Assembly: GCA_021927905.1 (NCBI GenBank)
Contig: BLLK01000069.1
Location: 2,852,001-2,916,000, forward strand
DNA from: Chaetoceros tenuissimus
Taxonomy: Eukaryota; Bacillariophyta; Thalassiosirophyceae; Chaetocerotales; Chaetocerotaceae
Length of the DNA: 64,000 nucleotides
Direction: 5' to 3'
Shown here: piece after piece, positions 1-64,000 of the stretch
Position numbering within the stretch: the stretch's first letter is position 1
How the letters are laid out: each line of letters opens with the position of its first letter
Translations under genes and position numbers: made by a program
The notes under the pieces: generated by a model
What the model was told of the DNA's origin: nothing
The model's input: the letters and a program-made list of their open reading frames with translations, nothing else
Database searches by the model: none

Positions 1-215
1 GAAAGCAAATAAGTAGATCCAATGTGATCTCTTAAAGACTGAGGTGTGGCCTCAGTTTGTGATTCCTAGATTCTAAATCTAAACACTGCTCAAAAATGAG
101 TCCAATTGCATCAACATCCACTTCTAGGCACAAATTTTCTTTTAAACAAAGTTTATGTTATGTGAATCTATTCCCTAAACTTTGCATTTGGATTTTATTT
201 TCATACAAAAAGGAT

Positions 216-404
216 TTAACTGTACTTGATGAATCCGATATCGTTAGCACGCTCACGGAAGCACTGTCTCTTCATGTTGATTCCGTACTTGCGGATGAGT
301 CCCATACCTCCCTTACGTCCGGTAACACGGCACTGACGGGATCCCTTTCCGTAATTCTTTGGGTGAGTAGCGTAAAGCTTGTTTGGAACACGAGTCTCAG
401 CCAT
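216..404 (-). CDS. RPS29: 40S ribosomal protein S29 (uS14), zinc ribbon half lost
   Basis: This 62-residue protein is the small-subunit protein uS14/S29, which binds 18S rRNA in the head of the 40S subunit. The conserved core is intact: [15 protein letters not shown], then GLIRKYGIN, then [15 protein letters not shown], and the length matches the family (about 56-62 aa). The family normally holds zinc with two CxxC pairs (CRVC and MCRQC). Here the second Cys of the first pair is Thr (CRVT) and the first Cys of the second pair is Lys (MKRQC), so only two of four ligands remain. A two-residue insertion (KGG) lies between the pairs. The ATG at 404 is the only sensible start. No intron is needed. 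Identity is secure; only the missing cysteines are odd. Confidence 0.93.
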
Positions 405-1063
405 TTTGATTAACTATAAGAAAAAGAAACGAGTGAGCAAAACAAGTAGACATGATGTGTGGAGTTTCGTTTAGTATCCAGTCTCTGTGAAGTCTCTGCC
501 CAAGTCCCCTTCTGACATAGCTTCTACTATAAAGAGTTTCTCAGTTGTCTATACAGATGCACAAGTTCTCAATGATGTGTTTCGTTTGTTTTCGTACTGA
601 TTCAAGTGCAGATGCTGTGTTTGGTATGTCTTGTACGTGCAGAAGTCTCAACATTCTAGTTTTTTTCGTAATTCTTCTTCTTCCTCAAAAATCCAATCAA
701 ACCAACAACCCCAGCATCGACTCATTTGTACATCAAAAATTCCACATGGAGACTAGGGCAGAGAATTCGTTACAAGGGGCATAGAGACATCGGTAGCGTA
801 CCTTCGATGAAAAAGTGGTGTTTGTGTTGTTGAAAGCAGTTTCAGTAAACAGGCAAGAGGCAAGGTAGGTGGGGTGAATTTTATTTTTCCCCCTCTCTAT
901 TCTCCCTCCCTAGCTAAAATCAAAGTATTCATTGCCACCTAAAGATATTAATGCCGCCTTAGAGAATTCCAACTAGCCATTTAGTAGTAGTCGATTTGTA
1001 CCCCATATTTGGTATCATCATTATTTTACAGTAAATTACTCATAGTCCTTTATACACTCTTGT
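405..1063. other. Intergenic: upstream of RPS29, downstream of the DNAJC17 homologue
   Basis: No protein-coding gene is supported here. An open frame at 545-784 has no ATG start and no recognisable domain. A pyrimidine-rich tract lies near 890-912. The RPS29 promoter must lie in the part next to 404, but no sharp element is seen. Confidence 0.6.
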
Positions 1064-2209
1064 TTATGTAGATATATGAATCCTCATTCCTTCCATTTCT
1101 TCAGTGGACAGAACTCCGTCCAAAATTTCAGATTCAAGTTGCTGTAGCCTTTCCAAAGGACTAGTTATTGGTATATTTGATAGGGGCTTGCTGGCAGGAA
1201 ATTTTGGAGGGAATAAGGATGGTGGTTTTGCCATCTTTCCTTTTTCTGTATTACTATTCCTATCCACAGATTTAGCATCAATATCAATATCTTCACCCAT
1301 CTCCATTTTTCTCAATAAAACTTCTCTTTCAGCAGCTTGACGCAGTTTCCTTTCCTCCACACTTTCTCGATCTCTGTCACGATGTAGAGAAGAATCTGGA
1401 ATTTCATCGTTATTTATTTCAAATCCTTGATTTTCTTCATCTTTTCTCGATCCAACATAGCTAGCTCGCATTTCACTACTGTGCTTGTATTTTTCTACAC
1501 ATGGTTTACAACTTGACGAATCTTGAAAAGTTACCAACGCTGAATTTCCCTTGCTACCAATTAGTTCTATATCCTCTACAGTGCCGAAAACCTTCATCAA
1601 TTTAATAAGCATATCTTCTGATTGGCCTCCCATTTTTTTACGACTCCACTTCAACCTAACCTGTCTATATTCTAATTTTTGCTTTTTTTGCTTTCGTTCT
1701 CTTGCAGCCAACTTTTCTTCTGCAGTTCTATGCTTCTGGCCAAATGACTCTCTCATTTTCATTCCATCTCTCTTAAGATCTTGATAAACATTACTGTTGG
1801 TGTCTTTGATATCACTATCTTGTTTTGCCTTTTTCCCTAGATTCTGGATCTTACTCTCTAGATCCTCTCGCATCCTTTTCCTCTTGGAACTCATGGCTGC
1901 ATCCCGTTTCTTTTCTTCCTCCTTTCTGATAGATTCCGACTTTAACTTTGCATCATATTTCTCTTTTTCTTCTCTGAATTCATCCTTCAGTAAAAAATCT
2001 CTAGCTTCTTGAACAGCAATAAATTGGTGATCAAGTTCATCGTGTTGAGCCTTGGTGAGATTTTTCTCACGTTTATCTGGATGGAATTTGAGCGATAGCG
2101 TTCGAAACTTTTTCTTGATTTGCGCCGCTGTCGCAAAGTCGGGTAGAGAGAGAATGCTGTAGGGGTTACCCTTTGCAGGAAAAGGTGATTTGCTTTCGTT
2201 ACTACTCAT
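1064..2209 (-). CDS. DNAJC17/Cwf23-like J-domain protein with RRM (splicing co-chaperone)
   Basis: This 381-residue protein has an N-terminal J domain (about residues 15-87) with the Hsp70-activating HPD tripeptide at 43-45. A long Lys/Glu-rich helical segment follows, then an RRM-like domain (about 185-250) starting with the family signature VRLKWSRKK. The order J domain, basic coiled coil, RRM is that of human DNAJC17 and fission-yeast Cwf23. In those organisms the protein associates with the spliceosome and acts in the nucleus. The C-terminal 100 residues are charged and low in complexity, ending in a short helix (SPLERLQQLESEILDG). The start is the ATG at 2209 and the gene is a single open frame. 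The family call is firm; the splicing role is inferred from orthologues. Confidence 0.85.
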   Translation of the reverse strand: MSSNESKSPFPAKGNPYSILSLPDFATAAQIKKKFRTLSLKFHPDKREKNLTKAQHDELDHQFIAVQEARDFLLKDEFREEKEKYDAKLKSESIRKEEEKKRDAAMSSKRKRMREDLESKIQNLGKKAKQDSDIKDTNSNVYQDLKRDGMKMRESFGQKHRTAEEKLAARERKQKKQKLEYRQVRLKWSRKKMGGQSEDMLIKLMKVFGTVEDIELIGSKGNSALVTFQDSSSCKPCVEKYKHSSEMRASYVGSRKDEENQGFEINNDEIPDSSLHRDRDRESVEERKLRQAAEREVLLRKMEMGEDIDIDAKSVDRNSNTEKGKMAKPPSLFPPKFPASKPLSNIPITSPLERLQQLESEILDGVLSTEEMEGMRIHIST

Positions 2210-2628
2210 AGTTTATTGAATGATCTCATGAACACAGAAAAAGCTTGTGAAGGTGAAAGGTGAAAGGTGAGAGGCAAAAATACAATAGTTCAGTAAGTGT
2301 CAAAAATACATCTTTCATTCTCTCTCTCTCTTCTCCTTCTTCTTTGGAACCCATTAGCAACCCATTAGCAACCCATTTTACAACAATGACGAGTACGATG
2401 AAAATATATTGGTGAAATAAAATTGAGATTTAAAACTATTACTTCTCATTCTTTTGCGCGTATGTGCCTTTCTCGACACCTAATTGAACTCAATCTTTCA
2501 ACCATGTACATTATGTTGCTCAAACTACAACTAAGTTACAGCTTGAGAAGTAGGAAAAAATGTAATTCACATCTCCCTTCAGTATTCCATGCGAAGTCAT
2601 TTTTATATATCCATTCCATTTCCTATAT
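2210..2628. other. Intergenic with simple repeats between two minus-strand genes
   Basis: This is the upstream region of the DNAJC17 homologue. It holds a GGTGAAA tandem at 2247-2270, a CT-rich tract near 2316-2343, and an 11-bp unit (AACCCATTAGC) repeated twice plus a partial third copy at 2348-2377. No coding potential is seen. Confidence 0.6.
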
Positions 2629-4202
2629 CTACTTCTTTCTAGTGATAACTACATAGGTTAGTCGTATCAAAGCATCACGAGCTTCAGACTGCGGTAAGCG
2701 AAGAAGAGCTTCTACTGCTTTCTGTTAAACAATCAAAGAACTGGCGTTAGAATCGTTCTTGAACAATTAATCTAAAATTGAATGAGAATAGAACTTACTT
2801 CTGCGTGGAATAAAGCAAGACCTCTTGCTTTGTTCATTGCATCTGGGCCCTTGTAGAGATATTCTAATGCTGTTTGCTTGTCTCCCTTCTTTTTAAATCT
2901 TCTCATAATCAAAGGCTGAAGTTCCTTGTATTCTTGCGCTGCGTATAAAATTGGTGCTGTACTCAGACCGAGGTCCATGTCAGCTAATGCAGGCTTTCCC
3001 AAAATATTCTCAGCAGCAGTGAAATCTAGGATATCGTCTTGAATTTGGAATGCTAGTCCCATGTGGAATCCAAACTCTTCACATGCAGTAGCAACGGTAC
3101 TACTGTAATTATGTCCTCCTAAAAGGGCAGTTGACCTACATGCATAACAAATTAAGGAAGCAGTCTTGTAGTATGACTTTCTAAGGTATGTTTCCATCTT
3201 GACAAGTGTCTCTGGTGGACTTTTCAATTGCATTATCTCTCCAGAAACAAGACTTTCAAGCGCAGTAGCCATAATTTGTACCACAGCAGTATTTTCCAGT
3301 CTTGCCAAGAGAAGAGATGCTCTCGCAAGAAGGAAGTCACCACCTAGTACAGCAACTTTATTCGAATATAGCTTGTGTACAGCTTCACCACCACGGCGAG
3401 TATCTGCTTCGTCTAATACATCATCATGAATAAGAGATGCAACATGAATCATTTCTACAATCTGTCCAAGCTGAGCTTGCTTTCTCCAAACTTCAGAACC
3501 TTGGTGGTTTGACTCGTTTACTGTCACATCTGAAGCTCCAGATGCATCCCATCCTCCATCTCCATTCACTTCTATTTTCTCTGGCTCTGCAGCTGCAACA
3601 GCCTTTGCCATGAGTTGCACAATAGTTGGTCTAAACCTCTTTCCATGTCTCTTCTCGAAAAAGTGTTTTGCTGCATTCGACAATATTGCTTGATCAGTTG
3701 AAACTAGCTCTTTGATGGAGTCTGCAAAAGGCTTCAATTCTTTCTCTACCATCTTGAATGGGTCAGGGAGTGTTTCGATTTTCTTCTTCTTTTCAAGGAA
3801 GTCGACGAGTTTCACGTTTTGTAATGTGTCCTCTTTGTCGCCTTTCAGGACATGTGGATCGCGATGGCTATTCCCTGTCATTGATTCAGGCACAACTCCT
3901 CCCTCTTCCTCTGCCAACAATTGGAACAAATCGTAACTAGGTGTGAGTCTCAAAGTTGTAGCAGAGTGACTAAGCTCCTCTGCTTCTTCTGAAACAACTA
4001 CAGGAGCTTTAGATTGCGGTTTTGCTGCTACTGCCATAGCTCTCATGACGTGTTTTGTTGTTCGCGATTCGCTGGATGGCACACTGCGAAAATAGGATGA
4101 TGGAGTTGAAAAAGCAGAGACTGAAACATTGTTCATATTAGCTGCAAGAAAAGCTGCTGCAAGAGCATATTTTCTTCCAGATGATTTTCTATTTGTTTTC
4201 AT
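2629..4202 (-). CDS. SPS: Plastid solanesyl/polyprenyl diphosphate synthase
   Basis: A trans-prenyltransferase that adds isopentenyl diphosphate units to build the long side chain of plastoquinone. The first Asp-rich motif is DDVLDEADTRRGG (from about residue 260) and the second is QDDILDF (about 388). The start is placed at the ATG at 4202, 99 codons into a longer open frame, because it gives a signal peptide ending VSVSA-F, the diatom plastid cleavage motif. The C-terminus is spliced: the donor GTAAGT follows base 2799, the acceptor CAG precedes 2721, and the intron is 2722-2798. The second exon (2721-2629) adds 30 residues containing LPQSEARDALIRLTYVVITR, the usual end of this family, for a total of 498 aa. 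An Asn/Gly-rich insertion precedes the first Asp motif. Exact chain length cannot be read from the sequence. Confidence 0.9.
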
Positions 4203-5040
4203 TTTGATAATTTTCTGTAGATGAAGTTTTTGCAATGATGGATGCCAAAAATTCAATGTAGATGAGAATTTGGTAAATAAGTTCGTATCAATAAAAATGA
4301 TGGTATGAATGGAATATGATTCAATGCAATTGAATGCGATGGTTGATGAAAGAAAAGGAAAATTTGAAGTGAGAAACCAAAGTAAAGAATAGAGATGCAG
4401 ACGTGTATCTTCATCATAAAGATAACAAAGAAACAAAGGTGTTCTCGCCAGATTTCCATCTCTTGTGTCACCAAAGGCGACAAGAAAGACTGGTTGCACA
4501 GCTCACATATAGCCATAGCAAGCCTTGTATTCTCATCCACCTTCGTTTGTACTTTTCACTTTACTACCAAAGAAACTCACCTATAGTCTACTTTCTATGC
4601 TTCAATCTGAAGTAGGCTCGCAATGTGTAGCGTTCTTTTTGGTTTAGAACAACAGATGATGATGATGACTGCGGTGTGGAGGTGGTTCAGCAGATGGCAG
4701 GAGATTTCTTTCATAGCAAAACACAGTGATAAACCTCACATCAGACACATGCGTGGTTCCAACCTTTTGACGACCCCCAGCAGTTGACTCAGCAGCCTCA
4801 AAACCTCTTCTCTTTGCAAGGTGACATCACCATAGGTATCCTCGTCAAGTCGGGGTATGAGCTTTGAATTTTGACATTTCCTCTATACTACGAAATGTTA
4901 CGTACGTAAAAGTGGACATGGAGGGAAATCCAAGGCTAAAACGCTAAAACAACGTAAGTACTATGAAAGAGTAAAGCAACACGACTTCTTTCATAATTTA
5001 ACTCTAACGAATATTACTATTCATATCAATCGTGATAAAC
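4203..5040. promoter_or_regulatory. Divergent intergenic region between SPS and a Cys-rich membrane protein gene
   Basis: About 840 bp separate two divergent starts, so both promoters should lie here. Open frames in this stretch are AT-rich extensions without family features. No clear repeat, tRNA or TATA element stands out. Confidence 0.4.
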
Positions 5041-5814
5041 ATGAGGTACATTATCCTTCTCTTTCTACAAGTGGGCGTCAGCTTCAGCTGCACGTTTGAC
5101 GCGAGCTGTATGCTTGAGTACTCTGATATGCAGCAACACTGTGTAGAAAGCCAGTGCATGTCCTTCATACGAGAACCTTGTGAAGATGGAAACTTATGCT
5201 ACAATAACCTTGCCAAAACAAGCTTTGGCATGACTTGCGATGAAAGTATATGCAAAGTGAACACAGGAGGTAGATGTAATCATGACGCTGACTGTACTTC
5301 TGAGACTGATAAATGCATTGACCAAATATGCATGTCCACAACATGTGATTGTGAGAACTATCAAGACTGTGTAAATTATCAATGTGTGGCAAAGTCTTGC
5401 TCATTGACAAACGATTGTAATAACAGTGACTCGGCAAATGTACTTGATGCCTTTTGTTACCAAAATTCCTGTCGTCCTCTTGCAAGTTTTGGAGGTGCAT
5501 GTGGGATCTCAGACGATTGTGGAGAACCTAATGCGTCATGTGTAGATGGAGTATGTGTAGCGAAGAGGCAAAGTGTAGGCCTGGAACAAAAAAATAAAGG
5601 ATCTTTCTCAGCAGGATTTTTAGTAGGATGTCTGTTTTCGGGTATAGTTGGTGCTGTTGTCTATATGGAAGTAAAGAGTGGACTATTATCAAACTTGACG
5701 CAAAAAATGAAAAATCGTTTTGGATATGGTGAAATACCGATAGCAGGAGAAATTGTAGATTCTCAAAACGATGTTATCCATGCAAAACAAGTCCAGCTAT
5801 CATATATTACGTAA
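5041..5814 (+). CDS. Cys-rich type I membrane protein (EB-module-like extracellular part)
   Basis: This 257-residue protein begins with a signal peptide (MRYIILLFLQVGVSFS). It continues with about 165 extracellular residues rich in cysteine, arranged as repeated GGxCxxDxDC...C.xxxC units (for example GGRCNHDADC and GGACGISDDC). A hydrophobic span (about 193-211, AGFLVGCLFSGIVGAVVYM) is followed by a basic cytoplasmic tail of about 45 residues. The ATG at 5041 is used because the frame upstream opens only with GTG. The layout suggests a disulfide-stabilised surface protein. The Cys spacing resembles EB or Dickkopf-type modules, but no ligand or function can be named. It is convergent with the GPCR gene, with an 85-bp gap. 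Confidence 0.7.
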   Translation: MRYIILLFLQVGVSFSCTFDASCMLEYSDMQQHCVESQCMSFIREPCEDGNLCYNNLAKTSFGMTCDESICKVNTGGRCNHDADCTSETDKCIDQICMSTTCDCENYQDCVNYQCVAKSCSLTNDCNNSDSANVLDAFCYQNSCRPLASFGGACGISDDCGEPNASCVDGVCVAKRQSVGLEQKNKGSFSAGFLVGCLFSGIVGAVVYMEVKSGLLSNLTQKMKNRFGYGEIPIAGEIVDSQNDVIHAKQVQLSYIT

Positions 5815-5899
5815 AAGGCGACTAAACTAAATTCAGATGTTTCCTCATTAGTACTTGTTACCATGTTACTTGATAAAACTAACGTACCCCTCTATCAGT

Positions 5900-7276
5900 C
5901 TAAACTTGCATATTGTCATTGGAACTGAGAATCAGTTCGCTTCGCGATGATGCATCAATTGAATTATCTATATAGTTACATAGATGGGATGCATCGATAA
6001 CAGAATTCATGTCCGCACGAACACGGTTTGGTGACAAGTCTTCAGCAACACCAAACTTCTGGCTTGAAAATTTGAGATTCTTTTGATGCGGAAGAATTTC
6101 TATCAGACTTTGTTGCTCTACGTTAAGAGCTTGACCCCCATTTTTCAGCACTTCCCAAAAAGCCTCAAGAAAAGTCATTTCTGGCATTCGGCTCCTTGTA
6201 ACGTGCACTGCAGGTCTCAGAAAGATATAAATATTGGTGATTCCTTGAAGAGGATACATTGATTGGAGCCAAAACACAACTGGTAAATATGGATTATCAC
6301 CTGACATGATAAAAGTGAAAAGAGCTATTCCAGTCGGAACGTAAATGATGATAAACCAAAGTGTGTACAGGAAAGCTTGGGATAAAAGCTCTCTTTTGTA
6401 TAATCTTGAAAGATTTTGTCGTATCTCTGATGAATGTTCTCTCAACTGCCTTTGTACCTGCAGCTTTTTTTCATGTGATGCACATGAGCGATTGGAATTC
6501 TTGGTATATTCTCTTAGCTGAGACCACTTCCGGATAAAATTGATCCGCTTAGCGCCTTCATTTGTCTGATGCACATTATCAGTAGGTTCAGATGACTTTT
6601 TTTCTTCCCTTTGGGATCGAAAGAGGTTTTCTTGTACTGCTACCTTCCAGTACAGGGTAGACAAAGTGATAATCATAATGGTTAGACACAATGTTGGAAT
6701 GACAATTATAGTATTTATCATCAGAACTTCCGAGTGTTTTTCATTAGCATCACAAATCAAATCAGAAGATTCATCGCAACCATAAGGCGATGCTGAGTAA
6801 AAGCAAATTGACCCATTCACAAATGTGTTGAATGATCCTGTTATAAAGGAATATACTTGACTGGTAAGAAAATATATTCCAATGAAGATGTAAATCTTTT
6901 TTTCTACGAGCTGGCTGAAAGTTTCATCTACCATATTTTTGTACAGTTTACAGTAGTAATACACACATAATACGCAAGAAAACGTAGGCGCACCTAGTGC
7001 TCCTGTTGTGACTAGAAATCCGTCAAAGATACAAGATGCTTCATTTCCAATAGCCCAAAGACCTATTGAAGTTTTCGTAGATAACCAAGGCCCCATAAGT
7101 ATTCCAGCCGACTGAACCAAGTCAGAAAGACTAATTCCAAACGTAATGCGTTGGTATGGATGTTTCAGTCCATCTCGATGGGAAATTATTGAAAATATGA
7201 AAGTTGAAGACGCAATGATTGAAAGCGCTGACGATGTGATCTGTAGGATAACACCGGCTATCCATGAAGTTGTCAT
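5900..7276 (-). CDS. Seven-transmembrane receptor, cAMP-receptor/secretin-superfamily-like GPCR
   Basis: The 458-residue protein has seven hydrophobic segments at about 7-31, 43-63, 82-110, 127-148, 184-209, 297-325 and 331-354. A short extracellular N-terminus, a Cys in the TM3 region and Cys pairs in the loop before TM5 (CFYSASPYGC) fit a GPCR. The loop between TM5 and TM6 is long and basic (about 85 residues). A short motif after TM7 (IFLRPAVHVTRSR) is followed by an Asn/Ser-rich tail of about 95 residues. Diatom genomes carry expanded families of this Dictyostelium cAMP-receptor-like type. The receptor class is inferred from topology and loop pattern, and the ligand is unknown. Start ATG at 7276; single exon. 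Confidence 0.7.
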   Translation of the reverse strand: MTTSWIAGVILQITSSALSIIASSTFIFSIISHRDGLKHPYQRITFGISLSDLVQSAGILMGPWLSTKTSIGLWAIGNEASCIFDGFLVTTGALGAPTFSCVLCVYYYCKLYKNMVDETFSQLVEKKIYIFIGIYFLTSQVYSFITGSFNTFVNGSICFYSASPYGCDESSDLICDANEKHSEVLMINTIIVIPTLCLTIMIITLSTLYWKVAVQENLFRSQREEKKSSEPTDNVHQTNEGAKRINFIRKWSQLREYTKNSNRSCASHEKKLQVQRQLREHSSEIRQNLSRLYKRELLSQAFLYTLWFIIIYVPTGIALFTFIMSGDNPYLPVVFWLQSMYPLQGITNIYIFLRPAVHVTRSRMPEMTFLEAFWEVLKNGGQALNVEQQSLIEILPHQKNLKFSSQKFGVAEDLSPNRVRADMNSVIDASHLCNYIDNSIDASSRSELILSSNDNMQV

Positions 7277-7572
7277 GAGGGCCTTTTTCCTTTATGATAT
7301 TAATGTATTAATGATGCACTTTCTTTGCAGTTGCCTAATAAAATGTTACAATCAAGATAAAGATAAAAGAGGCTTCTGGTTCTTGGATAACTTTCAAAAT
7401 TGTATGTGTTCGTTTTTATTACTATGAAGAGGAGAGAAGAGAAGGCTAAAAGGCTTCTCGCTTTCTCGTCGACCATGGCCTTCTCTTCTACACACCAAAA
7501 TAGCCATAAAATGAAAAACTGGAATTTCATAAATAAGTACAGATCTTCTGTAAGTAATCTAGGTACTTAGAA

Positions 7573-8703
7573 TTACCTTGTAGAATACAAATTTTGATTT
7601 CCTATATAAACGGAGAGGACCAGAATCAGTAAACATATGCTAAAAGAAACAATCCTTGGATACTCTTGCAATTGATCTTGTTCCCTCTTTATAGGAACAG
7701 AGTTCTCATTAGATTTATTCTCACCTTCCACACACCCTTCATTTTCATTTGTTACTTTATCGATCCAGCGGCACATACCCTTTGCCAAGGCCCGATCTTG
7801 TTTTTTCTTCTGCTTCATTTTGTTCCCCAAGTCATCCATAAGAGATAGAGCAGCTTTGTTATTCGGATCATTCTTCAAAATTAAACGGAGATCATTTCTT
7901 GCATGATCGAACTTTCCCGAATCACAGTAAGTTCTCGCTCGAAGATATCTTATTTTTGTTTCCAGATTCAACTGTAATGTTTCATTTTCGATCAAGGAAC
8001 AGCAAGATAGTGATAATGTAGTGGATTTCACTGCTGCTTTCCTAAATGATTGTACTTGCGACGTTCTTCCTACCTCATTTGACTCAATATCTGCAAGAAA
8101 TAAAAAACATCTAGTCATATTCAACATGATTTTGCATTGTAAAATGATGTATTCTTGTTGTAAATGAATCCCCATAATGATTTTCTTTGTAGAAAGTATC
8201 TCTTCTTCCCCACTTTCCAACAAAGTAACATCAACAGTGTCTTCGTCTGAATCTACGCAATCAACTTCCGCAATGATTGCATGTCCATTTTTATTATAAG
8301 CAGCATATCCTCCAATCTGTATTTTACTTATTCTCTTCAAGGATTCTTCGTAATACTCCCAAGCAGATGCTGGATCTCTCATGACAAGTAATGAATCAGC
8401 CTTCTCCTTGAGCTCGTCTATAGATAAAGTACTCTCTCCACTCTCATGAAATCTCTGCTCCTCTTCGCTCACTGAATGTATGATATCCTTTTCATTAGTG
8501 GAAAATGTGAGTTCTGACTCGAGAGGCTCAGTTATACATTGTGGAGCAAATAGAAATCTTCGACGTTTGGCTCCTTCCAGGAAAACACTGCAGGTGCCAC
8601 TGTTTTCGTCAATGGTTGCAATGACAGCTCTACGTAGAAACGCTTTCTGTTCAGTGTTTCCTTTACATGGAACACGCACAATATCCCCTACTTGGAGAGT
8701 CAT
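7573..8703 (-). CDS. Tail-anchored TPR protein with Tudor/KOW-like N-terminus
   Basis: A 376-residue protein. Residues 1-60 (GDIVRVPCKG...RRAVIATIDE) and about 130-180 (GGYAAYNKNGHAIIAEVDCV...VTLLESGEEE) look like small beta-barrel Tudor/KOW-type modules. Residues about 230-300 form TPR-like helices (IRYLRARTYCDSGKFDHARNDL, LKNDPNNKAALSL), reminiscent of FKBP8-type TPR domains. The final 25 residues are one hydrophobic helix (IVSFSICLLILVLSVYIG) with a short basic end, so the protein is probably tail-anchored in ER or mitochondrial outer membrane. The upstream frame opens with TTG; the ATG at 8703 is the start. No catalytic motif is present. The domain reading is from pattern only. Confidence 0.6.
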   Translation of the reverse strand: MTLQVGDIVRVPCKGNTEQKAFLRRAVIATIDENSGTCSVFLEGAKRRRFLFAPQCITEPLESELTFSTNEKDIIHSVSEEEQRFHESGESTLSIDELKEKADSLLVMRDPASAWEYYEESLKRISKIQIGGYAAYNKNGHAIIAEVDCVDSDEDTVDVTLLESGEEEILSTKKIIMGIHLQQEYIILQCKIMLNMTRCFLFLADIESNEVGRTSQVQSFRKAAVKSTTLSLSCCSLIENETLQLNLETKIRYLRARTYCDSGKFDHARNDLRLILKNDPNNKAALSLMDDLGNKMKQKKKQDRALAKGMCRWIDKVTNENEGCVEGENKSNENSVPIKREQDQLQEYPRIVSFSICLLILVLSVYIGNQNLYSTR

Positions 8704-8946
8704 ATCTGTTTGATACAATTAATTGTGCAATCAAAGTTAAGTATTTATCTCTCTTCAGATTTTCACAGTGTTAGCTTCATATTACCGGTAAAAGACGGGT
8801 AAATCCCCTGCACTTTTGCGTTTGAAGAGATCTTTTGGGCAAAAGAAACGAGAAACCTTTTCCATCACGATGGTATTCTTTGAAGCGGTGAGAAAAGGTG
8901 CAACCTTGGTGCAACATAGAGATCAGTTGAATCAATCATATCAAAC

Positions 8947-9666
8947 ATGTACCCTAGTAGAAATCAATATCTCGTAGTTGCTGGGATTTTGTTGTGCTCG
9001 AGCAAAGTTATGGGCTTCACAACTCCTTCGAGTAGATCCATGCCCTCGATAATGTCCCCGGCTGCATCATCATTCACTTCGCCTTTCCGTTTGCCATCAT
9101 ACACTTCATCTACATCACTCAGTATGGGATATAATCTCCCCCCTGGTGGCGGTGACAATGACCCTAAAGATGCCATTTCATCAGTAGTTACACCTATACT
9201 AGGTATCGCAGCTACTGTGGCTTTCTTTCTTTCACCTCTTGGAAGCATATTTTTTGCAATCACAAACTCTATCTTCCTTCTTCTTCTCCTCCTACCACTT
9301 GTGGCATCGATTGCATTCACAGGTTGGCAATATTTTTATACCATAGAAGCTCCATGCCCATCCTGTGGAGTACCTACGAGAGTACTAAAGGACGAAGAAG
9401 CAGGTCCAAATATTTGTTTAAACTGTGGTTCCTTGGTACGAGCAAATATTGATAAAGATGGTATTGAATTATGCAATAATCCAAATGATATCTATGATGA
9501 AAATTCAAGAATTAGTAGTTTGTTTGATCTCTTTACTGGAGGAGTGGATAGTGGTAATTCAGGTGGAGTATTTTATGAGGAAACTACAACAACTATCGAA
9601 ACAAAGCAAGACAAACAACGTAGGGAAAGAACTATTATTGATGTAGATGTAACCAAAGATGATTAA
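8947..9666 (+). CDS. Plastid-targeted membrane protein with a CxxC-CxxC zinc ribbon
   Basis: This 239-residue protein has a hydrophobic signal peptide ending KVMG-F (F at +1, as in diatom plastid precursors). A Ser/Thr/Pro-rich transit-like stretch follows. Two adjacent transmembrane segments lie at about 78-98 and 101-125 (TPILGIAATVAFFLSPLG and SIFLLLLLLPLVASIAFTGW). Next comes a four-cysteine ribbon, CPSC-x15-CLNC (about 139-160). The C-terminal 75 residues are acidic and polar. The layout predicts a plastid membrane protein exposing a zinc ribbon. The family is not recognised. It is divergent from the TPR gene across 243 bp. Confidence 0.65.
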   Translation: MYPSRNQYLVVAGILLCSSKVMGFTTPSSRSMPSIMSPAASSFTSPFRLPSYTSSTSLSMGYNLPPGGGDNDPKDAISSVVTPILGIAATVAFFLSPLGSIFFAITNSIFLLLLLLPLVASIAFTGWQYFYTIEAPCPSCGVPTRVLKDEEAGPNICLNCGSLVRANIDKDGIELCNNPNDIYDENSRISSLFDLFTGGVDSGNSGGVFYEETTTTIETKQDKQRRERTIIDVDVTKDD

Positions 9667-9790
9667 GACTTAATGGCTCTCTATGTTGACCTCTCCAAAA
9701 TAACTAATGGTGAAGAACTTAAACATATATACATATACATACATGAAAAAAGATACAATACAACCATCACTTTAGGAGTTTTAAAATAAT

Positions 9791-10333
9791 CTAGCTACTG
9801 CTAACCTTTGCAATACAATTCTGCTTCTTATTCTGACCGCAACTCACGTAATTTTCCTCATAAGTCAAATCATATTGCACTGGGGTACATCCATCAGATG
9901 AATTACAGTAAAGATTTCTCAAATTGCAGTAATTCGTACTGAAATCCAAGATTGAGAAAACTTGCGACTCAGAGCAAGCAGTAACAGTGCAAGTAGATCC
10001 TTCGTTTGTACTAATAAATGCAAAATCTAATAGATCTGTCCACTTTCTATTTGCAGTTAGTCTAGAGCCCTTGACTTCGCCTTCTTGAGAAGAAATTTGG
10101 GAATATGTTCCGCCATTGTGGGGATCTACAAATGATGCAGAAGTAAGGCGTAGATTGATTTCTGATTGTACAATGTGACATGGTTCTTTGAAGTCAATAC
10201 TCATTTTGCACTTTGCATTCTTCCATGCAGGAGAACCTGGGCATGATGGATCTTGTTCCTTTGCAAGAACTGTCGCAGTGATAGTTGCTGAGAACAGCAC
10301 TACAAAAGATAACACTTTCTCAAAGGTAAGCAT
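9791..10333 (-). CDS. Secreted Cys-containing hypothetical protein
   Basis: A 180-residue protein with a classical signal peptide (about 1-24, VLSFVVLFSATITATVLA). The mature part has about ten cysteines, including CTVTACSES, YCNLRNLYC and the C-terminal YVSCGQNKKQNC, so disulfide bonding outside the cell or in the secretory pathway is likely. There is no transmembrane helix and no glycosidase or protease motif. The family is not recognised. Start ATG at 10333; convergent with the preceding plastid protein gene and divergent from the DnaJ-X gene. Confidence 0.6.
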   Translation of the reverse strand: MLTFEKVLSFVVLFSATITATVLAKEQDPSCPGSPAWKNAKCKMSIDFKEPCHIVQSEINLRLTSASFVDPHNGGTYSQISSQEGEVKGSRLTANRKWTDLLDFAFISTNEGSTCTVTACSESQVFSILDFSTNYCNLRNLYCNSSDGCTPVQYDLTYEENYVSCGQNKKQNCIAKVSSS

Positions 10334-10712
10334 CGTAAATGAAAATGTCTATCCTCACAGTTGGAACTACGTTGATAATCATAAGATCACTGTAAGTAGC
10401 TTTCCTCAAACATACAACACAACATATTATCCAAAGAAAAATGAGAAGGCCTAAATAGGGAGTATGCCTTTTGGTATGTAGAAGTAGTAGGTTATGATAT
10501 TCTTGAAAACGGCCCTCAACGGCTCCTCGCCACACCCTCCCTCATCCAGTCGCTCTTGCTCTCTCTCTGCTTTGCTTTTCAGAAGTGGAACTCTTTTCTT
10601 GTTCCATCAGATTCTTGATGCATACCTTTCGGAATCTTTATGCTTTCATTTTTATTTCCTTTACTTAATTAAAATCTCAAAGATAGCAATAAGAAATATT
10701 GTAGATTGAACC
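10334..10712. promoter_or_regulatory. Divergent promoter region, secreted protein / DnaJ-X gene
   Basis: About 380 bp between divergent ATGs. A CT-rich segment (10543-10570) and an AT-rich stretch just before the plus-strand ATG are the only visible features. Confidence 0.4.
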
Positions 10713-12744
10713 ATGCAAGATCAAACTAACAATAGCAGTGTCAAAAATTACGACACATCAACTCTCACAGATGAAGAACTTGCCAAGAAGGCTCAAGAAG
10801 AGTTGAACATGGAGGAAGACATGGAAGAGGTGAGTTCTACATTCAAATGGTTTCAACTTGTGAATATGTTTAAATATTGTAAATGCTCGAGACTATGGGA
10901 ACTATTGCTTTATGTATAGAAAAAAATCCTAGGGCAGAGTTAGTCACTATGCAGGTCATTGTTCGGTACTTTTCGTTGAGAATATTGAAGTACATTCATA
11001 TCCATGGGCTGAAATATTCATTTCTAACATTTTTCCATTTCGATTCGCATAGGCAAATGAAGTCTTCAACTCTTTATTTTCTACTAGGAGACCGAAAGAT
11101 GCGTCTGCAGGTCTTTCCTCTGCAACAAAATCCATCGGAAAAGGAGTACTAGCAGGAGCAGTCTCACTCGTAGCACAGCCTATTGCAGGAGCGCAACAGG
11201 AAGGTGCAAAAGGTTTCTTCAAGGGACTTGCGACAGGTGTTGCATCTGCAGTTGCTCTTCCTTTGACTGGTGTAGCGATTGGAGCATATCAAGTTGCAAG
11301 AGGAGTTGGAAATCAAGGTGAAGCAAATAAGGCTGCAAAGCAAGGTATGCAATGGGATGATGTAAAGCGTGAATGGTATTTTTATTATTTGAATAAAGAA
11401 TTTGAAGAAGTTGAAAATTGGTATAAGCAGCAAAAAGAAGATGGTAATGAAACTTCTTCAGGAAATCCATCTGAGAAAAAGGTGAAGGATCGTGAATTCT
11501 ATGATTTACTTGGTGTTTCAACCAATGCTACTTCCGGAGAAATCAAAAAGGCATATTACAAGGAAGCGAGAAAAGTGCACCCTGATAAGTGTCCAGACGA
11601 TCCAGATGCTGCAACAAAGTTTCAAGCATTAGGACAAGCATATCAAATTTTGTCTGACGAGCAATCGAGAGCAAACTATGATAAGAATGGAAAGCCAGAG
11701 AATGAAAATCAGGATGATATGATGAATTCAATTGATACAACAGTATTCTTCAACGTTATGTTTGGATCTACCCTTGTTGAGCCATATGTTGGAGAGCTTT
11801 GGATCGCTTCTGTTGCTGATTTGATGATGAAGGATATGGCCAAGCAAGGTGATATGTCTGAATCCGAACTTGCAGAAGCTCTTACAGGAAAGGCAGAAAA
11901 GAATTCCATGGAAAGCAAAATGAAGCAAAAAATGAGAGAAATAAAGATTGCAATGTATTTGAGAGAAAAGGTACAGCGATATGTAGATGGCACGATTGCA
12001 GGTGACGACTTTGGTGCTGAGATCCAAATAGAAGCATGTAAAATTGCTGATGGATCCTTTGGTACCACATTCCTAAATATTATTGGTTTCCAACTTGAGG
12101 TCGAAGCAGAAGAATATATTGGGTTCCAAAAGAGTTTGTTTGACGGCTACAAGGCCCAGGCAAAGAAGAATGCAAGTGCAACCCAGACCAACTTCAAAAT
12201 CACTGGTGCTGCTATCAAGGCGGTCAGCGCAGGACGCAAAGTATACACAGAGGTGGAAAAGTCAAAAGAAGCAGTCAATCAGGCAAATGCCAATGGAGTT
12301 CAAAAGAGTAAACAAGAACTTGAAGCTGAACAAGCTATGCTTGCTGCACAAAAACTTGAAGAGAATCTTCCTACCATTTTGGAATTGGCTTGGGCTATCA
12401 ATACTCGTGACATCAAGAATACTCTTCGAAGTGCATGTAAGAAGCTCTTTGCTGATGCAAATGCCACTATGGAACAGCGTCTGAAAAGAGCACAAGCAAT
12501 CAAAATTATAGGAAAAGAGTTATTGGAGATTGGAAAACTTGTAGGTGCTTCCAAGGATGAACTAAATACTACAGAGGCCATCAAAGCAAGAGCTGAGGTT
12601 GCAGTAATGACAACTATGGCGAAGGCACAAGGACAAGAAGTAGATGAGAAGGATACAGAAGAACTCATCAAGCAACAAAGAAAGATGGCAGCGGAGAGAG
12701 ATAGCGCACACCAAGCAGCACAACAGCAAGTACCGCCATCATAA
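10713..12744 (+). CDS. J-domain protein with DnaJ-X domain (plant DnaJ-10 / yeast Caj1-Djp1 type)
   Basis: Hsp40 co-chaperone of 602 residues in two exons. Exon 1 (10713-10829) ends MEEDMEE before a GTGAGT donor. The acceptor CATAG precedes 11053, where the frame resumes ANEVFNSLFST; both junctions are phase 0. An Ala/Gly-rich N-terminal stretch (about 55-110) is weakly hydrophobic. The J domain is at about 186-253 (REFYDLLGV...VHPDK) with HPD from residue 215. The region starting TTVFFNVMFGS, with EPYVGELWIASVADL, is the DnaJ-X signature, and an Ala/Gln/Glu-rich helical tail follows. Family members assist Hsp70 at membranes such as peroxisome or ER; the exact location here is unknown. Confidence 0.85.
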
Positions 12745-12852
12745 GTCCTTCTAGATTATCCTCGTATTTGTAATTATGTTAAGAGAAAATTTTGAAACTT
12801 TGAAGTTTCTGATGAAAATATGTACAGTTGTTTGTATGTCATCTTTAAAAAA

Positions 12853-13959
12853 TCAAACAAAGCTTCCTACACCACTGCTTCTCTGTGTCAGCATGCTCTC
12901 TACTCTATCCATGACATCGTCGAGAGTCGGTCTTTCGGTTCTATCCACAGTCAAAATCCATTCTACTAGATCATGTATCAGCGGACTGTATTGGTAAACA
13001 GATACTCTCTTTGCAGGTGGTTTTGGAATCTTTCCACCCAGAATTCTCAAGTGTGTACAATCCACAATTCTCACAGACCCATCGTTTCTGAATTCCATTT
13101 CAAATGGACTTGTTCCATACATTAATCCATAGAGTAAACAGCCGCAAGACCAAACATCGATTTTTCCGTCAATATCTGCTTCTAACGACCCATGCCGACA
13201 GCCGCCATCAAAGAGTTCTGGTGCCCGATAACTTATTGTAGAATTCTGTGAAGCTTCTTCCGTAACCCTGAGTACTGTCCGGCGATCTTTTAATTGAATA
13301 ACCAATTGTCTTGCACTACCAAAATCCATTAGAATTGGTTTACCTGGTTCTCTCAATTGACTCATTGAGAAGCCCATTTCGTCATCACCAAAAGAATTTG
13401 ATTTTGCCGATGGTAAATCTAGCAAAACGTTCTCAAGTTTAACATCGCAATGAGCATAACCAGCATCATGCAATGACTTGACACCCTTTAAAACTCCTTT
13501 GAAGAGAGTAAGCACTTGTCGCTCCTTCATAGTTCTTATAATTCCCAAATCATCACTCAAAAGTTTCCTCTTGTTAACTTCGTCTCTTAGCGATCCGCCA
13601 GTAATCAGTGGGAAGAGCATATAACACATCATAGCATTTCCTCCAGCAGGTGTATACTTGACATTATACAGATGTAATACATGATCGCCTCTGACATTCC
13701 GATGAACGTCAACTTCCTTTCTGCATGCTTCCATCATTTCATCATCGTTGCACATCATTCTCTTGAGAGCATAGGATCTGCCAAGGGAGTCAGTAGCTGT
13801 GTAAATGTAGGAGAAGCCTCCTTCTGCAATCTTTTGATGGATAGTCACTGTCGGCCCATGTTCAAAGTGAAGTGTCTGTGACCTATTGAGAAATTGAGAA
13901 ATAAGGTTCGATATCTTTTTCGCCAGGGCAAACAAGAAATTTAGAATCTCCTGAATCAT
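12853..13959 (-). CDS. STK16/NAK-family Ser/Thr protein kinase
   Basis: A 368-residue single-domain kinase. Visible motifs: glycine loop AEGGFSYIY, catalytic Lys in YALKRM, catalytic loop HCDVKLEN (Cys replaces the usual Arg of HRD), MDFGSAR as the DFG motif, SYRAPELF as the APE motif, and DVWSCGCLLYGLMYGTSPFEM. The activation segment is long, with a TISYRAPELF pattern like human STK16. That kinase is Golgi-associated and N-terminally acylated; here an amphipathic N-terminal helix (QEILNFLFALAKKI) may serve instead. Residues KLENVLLDLPSAKSNS carry a small insertion. All catalytic residues are present, so activity is expected. Start ATG at 13959. Confidence 0.85.
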   Translation of the reverse strand: MIQEILNFLFALAKKISNLISQFLNRSQTLHFEHGPTVTIHQKIAEGGFSYIYTATDSLGRSYALKRMMCNDDEMMEACRKEVDVHRNVRGDHVLHLYNVKYTPAGGNAMMCYMLFPLITGGSLRDEVNKRKLLSDDLGIIRTMKERQVLTLFKGVLKGVKSLHDAGYAHCDVKLENVLLDLPSAKSNSFGDDEMGFSMSQLREPGKPILMDFGSARQLVIQLKDRRTVLRVTEEASQNSTISYRAPELFDGGCRHGSLEADIDGKIDVWSCGCLLYGLMYGTSPFEMEFRNDGSVRIVDCTHLRILGGKIPKPPAKRVSVYQYSPLIHDLVEWILTVDRTERPTLDDVMDRVESMLTQRSSGVGSFV

Positions 13960-14397
13960 GGTATGTGAATAGAGTTTTTCTTATGAGCAGTGAAATTTTA
14001 TTGGAAGAGTGTACTCGTACGAGTAGTTGTAATAGGACCGAAGTAGAGAGATGCCGGTTCAAAAATACCACCCGCTTTTTTGTGTTTTTTATGTTTTGCC
14101 CAATGACTTTCTCTCTTGTTCTAAATTATAAGGCTAGCTTAGAGGAGGTATTATCGTGGCTAGTGAAAAGCTCATATTTTCGCTCACAATGACGTTTCAT
14201 TCTTCGAAATATTTTCCAACGATGGTTGTAGAGTAAGGTACTAGTACCATACTTTTTTGAGCAAGAAGTTGTATATCCCAATCTACCTACTACTCCGTAT
14301 ATTTAATCATCAGTGGCTTCATCTGCACTGACACATTATTGTTTTAAAAGCATACCTGAATCTCTACAAATTTACTTCAAAACTTATCTTGATACAA
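13960..14397. promoter_or_regulatory. Divergent promoter region, STK16-like kinase / CX9C gene
   Basis: 438 bp between divergent ATGs. T-rich stretches near 14078-14096 are the only visible feature. No RNA gene is seen. Confidence 0.4.
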
Positions 14398-14796
14398 ATG
14401 TATGAGCAATCGGAACGAAAACATCCATGTGAAGCAGTCTCATTGGAAGTACAACGTTGTCATAAAAAGCATGGAAAATTGGGGGAAGATTGTGTCAGGG
14501 AAGAATTAGCGCAAAAACGATGCTTTGCACAGTTGTTATGTCGAAGGGAAGCAAAGAGTTTTTATGATGACAAAGTGATTCCATTATCAAACAACAAATG
14601 GCGACTCAGTTCGATAGGGAGCGGAGGCTCAAAGGTCAGTTGTGCTATGCTTGTAGAGGTATTTGCGAAACCAGAAAATGAACTTGAGATCCCAGAAGGT
14701 ATTACCAAAGAAGATCGTAAGTATTGTCGAGAAATTACACACGCTTTGGCATCTTGTATATCCAAGAAAAGGAATGGCAGGAGATTTGTAGACTGA
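14398..14796 (+). CDS. Twin CX9C (CHCH-type) mitochondrial intermembrane-space protein
   Basis: A 132-residue protein with cysteines in the order C-x9-C (HPCEAVSLEVQRC), ten residues, then C-x9-C (DCVREELAQKRC). This is the twin CX9C helical hairpin imported and oxidised by Mia40 in the mitochondrial intermembrane space. Another C-x9-C occurs near the end (YCREITHALASC). Known relatives are respiratory-complex assembly factors or subunits; which one applies is not clear, and the length exceeds most of them. The frame opens with TTG at 14389, so the ATG at 14398 is taken as the start. Convergent with the next gene, with a 93-bp gap. Confidence 0.7.
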   Translation: MYEQSERKHPCEAVSLEVQRCHKKHGKLGEDCVREELAQKRCFAQLLCRREAKSFYDDKVIPLSNNKWRLSSIGSGGSKVSCAMLVEVFAKPENELEIPEGITKEDRKYCREITHALASCISKKRNGRRFVD

Positions 14797-14889
14797 AAAT
14801 AATGAATTGACCTTTATAATTTCTACATGATACAAGTATATGCATGACCCCAATGCTGCAATATGAAAAATAGCATTTTTACTTATTCA

Positions 14890-16350
14890 TCAGAGCTCGC
14901 CAGGATCAACTATAAATCTAACATCTGTGTTGAGATTGTTGAGAACATTATCATCCATTTTGGAAAGTCTTTCACTGTAGTAACCAATATGATTCACTAA
15001 ACTTGGTTGTACGTGCTTTCTAGGGATACCAACCTCTGCTGGAAAGTAAATATCTCGATTCATGTACTCGTCAGCATTGTGTTCTGGATCCACTCCTACT
15101 TTTTGAAGATATTTAACAAGTTTCTTGGCAGAATCTCGTGTGTACAGCATGGCAACTGTTCCATACATGTGATCATCTTCTGTAATCTCAAATTTGTTCT
15201 GATGTGGAGGAAATTTCCTGGAATATCGCTCAGAATTCATGTGAGATACATCATTGTAATAATATTTCTTTGTATATAGTGGAAACCTGATTTTCTTCCA
15301 TGTGTTGTGAGCTTTGTTGAAATATGCGTACAAAGAAAGAATAGATATAGAACCAGTGCCATCTTTGTTGATCATACCACTTTTCTCTAGAGGTTTCAAA
15401 ACTTGCTCGTCTAAATGAAGCATAAAGTCCACAGGTACCATTGCATCTTCTTCCATCATCAAACAGTAAGGAAGTCCACTTTCAAGGCATATTTTCAGTC
15501 CAGATATTTGATCGCTAAGAAAATGATATTTCCATATTGTTTTTTCCTCTTTTAATTCCTTCAATTCCTTCAGCTTGTGTTTATATATCTCGTCCCAGTA
15601 TGTTATGTTGTGAACCTTGTGTATAAATGGTAATTTGGATAATGTATCTTTCAAATATCCAAAGTCCATTTTGCCTTCTCTCTTTTCAGTATTCAAAAGA
15701 CGAATTTCAGCCATGTTGAGTCTTTTCTGATTCTCTTGTGAAGAGTATGATAATAGTCCCATCATCAGAGCTTTGATATAGGGTATTTTACGATTTCCAA
15801 GGTATATATTGATGCACACTTTCTTTTCCATCTGATGCTCTTTGCGTTTCTCTTCTTCGTGAGTTATACTCTTTCGAAGTGCTTTGAAGTCATATGTTTC
15901 CATAAAGTAAATTGACTGGACCAGAATTCTATCATGTTTCTCTATTTCTCGCTCAACAGCTGAAGTATCATATGCGAACAAATGTGTTCTTTTAGGGTAA
16001 CCAGGCTCTGGTAAATCTCTTGTTAGTCTTTCAAACTCTGGAACTTCTGGAAATGGGTCATTGCTCTTGTCGTCATTCAGTTTACTTCTTATGAAAAATT
16101 CATCACTCTCTATACTACTCGTATCATGACCAAATTCAGCTGCATATGGGGTGTGAATAGCTTTATTTTGATGGATATCTTTATCTATGAAGGAATCTAT
16201 GTCATCCAAACTTTGACTTGTCCGGTAGCTCTTGTAATATTTCCATGTGCAAAATATCTCAAACAAAGCAAAGCATGCCCATATTCGCACACGAAGGATA
16301 CTTTCTCGTCGACGCACCCTTTCTTCTTTCGGACTAGCTGGATGCAGCAT
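14890..16350 (-). CDS. Type II membrane glycosyltransferase-like protein (PGAP4/TMEM246-like)
   Basis: The 486-residue protein has a basic N-terminus, one signal-anchor helix (about 23-38, IWACFALFEIFCTWKYY) and a large lumenal domain. Within that domain, CINIYLGNRKIPYIKALMMG begins a Rossmann-like fold. The sequence LPYCLMMEEDAMVP fits a metal- or sugar-nucleotide-binding acidic motif (EED). Near the end, VNHIGYYSERLS resembles the C-terminal block of the PGAP4 family, which adds GalNAc to GPI anchors in the Golgi. The topology and acidic motif are seen directly; assignment to PGAP4 rather than another Golgi transferase is tentative. Single exon; start ATG at 16350. Confidence 0.55.
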   Translation of the reverse strand: MLHPASPKEERVRRRESILRVRIWACFALFEIFCTWKYYKSYRTSQSLDDIDSFIDKDIHQNKAIHTPYAAEFGHDTSSIESDEFFIRSKLNDDKSNDPFPEVPEFERLTRDLPEPGYPKRTHLFAYDTSAVEREIEKHDRILVQSIYFMETYDFKALRKSITHEEEKRKEHQMEKKVCINIYLGNRKIPYIKALMMGLLSYSSQENQKRLNMAEIRLLNTEKREGKMDFGYLKDTLSKLPFIHKVHNITYWDEIYKHKLKELKELKEEKTIWKYHFLSDQISGLKICLESGLPYCLMMEEDAMVPVDFMLHLDEQVLKPLEKSGMINKDGTGSISILSLYAYFNKAHNTWKKIRFPLYTKKYYYNDVSHMNSERYSRKFPPHQNKFEITEDDHMYGTVAMLYTRDSAKKLVKYLQKVGVDPEHNADEYMNRDIYFPAEVGIPRKHVQPSLVNHIGYYSERLSKMDDNVLNNLNTDVRFIVDPGEL

Positions 16351-16535
16351 ATTCTCGGAATGGTAGCATGCATTTATGTTCTCAACAAGCTTCCATTGAA
16401 TTTTAAATAAAAACTTGCAACTTTTTTACATGCAAAACAGGAGAGAACGCATTGGTCAAAAATAACAAAATAGATAGAAATGGAAAGAAAAGAAAAAGAG
16501 TTTGCGATTTTTTCAATTTTTCTTTCGATGCTACT

Positions 16536-17658
16536 TTAGATATTTGGAGTTGGTAAATCACCGAATACTTCTGGAAATAGTGAGGTAGGCTTTCCTTTCA
16601 CCATAGTCTCCATAAACAATGGTTGGAAAAAGTCATCACCACCTTCTGTTCCACTGCCATGGCCTTTATTAATTGTAATTCCACCCAGGAGAGTAATTTC
16701 AGAGATTCGAGACCAAACCTTTTCACCATTCTTGGAAACATACCCATTTACCTGCTCTAGTACTAGCTCCTGAATGATTTTGTACAAATTAGTAGTCATT
16801 TTGGCAATCGCATAATCATCACCACCTTTGTCTTTCCATTCCTTCAATGGCATTTTCTTCTACAACGTAATCATACTCAAGATTCATTCCTGAAGTTCCC
16901 TGGAGAAGAGAATTCTTTGATCCCCCAACAATTTCATAGTATGCTCTGACAGCAACACCATTGGCTTCGTCGTCGCCAAATTCTTCAGTGCCGATTCTTT
17001 CAACTTGTCCAACTTTTCCATTTTTATTGATTCCAACGTTTGGACCAAACAATATCACAACCTTTCCATCTTTTGGAGAATGAGATAGTAAATCTGACAT
17101 ACCTGCATCACCCGCAAATGGAATTCCTGCAATACCACCCAGATTGTATACACCACCATCTTTTGCTTCACATAGTTTACTTCTTAGGATAGACACCAAT
17201 GATATTGGAGTGGTCATAATCTCTTCTGAAGGGAGAGAAGTAGCAATAAGTGTGTTATAAGGTAAATACTGACGTTTGCGCAATGTACTTTGTACTCGTA
17301 GAAGAATTGTATTGTTTGGTAGAGATCCGGGAAAGTATTGCTTGAGACTATCGTCAAAAGCTGTGGTTCCTTGTTTTGCGTAGGAAGGAAGAGGAGTAGC
17401 AACATTTGCACTCGTTGCAGTCATGAATGAAGCTACAATTGTTTGTATAGGTGTGTTAATTCTTGCTTCTCTAGCTGTCATGCATGATGCTTCATCTGAT
17501 GATGACACTTAATCATTAGAAAGTGAAGAGAAAAGATCTGATGTTGTTTTGAGACATGTCTGAGTATTAGTAGCAGGAGTGAATCCAAGTGAAGGAGTGA
17601 ATCCAAGTGAAGGAGTGACACTCCACAGAATTCCTACGGCGATTGCTTCAATTTTCAT
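16536..17658 (-). pseudogene. Degenerate theta-carbonic-anhydrase (LCIB/LCIC-like) gene
   Basis: The conceptual product begins with a signal peptide and a plastid-type LGF-TP motif (ATG at 17658). It then matches the LCIB family: FPGSLPNNTILLR, RKRQYLPYNTLIATS, GGIAGIPFAGDAG, LLSHSPKDGK, FGPNVGINKNGKVG, and near the end ITLLGGITINKG. Two breaks are visible. An in-frame TAA at 17509-17511 could derive from GAA. A +1 shift at about 16835-16855, in a short A run, is needed to reach the C-terminal 95 residues. The family's zinc Cys positions also look lost: ATSLPSEE where a Cys is expected, and ANGVA where CG is expected; the His in LLSHSP stays. An intact homologue would act on CO2/HCO3- near the pyrenoid. 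Assembly error is the main alternative for the breaks. Confidence 0.7.
17581..17616. repeat. 18-bp direct tandem duplication
   Basis: Two perfect 18-bp copies (17581-17598 and 17599-17616) double the SLGFTP hexapeptide at the plastid cleavage site of the carbonic-anhydrase relic. The duplication keeps frame. Confidence 0.9.
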
Positions 17659-18220
17659 GATCGAGCGTTGAAATGTATCTCGGTAGAGTATGGAATAGAT
17701 ATATACTATAGCATAAACAATACAACAAATAAACGCATGTGAAAAAGAAATATGTAGAAAAAGATCTCTTGTGTTGAACACAGTCGGTGTCAAAAAGATA
17801 CTATGTATCATAACCTGCTAAAATGAAAACTATGACTCCTTTTACACGACTGAAATAACATCGTGGGTCTAAAAAACGGTTTTTTACTCTTTGCCAGATC
17901 GGAGTTCGTGTGGAAAACACAAACGACGAGATCTCAAAAATCTCGTGTTCTCTGTACGGTACCACAAAACCATCAGCAATTCAAATAGGAACAGTGAAGG
18001 TGTCAAGGCTGCTTATTAGAACTGGAATCAAATTCATTTCGCAGTGTAGCTGAGTCATATCTTCCATACATATCTTGTGTTGGGGGGGCTACATATCTTC
18101 CATAGGTGTTTCTAGGAATAGAATTAAATATCGTCCTAATTTTCACTTTGATCGTTTGAAGGGCTTGGAGAATAAATACTAGTTGTTCCCATTCCCTGTT
18201 GCTCATAGTTGATTTTAATC
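17659..18220. promoter_or_regulatory. Divergent intergenic region with small inverted repeats
   Basis: This is 560 bp between the carbonic-anhydrase relic and the large acidic protein gene. It holds a perfect inverted repeat of 7+7 bases around one central base (17871-17885, AAAAAAC / GTTTTTT). It also holds a 7-bp stem hairpin (17926-17932 with 17940-17946, ACGAGAT / ATCTCGT). A 67-codon minus-strand frame at 18003-18206 is not supported. Confidence 0.4.
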
Positions 18221-21200
18221 ATGAGTTACCACGGAAATGATGATTATCATTCGAGGCAGAGCAGTAGCTATAACTCTGTTTTTGAGCGGCTCTCTATAAC
18301 CGAGACTCATTCCTCTGCTGGGAGACGCTATCATAGTCCTGGAGAAACTAGGCCACCAGCCTTTTCAGGTCACAGAGCTGACCCTCCATCCATTCAAAAT
18401 ATGCCATCTATTCAATCTGCAGCGTCCTCGTCTTCGCGACTGGTGTCCCCTAAAATTTTTGACCGATTGGCAAACACGGAAACATATGCATCAGCAAAAA
18501 TGAAAGGAAAGATTGTGAATCAGAAGAGATCTAGTAGTACACCACGGACAGGAAGAACGTCAAATTCATTTTGGGAACGTATGGCATACACTGAAACATT
18601 TGCAACAGCACAAAGGAAAGGATTGATAGATACAAAAGAAAGGCCTTCATCTAGATCGAGGTCGGTGCGAAGTGCAAGAAGTGAAGGGAGATCAATCAAT
18701 AGGGGGTCCAGCTTTTGGGATAGAATGAGTAAAACCGAAACTTTTGCATCATCTCAAATGAAGAGCAAATATCGAACTGAAAATTCTTCACCAACTAAAA
18801 GTCCTAGCAAATATGGTGGGTCGAAAAGTGTCTCTAGTAGAAGAAGTACCAGTAGTAGACGAAGCACAGGTGGTAATTTATATGATCGCTTGTCCAGGAC
18901 TGAAACACTTGCTACTATGCACAAGAAGAAGGAAATTGCAGAAATGGCTAGAGCTCGTGAAGAGCGAGCGAAAACTCCAAAATCTGGAAGAAGGCCGACG
19001 TACATGGGTAGGTTGTATACTCCTACCCCTAGTCCACGGAGTGCAAGTCCGAGGTTTAGGAAACCGATCCCTAGAAGCCATTCTCCTGCTTCTGATTTTC
19101 ATACCAAGTATGATGGAAAGAGATTTTCCTCTAGTCAATCTGTGGGGTCACGCAAATCTGTTGGATCTGCAAGATCTGCAGGTACTCGATCGGTCGCGAC
19201 AACTCGTTCTGCAACTACTGCTCGTTCCCTAGGTACAACCACTGTAAGATCTGTTTCTTCTGCAAAGACAGCCAAGTCCACCAATACCATGAGGAGTGGT
19301 CGCTCGAGTTATGCTGGAACTCATACAAGACCGAGTGTTGCTCCTCCTGCGAAACCTCCTCCAAGACGCGGGCTGCCACCGCCTTCGCCAAAGGCTAGAT
19401 CGAGTATGAGAGCTGGAAGTGCTAGTCCAAGACCAATCTATGGAAGGAAATCTCCTGTGGCAAGCTCGCGAAAACTACAAAAGTCTAAACCAAGTAGAAC
19501 TCCTCCACTTTCTACCGCTAGAAAGCCATCAGTTCCAAAAGCAAAACCAGCTCCAGCGCCAGCACCTCGTCCAGTACTTAAATTTGATGACGATGATGAG
19601 CTATCCTTTGGTTCTGAAGAATCTGATGAGGCATCCTTGGGGCCATCTAGTGTAAAAGCACCACCACAAGATGCGCAAAGTGTCACAAGTAAAAGAAGCA
19701 CTGCATCAGGAGCAGCCAGTCTGGCATCAGGAGCAGCAACTGCGACTTCTGCACTCACTATTAATACATTTATGGAGAAGGACGAATCCGTATCCCATCA
19801 TTCTATGAAGTCGGAGCATAGTGCAACTCCAGTGGTTCAAGAAGAAGTCAAACATGCTGTCTCTGATGATAACGTCGAAGACTATCTTGATGAATTGGAA
19901 GAACAGGAGCACGTTGACGAAGAGGATCACCACGAACCTGAGGAAGTTGAGACAGAAATGAAAAATGAAGTCGTTTCACCAAGGGAACCTCTTGTACCTT
20001 TGGTACATGAATCTGACGATGAACTCTCTTTTGGATCTGATGAAGGGGATGATGATGATTGGCTTGGAACAGGTGCAAATAATAATGATGCTGAGAATGA
20101 AACCAATGACAACGATGCTCCACATGAAGAACCCGAAACGTTTGATGAATTGGGTGATGTCCTAGATTCAGACTCTGACGAGAGTAGAGATGAAGAAAGT
20201 GTTCAACAAGAATCTGAAAATGAAGCAAGTAGTGGAAATGAAGAAATGATGGACGAGCATGAATCTCCTGCCCCTGAGGAGATTGCATCAAATGACCTCG
20301 AAGTAGATACCAACGCACAAGATGATGGTGGAGTTGATGAAGAATCTGTTGCAAGTGAGAGCGAATCTCAACAAATTATGCAAGACGGGGAAGTAGAGGA
20401 TGAAGAAAGTTCTGATCATAGTGTAGAGTCTGATAAGGACGTAGGAAATGGAGTATTAGTTTCTGATGATGAAGAGGAATCTTTTGAAGAAAAAGGTGAA
20501 ACTGATCATGTCATGAATGAGACTGAAGAAAATCCAGTAGAGGGTGACTTAGAAATGCTAGAATCTGAAGAAGTTGATGATCATCAGAGAGGAGATGATA
20601 TTATGGAGTCAGAGGAACAGCCAGTCGAGGATGAAGATTTAGAGATGCCAGAATCGGAAGAAGTTGACGATCAACACGACGATGAAAGTATGGGACAAAA
20701 TGATGATCAAATTATCGATGACAATGATGATGATTTAGATTACGGAAGTAGTTATGAATCAGACCCTATTGATAATGAGCCTCAAATTATCGAGGAAGAA
20801 TACGATGAAGAAGAAGATTTAGAACAAATGGATTCCCTCGACTTGATCTTGGATGCTACAAAGAGTGGTGAAGAAAGACAAGATGTTGATGAAATTGTTG
20901 ACGATGAGGATGAGTTTGATGCGGCTATTGCTGACCATTCAGAGTCTGGATACAAAATCTTGAAAAGTGAAAAGTACCATCCAGAATATGGATTACAGGA
21001 GATACATCCTGATGAATTATATCTAAAGGAAACTTTACAGTGCTTCGAAGACGGAGATATCTCCAATGAGGAAATGGCAATTTTGTTGATTGAGGCATTG
21101 TTTGAAAAAGACTTTGAGAACGGAGAACATTGGGAAATCGACGCAGGTACAGCTCGAGAACTCGAAGAAGATGAAGGCGGTGGGGGGGATCTCGAGGATA

Positions 21201-21340
21201 GAGCTTTCGTCGTGAAAAGACAAGCTAGACTTGACTGGAATGATCTTTATAGTGTTGCCGCTGCAAAAGGAACAATAATAATTGATCCAGACAACCACGA
21301 GATACGAGTAGAAAACTACTCTTATTTTGTAGCGGGATAA
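18221..21340 (+). CDS. Large disordered protein with five F-[DE]-R-[LM]-x-x-T-E-T repeats and acidic middle
   Basis: 1039 residues, one exon; start ATG 18221 (the frame further upstream opens with TTG). The first 240 residues carry five copies of a short motif, F/Y-[DE]-R-[LM]-x-x-T-E-T, followed by a small-residue-rich run and usually a basic residue. They start near residues 21, 80, 118, 166 and 221 (FERLSITET, FDRLANTET, FWERMAYTET, FWDRMSKTET, YDRLSRTET). The region from 240 to 470 is Arg/Ser/Pro-rich. From 480 to 920 the protein is strongly acidic, with repeated units DDELSFGSEE / DDELSFGSDE and LEMLESEEVDD / LEMPESEEVDD. The last 110 residues look folded (LDWNDLYSVAAAKGTIIIDPDNHEIRV). 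The family is not recognised. The motif loosely recalls the RLTDxxxYTG block of TPPP/p25-alpha tubulin-binding proteins, but that link is speculative. Confidence 0.75.
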   Translation: MSYHGNDDYHSRQSSSYNSVFERLSITETHSSAGRRYHSPGETRPPAFSGHRADPPSIQNMPSIQSAASSSSRLVSPKIFDRLANTETYASAKMKGKIVNQKRSSSTPRTGRTSNSFWERMAYTETFATAQRKGLIDTKERPSSRSRSVRSARSEGRSINRGSSFWDRMSKTETFASSQMKSKYRTENSSPTKSPSKYGGSKSVSSRRSTSSRRSTGGNLYDRLSRTETLATMHKKKEIAEMARAREERAKTPKSGRRPTYMGRLYTPTPSPRSASPRFRKPIPRSHSPASDFHTKYDGKRFSSSQSVGSRKSVGSARSAGTRSVATTRSATTARSLGTTTVRSVSSAKTAKSTNTMRSGRSSYAGTHTRPSVAPPAKPPPRRGLPPPSPKARSSMRAGSASPRPIYGRKSPVASSRKLQKSKPSRTPPLSTARKPSVPKAKPAPAPAPRPVLKFDDDDELSFGSEESDEASLGPSSVKAPPQDAQSVTSKRSTASGAASLASGAATATSALTINTFMEKDESVSHHSMKSEHSATPVVQEEVKHAVSDDNVEDYLDELEEQEHVDEEDHHEPEEVETEMKNEVVSPREPLVPLVHESDDELSFGSDEGDDDDWLGTGANNNDAENETNDNDAPHEEPETFDELGDVLDSDSDESRDEESVQQESENEASSGNEEMMDEHESPAPEEIASNDLEVDTNAQDDGGVDEESVASESESQQIMQDGEVEDEESSDHSVESDKDVGNGVLVSDDEEESFEEKGETDHVMNETEENPVEGDLEMLESEEVDDHQRGDDIMESEEQPVEDEDLEMPESEEVDDQHDDESMGQNDDQIIDDNDDDLDYGSSYESDPIDNEPQIIEEEYDEEEDLEQMDSLDLILDATKSGEERQDVDEIVDDEDEFDAAIADHSESGYKILKSEKYHPEYGLQEIHPDELYLKETLQCFEDGDISNEEMAILLIEALFEKDFENGEHWEIDAGTARELEEDEGGGGDLEDRAFVVKRQARLDWNDLYSVAAAKGTIIIDPDNHEIRVENYSYFVAG

Positions 21341-21646
21341 TTTATCAACTTTTAATAGATAAATATGTGATTTTGTATTTTGATCTACATATTGACTTGA
21401 AAGGTATTTGTGAACGGATTCCAAATGTAAACAATATTCTGATCTAATTATTTATTAAGTAGTTTAAGTAGACAGAATCACACAAAACAGTCGAAACGTA
21501 GATTGACGAGTGACTGTGGTACAAATATTACTAGGCACAACGTTCTTCCTCGAGAACGAGAAGATATAGTTCCCCATGAGCCATGGTGCTCTTACAACAG
21601 CCGCCCCTTTTTAAAACAAAAATAATATTTAAGAAACATACAAGCA
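21341..21646. other. Convergent intergenic region
   Basis: About 306 bp of AT-rich 3'-flank sequence between two convergent genes. No coding potential or repeat is seen. Confidence 0.5.
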
Positions 21647-23260
21647 CTAAGTAGAGTCTTTCTTCTTTTCAGCATACTCGTCGTAGGGAAGTTGTGCTGA
21701 GTGGTCACTTGAATTGTCGTGAAAAATAACCTCATCAAATGGAAAATTAGATGCATTCTCTTTGGTGTTGTTATCGACACAAATGCTCTCTGATTTTCCA
21801 CCACGCTTCGTGTCACGATTTAATGCGAGTATCTGAGTGTCATCATTTTTCAATTGAGTAGTGGATGGTGCATTGACACCAGATTGGATGGTGCACATTG
21901 GATTGAATGATGTCGCAGGTTTTGGTGGTAGTGGGGAAGGTTCATTTTTCAATCCTTCAAAGACCATACTATCACTACTCGTACCAGGAGAGAAATTATG
22001 ATCTTGCCATTGAGGAGGAGAAGTTTGATCAAATGCCGAGACACTGGATGTAGATATAGTACAAGTACAGGTTGGTGTGCCAAGACTTGGAGATGCAGTG
22101 GATGTAGCAGCAGTAGAGTGATTAACGTTAGTAGTACTTGCACCTTGTGCTTTGGATCTAGTATGGCCTAAGAGAGGGTGAGGAATGGGATGGGAATCTC
22201 CTAATGGTGGCTGAGGTCTTGGGATAGGTCTTGGTATTACAGTCGTTGTAGAATTTGAGGATGTCTGTTGACTAGGATTTCTTCGACCACGAGTAGATGA
22301 TGAATTTACATCTGAAGGTGGTGCAAAAGCCATTGCAGCTGGAGGGAGACTAGCTTCTATTGCAGAGAGTTCGAATGGATTATGGACGATTGAAACAACG
22401 CCATCATTGTTTGTCGACGATGAAGAGTGATTGGAAAAGTCAATATTTTCGAACTGAGGAGACAAGGCGAAACTGAAGTTATCTAGAGAGTCACCTTGTA
22501 GCGCTTCCGCAAAGACATCAGTGGATGCATCTGATCCTCCATAGGTATTGTGACGAAAGTGTCTTCTATTTCTTGGTCGTATACGAGCTCCTGATGGATG
22601 GCGATGAGCTGTCACGTCGAAAGATGGCAATCTATTTGAAGCACACTGTGCACAATTACAGCCATCACCATGTGCTGCAAAATTTGAATACAAAAGACTT
22701 TCCCCATTGATGATATTAGATTGTGAACTCTGTTGATTTTCTGGCTCATTTCCAGGAACATTTGAATCATTAGCATTATCTGAGTGTCTGCTAAATCTTG
22801 GTCTTAATGAAATTCTTGGGATTGGGATGGAATTGTCAAAGCTTGATGCTCTTCTTCTTCGACCTCTTCGAACAGTTTCTCTGTTAAGTGACATGTTCCA
22901 ATCAGAAGGACTAGTTACCTGAGACATGCCCGTACTTGTAGATGATGAAGATAAAGATTGTCTCATGTTTGGAAAATTCAGTTCTGATGGAGTTTGTGTG
23001 TTGAAAGTAATGGTGGAACTACTGTTCTCATTTTGAGGAATATGTAACCTTTCTGAATCTCTTTCTAGTTGGATCACCGCATCGTCAACATTTATTTGAT
23101 GTGATGTAGTTTGTTGCATACCGGCTTCGTCTCCTTCATTCTGGTTGCCATTCTGCGTTGATACTTGAACCATCCTAGGTGGTGTCAACATTGGACGAGG
23201 GTTCAAACTTGTTCTAGGAGTCTCGGGCTCGTCATCATTCCTGTCCCTTGCTTCTTCCAT
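21647..23260 (-). CDS. Ser/Asn/Thr-rich hypothetical protein
   Basis: 537 residues in one open frame from the ATG at 23260. Composition is dominated by Ser, Asn, Thr, Pro and Gln, typical of an intrinsically disordered protein. One short Cys cluster (HGDGCNCAQCASNRLPSF, about residues 197-214) and a basic patch (PSGARIRPRNRRHFRHN) are the only distinctive elements. There is no signal peptide or membrane helix. It may be a nuclear or cytoplasmic scaffold. The function is unknown; the length of the open frame is the main evidence that it is real. Confidence 0.6.
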   Translation of the reverse strand: MEEARDRNDDEPETPRTSLNPRPMLTPPRMVQVSTQNGNQNEGDEAGMQQTTSHQINVDDAVIQLERDSERLHIPQNENSSSTITFNTQTPSELNFPNMRQSLSSSSTSTGMSQVTSPSDWNMSLNRETVRRGRRRRASSFDNSIPIPRISLRPRFSRHSDNANDSNVPGNEPENQQSSQSNIINGESLLYSNFAAHGDGCNCAQCASNRLPSFDVTAHRHPSGARIRPRNRRHFRHNTYGGSDASTDVFAEALQGDSLDNFSFALSPQFENIDFSNHSSSSTNNDGVVSIVHNPFELSAIEASLPPAAMAFAPPSDVNSSSTRGRRNPSQQTSSNSTTTVIPRPIPRPQPPLGDSHPIPHPLLGHTRSKAQGASTTNVNHSTAATSTASPSLGTPTCTCTISTSSVSAFDQTSPPQWQDHNFSPGTSSDSMVFEGLKNEPSPLPPKPATSFNPMCTIQSGVNAPSTTQLKNDDTQILALNRDTKRGGKSESICVDNNTKENASNFPFDEVIFHDNSSDHSAQLPYDEYAEKKKDST

Positions 23261-23844
23261 CCTTCTTGGTCCTTTGTAGGGCCTCTACACCTCTGATAAA
23301 GTTAAGTCTGCAAGGCAAAGACAAGGCGGTAGGTCTTCGTATTCTTTCAGTAATAGATGAGGAACATGTGTGTGACAGGGTTATTAGTGAAATAGTGAGA
23401 GAGAAAGCTAAGTCGTCAGAAAAGGCGGGTGATAGGTCAGTCGTGCCGATTTTGAAGTTTTCAAGACATGTGCACATGTGCACACATCATGTACTGTGTG
23501 AAGACTGTACCCGACTGGGATTCCCGCAAAATTCGCGTGAATAAATTTTGAGGAACCATCTATAATTGTACATATTATTATTGAGAAAAAACAAAATGGT
23601 TTAGATTGAGAAAACCCAAAATGATCTCTAAATACATCATTGAACAATTTTAGCAGTCGTATTCTTCTGATAATAGCATTTCTTTCCATCATTATAGATT
23701 TGCCTAGTACGTCTGTATCGTATGGTAGTATTCTTTCTGCCGTAAATATAGTACAGATGGAGAAAAATATTTGCTCTTAAAGAAGCAGATATAATCGATA
23801 TTGCTCGTTCATATCTACATGGTTCACTCAGTATAATATAAAAA
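23261..23844. other. Intergenic between two minus-strand genes
   Basis: 584 bp without a supported gene. A small alternating ACATGTGCACATGTGCACA block lies near 23464-23483. It is otherwise unremarkable upstream sequence of the Ser/Asn-rich gene. Confidence 0.5.
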
Positions 23845-24963
23845 TTACAATATTTCACATCGTAGGTTTTGTAACCATGGTATCATTGAAAAATATATAC
23901 TTTCGTCATTGGTACCGTTAGCATTGCTTCTTTGTATGATACCATCGTCAAGCACTTTAAACGTTCCAGTTCCTTTTGCATGAAGCTCGTGTGAGGATGG
24001 AAAACTTCCAAGTATATATGATAGAAACGAGTTGCTTATTGATGGTTGAATGTAGAAGGAATACATGGGCTCATTCTCATCAATTTCTTTTCTCAGACTT
24101 TCGTCGTGATATGAAACCAAGAATAATGACAAGAGCTTAACTGCTTCATCCATATATGTGTCTCCATTATGTTTCTCTGTTGGACCTATACAAGAATGGT
24201 TTACCTCTGAAAGGGTCGAACTATTGAAAGTCCATAAAATACAATTGTCATTGTTTTCCATTTGCTTTTCAATCAGCTTCTTGATTCCAGCAAAGAAAGA
24301 ATGTGTTCCAACATTCATTTTGTATTTAGATGAGAAGGAATCAATTTTCGAACGTGCTTGATTGAGGAACTCTCTTGAATTCAGACTATTCAGACTAGAC
24401 TCAGTTATGAGACTGGTCACCAGAATATTCGAGTCATTAGGATCAGACGCTTCTATTTTGCTCTTCCTAAATGTTTCCTTGATCAACTCGTCCAAATATT
24501 TTCTTCTCTCTTCCATTTGCAATGCATGAGCATTGCGCCGTTCTTTGTCTCTTATTTTTGAATATTCCACTAATTCTTGATGAGATAGTGAATGTTTTAA
24601 TATTGGTTTTGGGGCTTCTTCATCTTCGCTGCTATCTTCTTCAGAAGGTAAAGTTATGTGAAGCCCACACTCAGCCAAGTGATTGGAATGTTCCTTTACT
24701 TCTTTGCTATTTAGGAATTCTCTGTATTCTAAAGACAAACTTTCTTCGTGTGCATTGGCGATTTGGTGTTCCAAAGCATCCAAGCAACATTTAGAGGCTT
24801 GGATAGCAGATTTTTGTTCATTTGTCATTTCAGAATCATGGAATGATAAACTTGTCTGATAGTATAATCTGCAGTGGCTGCTAAACTGGTCAAGCTTGTC
24901 GCTTTGATTCGAGTTGGGACTTGTTTCGGGCATATCTGATACAAGTAAGCTTACTCCCTTCAT
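23845..24963 (-). CDS. Hypothetical protein with central coiled coil
   Basis: 372 residues from the ATG at 24963. The N-terminal 95 residues are mixed helical with several Cys. Residues about 105-120 are acidic (SEEDSSEDEEAPKP). A charged helix follows (about 125-170, QELVEYSKIRDKERRNAHAL), probably coiled coil. The C-terminal half appears folded (SFFAGIKKLIEKQMENNDNCILWTF, SFYIQPSISNSFLSYILGSF) but matches no family I recognise. No targeting signal is apparent. The single long frame with clear globular composition supports a genuine gene. Confidence 0.6.
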   Translation of the reverse strand: MKGVSLLVSDMPETSPNSNQSDKLDQFSSHCRLYYQTSLSFHDSEMTNEQKSAIQASKCCLDALEHQIANAHEESLSLEYREFLNSKEVKEHSNHLAECGLHITLPSEEDSSEDEEAPKPILKHSLSHQELVEYSKIRDKERRNAHALQMEERRKYLDELIKETFRKSKIEASDPNDSNILVTSLITESSLNSLNSREFLNQARSKIDSFSSKYKMNVGTHSFFAGIKKLIEKQMENNDNCILWTFNSSTLSEVNHSCIGPTEKHNGDTYMDEAVKLLSLFLVSYHDESLRKEIDENEPMYSFYIQPSISNSFLSYILGSFPSSHELHAKGTGTFKVLDDGIIQRSNANGTNDESIYFSMIPWLQNLRCEIL

Positions 24964-25388
24964 TTTTTAAACTTCTGCTGTAAAATTGATCGATTTCGTT
25001 AGCCTTTATATAACAGCTCTCTAGTCAATACGTTATTGTATAGAGATATCCAACCAAAACATAAAAGGTTACGGTATATAATGATGTCCTAAGGGTAATA
25101 ACAGTAGGAAATCTTGTTTTGTTATCATAACATTTGAATGGGGTGTTTTCATCTTGAGCCACGTTTCGTTTCTCACGTCGTGCCTCGTGCAAACGTCATT
25201 GTTAACTTTAATGCTGTTGCTAATTTAGCCACCAATTTAGCTTTTGGCGATTGGAAAATCCTAACTTTTTTCTAAATGTTTTTGTGTGGTGTGGTGAGTG
25301 GTGAATGGAACAATTGAAACTCTGCAATGCAATCGAAATCATCATTCTGGTAGAGTAATTCATTGAGAAAAACAAGACAACATAGAAA
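24964..25388. promoter_or_regulatory. Divergent promoter region, hypothetical / ankyrin gene
   Basis: 425 bp between divergent ATGs. A GTGGTG-rich stretch (25285-25306) lies upstream of the ankyrin-repeat start. No RNA gene is seen. Confidence 0.4.
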
Positions 25389-26888
25389 ATGGAAGAGTTC
25401 GAAGTAGATTTTGATCACAACGTTACTGCGCTGTACAAATTCATCAGCGAGAATCAATGGGATGCAGCAATCAAAGCAGCAAAAGAATTCCCTGAGCAAG
25501 CACGTACATGGGTTGTCAGGTATCATCCAGAAACAAATGAAGTCATGTGGAGATTCCTTCCTATCCACTCTGCGTCTGCGAAACAGCCTCCAGAGTCTGT
25601 AATCAATGCACTAATTAACGCATATAGAAGAGGAGCTCAGAGCTGTGATGATCAAGGAATGCTTCCTATTCATTACGCATGTGGAAATCAAGCATCTATT
25701 GAAGTAATTCGTTTGCTTCTTCTCGCAAATCCTGATGGAGCCTCTCTTCGTGATCCAAATGGGATGCTCCCACTTCACTTTATGGCTCAATGGGGTCCAA
25801 GTGATCTCAGGGCACTGGACGTTGTCCTCTTTGCAAATCGTGGAGCGATTGAAATTAAGGATAATGATGGCTTCACTCCTTTAGAGCATGCTATGAATGG
25901 GGAATATGATGGAAGCGAAAGTGTAGCTCATGCTTTGGAAAACTACATGAATGAAGCTTCTCAGCAGGATAGTAGAAATGGACACGGAATGGTTTCCTTG
26001 CCTGGTGCGAACGATGCAGTAACTCGTTTACAACAAGCTGCTGCAGCACAAGAAAAGGCTCGTAAGGAGTACATCATGCAACAGTCCGCAAGCACTCGTG
26101 ATGAACGTGATGATAACATTTCTATGCCAATTGTCAATAACACTTTTTCCTATCAGTTTGAGAATAACCAGCAGGCAGGAGTTCCAACATCGGTAGGAAA
26201 ATTTGATACCTTCGATGACACACATTTCATGTCTACTCAAACCAATGAGGATGCGAAGAAAATAGTTGATGAACTCAAGAGAGAAGTAGATAAACTTCGA
26301 TCTGAAGCTGAAGCTGCAGAGCAAGAAGCTGAGAAAAATGTAGATGAAGAGAGAAGAAAGATGCAAAAAGCTGTTGATGACATGAAAACCCATCTTGCAA
26401 CTTGTGAAAGTGAGACAAAGGCCTCCCTTCATGAATTGACAGAGAAGGAACAGATGGCTAAGATTGTCGATAGTCGTCTAGAAGATAAAGAAAACGAATT
26501 GAAGAATGCCATGAATAGAAATGATTCCTTGAGGAAAGAGCTTGAAGCAGTCAAGAGAGAAATTGCTGGTTATAAATCAAAGACATCCAAACTTGATAAT
26601 CACTTGTCTACATTATCAAGAACAATGACTGGTATGATGAAGGATCAAGAGCAAATCATGAAGGCATCTATGAAGCATGAACAGTACATGAAAAAGATTG
26701 CATTGGAAAGACAACAAAAGATGCAAGATTTGATTGATCAGGAAGTCAACTTTGCAAGAAATTCACTTGAGAAACAGAAAAACAATGAGCTTGGAAGTGA
26801 AGAAATGATCAACGAAGCTTTAGAAAAGCAAAAGAGACTCATGGATGCTGTTCAATCTGTGTTGAGTGAAAGAAGAGTTGTCAGCTAA
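25389..26888 (+). CDS. Ankyrin-repeat protein with C-terminal coiled coil
   Basis: 499 residues, one exon. The N-terminal 50 residues (VTALYKFISENQWDAAIKAAKEFPEQARTWV) form a leading helical repeat. Three to four ankyrin-type units follow (about 50-190), with the motifs GMLPIHYACGNQASIEVIRLLL, GMLPLHFMAQWGPSDLRALDVV and GFTPLEHAMNG. After a Gln/Asn-rich linker, a coiled coil spans about 285-430 (VDELKREVDKLRSEAEAAEQEAEKN) and a second helical stretch ends the protein. This architecture is common in diatoms and usually marks a protein-protein adaptor. The partner is unknown. Convergent with the selenoprotein gene. Confidence 0.8.
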   Translation: MEEFEVDFDHNVTALYKFISENQWDAAIKAAKEFPEQARTWVVRYHPETNEVMWRFLPIHSASAKQPPESVINALINAYRRGAQSCDDQGMLPIHYACGNQASIEVIRLLLLANPDGASLRDPNGMLPLHFMAQWGPSDLRALDVVLFANRGAIEIKDNDGFTPLEHAMNGEYDGSESVAHALENYMNEASQQDSRNGHGMVSLPGANDAVTRLQQAAAAQEKARKEYIMQQSASTRDERDDNISMPIVNNTFSYQFENNQQAGVPTSVGKFDTFDDTHFMSTQTNEDAKKIVDELKREVDKLRSEAEAAEQEAEKNVDEERRKMQKAVDDMKTHLATCESETKASLHELTEKEQMAKIVDSRLEDKENELKNAMNRNDSLRKELEAVKREIAGYKSKTSKLDNHLSTLSRTMTGMMKDQEQIMKASMKHEQYMKKIALERQQKMQDLIDQEVNFARNSLEKQKNNELGSEEMINEALEKQKRLMDAVQSVLSERRVVS

Positions 26889-27237
26889 GAGTGTGGCATC
26901 TGTCATGATTTTTGCGTCAGTATGTTCATGTGGCAAGGGGTAAACAGGAAGTAGTGTGTAGTGTGAATAAACAAGACAAAATTTTAAAATAATGTTAGTC
27001 TCGTAGATTTTTTTCATTATATATTGCTGATGCAAAAAAGTTTTGAAGTCAGACCACCATCTATATTTGCTTCGTATATCACATCGTCAGGTATGCAGAT
27101 GTTAGATGCAAGGCATTGAAATTCACATTCAATTACCAATGCATTTATCCATCATTACTCATCACCGTCATTCATATAAATAATAGTCCAATCCAATTCT
27201 TCTACATTGCAATATTCAAACATTAAAGCACAGTATT
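26889..27237. other. Convergent intergenic region; expected 3'-UTR of the selenoprotein gene
   Basis: A SECIS element for the minus-strand selenoprotein would be expected here. Several ATGA cores occur on the minus strand near 27135-27180. One short stem (TAATG / CATTG with an 11-base loop) is too small to call a SECIS with confidence. Confidence 0.35.
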
Positions 27238-27657
27238 CTATTCGAGATCTTCCTTCAACATCTCCAAGTTTTCCCTGATTGCCTGTTGACTCTTTGCTCT
27301 CTGACTCGCATACTTGCGAAATAAATTTCTTTGATCTCCTTCCCAAACTTTTACTTTTACTTTGCTCGAACCCATTTTTGCTTCGACCATGACTTTGATT
27401 GGATATTTGTCTACACAATTTGCATTTACTTCTGCATCTGGGAACACGTCACGAACACACTGCATTGCAGTGTCTCGCTCTTGTCCCCCTCCGTCTCAGT
27501 TACGGCACTGCATTGAAAGGTGAAAATACGTGAGAATTTTGTAGTTCGTCCAATGGATCTGAAATGATGAATAAATAAAGCGCTGCTAAATCTTTCCATC
27601 CCATAAATCTGGCAATAGACTTACATATGTTACGATAAATGATACTGGTCCTGTCAT
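27238..27657 (-). CDS. Rdx-family selenoprotein (SelW/SelH-like) with CxxU motif
   Basis: Two exons encode 100 residues. Exon 1 (27657-27625) reads MTGPVSFIVTY and ends at a GTAAGT donor. The acceptor TGCAG precedes 27507, where exon 2 begins TGC CGT AAC TGA, that is Cys-Arg-Asn-Sec with Sec at residue 15 (27496-27498). The frame then continues DGGGQERDTAMQC, VFPDAEVNANC and VWEGDQRNLF to a TAG stop at 27238. The beta strand followed by YCxxU is the redox site of the thioredoxin-fold Rdx family (SelW, SelH, SelT), and the roughly 100-residue length fits. Standard gene finders would stop at the TGA. No SECIS was identified with confidence. Divergent from the P450 reductase gene. Confidence 0.8.
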
Positions 27658-28091
27658 TTTGTTTTTTATGAAGAAAGAATCAACCTTGAGATGAGTATTC
27701 TTTGTCTTTGTTCCTTTGTGTTCGTTTTCTCATCATCATTCCATCCAATTTGATTTGAATGGTGATGCAGTGTCAACGTTAGTTTCGCCGATGATCTCTA
27801 AGCTTCTATCTACCTAGCCATAGATAATATTGCTCTCTACCCCTGTCTTTCCCTTTTGTATCTCTTTTTATAGGCTTAGCTGGCGGCAAAAACCAAAACA
27901 AAAGCTCTTTCAGCTTGTGAGCTGTGAGCTTGTGTTTGGTACAAAGCCCATCTTCCTTTTTGTTCTTTCACACATAACTTGCTTATTGGAGTGGTCTTCT
28001 CAGCCTATTCTCCGCAGCTACTGAAGTACCTCTCGCTACTTATCTACAAGAAAGGAAAGACTGCTAGCAATTCGAATTGGAAATAGTAAAG
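27658..28091. promoter_or_regulatory. Divergent promoter region, selenoprotein / P450 reductase
   Basis: 434 bp between two divergent starts; shared regulation of two redox genes is possible but not shown. T-rich and CT-rich tracts are present. No defined element was recognised. Confidence 0.4.
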
Positions 28092-30237
28092 ATGGAGGAA
28101 GCGTCAGATCTACCAATGAATCTACTGATCGGAGCAGGTTGTGCTACACTTGTCCTCGGCTCCGGACTCGCATTTGTAATGATGAAGAGTAAAAAGGCAA
28201 ATGATGAGCCGTCTATGGAAGAAAAGGAAGAAGAAATTGAAGTTCTTGATCCTGAGGTAAGCGCTAGAAATACATGAATTTCATCGGAAAAAAATCACAC
28301 ATCACATGTGTCATTTTCGCGAAATCCATAATTTGATAGAATTCGCTAATGCCGACCTTTTTCTACTCTAGAAATTTCCAGGAGGACATCTTACAATTTA
28401 CTACGGATCACAAACTGGAACAGCAGAGTCTTTTGCGCAAGATCTTGAAAGAGAGGGCGAAGAGCATGGCTTCAAAGTTCACATTGTAGATCTCGAAGAG
28501 ACAGATGAAGATCCAAGAGCAGCATTGTTGGACCCATCTAAGCAAGATGCGCACGGAAAGAGTAAAGCTGTATTCCTCATGTCTACTTATGGAGAAGGTG
28601 AACCAACTGATAATGCAGCTGGATTTGTTAGATTTTTGAAAGAAAAACTGAGTGATGATGAAGAAGAGAAGAAAGACGATATGGATCCATCCAAAACTTT
28701 TGATGGATTGGAGTATGCTGTTTTTGGACTTGGAAATCGTCAATACGAACATTTCAATGCTATGGGAAAATTTATTGATGCTTCAGTTGCACAAGTTGGA
28801 GGTATGAGAATCATTCCTATTGGCATCGGAGATGATGATGACGACCTGGAGGGAGATTTCGAGAGTTGGAAAGATGGCAAATTTTGGCCAGCTATGAAGA
28901 GCAAATATGTAGGAAATGCGGCAGTTGCTGATACAAAGCATGATAAACTGCCAGAGTGTCATTACAGTGTTGAATACTTGAATGGGGCTGCGTCGCCAGA
29001 CAAAATTTCGCTTGACGATGTGCATCTCAGCTCAAAACATTACTTTACTGCGGTTGATTGTCCAGTAACATTGAGACGTGAATTGAGATCACCAGCAGAC
29101 GATGGTTCCACGCTTCACGTAGAAATTGATATTTCCAAGGGAGGGAATGAAGTCAAATATCAAACTGCAGACAATTTAGGAATCCTTCCTGTGAACAGTA
29201 ATGCTGATGTTGAGAGGATCGCAACAGCATTGAATTATGATCTAGGTGCCTATTTTAGACTCAAGGCTGCAAAAGGACATGAGCACAAACACAATGCTCT
29301 TTTTCCTACACCTTGCTCAGTTCAAGAATGTCTTGCGAGGTACTGTGACTTGTCAGGTCCGCCGCGTCGTTCAGAGCTGAAGCTATTGGCTGCATATGCT
29401 AAGGATCCAATTACCAAGCAAGCACTCATGAGACTTTCATCAAAGGATGGAAAAGCAGAGTACAAAGAGAAGATTCTAGATGCAAAGATGGGTATCGTGG
29501 ACATTATTTCAAAGCTTTGTCCTTCCATCGAGATGCCACTCGAGCATTTTATCTCTGTTTGTCCAAGACTTCATCCTAGATACTATACTATTTCCTCCTC
29601 TTCTTCGATTCACCCAAAGTCCATTCATGCTACTGTTTCTGTACTCAGTGAAAAGAGACAAGATGGATCAGAATTCAAAGGTGTTTGTACAAACTATCTA
29701 GCTGACCTAGTGGACAATGGGAAGATTCGTGCTTTTGTTCGTGAATCTACCTTCAGACTTCCTACTGATGCTTCAAAACCTATCATCATGATTGGTCCTG
29801 GAACTGGTATTGCACCTATGCACGCTCTTCTTCAAGAGAGGTCCTACCAAAAATCAAAGGAAAAGAAAAATGTTGGAAGCAATATTCTTTACTTTGGCTG
29901 TAAGAAGAGAGACCTCGACTTCATTTACTCTGACGAATTGAATGCGTTTGAGAAAGAAGGCATTTTGACTGAGATGCATCTAGCTTTCAGTCGTGAACAA
30001 AGTGAGAAGGTTTATGTTCAACATTTGCTTGCCAAGAATGCAAAGGATACTTGGAAACTCATTGATGAGCAAGGTGCTTACATCTATGTTTGCGGTGCAG
30101 TCAAGATGGGTCAAGATGTCTCTGAGGCACTCCGAAAGATCATTGGTCAGCACGGCGATCGCACCACCACTGATGCAAAAGCTTATCTAGATGATATGGC
30201 TTCTAATGGGCGTTTTATTCAAGAGCTTTGGGCATGA
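28092..30237 (+). CDS. CPR: NADPH-cytochrome P450 reductase
   Basis: A diflavin reductase that passes electrons from NADPH through FAD and FMN to P450 enzymes at the ER. It is 676 residues in two exons: exon 1 28092-28256 (55 codons, ends before GTAAGC) and exon 2 from 28372 (acceptor CTCTAG), phase 0. The N-terminal anchor is LLIGAGCATLVLGSGLAFVMM. The FMN domain has YYGSQTGTAESFA, STYGEGEPTDNA and FGLGNRQYEHF. The FAD domain has RYYTISSSSS and GVCTNYLADL. The NADPH domain has MIGPGTGIAPMHALLQER, YFGCKKRDLDFIY and a C-terminal RFIQELWA with the conserved Trp. Length is normal and all cofactor motifs are present, so a functional enzyme is expected. Confidence 0.94.
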
Positions 30238-32078
30238 GTACTTCGAGTATTTCTGTCTATTTAGTTCTTTATAGTGTACAAATACAAAATTCCAAGTCAT
30301 TGTGATACCGGAACCTTTTCCAGAGAAATCTCTCATTACCTTGTAAGATAAGAGTCCATATATATATTGTCATTCATTTGTATAGTCTTCATATTTGTAT
30401 TATCATAGAGGATATAGAGTGATACTCTTGTAAATTGAATCCAACCTGTAGATCGAGCAGGATGTGTTGTTCGAAATGCTGTGAGTTCAAATCTTGAACT
30501 GGAGGCAAAATAATACTTGGAGTACGAATAGGAATTCCTCGTATGCCCTTTAGTAATTTGTTAAACAGAGATGTATGAAATTGCTTTTGAACACGATGGG
30601 GTGTGTTGAATACAATTGGGGGGGAAAGACTTATCCTTCTTCAGTTTCAAAAAAGGATGTGAATGATTATGCCACAGTGTGTTACACCCCAAGCGAAGAG
30701 AAAATGGACTGAACGTTCTCAAGTAAATCGTGACATTCATGTGGTGAAGAAGATGATTAATATCAAATCCCATAGGAGAGTATACTTGAGACATATTTTC
30801 CCTTTTAGCTCTCTTTGGACTAAGTGGGAAAGTAGAAAAGTGAATGATATACATGTTTCCAGTGTAGTAAAATACCTCGTCAGATTCGCTCCTATATTGT
30901 TGGCTCAATTACGTGCTATCTATTCGTGACATTCGTGTTCCTATAATTACTGAGAACCGCATAGTAATTCATTGTATCAGAATTAGTTTCCTTTAAGGAT
31001 TGTTAAAGTTGTACTAGCCCTAGTATAAATTGGGAATGATGTTCATTATTCAATCACTGTCCATATTCCTAGTCAACATTCCTATTGTCCCATAAGAAAG
31101 GAGCAAGGAGGTCGTTTTTAGGAAGTTCTTATTGTTGGCAGATTTTGAATACGACATAATCTATGAGTAGAATGTATTATGAAAGGGAAAAAATGTTAAT
31201 ATATATTTATTCCTTCTGAAAGTGGAAAAAGTGAAGTGCTTTAGCAGTAGCTGAAGCATCTTTGGTAAGAGCAAGAGCTAATGATTGTGGCAATTATTCA
31301 ATCTGTATCTCATGCACTAGATTGATAACCTTACTTCTATTTGTCCATTGCCATCAAATGTCTTTTCTATGTACATCTAATTCTTTTCGTGAAGATGATA
31401 AGGTACCATGATGTGATCAAAATCCTGTCGCGCACAGGAACATCTGGACAAATGTATTGCTTCAATGAAACTTTAGAACTGTATCTACAAAACTGTGTCT
31501 GCAAGTGGATGCAGATCGAAGTATCTGCTCATGTTTAATTGATAAATAGTTTCTTTAATACTGGAACTTGGCAGGTTGACGCGTACCTTAATTATAAGAT
31601 ATGCATCGAGCTAGTGGAAGAGTGAGGCAGTTGGTATTTAATTGAAAAAAGAGATATTATCATCTGATTTATAGCTTCACCTTGAGGAATAGCTGAACCA
31701 ATTTGCGTAGAATAATATACACTTTGAATAAGAGGCGTCCCTAGTATAGAATAGAACTGAACAGATTATCAAATCCAGTTAAAAAATAGAAACTGGACTT
31801 GGCGAGAAAGTTGAAAACCTAGTCGACTCTCTTTTCTTTATCCACGCTATACTTGAATTGAATCAACTCCAATGGAGATTCTAGCTCAAAACAAGGCAAA
31901 TACTATATAAGTAGGCCACATTTACTAATATACGAGTATTCACCTCTATTCTTATGTATTCAAGAACGCTAACGATAATATGATGAAATATCCCTTGACG
32001 GAACAATTTAGAAGTTGCATACAGCCATTTTCGAATTTATGACTCTTCTGGAGAGAAAGAATTTATAGAAAGGATATA
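30238..32078. other. Gene-poor 1.8-kb intergenic region
   Basis: No gene with conserved features was found. Short frames at 30663-30929 and 31341-31538 have no recognised domain. Bases 31599-31622 (ATGCATCGAGCTAGTGGAAG...) resemble 32550-32573 within the MYND pseudogene, and the frame nearby reads NYKICIELVEE. This suggests a second, more decayed fragment of the same family. The T-arm-like GTTCAAATC near 30485 does not fold into a tRNA. Confidence 0.45.
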
Positions 32079-33036
32079 ATGGAGAAGATCATTGAAAGAG
32101 AGGAGAGTATTGTTGGTAAGATGGCTAAAGATGCTATTGAAATTGTCCGTAGACTTGAGGCCAGGAATCCATTACAGCTTTTGTTTCTGACTAAAGTGAT
32201 GACTGAACTAAGTCGTTGCTACTATTTGTTCGAAGCAGTTGGAGTCCTTTCATTGATGATGCATAAGAATGTAGGTAAACACAAAGATACAAAGCAGTGG
32301 GTGACATCAGCGACAACCTTTTTAATATACTCGTATGTTGATGAATTCCGGTGTATCCTAAAATGGAGATCAAGAACAAGTCAGCCGCCAAGAATTCCTG
32401 AGAAAGATTCGACAAATTACCTGGATGTCTTTGCACAAACAGCTACCATCTAGCACTGGGTACTTAGCTTACACACTCCTTGAGTTTCACACTGTTATCT
32501 TCGAAAAGGAACAGCATTAAGCGGAATCAGCCAAAGAAATAAGAAATAAATGCATCGAGCCATTGGAAAAGTATATTGCCTTAAGAAGCAGAGATGCTGA
32601 ACAAAACATCTGTTACACATGCGAAGACGAGGATACTTCAGATCACGAAAGTCTTGCGTGTCAAGAATGTCGAGTGGTTTCCTACTGCTGAAGAGATCAT
32701 CAACGTCTTAATCATATTCATCATGAGGTAACAGGAACTAGAGGTCTAGGCCATAAGCATTTGTGTCCTGTATTAAAACCTCTGAAACTTTCTATCAAGA
32801 TGACCTTCCTTTGAGGTATCAGTATTATCCCTCTTTCAGTGGAATCTATTTGAAACAGAGACATGAATCAATTCGAGGTCCAATGACTTTTGAAACTGAA
32901 ATTGTAGAGTTTTGAAACTGAAATTGTAGAGAATCTGCACGAAAGGATATCATGGATTAGATTAGACAAGAAAATCAGCGGATTATTGCATCAAGTCATT
33001 GGAACTGTACATCGACTGAAAGTTGTCTCAAATTGA
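32079..33036 (+). pseudogene. MYND zinc-finger protein pseudogene
   Basis: The first frame (ATG 32079 to 32453) encodes 124 residues of helical sequence. A one-base shift near 32440 continues as QLPSSTGYLAYTLLEFHTVI. A TAA at 32518-32520 interrupts, then the frame reads CIEPLEKYIALRSRDAEQN and a MYND finger, CYTCEDED...LACQECRVVSYC. A TGA at 32689-32691 cuts the finger, which resumes RDHQRLNHIHH...HKHLCPVLK. Another shift follows near 32795 (DDLPLRYQYYPSFSGIYL). A 22-bp tandem duplication breaks the frame again before NLHERISWIRLDKK. The frame ends at 33036. With at least five lesions this is a relic. MYND domains bind Pro-rich partners or occur in SMYD methyltransferases; diatoms carry many copies. 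Confidence 0.78.
32888..32931. repeat. 22-bp perfect tandem duplication in the MYND relic
   Basis: Copies at 32888-32909 and 32910-32931 are identical. The extra 22 bp shift the reading frame, which is consistent with replication slippage in an unconstrained sequence. Confidence 0.9.
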
Positions 33037-33100
33037 ATATAACAAAAGGGAAGTAGACCCCATCACAAATAAACATTGCCTATGAAAATATCATTTCTAT

Positions 33101-36100
33101 TTATGCAAACATGATTTCTAAAATGCTCTTGTTCGAGATACCGCTCGTATCGAGACGTGACTCCCCACTTCGTCGTCTCTTGTCGTCGTTCTTACCACTA
33201 TTGTGTACACTCTTCTTATCCGCCTCCTGTGCAATCTGTAACAGCATACTGGTTCCATGTGTCAAGCTTCGCCTCTTGCCCTTAGATTTTGAAACCTGAG
33301 TGTGTTTATCTCTTTCCCTAATCTTTTTCTTTATGTTTTTTCTGTCATTGGGCCCATCTGCATCATTCTCTTTTTGTCGTTCATCATTGTAATTGTATCT
33401 GTGTGTAATTGTTGTTTCAGTATTCGTAGTAGTTTGGGTCACAGTACCTCTAGTAACACAAGATCCTTCCACCTGTCCTTGAGTAATGTTTGCCTGTTGA
33501 CTTCTCGTAGCTTCTGCCTGGACTTGAGTTTCGTGTTGCTGTATCGTTTGTGCCCGGACGTGCTCTGGTTGCGACTGCTTTTTCTTAGCTGCTATTTTTG
33601 TAGCTGTCGTTATAGTTGAAGTAGCTTGCTTTGTTCGTTCACTAGTAGAAACCTGTCTACTTGGACTTTGTTTTACAGCGGGAAGTTGTATACAAGAGTC
33701 TTGCCGAGGTGATGAAATAGAAGAAGTTGTCTTTTTCAACCTCGGACTTCTTCTTGCCACAAAATCTTTGTTGACAGAAGATGCATCTTTACGAGGTCTT
33801 CCACGTTTCTTCACAGCACTCATTGTGGATGTTTTCATTTTTTGCTCCTTTTCACTTTTTGCTTTATTCTTCGGTCTTCCAACACTTTGTTCATCGTTGC
33901 GGGCATCTGTATCTGATATAGGTTTCCTAGGCCTTCCTATTTTGCGTTTTTTATTTGTCTCAACTGGGTGTTGCGATAAAGAAACTTTTCTAAGATCTTG
34001 TTCATCTTCCGATTTTTCCCTTCGACCTACAAAATTTTGTTTCTTCTTTCGATCATCTTCATATTCTACTTTTTTCCTCGGTCTCCCTACTTTTCGTTTC
34101 TTCGATATCTCCACTTTGTGCTTTGACGGGAGTGATTTGTTCTCCTCAAAAGCAACTTCTTCCACTGTAGTTTTATTACTAGAACGAGAATTCTTTACAT
34201 CAGTCATATCTTTTCCTATGGATTTTTTTGTGGGTGTAGCCTTTGGATCATTTTCAAGGATGGTTCTGACATTTTTGTTTGTACAAAAATCTTCTTCGGT
34301 CTGTAAAACATCTTCCTCCTCTAACAGAGCACCAGATTGCTCATTTTCTTGTTCCCTTGGATCTACTTCGTTCAGTTCGTACACATCCCTCTTACCAAAA
34401 ACTTTACTCCAAAAATGTGGGTCTTCGACATCTACATCGCAGTCATGGTAAAATTCGTTCTTATCATCGTTTCCAGATATGAAGGTTGCCTTTTGAAAAG
34501 ATATACTACTGGACTGAGCTTCACTATGGACCTTCTTTTTTGACCGTCTTAGAAGAATTGTATCGATGTCTTCTTCCATGAAACGCTTACTTTCTGAGTC
34601 TACTTCATCTTCAGGTTGAGATAAAAGATGATAAGCACCATGTCTCAGAAGAAGTTCAGTCTCTTTGGCTGATATCAAAGTATCATCTTGACCTTCAACC
34701 CCTTGCAAAACAACCTTATCAAGGCCCAATTTTCGCGAGCCAAATTCGAAATACTTCATTTCAATAGTCTTTGTCGTTAAGAAACGATACACCTGCACAT
34801 TCTTCTTTTGTCCTATCCTATGGCATCTAGCCTGTGCTTGAAGATCATTCTGAGGGTTGAAGTCGGAATCAAATATGATGCATGTGTCAGCTGCTGTAAG
34901 ATTCAACCCTACACCACCCGCAGTTGTTGTTAGAAGAAATACGAGGATAGAATTATCATTCTGAAACCTTTCCACTGCATCAAATCTATTTTTCCCTTTA
35001 ATGCTACCATCAATACGCTCGTACTTCACTCCCTTGAGATGCAGATAATCTTCGATGATATTCAACATTATCTTGAATTGTGAAAAAATTAAAACTCTAT
35101 GGCCTCCATTTTTGAGTTTGGGCAATAACTTATCAAGGAGAACCATCTTTCCAGACGTCTTTACTAATAATTCTAACTCATCCGTAATAGATTGCATACT
35201 ATTGATATGTTCTTCTACTCCGTTCAAAAGAAATGGATGATTACAACATTTTCTAAGTTCCATGAACAAGTTTGCAGTAAAAGCTGCATTGGAGTTTGTC
35301 ATCATGAACTTTCGATTGTTGTCGAAGATGGCTCGATAATATTTTTTCTGCAGAGTAGTAAGCTCAACTTCTATAATAGTCTCTTCTTTTAAAGGTAAAT
35401 CTTTCTCCACGTCTCCTTTTAAACGACGAAGAATGTAAGGACGAATAACATCATGCAAATGTTCTACTTCTTTCTTCTCCTTCATGTCGCCGTATAGACT
35501 AAGAAAGTTATCATGATCACAAAAAGAGCTAGGTGCTATAAAGTTTAGAAGTTGCCACAACTCGCTCATATCGTTCTGGATAGGTGTCCCTGTTAAAAGA
35601 ATTGAATGTCTAAATCGGAAGCTCTCATCCCTCATAGATATTGATAGCTTCGAAACTCCACTTTTTAGTCCATTATGAGCCTCATCAAAAATGAGCGTAT
35701 CAAAATCAATGCTTTTCAGTTCATTAATATCAGATGAAAGGAAGACCTTTGGAGTTGTAAGAATAACCTGAGCCATCCATATTTTCTCTCTCGGGTGCTT
35801 TATGGACTTATGACATTGTCGGAGATAGTACCGATTCTTTCCAATTCGATGAGGTCTATCTTGAGGATAAACAAAATCATATTCTCGAATCATGGCCCGA
35901 TCTGCTGCATTTCCCACGTATGAGACTACATTCAAATTTGTCCAATCGCTCAATTCGCGATTCCATTGCTGAATAAGGCTCAAAGGGACAAGTATCAGAA
36001 AAGGTCCTCTTGCCCCGAACTTATTGAATAATGTATTGAGAAAAGCTGCAATCTGAACAGTCTTCCCTAGTCCCATTTCCTTGAAGAAGAATTCTAGATG

Positions 36101-37333
36101 ATGAGTTTTCGAAGGTGGATTATGAGGCAAAAGTAGATACTTTGTACTTACATCTGCTAGAATGCAAGAGCGCTGTGCAACGTAATTTGCAATCAGCCAA
36201 CTAACGCCATCTGCCTGGTAATCTCTAAGCTTCCCTCCGTTCTTGAATACTTCATTTTCCAATTCTCTTGCGTAGCTCTCCATACCTTCATTTTTCATTT
36301 GGTTATTGTAGCCTCTTTTGAATAAACGTCGAACATGATGACTAACCCTTTCATATTTCAAAACGTTTTTCCTTATAGATTCAGTATCTGGCTTTTTCGT
36401 ACGATTCCTAAAAGCTGCGACATGGCTCTCATATTCTATTTCCATTAAAATCAAATCCCGTTCATATTCATATGTTGCTTCTGTGTGAGTAAGACCCACC
36501 CACTTGACAAGTAATTGTTGTCCTGTTCCATCTTTGTATCGGGAGTCATTTCTATCAAAAATAATGAATTGTTTATTTATTTCTTCATCTTCACTCACAT
36601 CCAATATCCTTTCAATTTTTACAAAATCTGGATCGAAGAATTCCCCATTTCTTCGTTCTACTTCATCATATCGATAACCAAAATCATCACATTTCTTGTT
36701 GAATGCAGCAAGTTGCGCTTTCCCATTGTAGGTACGTTCCAATAAATTGTCCTCGGTTTCCCAACTTAAATGAATAAAACTCAAGTCTTTCCATTTCACA
36801 AGGTATCTCTCTTCTTCTATAGTTGTACGGTCTCCAGTATATGAGTCGGGAAAGAGCCAAAGTGACCCATTTGATACTTCAGAAGTATTCATAGTCGTAC
36901 ATCGTTTATCCCAGTTTGCCAAAGTATCTATTTTCCTTGCAATAATTGTACCAATCCATAATTCATCCTCCTCTTCAATTGACGATTCTTCTGATTCTTT
37001 GCCCGAATTTGAATCTGAACCATCATCTTGCATGAAATCACTGTCTTGAGAATTCTGATCTGTATTTTCTACAAAGATTTCTCCCGAGCTATGACTTTGC
37101 TCTTCTTGATGAGCTGATAAATTGTATAGAGAGGAATAACTCGAATGACGTCTACTCGTATGAGGTTGAATAGGTTTCTTTGCATGTATTTGAATAGAAG
37201 TAGGCAATTTAGGTTGGTCATTTTCATCAAGACATATGTGCTTCGGACCTCTTTGATGAGAAGAGAGAGATGACATAGATGATGAATTTGAAACCTCATC
37301 ATCATTCTTCTTTTCTTCATTTTCACAGCTCAT
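33101..37333 (-). CDS. CHD-type chromodomain SNF2 helicase with AT-hooks
   Basis: An ATP-dependent nucleosome remodeller, 1410 codons as an unspliced frame and about 1386 residues once a 72-nt intron (36080-36151) is removed. Two chromodomains precede the motor: the first around residues 125-205 (RYLVKWKDLSFIHLSWET) and the second around 235-300 (QQLLVKWVGLTHTEATYE). The SNF2 ATPase has SCILAD joined to EMGLGKTVQIA at the intron, and the box FDEAHNG. The helicase C lobe has RVLIFSQFKIMLNIIEDYL and LTTTAGGVGLNLTAADT. The C-terminal 400 residues carry at least three AT-hook-like cores (KVGRPRKK, KIGRPRKP, KRGRPRKD) in a charged, disordered tail. No PHD finger is seen, so it is nearest to the CHD1/CHD2 type. 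It acts in the nucleus. Confidence 0.9.
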   Translation of the reverse strand: MSCENEEKKNDDEVSNSSSMSSLSSHQRGPKHICLDENDQPKLPTSIQIHAKKPIQPHTSRRHSSYSSLYNLSAHQEEQSHSSGEIFVENTDQNSQDSDFMQDDGSDSNSGKESEESSIEEEDELWIGTIIARKIDTLANWDKRCTTMNTSEVSNGSLWLFPDSYTGDRTTIEEERYLVKWKDLSFIHLSWETEDNLLERTYNGKAQLAAFNKKCDDFGYRYDEVERRNGEFFDPDFVKIERILDVSEDEEINKQFIIFDRNDSRYKDGTGQQLLVKWVGLTHTEATYEYERDLILMEIEYESHVAAFRNRTKKPDTESIRKNVLKYERVSHHVRRLFKRGYNNQMKNEGMESYARELENEVFKNGGKLRDYQADGVSWLIANYVAQRSCILADVSTKYLLLPHNPPSKTHHLEFFFKEMGLGKTVQIAAFLNTLFNKFGARGPFLILVPLSLIQQWNRELSDWTNLNVVSYVGNAADRAMIREYDFVYPQDRPHRIGKNRYYLRQCHKSIKHPREKIWMAQVILTTPKVFLSSDINELKSIDFDTLIFDEAHNGLKSGVSKLSISMRDESFRFRHSILLTGTPIQNDMSELWQLLNFIAPSSFCDHDNFLSLYGDMKEKKEVEHLHDVIRPYILRRLKGDVEKDLPLKEETIIEVELTTLQKKYYRAIFDNNRKFMMTNSNAAFTANLFMELRKCCNHPFLLNGVEEHINSMQSITDELELLVKTSGKMVLLDKLLPKLKNGGHRVLIFSQFKIMLNIIEDYLHLKGVKYERIDGSIKGKNRFDAVERFQNDNSILVFLLTTTAGGVGLNLTAADTCIIFDSDFNPQNDLQAQARCHRIGQKKNVQVYRFLTTKTIEMKYFEFGSRKLGLDKVVLQGVEGQDDTLISAKETELLLRHGAYHLLSQPEDEVDSESKRFMEEDIDTILLRRSKKKVHSEAQSSSISFQKATFISGNDDKNEFYHDCDVDVEDPHFWSKVFGKRDVYELNEVDPREQENEQSGALLEEEDVLQTEEDFCTNKNVRTILENDPKATPTKKSIGKDMTDVKNSRSSNKTTVEEVAFEENKSLPSKHKVEISKKRKVGRPRKKVEYEDDRKKKQNFVGRREKSEDEQDLRKVSLSQHPVETNKKRKIGRPRKPISDTDARNDEQSVGRPKNKAKSEKEQKMKTSTMSAVKKRGRPRKDASSVNKDFVARRSPRLKKTTSSISSPRQDSCIQLPAVKQSPSRQVSTSERTKQATSTITTATKIAAKKKQSQPEHVRAQTIQQHETQVQAEATRSQQANITQGQVEGSCVTRGTVTQTTTNTETTITHRYNYNDERQKENDADGPNDRKNIKKKIRERDKHTQVSKSKGKRRSLTHGTSMLLQIAQEADKKSVHNSGKNDDKRRRSGESRLDTSGISNKSILEIMFA
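36080..36151 (-). other. 72-nt in-frame intron inside the CHD ATPase Walker A region
   Basis: GTAAGT at the 5' end and TTCAAG at the 3' end, on the minus strand. It is a multiple of three with no stop, so both spliced and retained forms are open. Splicing gives the canonical ILADEMGLGKT; retention would insert 24 residues directly before the Walker A glycine loop. Confidence 0.85.
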
Positions 37334-37794
37334 ATTTTAAACCTCAAGAATTCCATTCAACAATGATTCTTTAAGAAAGCTATATGTCTCTCTTTTTATA
37401 CAATGCGAAGACTAGAGGTATTGGTTGTTGAGATGCTATGTTAGGATATGCTAGGAACCTATTTGTTTTTTGTTGTTCCTTCTGTTCTGTGTACCTCTAT
37501 TACACTTTTCTGTAGAGTGTTGTCTCGCCGTTGTCTCCATGTTAGTAACATGGAAACTGTCCACTTTCATCATAAAAAGCCAATGACGGGTTCATCAAAC
37601 CGTAAACGTTAAATTATTGTCTCTTCTTTACTTCCCCTTCTCTTCTACCGATCCAACTTCAATGAGGATCTATTTTCATCAGCAATCAGCAGTGATGTAT
37701 GTGAAAGGTGAAAGGTGAAAGAAAATGGTAATTCAAATGATATATTGAGACATAGGCATTAGATTTTACTATATATATATACACCAACCCGAAC
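37334..37794. promoter_or_regulatory. Divergent promoter region, CHD helicase / SET methyltransferase
   Basis: 461 bp between divergent ATGs. An alternating TATATATATATA tract (37771-37783) sits about 15 bp before the plus-strand ATG. A GGTGAAA tandem (37701-37720) matches one upstream of the DNAJC17 homologue. Confidence 0.45.
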
Positions 37795-39447
37795 ATGAAG
37801 ATAAGAGGCTCGACTTCCATATTCATTCTTCTCGGAATTATTGATTATTCCTTAGGATTCAACACCAACATTGCAAAATTTCATGCAAAGAGAAATGAAT
37901 TCCAAATTGCATTATCCATGGCAAAGAAGGAAGATTTACCATTGATCTCCAGTCAATTGAACGAGGCAATGAAGAAATGTCAGCCAGAATTTATCAAAAC
38001 TTGTAAGGTCGAGGTGGGAGTTAGTCCAAATGGAAATAGATTAGGTCTTATCGCAACAGATAAAATGAAGAAAGGAGATGTGGCTTTAGCTATTCCTTAC
38101 GACGACCAGATTATTTTGACACCTGAACTTGCTTTAGATGTTTACAATGGTGTCTTACCGACTAAATATGATGGGTGGACTGGTGATAATGGCCTCCTTG
38201 CTCTGTTGTTGTTGAATGAAGTTGCAAAGACTGCTACAAATGGAAGTGCAGGTATTGCAAAGCCAACCAGAAAAGCAGATGCTGCAAATCTTATTTCGGC
38301 ATGGATCAAAGCCTTGCCTTCCCCTCAAGAAATGAAAGAGAACAATATGCATCCATTTTTATACTCTGAAGATGATCAGGAAACTCTACAGGCATCTTCA
38401 ACTAAAAAGGTATATCGCTTGTTGGATGATCTTGAAGAAGATGCAGCATGGCTCGAAGAAAGAGTTTGGGAGGCTGACCGCCAGAAATTTCCTGCATCAG
38501 CAGAGTTGAATGGAGAAACATATCCTTGTTTCAATCTGGAAGGTTTTACGTGGGCCAGTGCATTAGTTGCATCTAGAAGTGTATTTGTCGATGGATCGTC
38601 AAGATTAATTCCTGTCATGGATATGGCGAATCATGATGACATTGGGGCAAATGAAGTAGTTGGAGGTACCATGGGGACCTTTGGAACAACAAAAGGCGCT
38701 GTAGTGAAAACGGCTAATGGAAAAACTTATGAAAAAGGCAGCGAATTCTTGGCATCATATGGACCAAAAAGTGCTGCAGAATATCTCCTTGAACACGGAT
38801 TCCTTCCAAAAGCATCAAGGTCGATGCAAACAAGCGTAGCTGAACTTACTTTTGAGATTGATGAAGAGGATCGGTTCCGTGATGACAAACTTGATATTCT
38901 CGAATTCGAGACTTATGATAATGCACCAATGGAACCAGTTCAAAGTTTTGATGTAGTAAGTGAAGCAGGAAGAGATGGAGAACCAGATCCCGCTATGATA
39001 CAATTTCTAAGATTGGTCAAGCTAGGAACCAAGGATGCGTTTTTACTTGAGAGTGTTTTCAGAAGAGATATATGGGAATTCATGTCTTTACCTGTAAGTG
39101 AACCAAATGAAAGGGCAGTTTTGGAAACTATCGCAAGTTCTTGCTCGAAAGCATTGGCTGGAATGGAAGGAATTGAAGCACCCGAAGATGAAGACGAAAA
39201 TTCCCCTCAAAGCCTTTGTGCAATTGTCAGAGAATCAGAAACCAAGGCTTTATCACGAACTTTGGAGTATGTCGAAAGAGAAAAGGAAGCACTTGATCTC
39301 AAGGAATACTACCAGGAACGAAGATTAAAAGACCTTGGACTAGATAGTGAATGGAATCCAGATGAAAGTGGTTCTGCACTAGGAGACGACTATGATGATG
39401 ACTTATCTTTCGGTCAGACAAGAGCACCGGGATCTCTCGACTGGTAG
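37795..39447 (+). CDS. Plastid SET-domain methyltransferase (Rubisco LSMT-like)
   Basis: 550 residues, one exon. The N-terminus is a signal peptide ending YSLG-F, the diatom plastid-type site. The SET region (about 65-345) opens with NRLGLIATDKMKKGDVALAIPY. It contains an LSMT-type insert, then the core EGFTWASALVASRSVFVDG, the AdoMet-site motif IPVMDMANHDD (NH as in the RFxNHS/NHC motif), and GSEFLASYGPKSAAEYLLEHGFLP. A helical Rubis-subs-bind-like domain follows (about 360-500), and the protein ends in an acidic tail. Relatives methylate lysines in Rubisco large subunit or aldolase; the true substrate in a diatom plastid is not predictable here. Confidence 0.85.
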   Translation: MKIRGSTSIFILLGIIDYSLGFNTNIAKFHAKRNEFQIALSMAKKEDLPLISSQLNEAMKKCQPEFIKTCKVEVGVSPNGNRLGLIATDKMKKGDVALAIPYDDQIILTPELALDVYNGVLPTKYDGWTGDNGLLALLLLNEVAKTATNGSAGIAKPTRKADAANLISAWIKALPSPQEMKENNMHPFLYSEDDQETLQASSTKKVYRLLDDLEEDAAWLEERVWEADRQKFPASAELNGETYPCFNLEGFTWASALVASRSVFVDGSSRLIPVMDMANHDDIGANEVVGGTMGTFGTTKGAVVKTANGKTYEKGSEFLASYGPKSAAEYLLEHGFLPKASRSMQTSVAELTFEIDEEDRFRDDKLDILEFETYDNAPMEPVQSFDVVSEAGRDGEPDPAMIQFLRLVKLGTKDAFLLESVFRRDIWEFMSLPVSEPNERAVLETIASSCSKALAGMEGIEAPEDEDENSPQSLCAIVRESETKALSRTLEYVEREKEALDLKEYYQERRLKDLGLDSEWNPDESGSALGDDYDDDLSFGQTRAPGSLDW

Positions 39448-39871
39448 CTAATATTCTTTTAAAAACATTTTATTAAAAAAATGAGCTTGAGGATTCAATG
39501 GAAGTTACATCTTTTTTAATTTTATTTTGATAAAAGGGAAAAAATGCACAGGATAGGACAAATGAAAATAGAGTGTTCTGTTTGAAGTCGAGTGTCTGTG
39601 TAAAGATCGTGTGAAAATCATCGTGGGAGGGCTTCTTGGATTTTTGGATCACGAAGAATCATCACATCATCACCATCATCATTCCAATTTCAATGAAACC
39701 ATATACCTATTGTTCTCGTAAAATTGAAACAACTGAATACAAAAAAGCTATCGCATTTTCTCATACTGCTACCAGTTTGTTTATCAGCGCCCTTGCTTGG
39801 AACTTGGATCTCATTTGATTCTCCATACATCTCTCTTGCTACTGTAGGCAACAACGTTTCATAAAAACATC
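39448..39871. other. Intergenic between two plus-strand genes
   Basis: 424 bp; contains a short CATCAT(C) simple repeat (39659-39679) and AT-rich 3'-flank sequence. No gene is supported. Confidence 0.5.
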
Positions 39872-40540
39872 ATGTCGAAGCCTAAGCAAGAAAAGTTTTC
39901 GCCACAACAGTCTACGAGAGTTTCGACAGTACTGACTTCTGATAATGATATTTGGACAGAGTACTTGGCAGTTGTCGAAATGTTGGACCCAACAAAGAGG
40001 AATGGAAAATATCATTTGCAAATTCGTTCTTTCTTCGAGTCCAGCAACACGGGAAAGAAGGCATGGGACGAGCCTCCTTCTGGTGCAACAAATATAATAT
40101 GGGCCAGCGAGGAAGCAAGAAATCTAGCTGAATTACAATTAAAGGATGTGAAAATAATAGACCATGGTAATTCTGTCACTCTAGGAATGGATAACAGCAA
40201 AACTCTTCAAGCGGAACCTACTAATTCAGATACTTCTGATAAAAAGCCAAAGTCATGGAAAGGGAAAATAAATAGTTTATTCAAGAAAAATAAGAAGGAT
40301 GACTCGTCTGATTACAATAAAACTTTCACCTATGAAAAAGGTTCACATACAGATGTTTTCTCAGCAAAAAGTAAAAACTCAAAACCAAAGGATGAAATGG
40401 ATATCAATGATGTGAACCTTCAGATTGCCATGGCTGAAAGTATTGCCAAAACTGAAGCTAAAACACCACCATCTACGGAAGATGAGGATCTAGAAATGGC
40501 AAAGGCATTGTCGCTGTCAGAAGCCCATCAATATCGATGA
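39872..40540 (+). CDS. Ubiquitin-interacting-motif protein
   Basis: 222 residues, one exon. The N-terminal 85 residues (IWTEYLAVVEMLDPTKRNGKYHLQIRSF, then GKKAWDEPPSGATNIIWAS) resemble a degenerate WW-type strand pattern. The middle is basic and Ser/Lys-rich (SWKGKINSLFKKNKKDD). The C-terminus has two UIM-like helices: VNLQIAMAESIAK (about 185-198) and DEDLEMAKALSLSEAHQ (about 203-219), the latter with the acidic cluster, Ala and Ser of a standard UIM. This suggests binding of ubiquitinated cargo, for example in trafficking. The exact family is not recognised. Confidence 0.65.
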   Translation: MSKPKQEKFSPQQSTRVSTVLTSDNDIWTEYLAVVEMLDPTKRNGKYHLQIRSFFESSNTGKKAWDEPPSGATNIIWASEEARNLAELQLKDVKIIDHGNSVTLGMDNSKTLQAEPTNSDTSDKKPKSWKGKINSLFKKNKKDDSSDYNKTFTYEKGSHTDVFSAKSKNSKPKDEMDINDVNLQIAMAESIAKTEAKTPPSTEDEDLEMAKALSLSEAHQYR

Positions 40541-40777
40541 TAAAAGTATTTCTAGATAACCTTCCACAAAATTATAAAATCTTTTGTTTTTATATCTTTA
40601 ACGTGAATGTTTTATTGTGGCAACATGTAAGTAACTGCTTTTGTATTTTTTAAAAGCAAGAAAGCATTTTTTGCGCTCGAGAGCTGCGATACTCTCATAG
40701 CGAGTTTTAGGGCAAATTCATTTCGCAGACCCTTCCCTTGGGATGCATACTTGATTCCCCTTCATCCGCTCCAATTT

Positions 40778-42830
40778 TTAAAAGACATATTCACGAAGAA
40801 TTGCCTGAAGAAGGAACAAAAAGTAGAAGAAAAACATTACATATCCTAGAGTCTTCGTCAATTTCCATTTACAGAGATGTATTGTGACCACAATCATTAC
40901 AAGCATTCCTAGCAAAATGATGATTGATAGCCAAATACCTTCCGCATCAATTGAGACAACGCTTGAGTCGTCCATTGGGTAAAGAATGAAAATCATCCAT
41001 GGCAAAGGAAGTCCAACCAAAATATCAAAAATATTACTTCCGATAGAACTTGATACAGCCATATCTCCCTCACCCATTCGTGCTACAATCACACTAGAAA
41101 GTAAATCAGGAACAGATGTACCAGCTGCCAAGAATGTTAATCCCATAATGAAAGGTGGAATTCCTACAGTTTCTCCAATAGTCTCAGCCCAGCCCACCAT
41201 AAAGTATGAGTAAAATCCAATCCAGACAATAGAAAGGAAGAAAGCAAGGTAGCAAAACTTTCCATTGACCGACTTCCTTCGCACATCTGGAACAGTAAGG
41301 GCAAGGGTAGATACGAGAGGGAAAAGAAATAGCCATTTGAAAATCCCCAAGCACCCAGCATTTCTAGGTGGAGCCAAAAGTTGACAGATTGTTTCCTCCC
41401 TCTCTTCAGTCTCGACTCTCTTTTGCTGCTTCTCGTAGTAAGTTGATTTGAAATACCACTGTGTGAATTCGTCAAAAGTGATTGCATTCTTCTCAAGGAA
41501 GCATTCCATGGTAGCCTGTTCAACCTGATTCTGAAGTACTGACGGTTCAATCTCGTGAAGCATTACCTTGAACTCACTGCGGGTGATGGTTCCTGTCGAG
41601 TCGCTATCATATTTGTCGAAAACAGCTCTGATTTGCTGTCTAACGTGTTCTTCAGAATGAAGGTACCATGCCTTGAATTCTAGTTTTGTAATCTGTTGAC
41701 AAAGTAGAGAACCGGTTAGCAATGATTATATGATTGAAAGAAACAATCGAGAATTTGGGAATCATTTGAAATAGACTTACGCATCCGTTGTTGTTCTTGT
41801 CAAGGTCTGCCATTATTTTGTTCAGTTCTTCTTCCGATACAGCCTGATTCTCCAATTTATTGAAGCATTTCTGCAATTCCTCACGAGAAATTTCCCCGTC
41901 ACCATTTTCATCTACAAATTCAAAAACCTCATCTACGTTTCCAGCAATTTTCGAAACAAATCCGATGCGGGCCTTATCAAGCCAAGAATCTGGATCGCGA
42001 ATCATAGTCAAAAGTCCAGCACGGAAAGTAGTATGATATTTGAAGCTGTAGAAGGTATCATCTTTGGAAGCTTCCTCGTCTTCATCTGGTGCAAGTTCTT
42101 GTCCAGTAAACATTTTGTAAAGTCTTCCATTAGCTGCCATGATACCAACGTATCCAAGGTACATCACAAACAATACAATAGCTTCCCAAAGGTCAATCTG
42201 TTCTTTCGTGTGCACTCCCACAAAAATGGCAAGTACCAAAAGACTGATAGCATAGTAGGTACTATCACGGAACAGAGGCCACCAAGTAAGCTCCAAGACT
42301 TCTTTACTGAGCAAAGAACACATACCGATCACGAAAAGGACGTTGAAGACAGCACTTCCAACAATAGTACCGAAACCCACAGAGGAACGGTTGAAAGTAC
42401 CAAAGAGGGATGTGAAGAGTTCAGGTGCCGATCCTCCAGCTGCCATAAGGGTTGCTCCAGCAATATCAAGTGAAAGGTTAAGCTGGTTCTCACCACTCAT
42501 TTCTTCGAGAGCAGGTACAAAGTATTCATCACAGACAATGGCTAGGGCCAAAAACATGTACAAAATCCCAAGGATGTAAAAGATAATGGTCCAGACTGGA
42601 TCTGCTGTCTCTTGAAAGATGAGCTGACGTGAAGCGGTTTCTGATAGACGACGGCGAGCTACCTCTCCGAAGCCTTCGTCATGAGAGAAGTGTGTGTATA
42701 CGCAAAATCCAGCACAAAGAGTGATGAAGGCCGCAGCTCGGAACCCTCCTCGCATTCTATACTTGTATTTATATGTTCCATTCGAAGTTGTAACACTCAT
42801 CTTTGGTTGTTCAGCTTGTAGCGAGGTCAT
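40778..42830 (-). CDS. EF-hand Na+/Ca2+ (K+) exchanger, NCKX/NCL type
   Basis: 654 residues in two exons (42830-41781 and 41692-40778, donor GTAAGT, acceptor CAACAG, phase 0). The alpha-1 repeat, [20 protein letters not shown] (about 125-145), and alpha-2 repeat, [17 protein letters not shown] (about 530-550), with [12 protein letters not shown], are NCKX-like transport motifs. Between them lies a cytosolic block of EF-hands: [24 protein letters not shown] (formed across the splice) and [12 protein letters not shown]. Each has the Dx[DN]xxG loop pattern. The architecture matches plant NCL and algal EF-NCX proteins, in which calcium binding gates export of Ca2+ from the cytosol. Membrane location is unknown. 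An N-terminal helix ([17 protein letters not shown]) may be an anchor or signal. Confidence 0.88.
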
Positions 42831-43494
42831 GTTCCTAGAGAAGGGTTATTATTTGCTCGTACCTCGTACCTATGAGCAATTCTTTCTTCCTCTAGAAAAT
42901 TATTTGCGTTTTAATCGTTTGAAGAATGAATGCAGCTTTCTAGTCATAAAGCTACGTAGTACACACAAATATCCCGCTGTACCTGTATGGAGAGAGAAGA
43001 GAGAATGCAGCTCGGAAGATATTTGTCTGAAATGTCATGAAAATGGCCTGATTTGAAAAAAAATAGTTTTCAACGGTCGAGGCAGCTAGATATTATGAAA
43101 ATAGCTAACAATGTCGCCAAACGGACAAAGATTGGAATGTTTCAGTGTTATCTTTCCTTCTTTTCTTTCCCTTTCTTTCTCAAAGAACAATCACTAGAAT
43201 GACGAACGGAGTGCCTTTGCTTCAACAAAGATGTGAGGCGTAAAAGCCAACAGAAGAAGATCTACCAATGAAATTCCTGCTGGAACATTGAAAGAATTTG
43301 AATAAAAGCCATTAGGACAGCGGACATTAGTGTGATTCATATTTCAACTAAAGGATTCACCTACTCGAAACTTTCTCTTTTTCCACCGCGAATATAAACA
43401 TATATTAGTTTCAGCACTGGAAAAGTTTGACTCTTTACATAGTTTGATTTAGAAAGAATTTTTGTCATATCCAATATCCAATTTGTTATAAAAA
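42831..43494. promoter_or_regulatory. Divergent promoter region, exchanger / TrpEG
   Basis: 664 bp between divergent ATGs. A T/C-rich stretch (43150-43180) is present; no gene or RNA is supported. Short frames here extend from antisense of the exchanger gene. Confidence 0.4.
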
Positions 43495-46236
43495 ATGGCA
43501 AGATTTACAAAGGCAGCATTACTATCTGCTATCTTTGGAGCAACATGTGTTTCGGCATTTACTCCTATGAATCTTAATATTCAAGGTGATCGGTTGCAAA
43601 TGAGACAATCTCCTACCACTTCATCATCTTCATTATTCATGTCTACAGAAGCTGCTTCCAGCACAGATTTTAATGCAGTCAAAGTTGCAAAGACTGGTGG
43701 AAGAGGTGCAGTTACTGCAGCACAAGATGCAGCTGATAAGAATCTTTCTCTTGGAGCACCACGTGAGAGACCAGATGGTGGACATTTCCTTACCAAAGGT
43801 GGAGTTCAAATTACAGCACAAGTTGACTCACTTCAATTCGTTAACAAAAATGTGAATGGTGAGCCTTCATCAGAAGGAACAAGTGTGCGAGCTATTGAAG
43901 ACTTGATTGATCAATTGGATTATACTAGAGGAGTTCTCCTATCTTCTTCCTATGAATTTCCTGGAAGGTAAGTGGAATGAATAGTGACGTGAACATCTTT
44001 CACTACAAAATAAATTTATGTCAAGCTAATACACTCGTTCATTTTAGATATGCTCGTTGGTCACTTGGGTTTGTAAACCCACCATTGGAAATAGCTGGAA
44101 AGGGACAAGATTGCATAATTAAAGCACTTAATGCTCGCGGAACAGTTTTGCTTCCAGCAATTATCAAGAATATGGAAGAATTGAAAGCAGATGGAGTACT
44201 AGAAAATATCACTATTTCTGATGACAAAATTGAAGTGAAAGTCGTTCCACCAGCGGAAGTTGGAACATTTAGTGAAGAGGATAGATCTCGTCAGCCATCG
44301 CTTTTCTCGGTTGTTCGTTCCCTTGTTGACTTATTTGGATATGAAGATGGTGATGGACAACTTGGATTGTATGGCGCATTTGGATATGATCTTACATTTC
44401 AATTTGAACCTATTGACTTGAAACAGGATCGTGATGATGAGCAACGTGATATCTTGTTATATCTTCCTGATGAAATTGTTGTTGTTGACCAAGATAAGAA
44501 GGACGCATGGAAAATTTCATATGAGTTTTCTGTTGATGGAAAGAGTACACAGGGACTTGCAAGAGATGATAACGAAAAGGTTCCATTTAAGGCTTTTGAT
44601 GAAAACGATGCAGATGCAGTTGCGGCATTCAAAGATCGTGATACCCCAGCAAATGAATTTTCAAAATCTGTCGATCGTTCGAAGGAAGAGTTTAAGGTTG
44701 GAAATCTTTTCGAAGCAGTTTTGTCACAGACATTTAGGGAAAAATTAGGAGAGGATACTCCTCCTTCGAAACTATTCAGAAGACTCAGGGATCGCAATCC
44801 CTCTCCTTATGGTTTTTTCATTAATCTTGGAGAAGATGAGTATCTCGTCGGTGCCAGTCCAGAGATGTTTGTAAGATGTGAAAAGACTGAGGATAATGAC
44901 TATAGACCAGGCGCAATTCGTGTCGAAACTTGTCCAATTTCAGGAACTGTAGCACGTGGAGAAGACGCACTCGAAGATGCAAAGAGAGTAAGAAGCTTGA
45001 TTATGAATCAGAAGGAAGAAAGTGAATTGACAATGTGTACTGATGTCGACAGAAACGATAAGTCAAGAATTTGTGAACCAGGGTCTGTAAAGGTCATTGG
45101 ACGTAGACAAATTGAAATGTATAGTCGTTTAATCCACACAGTTGATCACGTAGAAGGCTATCTTAGAGAGAAATTCGATGCTCTTGATGCATTCTTATGT
45201 CATACTTGGGCTGTCACTGTAACCGGGGCGCCAAAAACTTGGGCCATTCAATTTGTTGAAGATATGGAGCGCTCACCTCGTTGTTGGTATGGTGGAGCAG
45301 TTGGATTGGTAGGATTCGATGGAACTCTGAATACAGGTCTGACTCTTCGTACAGTCCGCGTAAAGAATGGAGTTGCAGAGGTCCGTGCAGGAGCTACACT
45401 ACTTTATGACTCTGATCCTTTGGATGAAGAGAAGGAAACAGAGCTTAAGGCTTCTGCCATGATGGATGCAATTGTCCAGAAGGGAGATGAAGTAATTGAT
45501 GTATCCGCTTCTAAAGAAGAAGCGGACGATGAAGACATTGGAACTGGAAAGAAAATCGTTCTTATTGATCACGAAGATTCTTTCGTCCACACCCTTGGAA
45601 ACTACCTCAGACAAACCGGTGCAGAAGTACAAACTCTTAGAAGCGGACCAACTGCATTAGCAGCGATTGAAAAGATGGCAATGGACGGTGACAAGCCTGA
45701 TATGGTAAGTGATTCGTATATATGTTCCATTTTTTTCATGAAAATAATATTAACATGATTCCTCCAAAAAGGTCGTTCTCTCACCTGGACCAGGAAATCC
45801 AAGTGATTTTGGGCTTTCTAAATCTATTGAACTCCTAACCAAACTTGGAATCCCTGGATTTGGCGTTTGCCTCGGTCTTCAAGGCATGGTTGAGCACTTT
45901 GGAGGAGAACTTGGTGTCTTGAGCTATCCGATGCATGGGAAACCGTCTCCTATAACCCTCACTGCGGACGGTATCAAGGAAGAGAGTATATTTGATGGTA
46001 TCCCGGAAACATTTGAAGTAGCACGGTATCACTCGCTGCATGGAATCAAGGATAAAATTCCAGATTGTCTCGAAATAACAGCACTCACAGAAGATGATAT
46101 TGTCATGGGTATTAAACACAAGACATTACCATTTGCTGCAGTACAATTCCATCCAGAATCAATTTTGACATCACCTTCAAACGGAATGAAGATTCTCAAG
46201 AACGCTCTCAAATATCTTAAGGGATCTGAAGAATAA
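43495..46236 (+). CDS. trpEG: Plastid anthranilate synthase, fused TrpE-TrpG
   Basis: Converts chorismate and glutamine to anthranilate, the first step of tryptophan synthesis. 864 residues in three exons (43495-43967, 44048-45704, 45772-46236; introns of 80 and 67 nt). The signal peptide ends CVSA-FTP, a plastid motif. The TrpE part has GAFGYDLTFQFEPI, CPISGTVARGED, ELTMCTDVDRNDKS and WYGGAVGLVGFDG, a pattern like the fused enzymes of alphaproteobacteria. The TrpG glutaminase (about 690-864) starts LIDHEDSFVHTLGNYL. It has the nucleophile in GFGVCLGLQGM (Cys about residue 743) and QFHPES near the end. All catalytic motifs are present. The fusion suggests bacterial ancestry, by transfer or endosymbiosis. 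Confidence 0.93.
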
Positions 46237-46417
46237 AATGATAAATTTATTTATAGATTTTGGTATTATTATGAAGTGATACATAGAAGTCAAGAGGATC
46301 TTCGGAATCCAACAAGAGCCATAAAATTCTAATGCAAAACTATATTCTTCATTGTGATAATATCGAAAAGGTAACATGTTATGAAGGTCAAAATTTGCAT
46401 GAACTTTCATCAAAGGT

Positions 46418-47883
46418 TTACTTTGTATCGGGGCGACTGCTGTCCTCATCGCCATGATGTTCGAAACGATCTTCTTTCGGTCGGAATCTCAAAATAGAAT
46501 GAATTTCCATTGCCCTTGTCTGCGTTGGTGGATTTTCCAGCACTTCCTGAAGCAATGCCCTCAGGTCCTCGACCGTGTTAATAAGTTTTTCTTGATCTTC
46601 AATGATTTCTTCCACCATATCTTCAAGTTGGAAGACATAGTCAGTTGTATCCATGGTATCTTCTGAAACAACACTACTGGAAGAAGCCGCGGCCTCCTTC
46701 ATGATGCGTTCGCTTTCTTCTTTTGTTAGTTCAGTGTCAACTCCAAGCGTCTCCATCTTTTTAGCTAATGCCATCTCTTGTTTGAGAGCTACCTTTTTAT
46801 CCATTTCCTCTTTCAGCCTCTTTTCTTCTGTCATTGCAACCAGCGATTCACAAATAATAGCAATAATGAGGTTCATCGCAACGAATCCGGTAATGACAGT
46901 CCACAAAATGAACATAATCCATGACCATGGGTAAACAGCCATAACTAAGTGTAAAGAAAATGTTAGAAAGACTGATAATTTACTACTACCAAAACTGAAT
47001 AAACAAAAGCAATAAATGACTCACCCTCACGAGCAATACCTTGCCATGAATCAAAAGTCATGATTTGAAAGAGAGTAAGAAATGTTCTATCAATCTGACT
47101 GAAATAGTCAAACTTAGTCAGACCTCTCTCGTACAAATCACCAAACATGAGGGTAAATGCAATCCCAAAAATTAAAAACAGGAGAGTTAGTAAAAAAGCG
47201 ACTAATCCCATTTTGGGCATAACTCCCACCAATGCCTTCACCACAGCCTTTAATTTCTCTACCCTGCTGATAAGTCGGAGCACACGGAAAATACGAAATG
47301 CACGAATGATTGACATTCCTGCAAAGGCCCATGACATGATTACTACAGATGCATCAAAGACAAGCCAGCCAAAGTTTTCTTCTCTGAGGGCTTGCTCTTC
47401 TTCTGACTTTGGAGCAAACTTTATTTTCCCAGACTTGATCTCTATGCGGTCAAATCGGTTATGATGAATAAAATTCAGAATAACTTCCACGGTGAAAATG
47501 ATGAGGAAGATTTGATCAACTAGCTCAAAGGAACTATCTATTTTTGGATTGTTTTCTACAAAGCTAAAGGTCTGTAGACCCATTTGAATAGCATTGATGA
47601 TGATCAATACGATAATAAATGGGTCTATGAAATCCAGAAACTTCCCTAATTTTGTTGGGTGATATTCTACTGGAATATCGTCAGTGAATTTTTCTAGTGA
47701 CTCGTCTGGAGTTATAGGTCGTGCTAGAGCAGTCTCTGGAGGCGGATTCTTTGTTGGTGATCTACCATCTTTACGCTCTTGCCTTTGCTGTTTTCTCTCA
47801 TCTCTACTCTGTCGGGTCTTAGCCTTCATGAGTCTCTGTTTTCTTCTGGCGTTAGCCATTCCTCCTGAAACGTTAATGGGCAT
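46418..47883 (-). CDS. Single-domain voltage-gated cation channel (EukCat)
   Basis: 461 residues in two exons (47883-47025 and 46944-46418; donor GTGAGT, acceptor CTTAG). Six transmembrane helices form one voltage-gated repeat: S1 about 81-105, S2 118-140, S3 172-189, S4 191-210 with Arg at every third position (IIRAFRIFRVLRLISR), S5 225-250. The pore is TLFQIMTFDSW (about 270-280) and S6 lies in exon 2 (SWIMFILWTVITGFVAMNLIIAII). The spliced junction reads AREVMAVYP, matching AREVMAVKP in the neighbouring paralogue. Diatom EukCat channels carry fast Na+/Ca2+ action potentials as tetramers. The C-terminus is a charged coiled coil. Which EukCat clade applies needs a tree. Confidence 0.87.
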
Positions 47884-48771
47884 TTTGGAATATTTTTATA
47901 TGTTGAAACTAGGTATAATGATATGTTGCTTGATGTTGTCGACAATAAAATCTGATGTGTAGAACAGCAGATTCACTAGTGAATGAAATGAAATGATGCA
48001 ATTTCACTTGTGTTTTATAAAATGAGGGTACTAGGTAGTAGAGCAAAAGTCTGATTGTGAGAGATATCCAGATATTGCTCTTGCTACTTTCAAGTGCTGT
48101 AATGAAGTAACTGTTTGATGTTCACGAAAATCTGTTTTACAATAAGCTTGAAGTGTTTCAAGTTGCTTCTAAGTAAATGGGTATAGATTGTCCGTAAATT
48201 TTTCGGAAGTAATGAGCATGCAGTCAGTGTTTGAATGGTTACGTTAACGATGTGGTGTTTTTTTCGGCCAGCAGAGCTTCTTGTTCACCACTGTCGGTGC
48301 AAATAGTTCGAGACTACCTTGATCTCGCGGGAGAAAGACTTAGTTTAGCCCAAGTGAAACTTTTTGAATGAGTCTCACTCTATAATTTTAGTCTCATGAC
48401 GGTAATACTGTGAATGGAGTACATACGTACAGATTAGACATTTATTTTTTGACTCATAACCTTTTCCAAAAGAATGAACATATTTCCTTTCTCTCCAACC
48501 TCTTTTGCTTCTCGTTTTCCCATACAACACGTCTAAATAGTTTGTTCCCAGTCGTATTCAATAATTGTTCATAACGCAACAGAAGGCTTCTACAGATAGC
48601 GATTAAGGCCACGTTGTTTCTACGCTCCTAATTTCCCATCTGTAAATAGCACATAAAGGTTGAAAGAAGTACATTCTTTGGACATCCCCACCGCAAAAAA
48701 ATACAAAAGAAATCCCACAAGTTTCTGACAGTATTTACATATATCGAATATAGATTAGATCAATTACGATC
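47884..48771. promoter_or_regulatory. Shared 888-bp region between two head-to-head EukCat genes
   Basis: Both channel genes start outwards from this spacer, so their promoters lie here. No gene is supported. The region is AT-rich, with a T-run near 48257-48264 and no obvious symmetric duplication. Confidence 0.45.
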
Positions 48772-50688
48772 ATGTCGACAGAGGTCACCGATGATAATAT
48801 CGATACTGCTAGACGAGAGAGCCTAGACGCAGGCAGAAGAGATAGTCTTTCTTCAAGTAGACGCGGTAGTGTAGGTTCGAGACGAGATAGTATGTCTACA
48901 GTTGGCAGTAAAAGCAAGGCACCTTCAAGGGGGCTTTCCTACTTGAGAGAGGAAGCTTTGAGTAAGGACCAAACTCTTCCTAGCGAACAAATAAATTCTG
49001 CAGAAGAAACATCTCAGTCACCAGAAAGTGAAAGCGATGATTATGAAAATACTCAATATGGCACTCTAGATGCACCCCAAAGTCTTGCCCATGATCATTC
49101 TCATGACCACGGCGATGAATTCAGGGATAACGACGAAGTGAATTGTATACATGATGATGAGGTACATGAACGTCAGGAACTTCAAAACTCAACCCTGACA
49201 CAAAATACTTACTTTACAACAGCCACCACTAGTCCCAATGACCCACCCGATTCTTCTGACGACTCTTCTGATACATCGTTAGATCAACAAGAGCAAGCAC
49301 CACTAGTAGAAAATCAAGAGAGTGATGCCGACTCTAATGCAAGCTCCCTAGATGAACTACAAAATGTCTTGCAGAATGCCCCAACGCAATCCTTCCGCGA
49401 CCTTACTAGACGAGTGAGCTTCACTGGCCTATTCGAGACAGAGGAGCTAGAGGAAAAGAAGGAACCCGTATCTTCAAATGAAACCGGGCAAATAAGGCCC
49501 GTGTTGCGAAATGGCACAAGTTGCAACTCCCTTTCAAGTACAAAACTCTATCATTCATGTAATGAGGGTCCAGTTCGCAATGATGATAAATTTCCATCAC
49601 AGACAAGTCTATTGTCACGGCTACTTCCTGAACTAAATTCCGCAACCATGACATCAGATACGAAATTGGGAAAGCTACTACAATATATCGATCCATATAT
49701 TGTTGTCCTTATTTTTCTAAACTCTGTGCTAATAGGAATTTCTACATTTGATTTTGTGACGGATTCACCTAGAGTTAGTGATGCATTCGAGGTCACTGAT
49801 TTGATATTCCTAGCCATATTTACCGTTGAAGTATCTCTGAATTTAGCCCACTATATTCGATTAGATCGCATTTATTTTAAATCCAATGTACTTATAGGCA
49901 ATGATACAATACTCGGAGGCAGGATGACAGTTCCAGAATGGTGGCCAAAGTTTGAACCAATGGCGGAAGAAGAAAAGCGAAGACGAGAAAAAGATTTTTC
50001 GTGGCTTGTTTTTGATCTGCTCATCATTATCATGTCATGGAGCTTCCTAAAATCGCCAATGAATATATTCCGAGCTTTCCGTATTCTTCGAGCGATCCGT
50101 TTGCTGAGCAAAGTTCGATCATTGAAAAATTTGACAAAGGCATTACTGCATGTATGTCCAAAGATGGGAGCATTAGCTTTCATCACACTCATTTTATTCA
50201 CCGTCGTGGGTGTAATGATAACGTTACTATTCCAAGGTATGCCAATTGGTGCGGATCCTGACAATTTGGCAGATGGAGAACTAAGCGACGACTATTTTGG
50301 AACGATATTCCTGAGTCTCCTCACATTATTTCAAATGATGACATTCGACAATTGGCATGAGCCTGCTAGAGAGGTCATGGCAGTGAAACCATATGCGTGG
50401 GTAATCTTCGTATTTTGGGTGTTTGTATCGGGATTTGTAATTATGAATTTGATCATTGCTATTGTATGCGAATCTCTTGTAAAATTAGATCAATACGGAA
50501 TAAAGGCTATGAAAGGACAAGAAATTGGTGAAGAATTCAGTATACACGATCTATCACAAGACTTATCAACTCATTCTACTGATGGCTTGATTGCACAAAG
50601 ATTAGTCCAAATAGAAAGCGCTCTACTCCAGCTGATGGATAATGAGGTCGAAATTTTGACAGAAATCGAGAAGCTGAAGCAATCATAA
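48772..50688 (+). CDS. Single-domain voltage-gated cation channel (EukCat), long N-terminus
   Basis: 638 residues, one exon. The channel core (about 295-590) aligns with the preceding gene: S1 (LLQYIDPYIVVLIFLNSVLIGISTF), S4 (NIFRAFRILRAIRLLSK), pore TLFQMMTFDNW (about 517-527) and S6 (YAWVIFVFWVFVSGFVIMNLIIAIV). The first 290 residues are disordered. They begin with four R-R-x-S units (RRESL, RRDSL, RRGSV, RRDSM at about 14-44) that fit PKA or CaM-kinase consensus sites, followed by an acidic Ser/Asp-rich region. The C-terminus has a short coiled coil (IESALLQLMDNEVEILTEIEKLK). Unlike its intron-containing neighbour this copy is intronless. It is expected to form a tetrameric Na+/Ca2+ channel. 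Confidence 0.87.
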   Translation: MSTEVTDDNIDTARRESLDAGRRDSLSSSRRGSVGSRRDSMSTVGSKSKAPSRGLSYLREEALSKDQTLPSEQINSAEETSQSPESESDDYENTQYGTLDAPQSLAHDHSHDHGDEFRDNDEVNCIHDDEVHERQELQNSTLTQNTYFTTATTSPNDPPDSSDDSSDTSLDQQEQAPLVENQESDADSNASSLDELQNVLQNAPTQSFRDLTRRVSFTGLFETEELEEKKEPVSSNETGQIRPVLRNGTSCNSLSSTKLYHSCNEGPVRNDDKFPSQTSLLSRLLPELNSATMTSDTKLGKLLQYIDPYIVVLIFLNSVLIGISTFDFVTDSPRVSDAFEVTDLIFLAIFTVEVSLNLAHYIRLDRIYFKSNVLIGNDTILGGRMTVPEWWPKFEPMAEEEKRRREKDFSWLVFDLLIIIMSWSFLKSPMNIFRAFRILRAIRLLSKVRSLKNLTKALLHVCPKMGALAFITLILFTVVGVMITLLFQGMPIGADPDNLADGELSDDYFGTIFLSLLTLFQMMTFDNWHEPAREVMAVKPYAWVIFVFWVFVSGFVIMNLIIAIVCESLVKLDQYGIKAMKGQEIGEEFSIHDLSQDLSTHSTDGLIAQRLVQIESALLQLMDNEVEILTEIEKLKQS

Positions 50689-51047
50689 TAATATTGCTTA
50701 GTATACAGTATTATAAAATCATTTATATTTTCAACTTGCGCTTGTGCTCATATGATTTGGAATTGTTGATATCATTGGTCTAACTTTGAAGTGCTACTGG
50801 TAAACACCACTCACCACTCACCACTCAACACTCAAGTACTCTTACAATTAGAGTGTCTGTAGTAAACAAATAAAAGACACTCTTTTCATCATGACAAAGA
50901 GGAGAGAATGAAAAGGACGTACGTACCAGTGTACCAGCATTCATTCATTCACAGCAGCAGCCAGCAGCAACAAGCAGCAATGCAGCAACTGAAATACCCA
51001 TAACATTGTGTTTGCATGAAAAACATACAAAGCAACAAAAATAGAAA
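50689..51047. other. Intergenic with short ACTCACC tandem
   Basis: 359 bp between two plus-strand genes. A CCACTCA-type tandem (50807-50833) and a GCAGCAGCCAGCAGCAACAA tract (50953-50975) are present. No gene is supported. Confidence 0.5.
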
Positions 51048-51713
51048 ATGTCTTCATCATCATTTGGAACCTGGTATGACAATCAAAAGAATGAAGAAAA
51101 TGGAGGGGGCGGAGATAGCGGAATGACTTTGCCGTTGTTCGATAGCGTCTCATCAAATGTCCCAGCAGATTTCGGTTTCAACAGCATCAAATCTAGTTTA
51201 GAGGCACAGATGCCTCAACAAATATTGGGAATGAATTACCAACAGAGATTCCAGGTATTTTGTGGACTATTGATTTTATCAGGAGTGTTTTTCTCGCTTG
51301 GATTTTTTGTCGGCTTACCTCTGATTTCGATCAGACCACAAAAGTTTGCTCTCAGTTTTACATGTGGTTCTTTGACGTTCATGGGAAGCTTTGCAATTTT
51401 ACGTGGACCACAAGCCCATATACAAGGAATGCTGACTCCTGATCGAATTCCTTTTACAGCTGTCTATGTTGGGAGCATGCTCATGACATTATATTTCACA
51501 TTCACAGCTCATGGTGCAAAGGGCTACGTTACAGTTTTGATTAGTTCAGGCTTTCAGATATTAGCGTTACTTTGGTACTTGGTTACATTTTTACCAGGAG
51601 GTGCACAAGGAATGAAAGTATTGACTTCTGCCATCATAACAATGTTGAGACCATTGATAGTAGGTTGTACTAAATGCTTACAAACCATTCTTTCTCGAGC
51701 ATTTGGTTCATAA
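51048..51713 (+). CDS. SFT2-family vesicle transport protein
   Basis: 221 residues with four clustered transmembrane helices, the Got1/Sft2 fold: FQVFCGLLILSGVFFSLGFFVGLP, KFALSFTCGSLTFMGSFAIL, FTAVYVGSMLMTLYFTFTAH and VLISSGFQILALLWYLVTFLP. The family motif around GPQAHIQGMLTPDRIPFTAVYVGSM (human GPVKQLKKM...RLLAT) is present, as is the LWYLVTFLPGGAQGM end of the last helix. Sft2 acts in retrograde vesicle fusion at the Golgi. The N-terminal 60 residues are Ser/Gly-rich and cytosolic. Length is normal. Convergent with the ABCG gene, with an 82-bp gap. Confidence 0.88.
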   Translation: MSSSSFGTWYDNQKNEENGGGGDSGMTLPLFDSVSSNVPADFGFNSIKSSLEAQMPQQILGMNYQQRFQVFCGLLILSGVFFSLGFFVGLPLISIRPQKFALSFTCGSLTFMGSFAILRGPQAHIQGMLTPDRIPFTAVYVGSMLMTLYFTFTAHGAKGYVTVLISSGFQILALLWYLVTFLPGGAQGMKVLTSAIITMLRPLIVGCTKCLQTILSRAFGS

Positions 51714-51795
51714 AGACAAACTAAAAAGTGTACATAAATATTCATATATTTTAAATAAAGCAATTTGGTTGGGGAATAAATCGATAAACACAAAT

Positions 51796-54031
51796 TTAGA
51801 GATAGGTCAATGCTTTCTTCTTGAGAACAACTAATGCCGCCACGCGGAAGAAGATAAATATTCCAATCAAAATGATCCAATATACAAACATTGGCAGTTG
51901 ATCAACATTTGAAATCGTCAGGAGTTGATCGCAGGGGTTCATCATTGGCATGCTGCCTTGTTCTCCTTGAGCAATCGAAGCATTAGAACATTCTCGGAAT
52001 TCACCATCGAGCATCAGTCGAACTGCAAATGTAAGTGAGCATAGATATTGTGCCCAACTATAGTATGAATGAATGAGATTAGAGCCTGAAATAGGGACGA
52101 AACAGTTAATAAGTCATAATGCTTACCGCAACCAAATCGGAATAAAATCTGTCGGGACAAAGAAACCAGCAAAGAGCAATTGAGGTACAAACAGAACAGG
52201 CAAGAATTCTTGCCCCATCTTTGGATCTGTTACTGAACATCCAAGAAGTACAGCAACTGCAGTTGCAGCCATGGCCAAGACATAGATTATTGCAAAGAAT
52301 AGAACTATATTCATGTCAAGTGAGAGGCAATAGTAACAGATAATTGTCTATTGGCACAAAAATGTATTAGATCCTAGAAATATACAAGGTGTGTGCAATG
52401 ATGTTAGAATTAGAAACTTACCTGAACAACCATTTGACAAAAAGTCACAACTGATTCAATGACGAGCCGACTGATAAAGTAAGCACCAACAGAATAGTGG
52501 TTTGTAGAATATTCCCGTAGAAAGACAGGACGCTCCTCTGGAAAAGCCAATAAGGAAGGTTGAGCTGTTCCAAACATTCCCAGCATCAAGACCATAATCA
52601 TTCCACCGAAACGACTCTGTACGTTCTACAAAATGAAAAATGTTAGAGCGACGGTTGTCTACGTACAATGTGCTTTCATTCAATTACATCACTAACCTGA
52701 AATTCATTCAAATCTCTTTTTCCGATGTCCCAAAAGATGATACCGACAAGAAAAGCCATAAAAATAGTGAACACAAATCTTGTCGCCAATGCTTTCTTGT
52801 TACGAATAACATTCCTCCATTCCCTTTGTAGTAACATGGTGACTTGGGTGCAAAAAGACACTTTATCATCAGGATGAATATCATCATTTGCGATAGATCT
52901 ACCAAGCAAATCCACATCCTTATCAGATTCCTGTGGATTAGAGGGATTCGAATAGGGTTTGAGATTATCTGGGAAAAATCCACATTCAATAAGTTCTTGC
53001 TTTGGTGTAGCTTGTGCGACATCGATAATCCAATCTGCAGGATTATAGTGTAGTGGCATTGGGTAACCGTTGTCTTCAAAAAAGGAAAACATTTCATCTG
53101 TGTCACCTTGAGCCATCACCGAACCCTTATTTAAAAGTATCACTTGATCGAATGACTCATACACTTTCCCGCTAGGTTGGTGAATTGTGAAAAGAACGGA
53201 AGCGCCTGCACCGGCCACCTTTTTCAATACTTTCACTAATTGCATTGCGGAATAACTATCCAGCCCACTATGGTTTGGAATCAAATAAAAATATATGTTG
53301 AATTCATACGAATACCAAGCATCTACATTCAGAACTTCAGGGAACTTACCTTGTTGGCTCGTCCAAGAAAATGATGGAAGGACGAACAACGAGTTCACAC
53401 CCAACACTTGTTCTTTTCCGCTGTCCGCCTGAGCAACCCTTAAGCAATGGCCCTCCAATAATAGTATCTGCGCAACTTTGAAGACCCAACTCTTTCAACA
53501 TTCTCTCTGTTAGACTATGAAGATCCTCATCGGTCATACTACGAGGCAGGCGAAGTTTCGCTGAAAAGCGGATACATTCTCTTGGCGTCGAAGTGACTTG
53601 TAGACTATCATCTTGTGCTACGAAAGCAATCTGTTGTCTGACTGCAACTTTTGAGGGGTCAACGAGGAAATTATTCAGGCGAATATCTTTCGTTATATTC
53701 ATGTTTCCTTTCGACTTTACCCTTCCACTTAGTATGTTCAGGAGGGACGTCTTTCCAGAACCCGATGGGCCTAAGATTGCACAGATCTGTTTTGCTGGAA
53801 CCTCCCCAAACACATCAGAAAGAATTACTTTTTCCTCTCCTTTCTTTTTCTGCAACAACATTTTTTCTTTAGTAATATGATATGAAATGGAGTATTGATA
53901 CACAGAAAACTTACAACAATCATATTGACATCTCGCCAAGTTAATGTTTTCCCAGTTCTTGGAGTAAATGGATCATTATAACTATGCGGCTTACCCAAAT
54001 CAACTACACCATTTTCGCTGTCTTCATACAT
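51796..54031 (-). CDS. ABCG-family half-transporter
   Basis: 624 residues in six exons: 54031-53915, 53849-53350, 53267-52697, 52625-52422, 52347-52127, 52057-51796. All junctions use GT/AG and keep frame (117, 500, 571, 204, 221 and 262 nt). The ATPase comes first: Walker A GPSGSGKTS (about 66-74), signature GCSGGQRKRTSVG, and Walker B IIFLDEPTSGLDS completed across the exon 2/3 splice. The membrane domain follows, with TRFVFTIFMAFLVGIIFWDIG, the LLAFPEERPVFLRE loop and YFISRLVIESV. A Cys-containing loop precedes the last helix (MFVYWIILIGIFIFFRVAALVVL). Such half-transporters dimerise to export lipids or sterols. The substrate is unknown. Confidence 0.9.
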
Positions 54032-54323
54032 ATTTTTCTAGTATCTGCTCTTCTTTCAGTTTCTATTTTCTTTTATGTTCAAAAATAAAATCTTTTCAAT
54101 ATTTTTGCAGTACTTGTTTGATCTGATTGATCTATAGTGAGAAGTCTTCAAGCTTCTTGAATTGTGTTGGATGAAAAAGTAGTAATCTCAATGGATGATA
54201 ACCAAATGAGAACCCCTATTTAGAGTAGGTTTCAGGGTTCTCATCGACGTCATGCTTAAAATAATAGCCTTGTCCAAATCCAAATAAAACTTCCAACCTT
54301 AGTCCAGATTGCTTGTGCGTAAA

Positions 54324-55929
54324 TTACTTGAATTGATTTTGAAGATGATTTAAAATTGTTTCTGCAGATGGTCTTTCACTATATTGATCATATTTATGAG
54401 ATGATTTTTACAAAAAGAATGAATTACAAATGTGTAACATAAGATAGACTCACCTACTATTCTGTAACCAACAAAGTTGAATTGCATTGGCTAAAGAAGC
54501 CATCAGAGGATGAGTGTAATCTGGTAGTTTTGGCCTTTCTCCACTGCGTATTTTTTCTGCAGCAATTTCATCGGAAAATTCTTCAAAAATCCATTTCCCA
54601 GTCAAGATTGAATAAAGCTATCTAGGGGTTAGAAATTTGTGTACATATCACAACAAGGCAATTTTTCGACATACTCACAACATTACCCATTTGATAAATA
54701 TCAATCTTTTCATTCAATTCATCTATATCATTGTATTCTTCAGGACTTCGATACTTTCCAGGGGATAGACCAATTATGAATGTGCAAGGACGATGATGTT
54801 TCTTGGAAAATGAAATGAATCTGGCCCTGTTAAAGTCATTAATCTTTATGGAGCCATCTTTGAAAAGTAAAAACTGACTCGGAGTCAAGTCAGTATGAAC
54901 GACAGAAACATTTTCTTGATCGTCTAATGTGTGCAATTCATTTACACTTTGTGCAACTTGCAATGCGTAGGCATACCTTTGTTCAAGAGACAAAGGAGCT
55001 GGCGAGGTAACAGTATTTTTTGGCCAAATGGACTCGCTTAATGTTTTCGAAGCAAACTCAGCAAGCACCGTATTGCCACAATGCGCATAAATATCCATTA
55101 CACGAGATCTTGAAGTAGCATGCTCTGTGATGACTGCATCTCGTCGATGTCTATCAAAATTTCTTGACGAGAAATCTTGCTCATATCGTAATGTTTTCAT
55201 TGCAATAGTTGATCTTTCGCTTGAGTCAAATACCTGCCACACATCACGCCAAAACCCTTGACCTCCAAGCCGCAACTTCTCCGTCGCTTCTCTGCTTTCT
55301 TCGACGAAAAAACGTGTGAAATCAATCTCATTGACCAAATTACACGTTGGTAAATACTTTGACTGCCATTCATATTCAAGTTGACATTTGTCATCTTTCA
55401 TGGGCATTCTATTGGCATATTTCCGACTATCTCTCAATTTCTTCTGTGCCTCTTCATCTTCACTAGTCCAGGAATACTCCATTTGCCGCTTTGATGGATA
55501 TCTATCCAAATCAAAAACAGGTAATCGACGGACTCTCACAATTTTTGATGTGAAATCTTTCTCACTGGTTTCTGACTTTGAAAAGAAGTCGTCTTCGATA
55601 TTTCTTGGATAGCTAAAGTAGCACCCTATTACCAAGGGTTTGCTTTGAAGCAATATTTTATGTTTTCTCGCAGTCCTTTCATGAATGACACAATGATAAA
55701 ATGTAATGTACATTATCATGGAAAAAATCACCATCAACACAAAGCTAGGTCTTTGCATAGGCATACCTCGTCTGATCCACCGAAATGTTCTTTTCTTTCT
55801 GCGTTTATCGTTTTTCAACAATGCATCATCTGCAGATTCTTGTTGATGGGTATTCTGCATGTCCAGCATAAATATTTCCTTCTCTACATTGCCAGCTGTC
55901 CTTCTTCTGAAAGTCGAAGATACTGTCAT
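54324..55929 (-). CDS. Membrane-anchored kinase-like protein with DFN motif
   Basis: 489 residues in three exons (55929-54679, 54617-54454, 54378-54324). The start is the ATG at 55929, since the upstream frame opens with TTG. A signal-anchor helix (about 64-82, FVLMVIFSMIMYITFYHCV) predicts type II topology. The kinase fold begins near RLGGQGFWRDVWQVF, with the Lys in IAMKTL. The catalytic loop is VVHTDLTPSQFLL (HxDLxxxQ) and the metal motif is INDFNRARF, with Asn in place of the DFG glycine. SPGKYRSPEEY takes the APE place, DIYQMGNVLYSILTG spans the first splice, and SERPSAETILNHL closes the domain. HTDL...DFNR kinases are recurrent in diatoms. Lumenal or extracellular activity is possible but unproven. 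Confidence 0.8.
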
Positions 55930-56428
55930 TTTCCCTAGACCCAAGCTTTCTCTGTTTCATAGTATACGCAGTGGCTTGCAAAAATACGTTTGAATTTGTA
56001 AGTTAGGTAGAAGTGCCACAACTAAGTATGGCATTCATCAGATTTGTAAACTCGTACACATACAATAGACTTCACAATGGTTCGTCATTGGTACCATATC
56101 TCTGCTTGCACATGATAGGTTATGATTAAAAATGAGGTTACGTCATCTCCAATAACGTCATTACCGTTGACTTTGTCTTCGCGGGTAAAAGTTGTTTCAA
56201 AAATTCTGCAACGATCAATTGAGAGCAGCACGATAGAACAATCATATCTGTCTTGTAGAAGCAAACTTGTGTCATCACGTTAAAAAGAAAATACCACATC
56301 GATATCCATCAACACATCAGATCTCTTGCTCAGCCATCAAAACAAGAAGGAAGAGCAGCAGCATTTGCATTTGAAAGGAAGCACAACAAGGGTTTACCAA
56401 AAAATAATTCTTTACGCACGAAACAACT
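55930..56428. promoter_or_regulatory. Divergent promoter region, DFN kinase / plastid J-protein
   Basis: 499 bp between divergent ATGs. No gene, repeat or defined element was recognised. Confidence 0.4.
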
Positions 56429-57911
56429 ATGATGAAACTATATGCTAGAGAAATAACAGTATTTCTTTTTCTATCCAATCATCTTTTCGCATCAGCTTTT
56501 ACACCATTAGGCACGAGACAAACATCTATATCATCGAGAGCATTAGAAACTACTAAAAGTGCACTTCATATAGCCACGAATGCTAGCACAGAAGATGTGA
56601 AAGAAAAAAAGACAACGAGTAGAAATGTGAGGAAGGAAGAGTCTAATTATTTATTGGATGAGTTTCGTACAGCAGATGGATATATAGTTGATCCTTATCA
56701 AATTCTACAAGTGGACAGAAATGCTGAATTAGGAGATATAAAGAGACAATATCGAGCATTGAGTAAGATATATCATCCAGATAGCATTAGACATTTGGAT
56801 AAATTACCTGGTGAATGGTAAGTCTTAATGAAATGATTTTATTCGTTGCAGGGATTTCAGAAATGTTGTAGTTCTAATAAATTACGAATTAACTTGTATT
56901 TCGAAACGTGAAAATGATAGTCAGGATATGAACGACGCAAGGGATGAATGGGAAAAGATATTACTCTCTTATACTATTCTCTCTGATCGCCGTCTGAGGC
57001 TGAGGTATGATAGAAACTCTGAATTATCAGACACTATTAATACCATTGGCCATGTCTTTGAATGGGGTTTTGGTAATCTTGCAAAGGCTGCCAAAACAAC
57101 AGCGAAAACTATCAGTGTAGGTATTGAGATTAGTAAAAAAGTTGATGAAGCTTTTCAAGAATTTAAAGAAGAGTTAAGACATCATGAAACCATAAAGACC
57201 GAAGAAGAAAGCGAGGTGAAAGCGGCCAAGTCAAGCTCCATTCAGAGCAAAGATTTGGAGAAGGACAAGGAATCAATCCTCCCAAGTAATGTTGTGTCGA
57301 AGCAAGCCATATCTGAAGAACGTGCACATGACGAAAGATTCAAAGCAAGCGCAATATTTAATAATCAAGTGGAAAAATCAGAAAAAAAGAAGACACAAAG
57401 AAATCCACCTACGAATGCTGCTAATGGCGATAATATAATAGATGAAGCCGAAAATGTCCGAACTCTGGCGATCCCTACCTCATCATCGAGGAGAGAGGAG
57501 GAGGAGAATTTGGATGATGACATGGAAGAAAACAAAAAAGTGTTTGAAGCAAAGATGCAAAGAGAGACGAAGGCTAAAAACACAGTTACTGGATCGACAA
57601 CTTCAACATTTACTTCTACATCATCAAAGACTGTCTCACAAATGAGTAAAATTGCTATTGTACTACCACCACCAAAGGATGAATATTATACGCCATTGGA
57701 AGCCTGTGCAATAATCTATGAGCATGAATTGAATCCAGCTCTTGATAAACCAAAGGCAATAAAGATATTAGTGGAATATGAATATGTCCCAGTGAAACGA
57801 GCCCAATTATACGTTGTATACAATAAGTTTAAGGAAGGTAAAGTGAAGAAAAGCAACCAATGGAGAAAGGTTCACAACCAGCGTGTTATTGCAGCAAGTC
57901 TCAACCCATGA
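56429..57911 (+). CDS. Plastid-targeted J-domain protein
   Basis: 459 residues in two exons (56429-56817 and 56921-57911; donor GTAAGT, acceptor ATAG). The signal peptide ends LFASA-FTP, a near-perfect diatom plastid motif. The J domain (about 90-190) reads YQILQVDRNAELGDIKRQYRAL with HPD in KIYHPDSI. It is lengthened around the splice (LDKLPGEW then CQDMNDARDEW), closing with LLSYTILSDRRLRLRYDRN. A helical stretch follows (WGFGNLAKAAKTTAKTISVGIEI), then a charged, low-complexity linker. A C-terminal folded block (YYTPLEACAIIYEHELNPA...LVEYEYVPVKRAQLYVVYNKF) is not recognised. It probably recruits plastid Hsp70; clients are unknown. An alternative CAG acceptor two codons on would bring a stop. 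Confidence 0.82.
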
Positions 57912-58014
57912 AGCTAATAAATATATGAATGACATTTCATTTCACAATTGTAAAAGATAACTTATGACAATTAGGTCACTCTGTTTTATTCTCACATCTA
58001 TTCTATGGATCACA

Positions 58015-60171
58015 TTACTTTCTATGTCGTTTTTTCCTTTTCTCACTACGACTGTATTTTCTGTGACGTTTCTTCTTCTCTCCTTTTCGGTGTTTCCGAC
58101 GGTGGTGCTTGCGTTCGCGTTTGCGACCTCGTTCGGATTCAGAGTCACTAGAATATTCGCTGACATCGTCTTCTTCTCTATCTATTTCTGTTTTAGATGA
58201 AATAGTGTCTATTACTTCTTCCTCCGCATTTGTACGGAATTTCGAAACATTTTCTTCGCTATTGCTGCAATCAACATCTTTTTTGACATTGTCTAAATTA
58301 TCTGTGTCATCAATATCAGACATTAGATCATCGTTCTCTGAATCATCTTCAAAGATCGATTTCATGATTTCCATTGTTGGTCTTTCTAATACATCAAAAT
58401 TTTCACCGGAGAGTTTGTACGCCTCAGTTTTTGGTGGTAATGGAACACTACCATTGCCAATCTTCCCCAAAATCTCATTCTGAAAGAAATTCTCTTCTAG
58501 ACTTGCATGAATACCAGATTTCGTTTCAATTGCATCAAGAGGTTTGCCATTTTCCCCTGGAAAAGCAACATTCATCCTTTTACACAACAAAACACTTGGC
58601 TGCCAAGATGTAGTCTTTCGATGAATGGTGACTTTCGTAGGGTCGGTGTGTTCTTTGCTCGAATCTTTACTAGCATGATTTGACTTCGTCGATGTAGTGA
58701 AACGATCTTTCAAAGATTCTGCAAGTGCTGCAAAGGATCCACCTGCCATGGGCTTCAAACTTCGTTGAATAGATTGACCATCTCCATTCTCGTCCTCAGT
58801 CCCTGTTCGAGCATTTCTTCTTGCTCTCAACATGTCTAGACTCATATTGGTGGATAAATTCTTTATGCCCTCAATCTTTTCAGATGTTCCAAAATCATGA
58901 GGTACAGGAGAATAATTCAAAGGTAAATCGGGGCCAGGAAATCGCTTCATGTTTATGGTTTTCATCGATCCCTTTGCAAGAACGAATCCCTTCATTGGCG
59001 GTTTGCCATCAGAAGTGACGGCTGTCTTCCCGGACATTGACTTTCCACTGTTGCCTGTCCATATACTCAAGGAAGAAGCAAAGTCGTTGACTTTCTCAGA
59101 TTCGTGTTTGGGCATTCCATCGTCTATCAAGTCCTCTACTTCACTATCGCTTGCATCGTTAATTTCGTGATGGTAATCTTCTTTATTTATATTCAATTTT
59201 CCATTCTTTTTCTGATTGAATCCCATCTGATTATCATAGACATCATCGTCATCATCATGAAGCGCAAAGCCACCGACCGTCGTTGACCCTATGAAATCAT
59301 CTGCCGTTTCATAGGCTAAGACTCCACTTGAATTATCATGATTCTCTTTTCTTGATACTTGCATATCATCTTCCCCGTCCAAGATATCATTTGTTCTGTA
59401 GACATTCATTCTTCCACTTCCATCTATACTAGCAGCAGATTTAGCTCTCATTTCTGCTCTTTTCTTTCGCATCTCTTTGTGCGCCCTGAACTCTGGGGCC
59501 ATGTGGAATGGGTCGTAGTCCAAACCATAGGTATCAAGCTTGGGATGAGGCAAATCTCTTAGTGTTTGCTTGCTAAGTTTTACTTGAATTCGTTTAATCT
59601 TCTTCGAAAGTATGATTGAATCATCGTTTTCGTTCTTATTTTTCTCCATCGGAGCATAGATATACGACGATCCATTATTCTGCTCTCTCCACCCTAAAAC
59701 TCTAAGTAATCTTTTACCAATGGAACCTTCACCTCTGATCCGACTGAAATCGCCAGATAATAAATCCTCAATGGACTTGTCTGAGTTTATGTTTTGCTTA
59801 CAGGTGTTTCTGCCTACATCATGACTAAATTCATCATTCACATTATCTGGACCACCAAACAGGTTCTCGTCTTCTTCGTCCATAAAATCACTTACAGTTT
59901 GTTTCTTCCTTCCCTTCAAAGATGACAGATTCGATTTTGATCTGGCTTTTGTTCTCCACGCTGGTCTTGCGTAATAATCACCCTCTACATCTTTAGTGGT
60001 CACATCTCCTTCTTCTTCGTCGTCGTCGTCATAACTAGGTTTCCAACCTTTCTTGGAACCTACTGTATTAAAGTGTCCCGCTGAAAATCCTCCTTGAAAG
60101 GCGCCATGCAATCTTGCCGTCTTGTTTCTTTTTGTCGATCTAGACTTTGTATATACTGGGCGATCAGACAT
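58015..60171 (-). CDS. GPATCH1/TOUGH-like G-patch protein (RNA processing)
   Basis: 718 residues, one exon. The N-terminal signature AFQGGFSAGHFNTVGSKKGW matches GPATCH1 and plant TOUGH. PEDF-type residues recur as VSDFMDEEDENLFG. The G-patch is recognisable as SIGKRLLRVLGWRE (about 157-170), though glycines after it are sparse. A mid-protein block (KGFVLAKGSMKTINMKRFPGPDLPLNY) matches the conserved FxLA...YPPPELPxDY segment of this family. The C-terminus is acidic and then a very basic Arg/Lys/His/Ser tail. Family members associate with the spliceosome and activate DEAH helicases in the nucleus. Start ATG at 60171. Confidence 0.85.
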   Translation of the reverse strand: MSDRPVYTKSRSTKRNKTARLHGAFQGGFSAGHFNTVGSKKGWKPSYDDDDEEEGDVTTKDVEGDYYARPAWRTKARSKSNLSSLKGRKKQTVSDFMDEEDENLFGGPDNVNDEFSHDVGRNTCKQNINSDKSIEDLLSGDFSRIRGEGSIGKRLLRVLGWREQNNGSSYIYAPMEKNKNENDDSIILSKKIKRIQVKLSKQTLRDLPHPKLDTYGLDYDPFHMAPEFRAHKEMRKKRAEMRAKSAASIDGSGRMNVYRTNDILDGEDDMQVSRKENHDNSSGVLAYETADDFIGSTTVGGFALHDDDDDVYDNQMGFNQKKNGKLNINKEDYHHEINDASDSEVEDLIDDGMPKHESEKVNDFASSLSIWTGNSGKSMSGKTAVTSDGKPPMKGFVLAKGSMKTINMKRFPGPDLPLNYSPVPHDFGTSEKIEGIKNLSTNMSLDMLRARRNARTGTEDENGDGQSIQRSLKPMAGGSFAALAESLKDRFTTSTKSNHASKDSSKEHTDPTKVTIHRKTTSWQPSVLLCKRMNVAFPGENGKPLDAIETKSGIHASLEENFFQNEILGKIGNGSVPLPPKTEAYKLSGENFDVLERPTMEIMKSIFEDDSENDDLMSDIDDTDNLDNVKKDVDCSNSEENVSKFRTNAEEEVIDTISSKTEIDREEDDVSEYSSDSESERGRKRERKHHRRKHRKGEKKKRHRKYSRSEKRKKRHRK

Positions 60172-60630
60172 GGTGATAACATCTATCTTCTTTCACCTAT
60201 GTGATGGATAGAACAGAGTCCAAACACTCTCTTTCTCTCCGCAACCTTATATGTGGACTCGATTAGTTTGACTTTGTGGAGAATGATGAGACTGTCTGTA
60301 TTGTAAGGTGTTGTAGCATCTTTTGTAATTATTGTTTCATCTCTTTGTTTTTTCCTCAAAATAATGAATGCGTTTACTAAGTCCCCTCTGGAATGGATTT
60401 TCTTGGGAAGACCTGATTTACTTTGATACAAGAGGGTTTATTTTGGTACCATACATAAACCTAGTTTGAGGCCGATTGACACTCCAAACCAAGACCAATG
60501 ACAAACAACTTATCTTATCTATGGTAAAATTGCGAGGAGAAAATATCAGATAGATGCCTAAGTCTCTTAAGGTACGAAGAATACAAATATACTCTTCTCC
60601 TAAACTTGAACATGGGAGAAAAATGACAAA
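60172..60630. other. Intergenic between two minus-strand genes
   Basis: 459 bp upstream of the GPATCH1 homologue. An 82-codon minus-strand frame at 60183-60431 has no recognised features and is not called. Confidence 0.5.
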
Positions 60631-62052
60631 CTAAGCTGAAGAATGACGATCAATGGTAGATCCATAAGATGGATGACTTCGCGCGATACGAAGATTACTA
60701 GTACTGGTCAACATTTCATTTTCCAAATAATCATTCTCGTCTCTGCTATGGACCAAAATTGCGACCTCTTCATCTGAGTCTAGTTCCACATATATATTCA
60801 GTCCGTTTGAACGGGTAGATGGCACAGGATCATTCTCATAAGGCAATGACGAAGAAGCAAATGTAGAAGACGATGAATTCACTCTTTGCCTACAGACTGG
60901 ACAATTATCTCTGCTTTCTGGATTCTTTTGCTGGTATTCTCTCCAGCATTCCTGGTCGAGAGAATGGCCACAGCTGAAAATCTTGAGAGGTTGGTTGTCA
61001 CTTCCAATTCGTTTCTGAAAGCTTGCGTAGGGTTCCATACAGATTATGCATTCGTGACACTCAAATGGATTGTCAGCTTTTGCGGTCGTAGGATGGGAAG
61101 GATTTGGCGCAAATCTGCTTTGATAACGAAGAATGCGTACATTTGCTGTAGAAGTATTTGATCTTTGATTTCCACTTGTGTTCGTTGTCGAGTCAGATGC
61201 TGGACAGCAGGGACAGCAGAGACAAGAGAGACAATTCATGACAGCAGAACAACATAGCCGAATTCTACGAAGTATTCTTATTGTCAAACTTATTACGGCC
61301 GCTGCCATCCACGTCATGAAAAACGCAGTAAATATTGCATCAGTAAAGCTATCACAGCCATCAATATAGCTCATGCTACTGGTATAGTCATACAAATAAT
61401 CATTCTTCTGTTGCATTTCATTTTGAAAAACATATTCTCTGAATAAATCTTCTATAGCGGCGGTATAGTTGGCCCATCCTGATTTCCATAGAAAAGAATC
61501 GAAATAATATTTGATACTGTTTGCATCTACTACTCCTTTACTCACTGAGATTGCAATTCTATCATACTCAGCTTCACCATCTTCAATGCCAATGAGAATA
61601 AGAAGAGACTCATCTTCTCCATTCCGTTTGATTCTAAGCATGTCTGCCAGTTTTTCAGATATAGAGTCAGCATTGCTCTCTATTTTTTCAGTAATGCCAG
61701 TGTCTGTCGTATCCAGCATATCATTTTCATGTAAGCCATCGATATCAAAGGCGAAGTCATTCAACAAGACAACACTGAAATCAGCTGAACTTTCTTCATC
61801 GTAATAATGGATACTGCGGCTCAGATTATATTTCTCTTCTTTGGTTAGGACTTGATCAGGGTCGCAAATTGGATGCTCTTTTTGCCAATCTTTAGCTGTA
61901 TTGTTGTTGGTATAGACGTTGTCATTAAAGAAATCTGGACATGCTTGAATTATTGATGAGTATGAATATTTTCTCGTGCTCTCTTTGGCAGCAGCAGAAA
62001 CGATAGACACAAATGCAACGAAGAGAAGAAAACTGATGAAATCAACCTTCAT
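60631..62052 (-). CDS. TPM-domain and RING-finger membrane protein
   Basis: 473 residues, one exon. A signal peptide (ISFLLFVAFVSIVSAAA) leads into a lumenal TPM-like domain (about 35-215). It has the eukaryotic start ICDPDQVLTKEEKYNLSRSI, the strand ADFSVVLLNDFAFD, and LLILIGIEDGEAEYDRIAISVSKGV. A transmembrane helix follows (about 233-255, AIFTAFFMTWMAAAVISLTI) and then a Cys-rich patch (CLSCLCCPCCPA). The cytosolic RING finger (about 330-380) is CHECIICMEPY...FSCGHSLDQECW...CPVCRQRV. This suggests a membrane E3 ubiquitin ligase with a lumenal sensor. TPM domains occur in MOLO1 and TLP18.3. The fusion is unusual to my knowledge. Confidence 0.75.
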   Translation of the reverse strand: MKVDFISFLLFVAFVSIVSAAAKESTRKYSYSSIIQACPDFFNDNVYTNNNTAKDWQKEHPICDPDQVLTKEEKYNLSRSIHYYDEESSADFSVVLLNDFAFDIDGLHENDMLDTTDTGITEKIESNADSISEKLADMLRIKRNGEDESLLILIGIEDGEAEYDRIAISVSKGVVDANSIKYYFDSFLWKSGWANYTAAIEDLFREYVFQNEMQQKNDYLYDYTSSMSYIDGCDSFTDAIFTAFFMTWMAAAVISLTIRILRRIRLCCSAVMNCLSCLCCPCCPASDSTTNTSGNQRSNTSTANVRILRYQSRFAPNPSHPTTAKADNPFECHECIICMEPYASFQKRIGSDNQPLKIFSCGHSLDQECWREYQQKNPESRDNCPVCRQRVNSSSSTFASSSLPYENDPVPSTRSNGLNIYVELDSDEEVAILVHSRDENDYLENEMLTSTSNLRIARSHPSYGSTIDRHSSA

Positions 62053-62367
62053 TTTTCAATCAGCAACTAGCAACTGTCAGTTGAGGTGTTGAGGTGGAAA
62101 TGAGAGGAAGAAAAAAGAAAAGGCGACTTGTATCCCCGTAGCACCCGGATTTTATCGGAGAGAGGGATTTCAAAGATATAACGACATCCTTTCCCGGTTA
62201 AAAATGAGCTAAAATATCACAATAAGGGACTCAGAGAACGTTAAACGGACCCATCAAGACTTGATAAAAAATTTCTTTTTTAATTTCGATGACAGAACAA
62301 AACGGCGACGGATTATAGGAGATTAGGTCATATGGAGTTAAGATTTCTCTTAGATTATAAGAAGCCT
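62053..62367. other. Spacer between tandem TPM-RING genes
   Basis: 315 bp: promoter side of the first TPM-RING gene and 3' side of the second. No gene is supported. Confidence 0.5.
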
Positions 62368-64000
62368 TCATCTTTGTCTATTATGTCGGGGGTCAGGATC
62401 CAATCCATTGCGAATTAATGAAAATTCTGTTTCAAAATGATGTGATGTCGATCTGTCATTATTTCTATTTCTTCGGCTTCGTCTGTCCCTGCGAGCTCTA
62501 TTGAACTGATACTCCGAAATATAGCTCGTTGAAGGATCATTATAATCAGAATTAAGCGCAGTAGTTCTGCCGTGATGGGTAGTTCTGCGGCTTCTTCTTC
62601 CACTAGAAGCTCTGTTGTTTTGGTTGGGCTCAACTCTTGGAGACTCAACAACAAGCCCTCTTAATGACGATTCATCCTGAACGTGATGGGCCACGTTTCT
62701 AATTCTTCGATTTCGTCTTTCCCTACTTCTTGAGTATTCTTGAAAGCGTTGTGGTGCTATTCTGTCCTGTCTCATGAAAGAAGAATTATTTATGTATATT
62801 TGATTCTGTCTTTCCCTGCGTACCCTGCGTTGATTGGGCTGGTCACTTGAGAAAGCTGTTTGTAGTCTTAAAGTTGTAGCCATATGGTGGATGTTATTAT
62901 CATATTGTCCATGATTACCTATCGGAAACATTTGTGCTTGTTGTGAACGGGAATCTAGTCCATTCCCACGGTGATACACAGAGTGAAGAGGTAGAGGTGG
63001 TGACAGTGGATTCTGATGATCCCTTGTGTTTGTTCCATATGCAGTTCCTATCGCAGTAGATCCATATGATGGTTGATTACGTGCGGTGCGAATGTTCGCA
63101 AGTATTTGGTCCTCCCAAGCATCTTGGTATCTATTTTGATGGGCAAAATTGGCTTCTTCTTCATCCGAGTATGAAAGAACATTATGTCCATTCAAATTGG
63201 TGTGAGGAAGATTAGCATCGTCATTCTCTGACGAATCTAGAATAGATACGTAGTGTGGTAATGAATATGAAATGGTAGATGAAGACAGCGATGACCTCAT
63301 ACTAGAAGATGACAGCGATGATGCCGAAGAATTCAACCTCTGCCTGCAGATTGGACAACTGTCCTTATTCGTCGCATTCGCTTGCTTATATAATCTCCAA
63401 CACGAACGATCAAGCGAATGTCCACAGCTCAAAATCTTGAGAGATTGATTATCACTTCCAATTCTTTCCTTAAAACTAATATATTTTTCCATACAGATGA
63501 TACATTCATGACACTCAAATGGATTATCTACTCTTGTTCTTACCCTCGCATGCATAGGATCTGGTTCAAATCTTGCTTGATGAGCATTTGAGTTGGGATC
63601 GAGAAAGTTTGCAGCGAGTTTTGCAATAACGACCACAATCGTAACCGTAAGAAAAATAACAACAACAATAAGAGAGAAAGCTTAATGATTTCACCATCGA
63701 GATGACGCCAAAAAAACAATTTTTCGTTTATCCGTTTTGTGGTTCTCTCAGCATCTTTGTCAGTTTGCTCGTTCAGGTGACGACTGCTAAGAGAGTTATC
63801 AAGTATTACGAAATGTAACGACCCAGCTATTTCGTCCCTTACCAAATGAAAGTCATCAGAGAAATATCCAAGATGAATATAGTCTTCTAAATGAGATATT
63901 GCTTTTCGTAAACTCTTGCTAGCCGATGCGATCATGGAGATATCTTCTATGTTAATGAGAATAAGTATGGATTGATATATTCTTTTTTTTCCAAGCAAAG
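62368..64000 (-). CDS. Second TPM-RING membrane protein, partial, with a frameshift
   Basis: Tandem paralogue of the preceding gene, entering from beyond the window end. The first frame (to about 63680) reads SILILINIEDISMIASASKSLRKAIS, the counterpart of LLILIGIEDG...ISVSKGV in the neighbour, and ends DGEIIK. The next frame continues AFSLIVVVIFLTVTIVVVIAKLAANF, the transmembrane helix, then HQARFEPDP and a RING finger (CHECIICMEKY...LSCGHSLDRSCW...CPICRQRL). A one-base deletion near 63678-63687 explains the shift. After the RING come about 370 residues rich in Arg, Asn and Ser. Whether the shift is real decides between a pseudogene and a working gene. Confidence 0.65.

Follow-up and report, generated by a model that had tools for sequence, protein, structure and literature searches.

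A probable C-x-x-U selenoprotein gene in the diatom Chaetoceros tenuissimus

The gene and its surroundings

The window, that is the whole stretch of 64,000 nucleotides of Chaetoceros tenuissimus DNA that was analysed, corresponds to positions 2852001-2916000 of contig C54 in a 41-Mb genome of 68 contigs (G000), and the genome-wide searches reported here cover those contigs. The gene under study lies on the minus strand of the window and comprises two exons. Exon 1 (27625-27657) encodes MTGPVSFIVTY and starts with an ATG ahead of which there is no other in-frame Met back to the preceding stop codon; judged by eye, it likely corresponds to the first beta strand of the protein. It is followed by a phase-0 intron of 117 nt (27508-27624, minus strand) running from GTAAGT to CAG. 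This intron includes an in-frame TAG and its retention would therefore truncate the protein. Exon 2 (27238-27507, minus strand) starts with TGC CGT AAC TGA GAC and, as read, corresponds to C-R-N-TGA-DGGGQERDTAMQCVRDVFPDAEVNANCVDKYPIKVMVEAKMGSSKVKVKVWEGDQRNLFRKYASQRAKSQQAIRENLEMLKEDLE-TAG, or C-R-N-Sec-DGGGQERDTA...EDLE if the TGA is translated as selenocysteine; 85 codons follow the TGA before the stop codon TAG at 27240-27238. The spliced product would be a protein of 100 residues with a single TGA (27496-27498, minus strand), the predicted Sec codon, which is residue 15 and occupies the last place of a CxxU motif.

An earlier note on this DNA had described the first exon, a canonical GTAAGT/CAG intron, the TGC CGT AAC TGA sequence and an open frame of 85 codons beyond the TGA, all of which are present up to the TAG. 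It had also predicted that automatic annotation would keep only the part located after the TGA. Mechanical ORF calling does list exactly such an ORF, of 75 aa (27465-27238, minus strand). As a plain ORF caller keeps this post-TGA ORF and loses the redox motif, such genes are easily mis-annotated.

The gene is flanked by a divergent and a convergent neighbour. The divergent one (28525-30237, plus strand) encodes a diflavin reductase of the cytochrome P450 reductase type, with flavodoxin, FAD-binding and NAD-binding domains; by eye, its first exon seems to begin near 28092, about 430 bases from the ATG of the selenoprotein gene. The convergent one (25389-26888, plus strand) encodes an ankyrin-repeat protein whose tail looks coiled-coil-like by eye; its stop codon and the SECIS-like hairpin of the selenoprotein gene are some 200 bases apart.

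Paralogues and the reading of the TGA

When the genome was searched in six frames for the read-through protein, three matches were returned, each with exactly one internal stop, which is a TGA: the window gene itself and two paralogues, L002 (60% identity) and L003 (47% identity). The same three loci were returned when the L003 protein was used as query (E up to 10), and this query found no Cys form of the family in the 41-Mb genome. The TGA is found at the aligned residue 15 in all three loci and is never replaced by TAA or TAG. The earlier note had named homologues lacking any Cys or Sec at residue 15 as what would speak against it; every member found carries the TGA there.

The paralogues also bear on the gene structure. 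L002, whose motif is C-Q-N-U, carries an intron of 91 nt at the same phase-0 position, after VTY, and shares with the window gene the VSF-V-Y pattern of exon 1 and the GTAAGT that comes next. L003 has no intron and encodes MSASLSFILRFCRN-TGA-DGGEQERDTA in one frame (SLSFILRF-CRN-TGA being continuous), which provides an independent marker of the exon junction in the window gene. The splice junction put forward in the earlier note is thus backed by comparison of paralogous sequences rather than by transcripts. Furthermore, L002 has an N-terminal extension, or leader, that reads MMRISKNFTLSCILLGRTTSFTPKFTPV..., and neither the window protein nor L003 has one.

In the alignment of the three sequences, 34 of the 100 window residues are invariant, including the TGA position (typed as C). 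Just after the TGA, nearly all codon changes are silent: over the ten codons from the TGA to residue 26, synonymous changes number 5, 5 and 6 in the three pairs, and nonsynonymous ones 0, 1 and 1. Upstream of the TGA, 11 codons (2, 2 and 2 synonymous versus 3, 5 and 7 nonsynonymous) are moderately conserved, less so than these ten, and the part beyond residue 26 (17, 16 and 19 versus 30, 43 and 45) is also less conserved. Over the 21 codons around the TGA, dN/dS values are 0.077/1.31 for the window gene and L002 and 0.23/1.40 for the window gene and L003, the dS of the L002-L003 pair being not computable over these codons. Directly after the predicted Sec, all three genes encode DGG[GE]QERDTA, a signature that bears out the distinct subgroup suggested in the earlier note.

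These data bear on an alternative according to which the TGA is an ordinary stop codon, the real product is the 75-aa protein that starts at the downstream ATG (27465-27238), and whatever lies upstream is noise or a decayed gene. This is precisely the ORF listed by mechanical calling, and the 11 codons preceding the TGA are conserved just moderately, as this alternative would have it. However, it does not account for the protein-level constraint that the three paralogues show over the ten codons separating the TGA from the ATG. The would-be initiator at residue 26 is a Met in two members only, L003 having Leu there, and initiation at that ATG thus fails to explain why all three are constrained. 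The presence of TGA in three of three members, with no TAA or TAG, and the occurrence of both a SECIS-like hairpin and the Sec machinery also argue against an ordinary stop, which we regard as extremely improbable.

SECIS-like hairpins and the selenocysteine machinery

The earlier note had proposed to look for a SECIS element at 26800-27240 on the minus strand, and a SECIS-like hairpin is found there (27087-27172, minus strand). It begins 68 nt downstream of the stop codon's first base, with AATGAC followed by an extended, imperfect helix (MFE about -18 kcal/mol) and then by CTGA. Other genes of this genome also carry an internal TGA, namely a SelT gene (L007), a SelM gene (L016) and three of the five matches to glutathione peroxidase (GPx). 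A common rule was applied to the 600 nt that follow the stop codon: AATGAC, a helix closing at most 1 nt away and pairing 6 or more of its first 8 nt, then [TC]GA, and an MFE at most -5. It retrieves a hairpin in each of the seven TGA genes for which the 3' end is available (the three members of the family, SelT, SelM and two GPx), 48-112 nt beyond the stop codon's first base. This count excludes L014, the remaining GPx with a TGA, which is an exon with no 3' end available. The rule retrieves nothing in the two GPx-type genes that have no TGA in the matched domain (L011 and L015), of which L015 is a GPx match below the family cut-off with its 600 nt counted from the end of the match instead of the stop codon.

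On both strands of the whole window, the common rule gives a single match, in the selenoprotein gene, and it gives none in 52,916 bases from eight other loci (both strands added; L011 and L015 among them). These specificity figures are partly post hoc, since the rule was partly tuned on the same elements: it was loosened from the AATGACG found in four genes to AATGAC plus [TC]GA, with the cut-off moved to -5, after the SelM and GPx elements had been read. A generic rule (an ATGA...TGA helix with an MFE no higher than -10) has limited specificity, as it matches 23 times in the window on both strands, i.e. 0.11 match per 600 nt; at a cut-off of -9, neither of the GPx hairpins was caught by it.

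In all seven hairpins, the four base pairs next to AATGAC are of standard type (G-U counted), their letters differing from one hairpin to another. In an arm test, the observed mean energy was reached by 2 of the 5040 re-dealings, the true one included; the weak points of this test are the pair of the GPx gene L012, at -0.8, and 4 of the 42 mismatched pairs, which match the median true pair. In the canonical SECIS form, two unpaired A lie about 12 nt downstream of ATGA. By eye, such an AA is found only in the window copy among the seven hairpins. MAFFT produced a poor alignment of four of the elements: their apical loops differ and the window stretch used ended at 27100, the hairpin ending at 27087.

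At the gathering score, Rfam has no match in the window, and three Rfam matches near the gene at E 4.6-6.5 were taken as chance. The Rfam model SECIS_1 has no match in the window and none genome-wide at E up to 10, in a scan that scored 133 of the 890 first-look candidates. This model is silent although SelT, SelM and GPx genes with a TGA and 3' hairpins exist in this genome, so that a diatom covariance model would be useful. The shared AATGAC...[TC]GA hairpin thus suggests a route to more selenoproteins where the Rfam SECIS model matched nothing.

The genome also encodes components of the machinery for Sec incorporation. Half of the ten matches to tRNA-Sec score over the cut-off, and ARAGORN assigned the anticodon TCA to both of those examined (n=2). 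Both SepSecS (E 5.6e-113) and SelD (E 1.5e-75) are found over their cut-offs. As a counterpoint, among 14 control genomes, the tRNA-Sec family has matches in all 14 (5 over the cut-off), the SelD family likewise in all 14 (2 over the cut-off) and the SepSecS family in 3, all over the cut-off and including Bacillus subtilis. Five tRNA-Sec matches over the cut-off (on contigs C34, C27 and C54 of the genome, G000) are more than expected, and some may be pseudogenes.

Silicic-acid transporters have 11 matches in the genome (best E 2.3e-211), none of the 14 controls having one over the cut-off, in agreement with the diatom host proposed in the earlier note. Three of these matches, clustered at G000:C17:442278-446357, each have an open-frame length of 1459 aa and probably belong to one fused frame; the third of them has an internal TGA and an internal TAG.

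A second alternative retains translation through the TGA but replaces Sec by an ordinary residue, a near-cognate tRNA reading the codon by programmed readthrough. Conservation of the frame would be equally expected in that case. However, C-x-x-TGA is the setting of a redox Sec, the hairpin belongs to the type found after the SelT and SelM genes and after two GPx genes here, and tRNA-Sec, SepSecS and SelD are present, all of which makes programmed readthrough very improbable.

It is thus highly probable that the gene encodes a diatom selenoprotein whose TGA at residue 15 is read as Sec. At the sequence level, the basis for this reading consists of a gene structure compared among paralogues, a TGA located in a constrained frame, a SECIS-like element and the Sec machinery.

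Family placement, proposed role and known systems

The earlier note had assigned the protein to the SelW/SelH/SelT family, i.e. to the Rdx family. The data do not support this membership: PF10262 and TIGR02174 are silent for the three members and, in hhalign comparisons, the probability reaches 3-5%. In particular, these two profiles have no match in the window protein (E up to 1) or in L002 and L003 (E up to 10); as positive controls, human SELENOH and SELENOW both match PF10262 and TIGR02174. Over Pfam and NCBIfam as a whole, no family was found for the window protein, and the matches of L002 and L003 correspond to unrelated families only (E 0.03-0.5). Searches of PDB sequences with the single protein and with the profile gave 5 and 4 matches, respectively (E 0.4-1.7); 8 of these 9 are ribosomal and they were considered as due to chance.

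The profile of the family was also compared by hhalign with three Rdx alignments, which were drawn from 12 of 52 bacterial loci, one Rdx domain of L006, SelT, and SELENOH and SELENOW. The probabilities obtained range from 3.3 to 4.6%, with E values of 0.009-0.013, and the part aligned with the two larger sets amounts to 7-8 columns around the motif. With single proteins, E is 0.06-0.17 for SELENOH, SELENOW and SelT (probability below 1%), 0.83 for SelM and 0.48 for GPx. This test is weak, as the family profile was built on three sequences only, and its E values toward Rdx amount to no more than a hint. As a separate observation, L006 and L008 (G000:C32:352070-352648) seemingly belong to one open frame with two Rdx domains, carrying CTGC and then CTDM; the same genome would thus encode a tandem Rdx protein devoid of Sec, in which CTGC and CTDM replace CxxC/U.

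Modelled by AlphaFold from exon 2 alone as a single sequence, the protein forms a helix, three strands and a long helix (pLDDT 69, pTM 0.47), a model of modest confidence whose fold receives no support from the family searches or from the PDB sequence searches. The motif C12-R-N-U15 would lie between a strand assigned by eye only and the predicted helix. Neither Foldseek (best E 0.55; 50 of 479 matches listed) nor VIA (best Z 6.1, for a designed protein; 50 entries listed) gave a clear match to this model, and there is no Rdx chain among the matches listed for the two programs. The order of elements in Rdx domains is beta-alpha-beta-beta-beta-alpha. The order predicted here is compatible with it, so that Rdx membership is unproven rather than refuted.

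The protein could nevertheless be a highly diverged, true Rdx member (SelW, SelT or SelH), perhaps nearest to SELENOH, a proposal that refines the selenoprotein reading and is not opposed to it. It agrees with the position of C-x-x-U immediately behind the likely first strand, with the succession strand-CxxU-helix-three strands-helix (exon 1 included), which is the Rdx order, with W-x-G and V-x-V/I patterns that resemble SELENOH by eye, and with hhalign E values lower for the Rdx alignments and for SELENOH, SELENOW and SelT than for SelM and GPx. Nonetheless, PF10262 and TIGR02174 miss all three members and yet match the control SELENOH and SELENOW, and the hhalign probabilities are as low as 3-5% for alignments and less than 1% for single proteins, over the few aligned columns mentioned above for the two larger sets. 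We consider a diverged Rdx member as a serious possibility that falls somewhat short of an even chance.

Relatives were also sought outside this genome. Comparison of the family profile with viral contigs and with prokaryotic genome contigs left 64 and 110 stretches, respectively, that matched a pattern, none of which is a relative; as the patterns carried Cys at the Sec place, a relative with Sec was catchable only via the second peptide. Collections of phages and plasmids contain no match to the family at E up to 1. The text string QERDTA does not occur with selenoprotein in the literature searched, where sequences are usually in figures or supplements. Since the genome yielded no Cys version, and the collections searched (prokaryotic, viral, phage and plasmid) yielded no relative, the three genes might represent an undescribed family that lies outside Rdx, exists in the Sec form only and is perhaps restricted to diatoms or their relatives, a more tentative proposal that we hold to be less likely than not.

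Whatever its family, the protein most likely acts as a thiol oxidoreductase that depends on Sec, a type of selenoprotein that is nothing unusual in algae. For the window protein, we infer how the TGA is decoded in the cell, as well as the redox function, the fold and the localization. The mRNA would be spliced immediately upstream of the redox motif, and the SECIS hairpin of its 3' UTR would recruit the Sec machinery, so that UGA at codon 15 would be translated as selenocysteine. The resulting product of 100 residues would carry C-x-x-U after the first strand and ahead of the first helix of a compact beta-[CxxU]-alpha-beta-beta-beta-alpha domain. The pair Cys12-Sec15 would presumably cycle between selenol/thiol and selenenylsulfide states, the protein acting as a small reductase or as a redox sensor supplied by glutathione or thioredoxin.

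The paralogues may act in different compartments. The motif ASA-FAP is a diatom plastid motif. In the leader of L002, a Phe follows the Ser in TTS-FTP; this resembles ASA-FAP and L002 may thus act in the plastid. The window protein and L003, which are leaderless, may be cytosolic. If so, and if the family does exist in the Sec form only, a major phytoplankton group may possess cytosolic and plastid isoforms of the protein and, with them, a strictly selenium-dependent redox step. A family of three copies, all with Sec, would also add to the proteins that link selenium supply to phytoplankton.

Among known systems, the Rdx family (SELENOW, SELENOT, SELENOH) comes closest in layout: like its members, the window protein would be a small domain in which CxxU separates the first strand from the first helix, with Sec in the equivalent position of the motif and with strands and helices predicted in the order of Rdx. 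It differs from them by the lack of any profile match and by hhalign scores that are not significant, as well as by DGG[GE]QERDTA after Sec and by the long C-terminal helix that the model predicts. The SELENOT found in this genome (L007) shares with the window gene a motif of this kind (CTSU), a single TGA and an AATGAC...CTGA hairpin past the stop codon. However, L007 is recognized by PF10262 (E 1.4e-12), and its comparison with the window family by hhalign has a probability of 0.4%.

Excerpts of a survey of algal selenoproteins report 20 to 44 selenoprotein genes per species in diatoms and 42 algal families, about half of which have a Trx-like domain (PMC7539508). In the part of another study that deals with Thalassiosira pseudonana, this diatom is credited with 16 selenoprotein genes, and SelW and SelH are unmarked for it in the table (PMC2375036). 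The window family could be matched to no named family in these portions of the two papers, a comparison made without sequences, which lie in figures or supplements (PMC7539508, PMC2375036). What it would share with algal selenoproteins at large, as described in the same portions, is a UGA for Sec in a diatom gene that also has a 3' SECIS (PMC7539508, PMC2375036). Read as above, the window gene is a further small CxxU selenoprotein, such diatom selenoproteins being already known.
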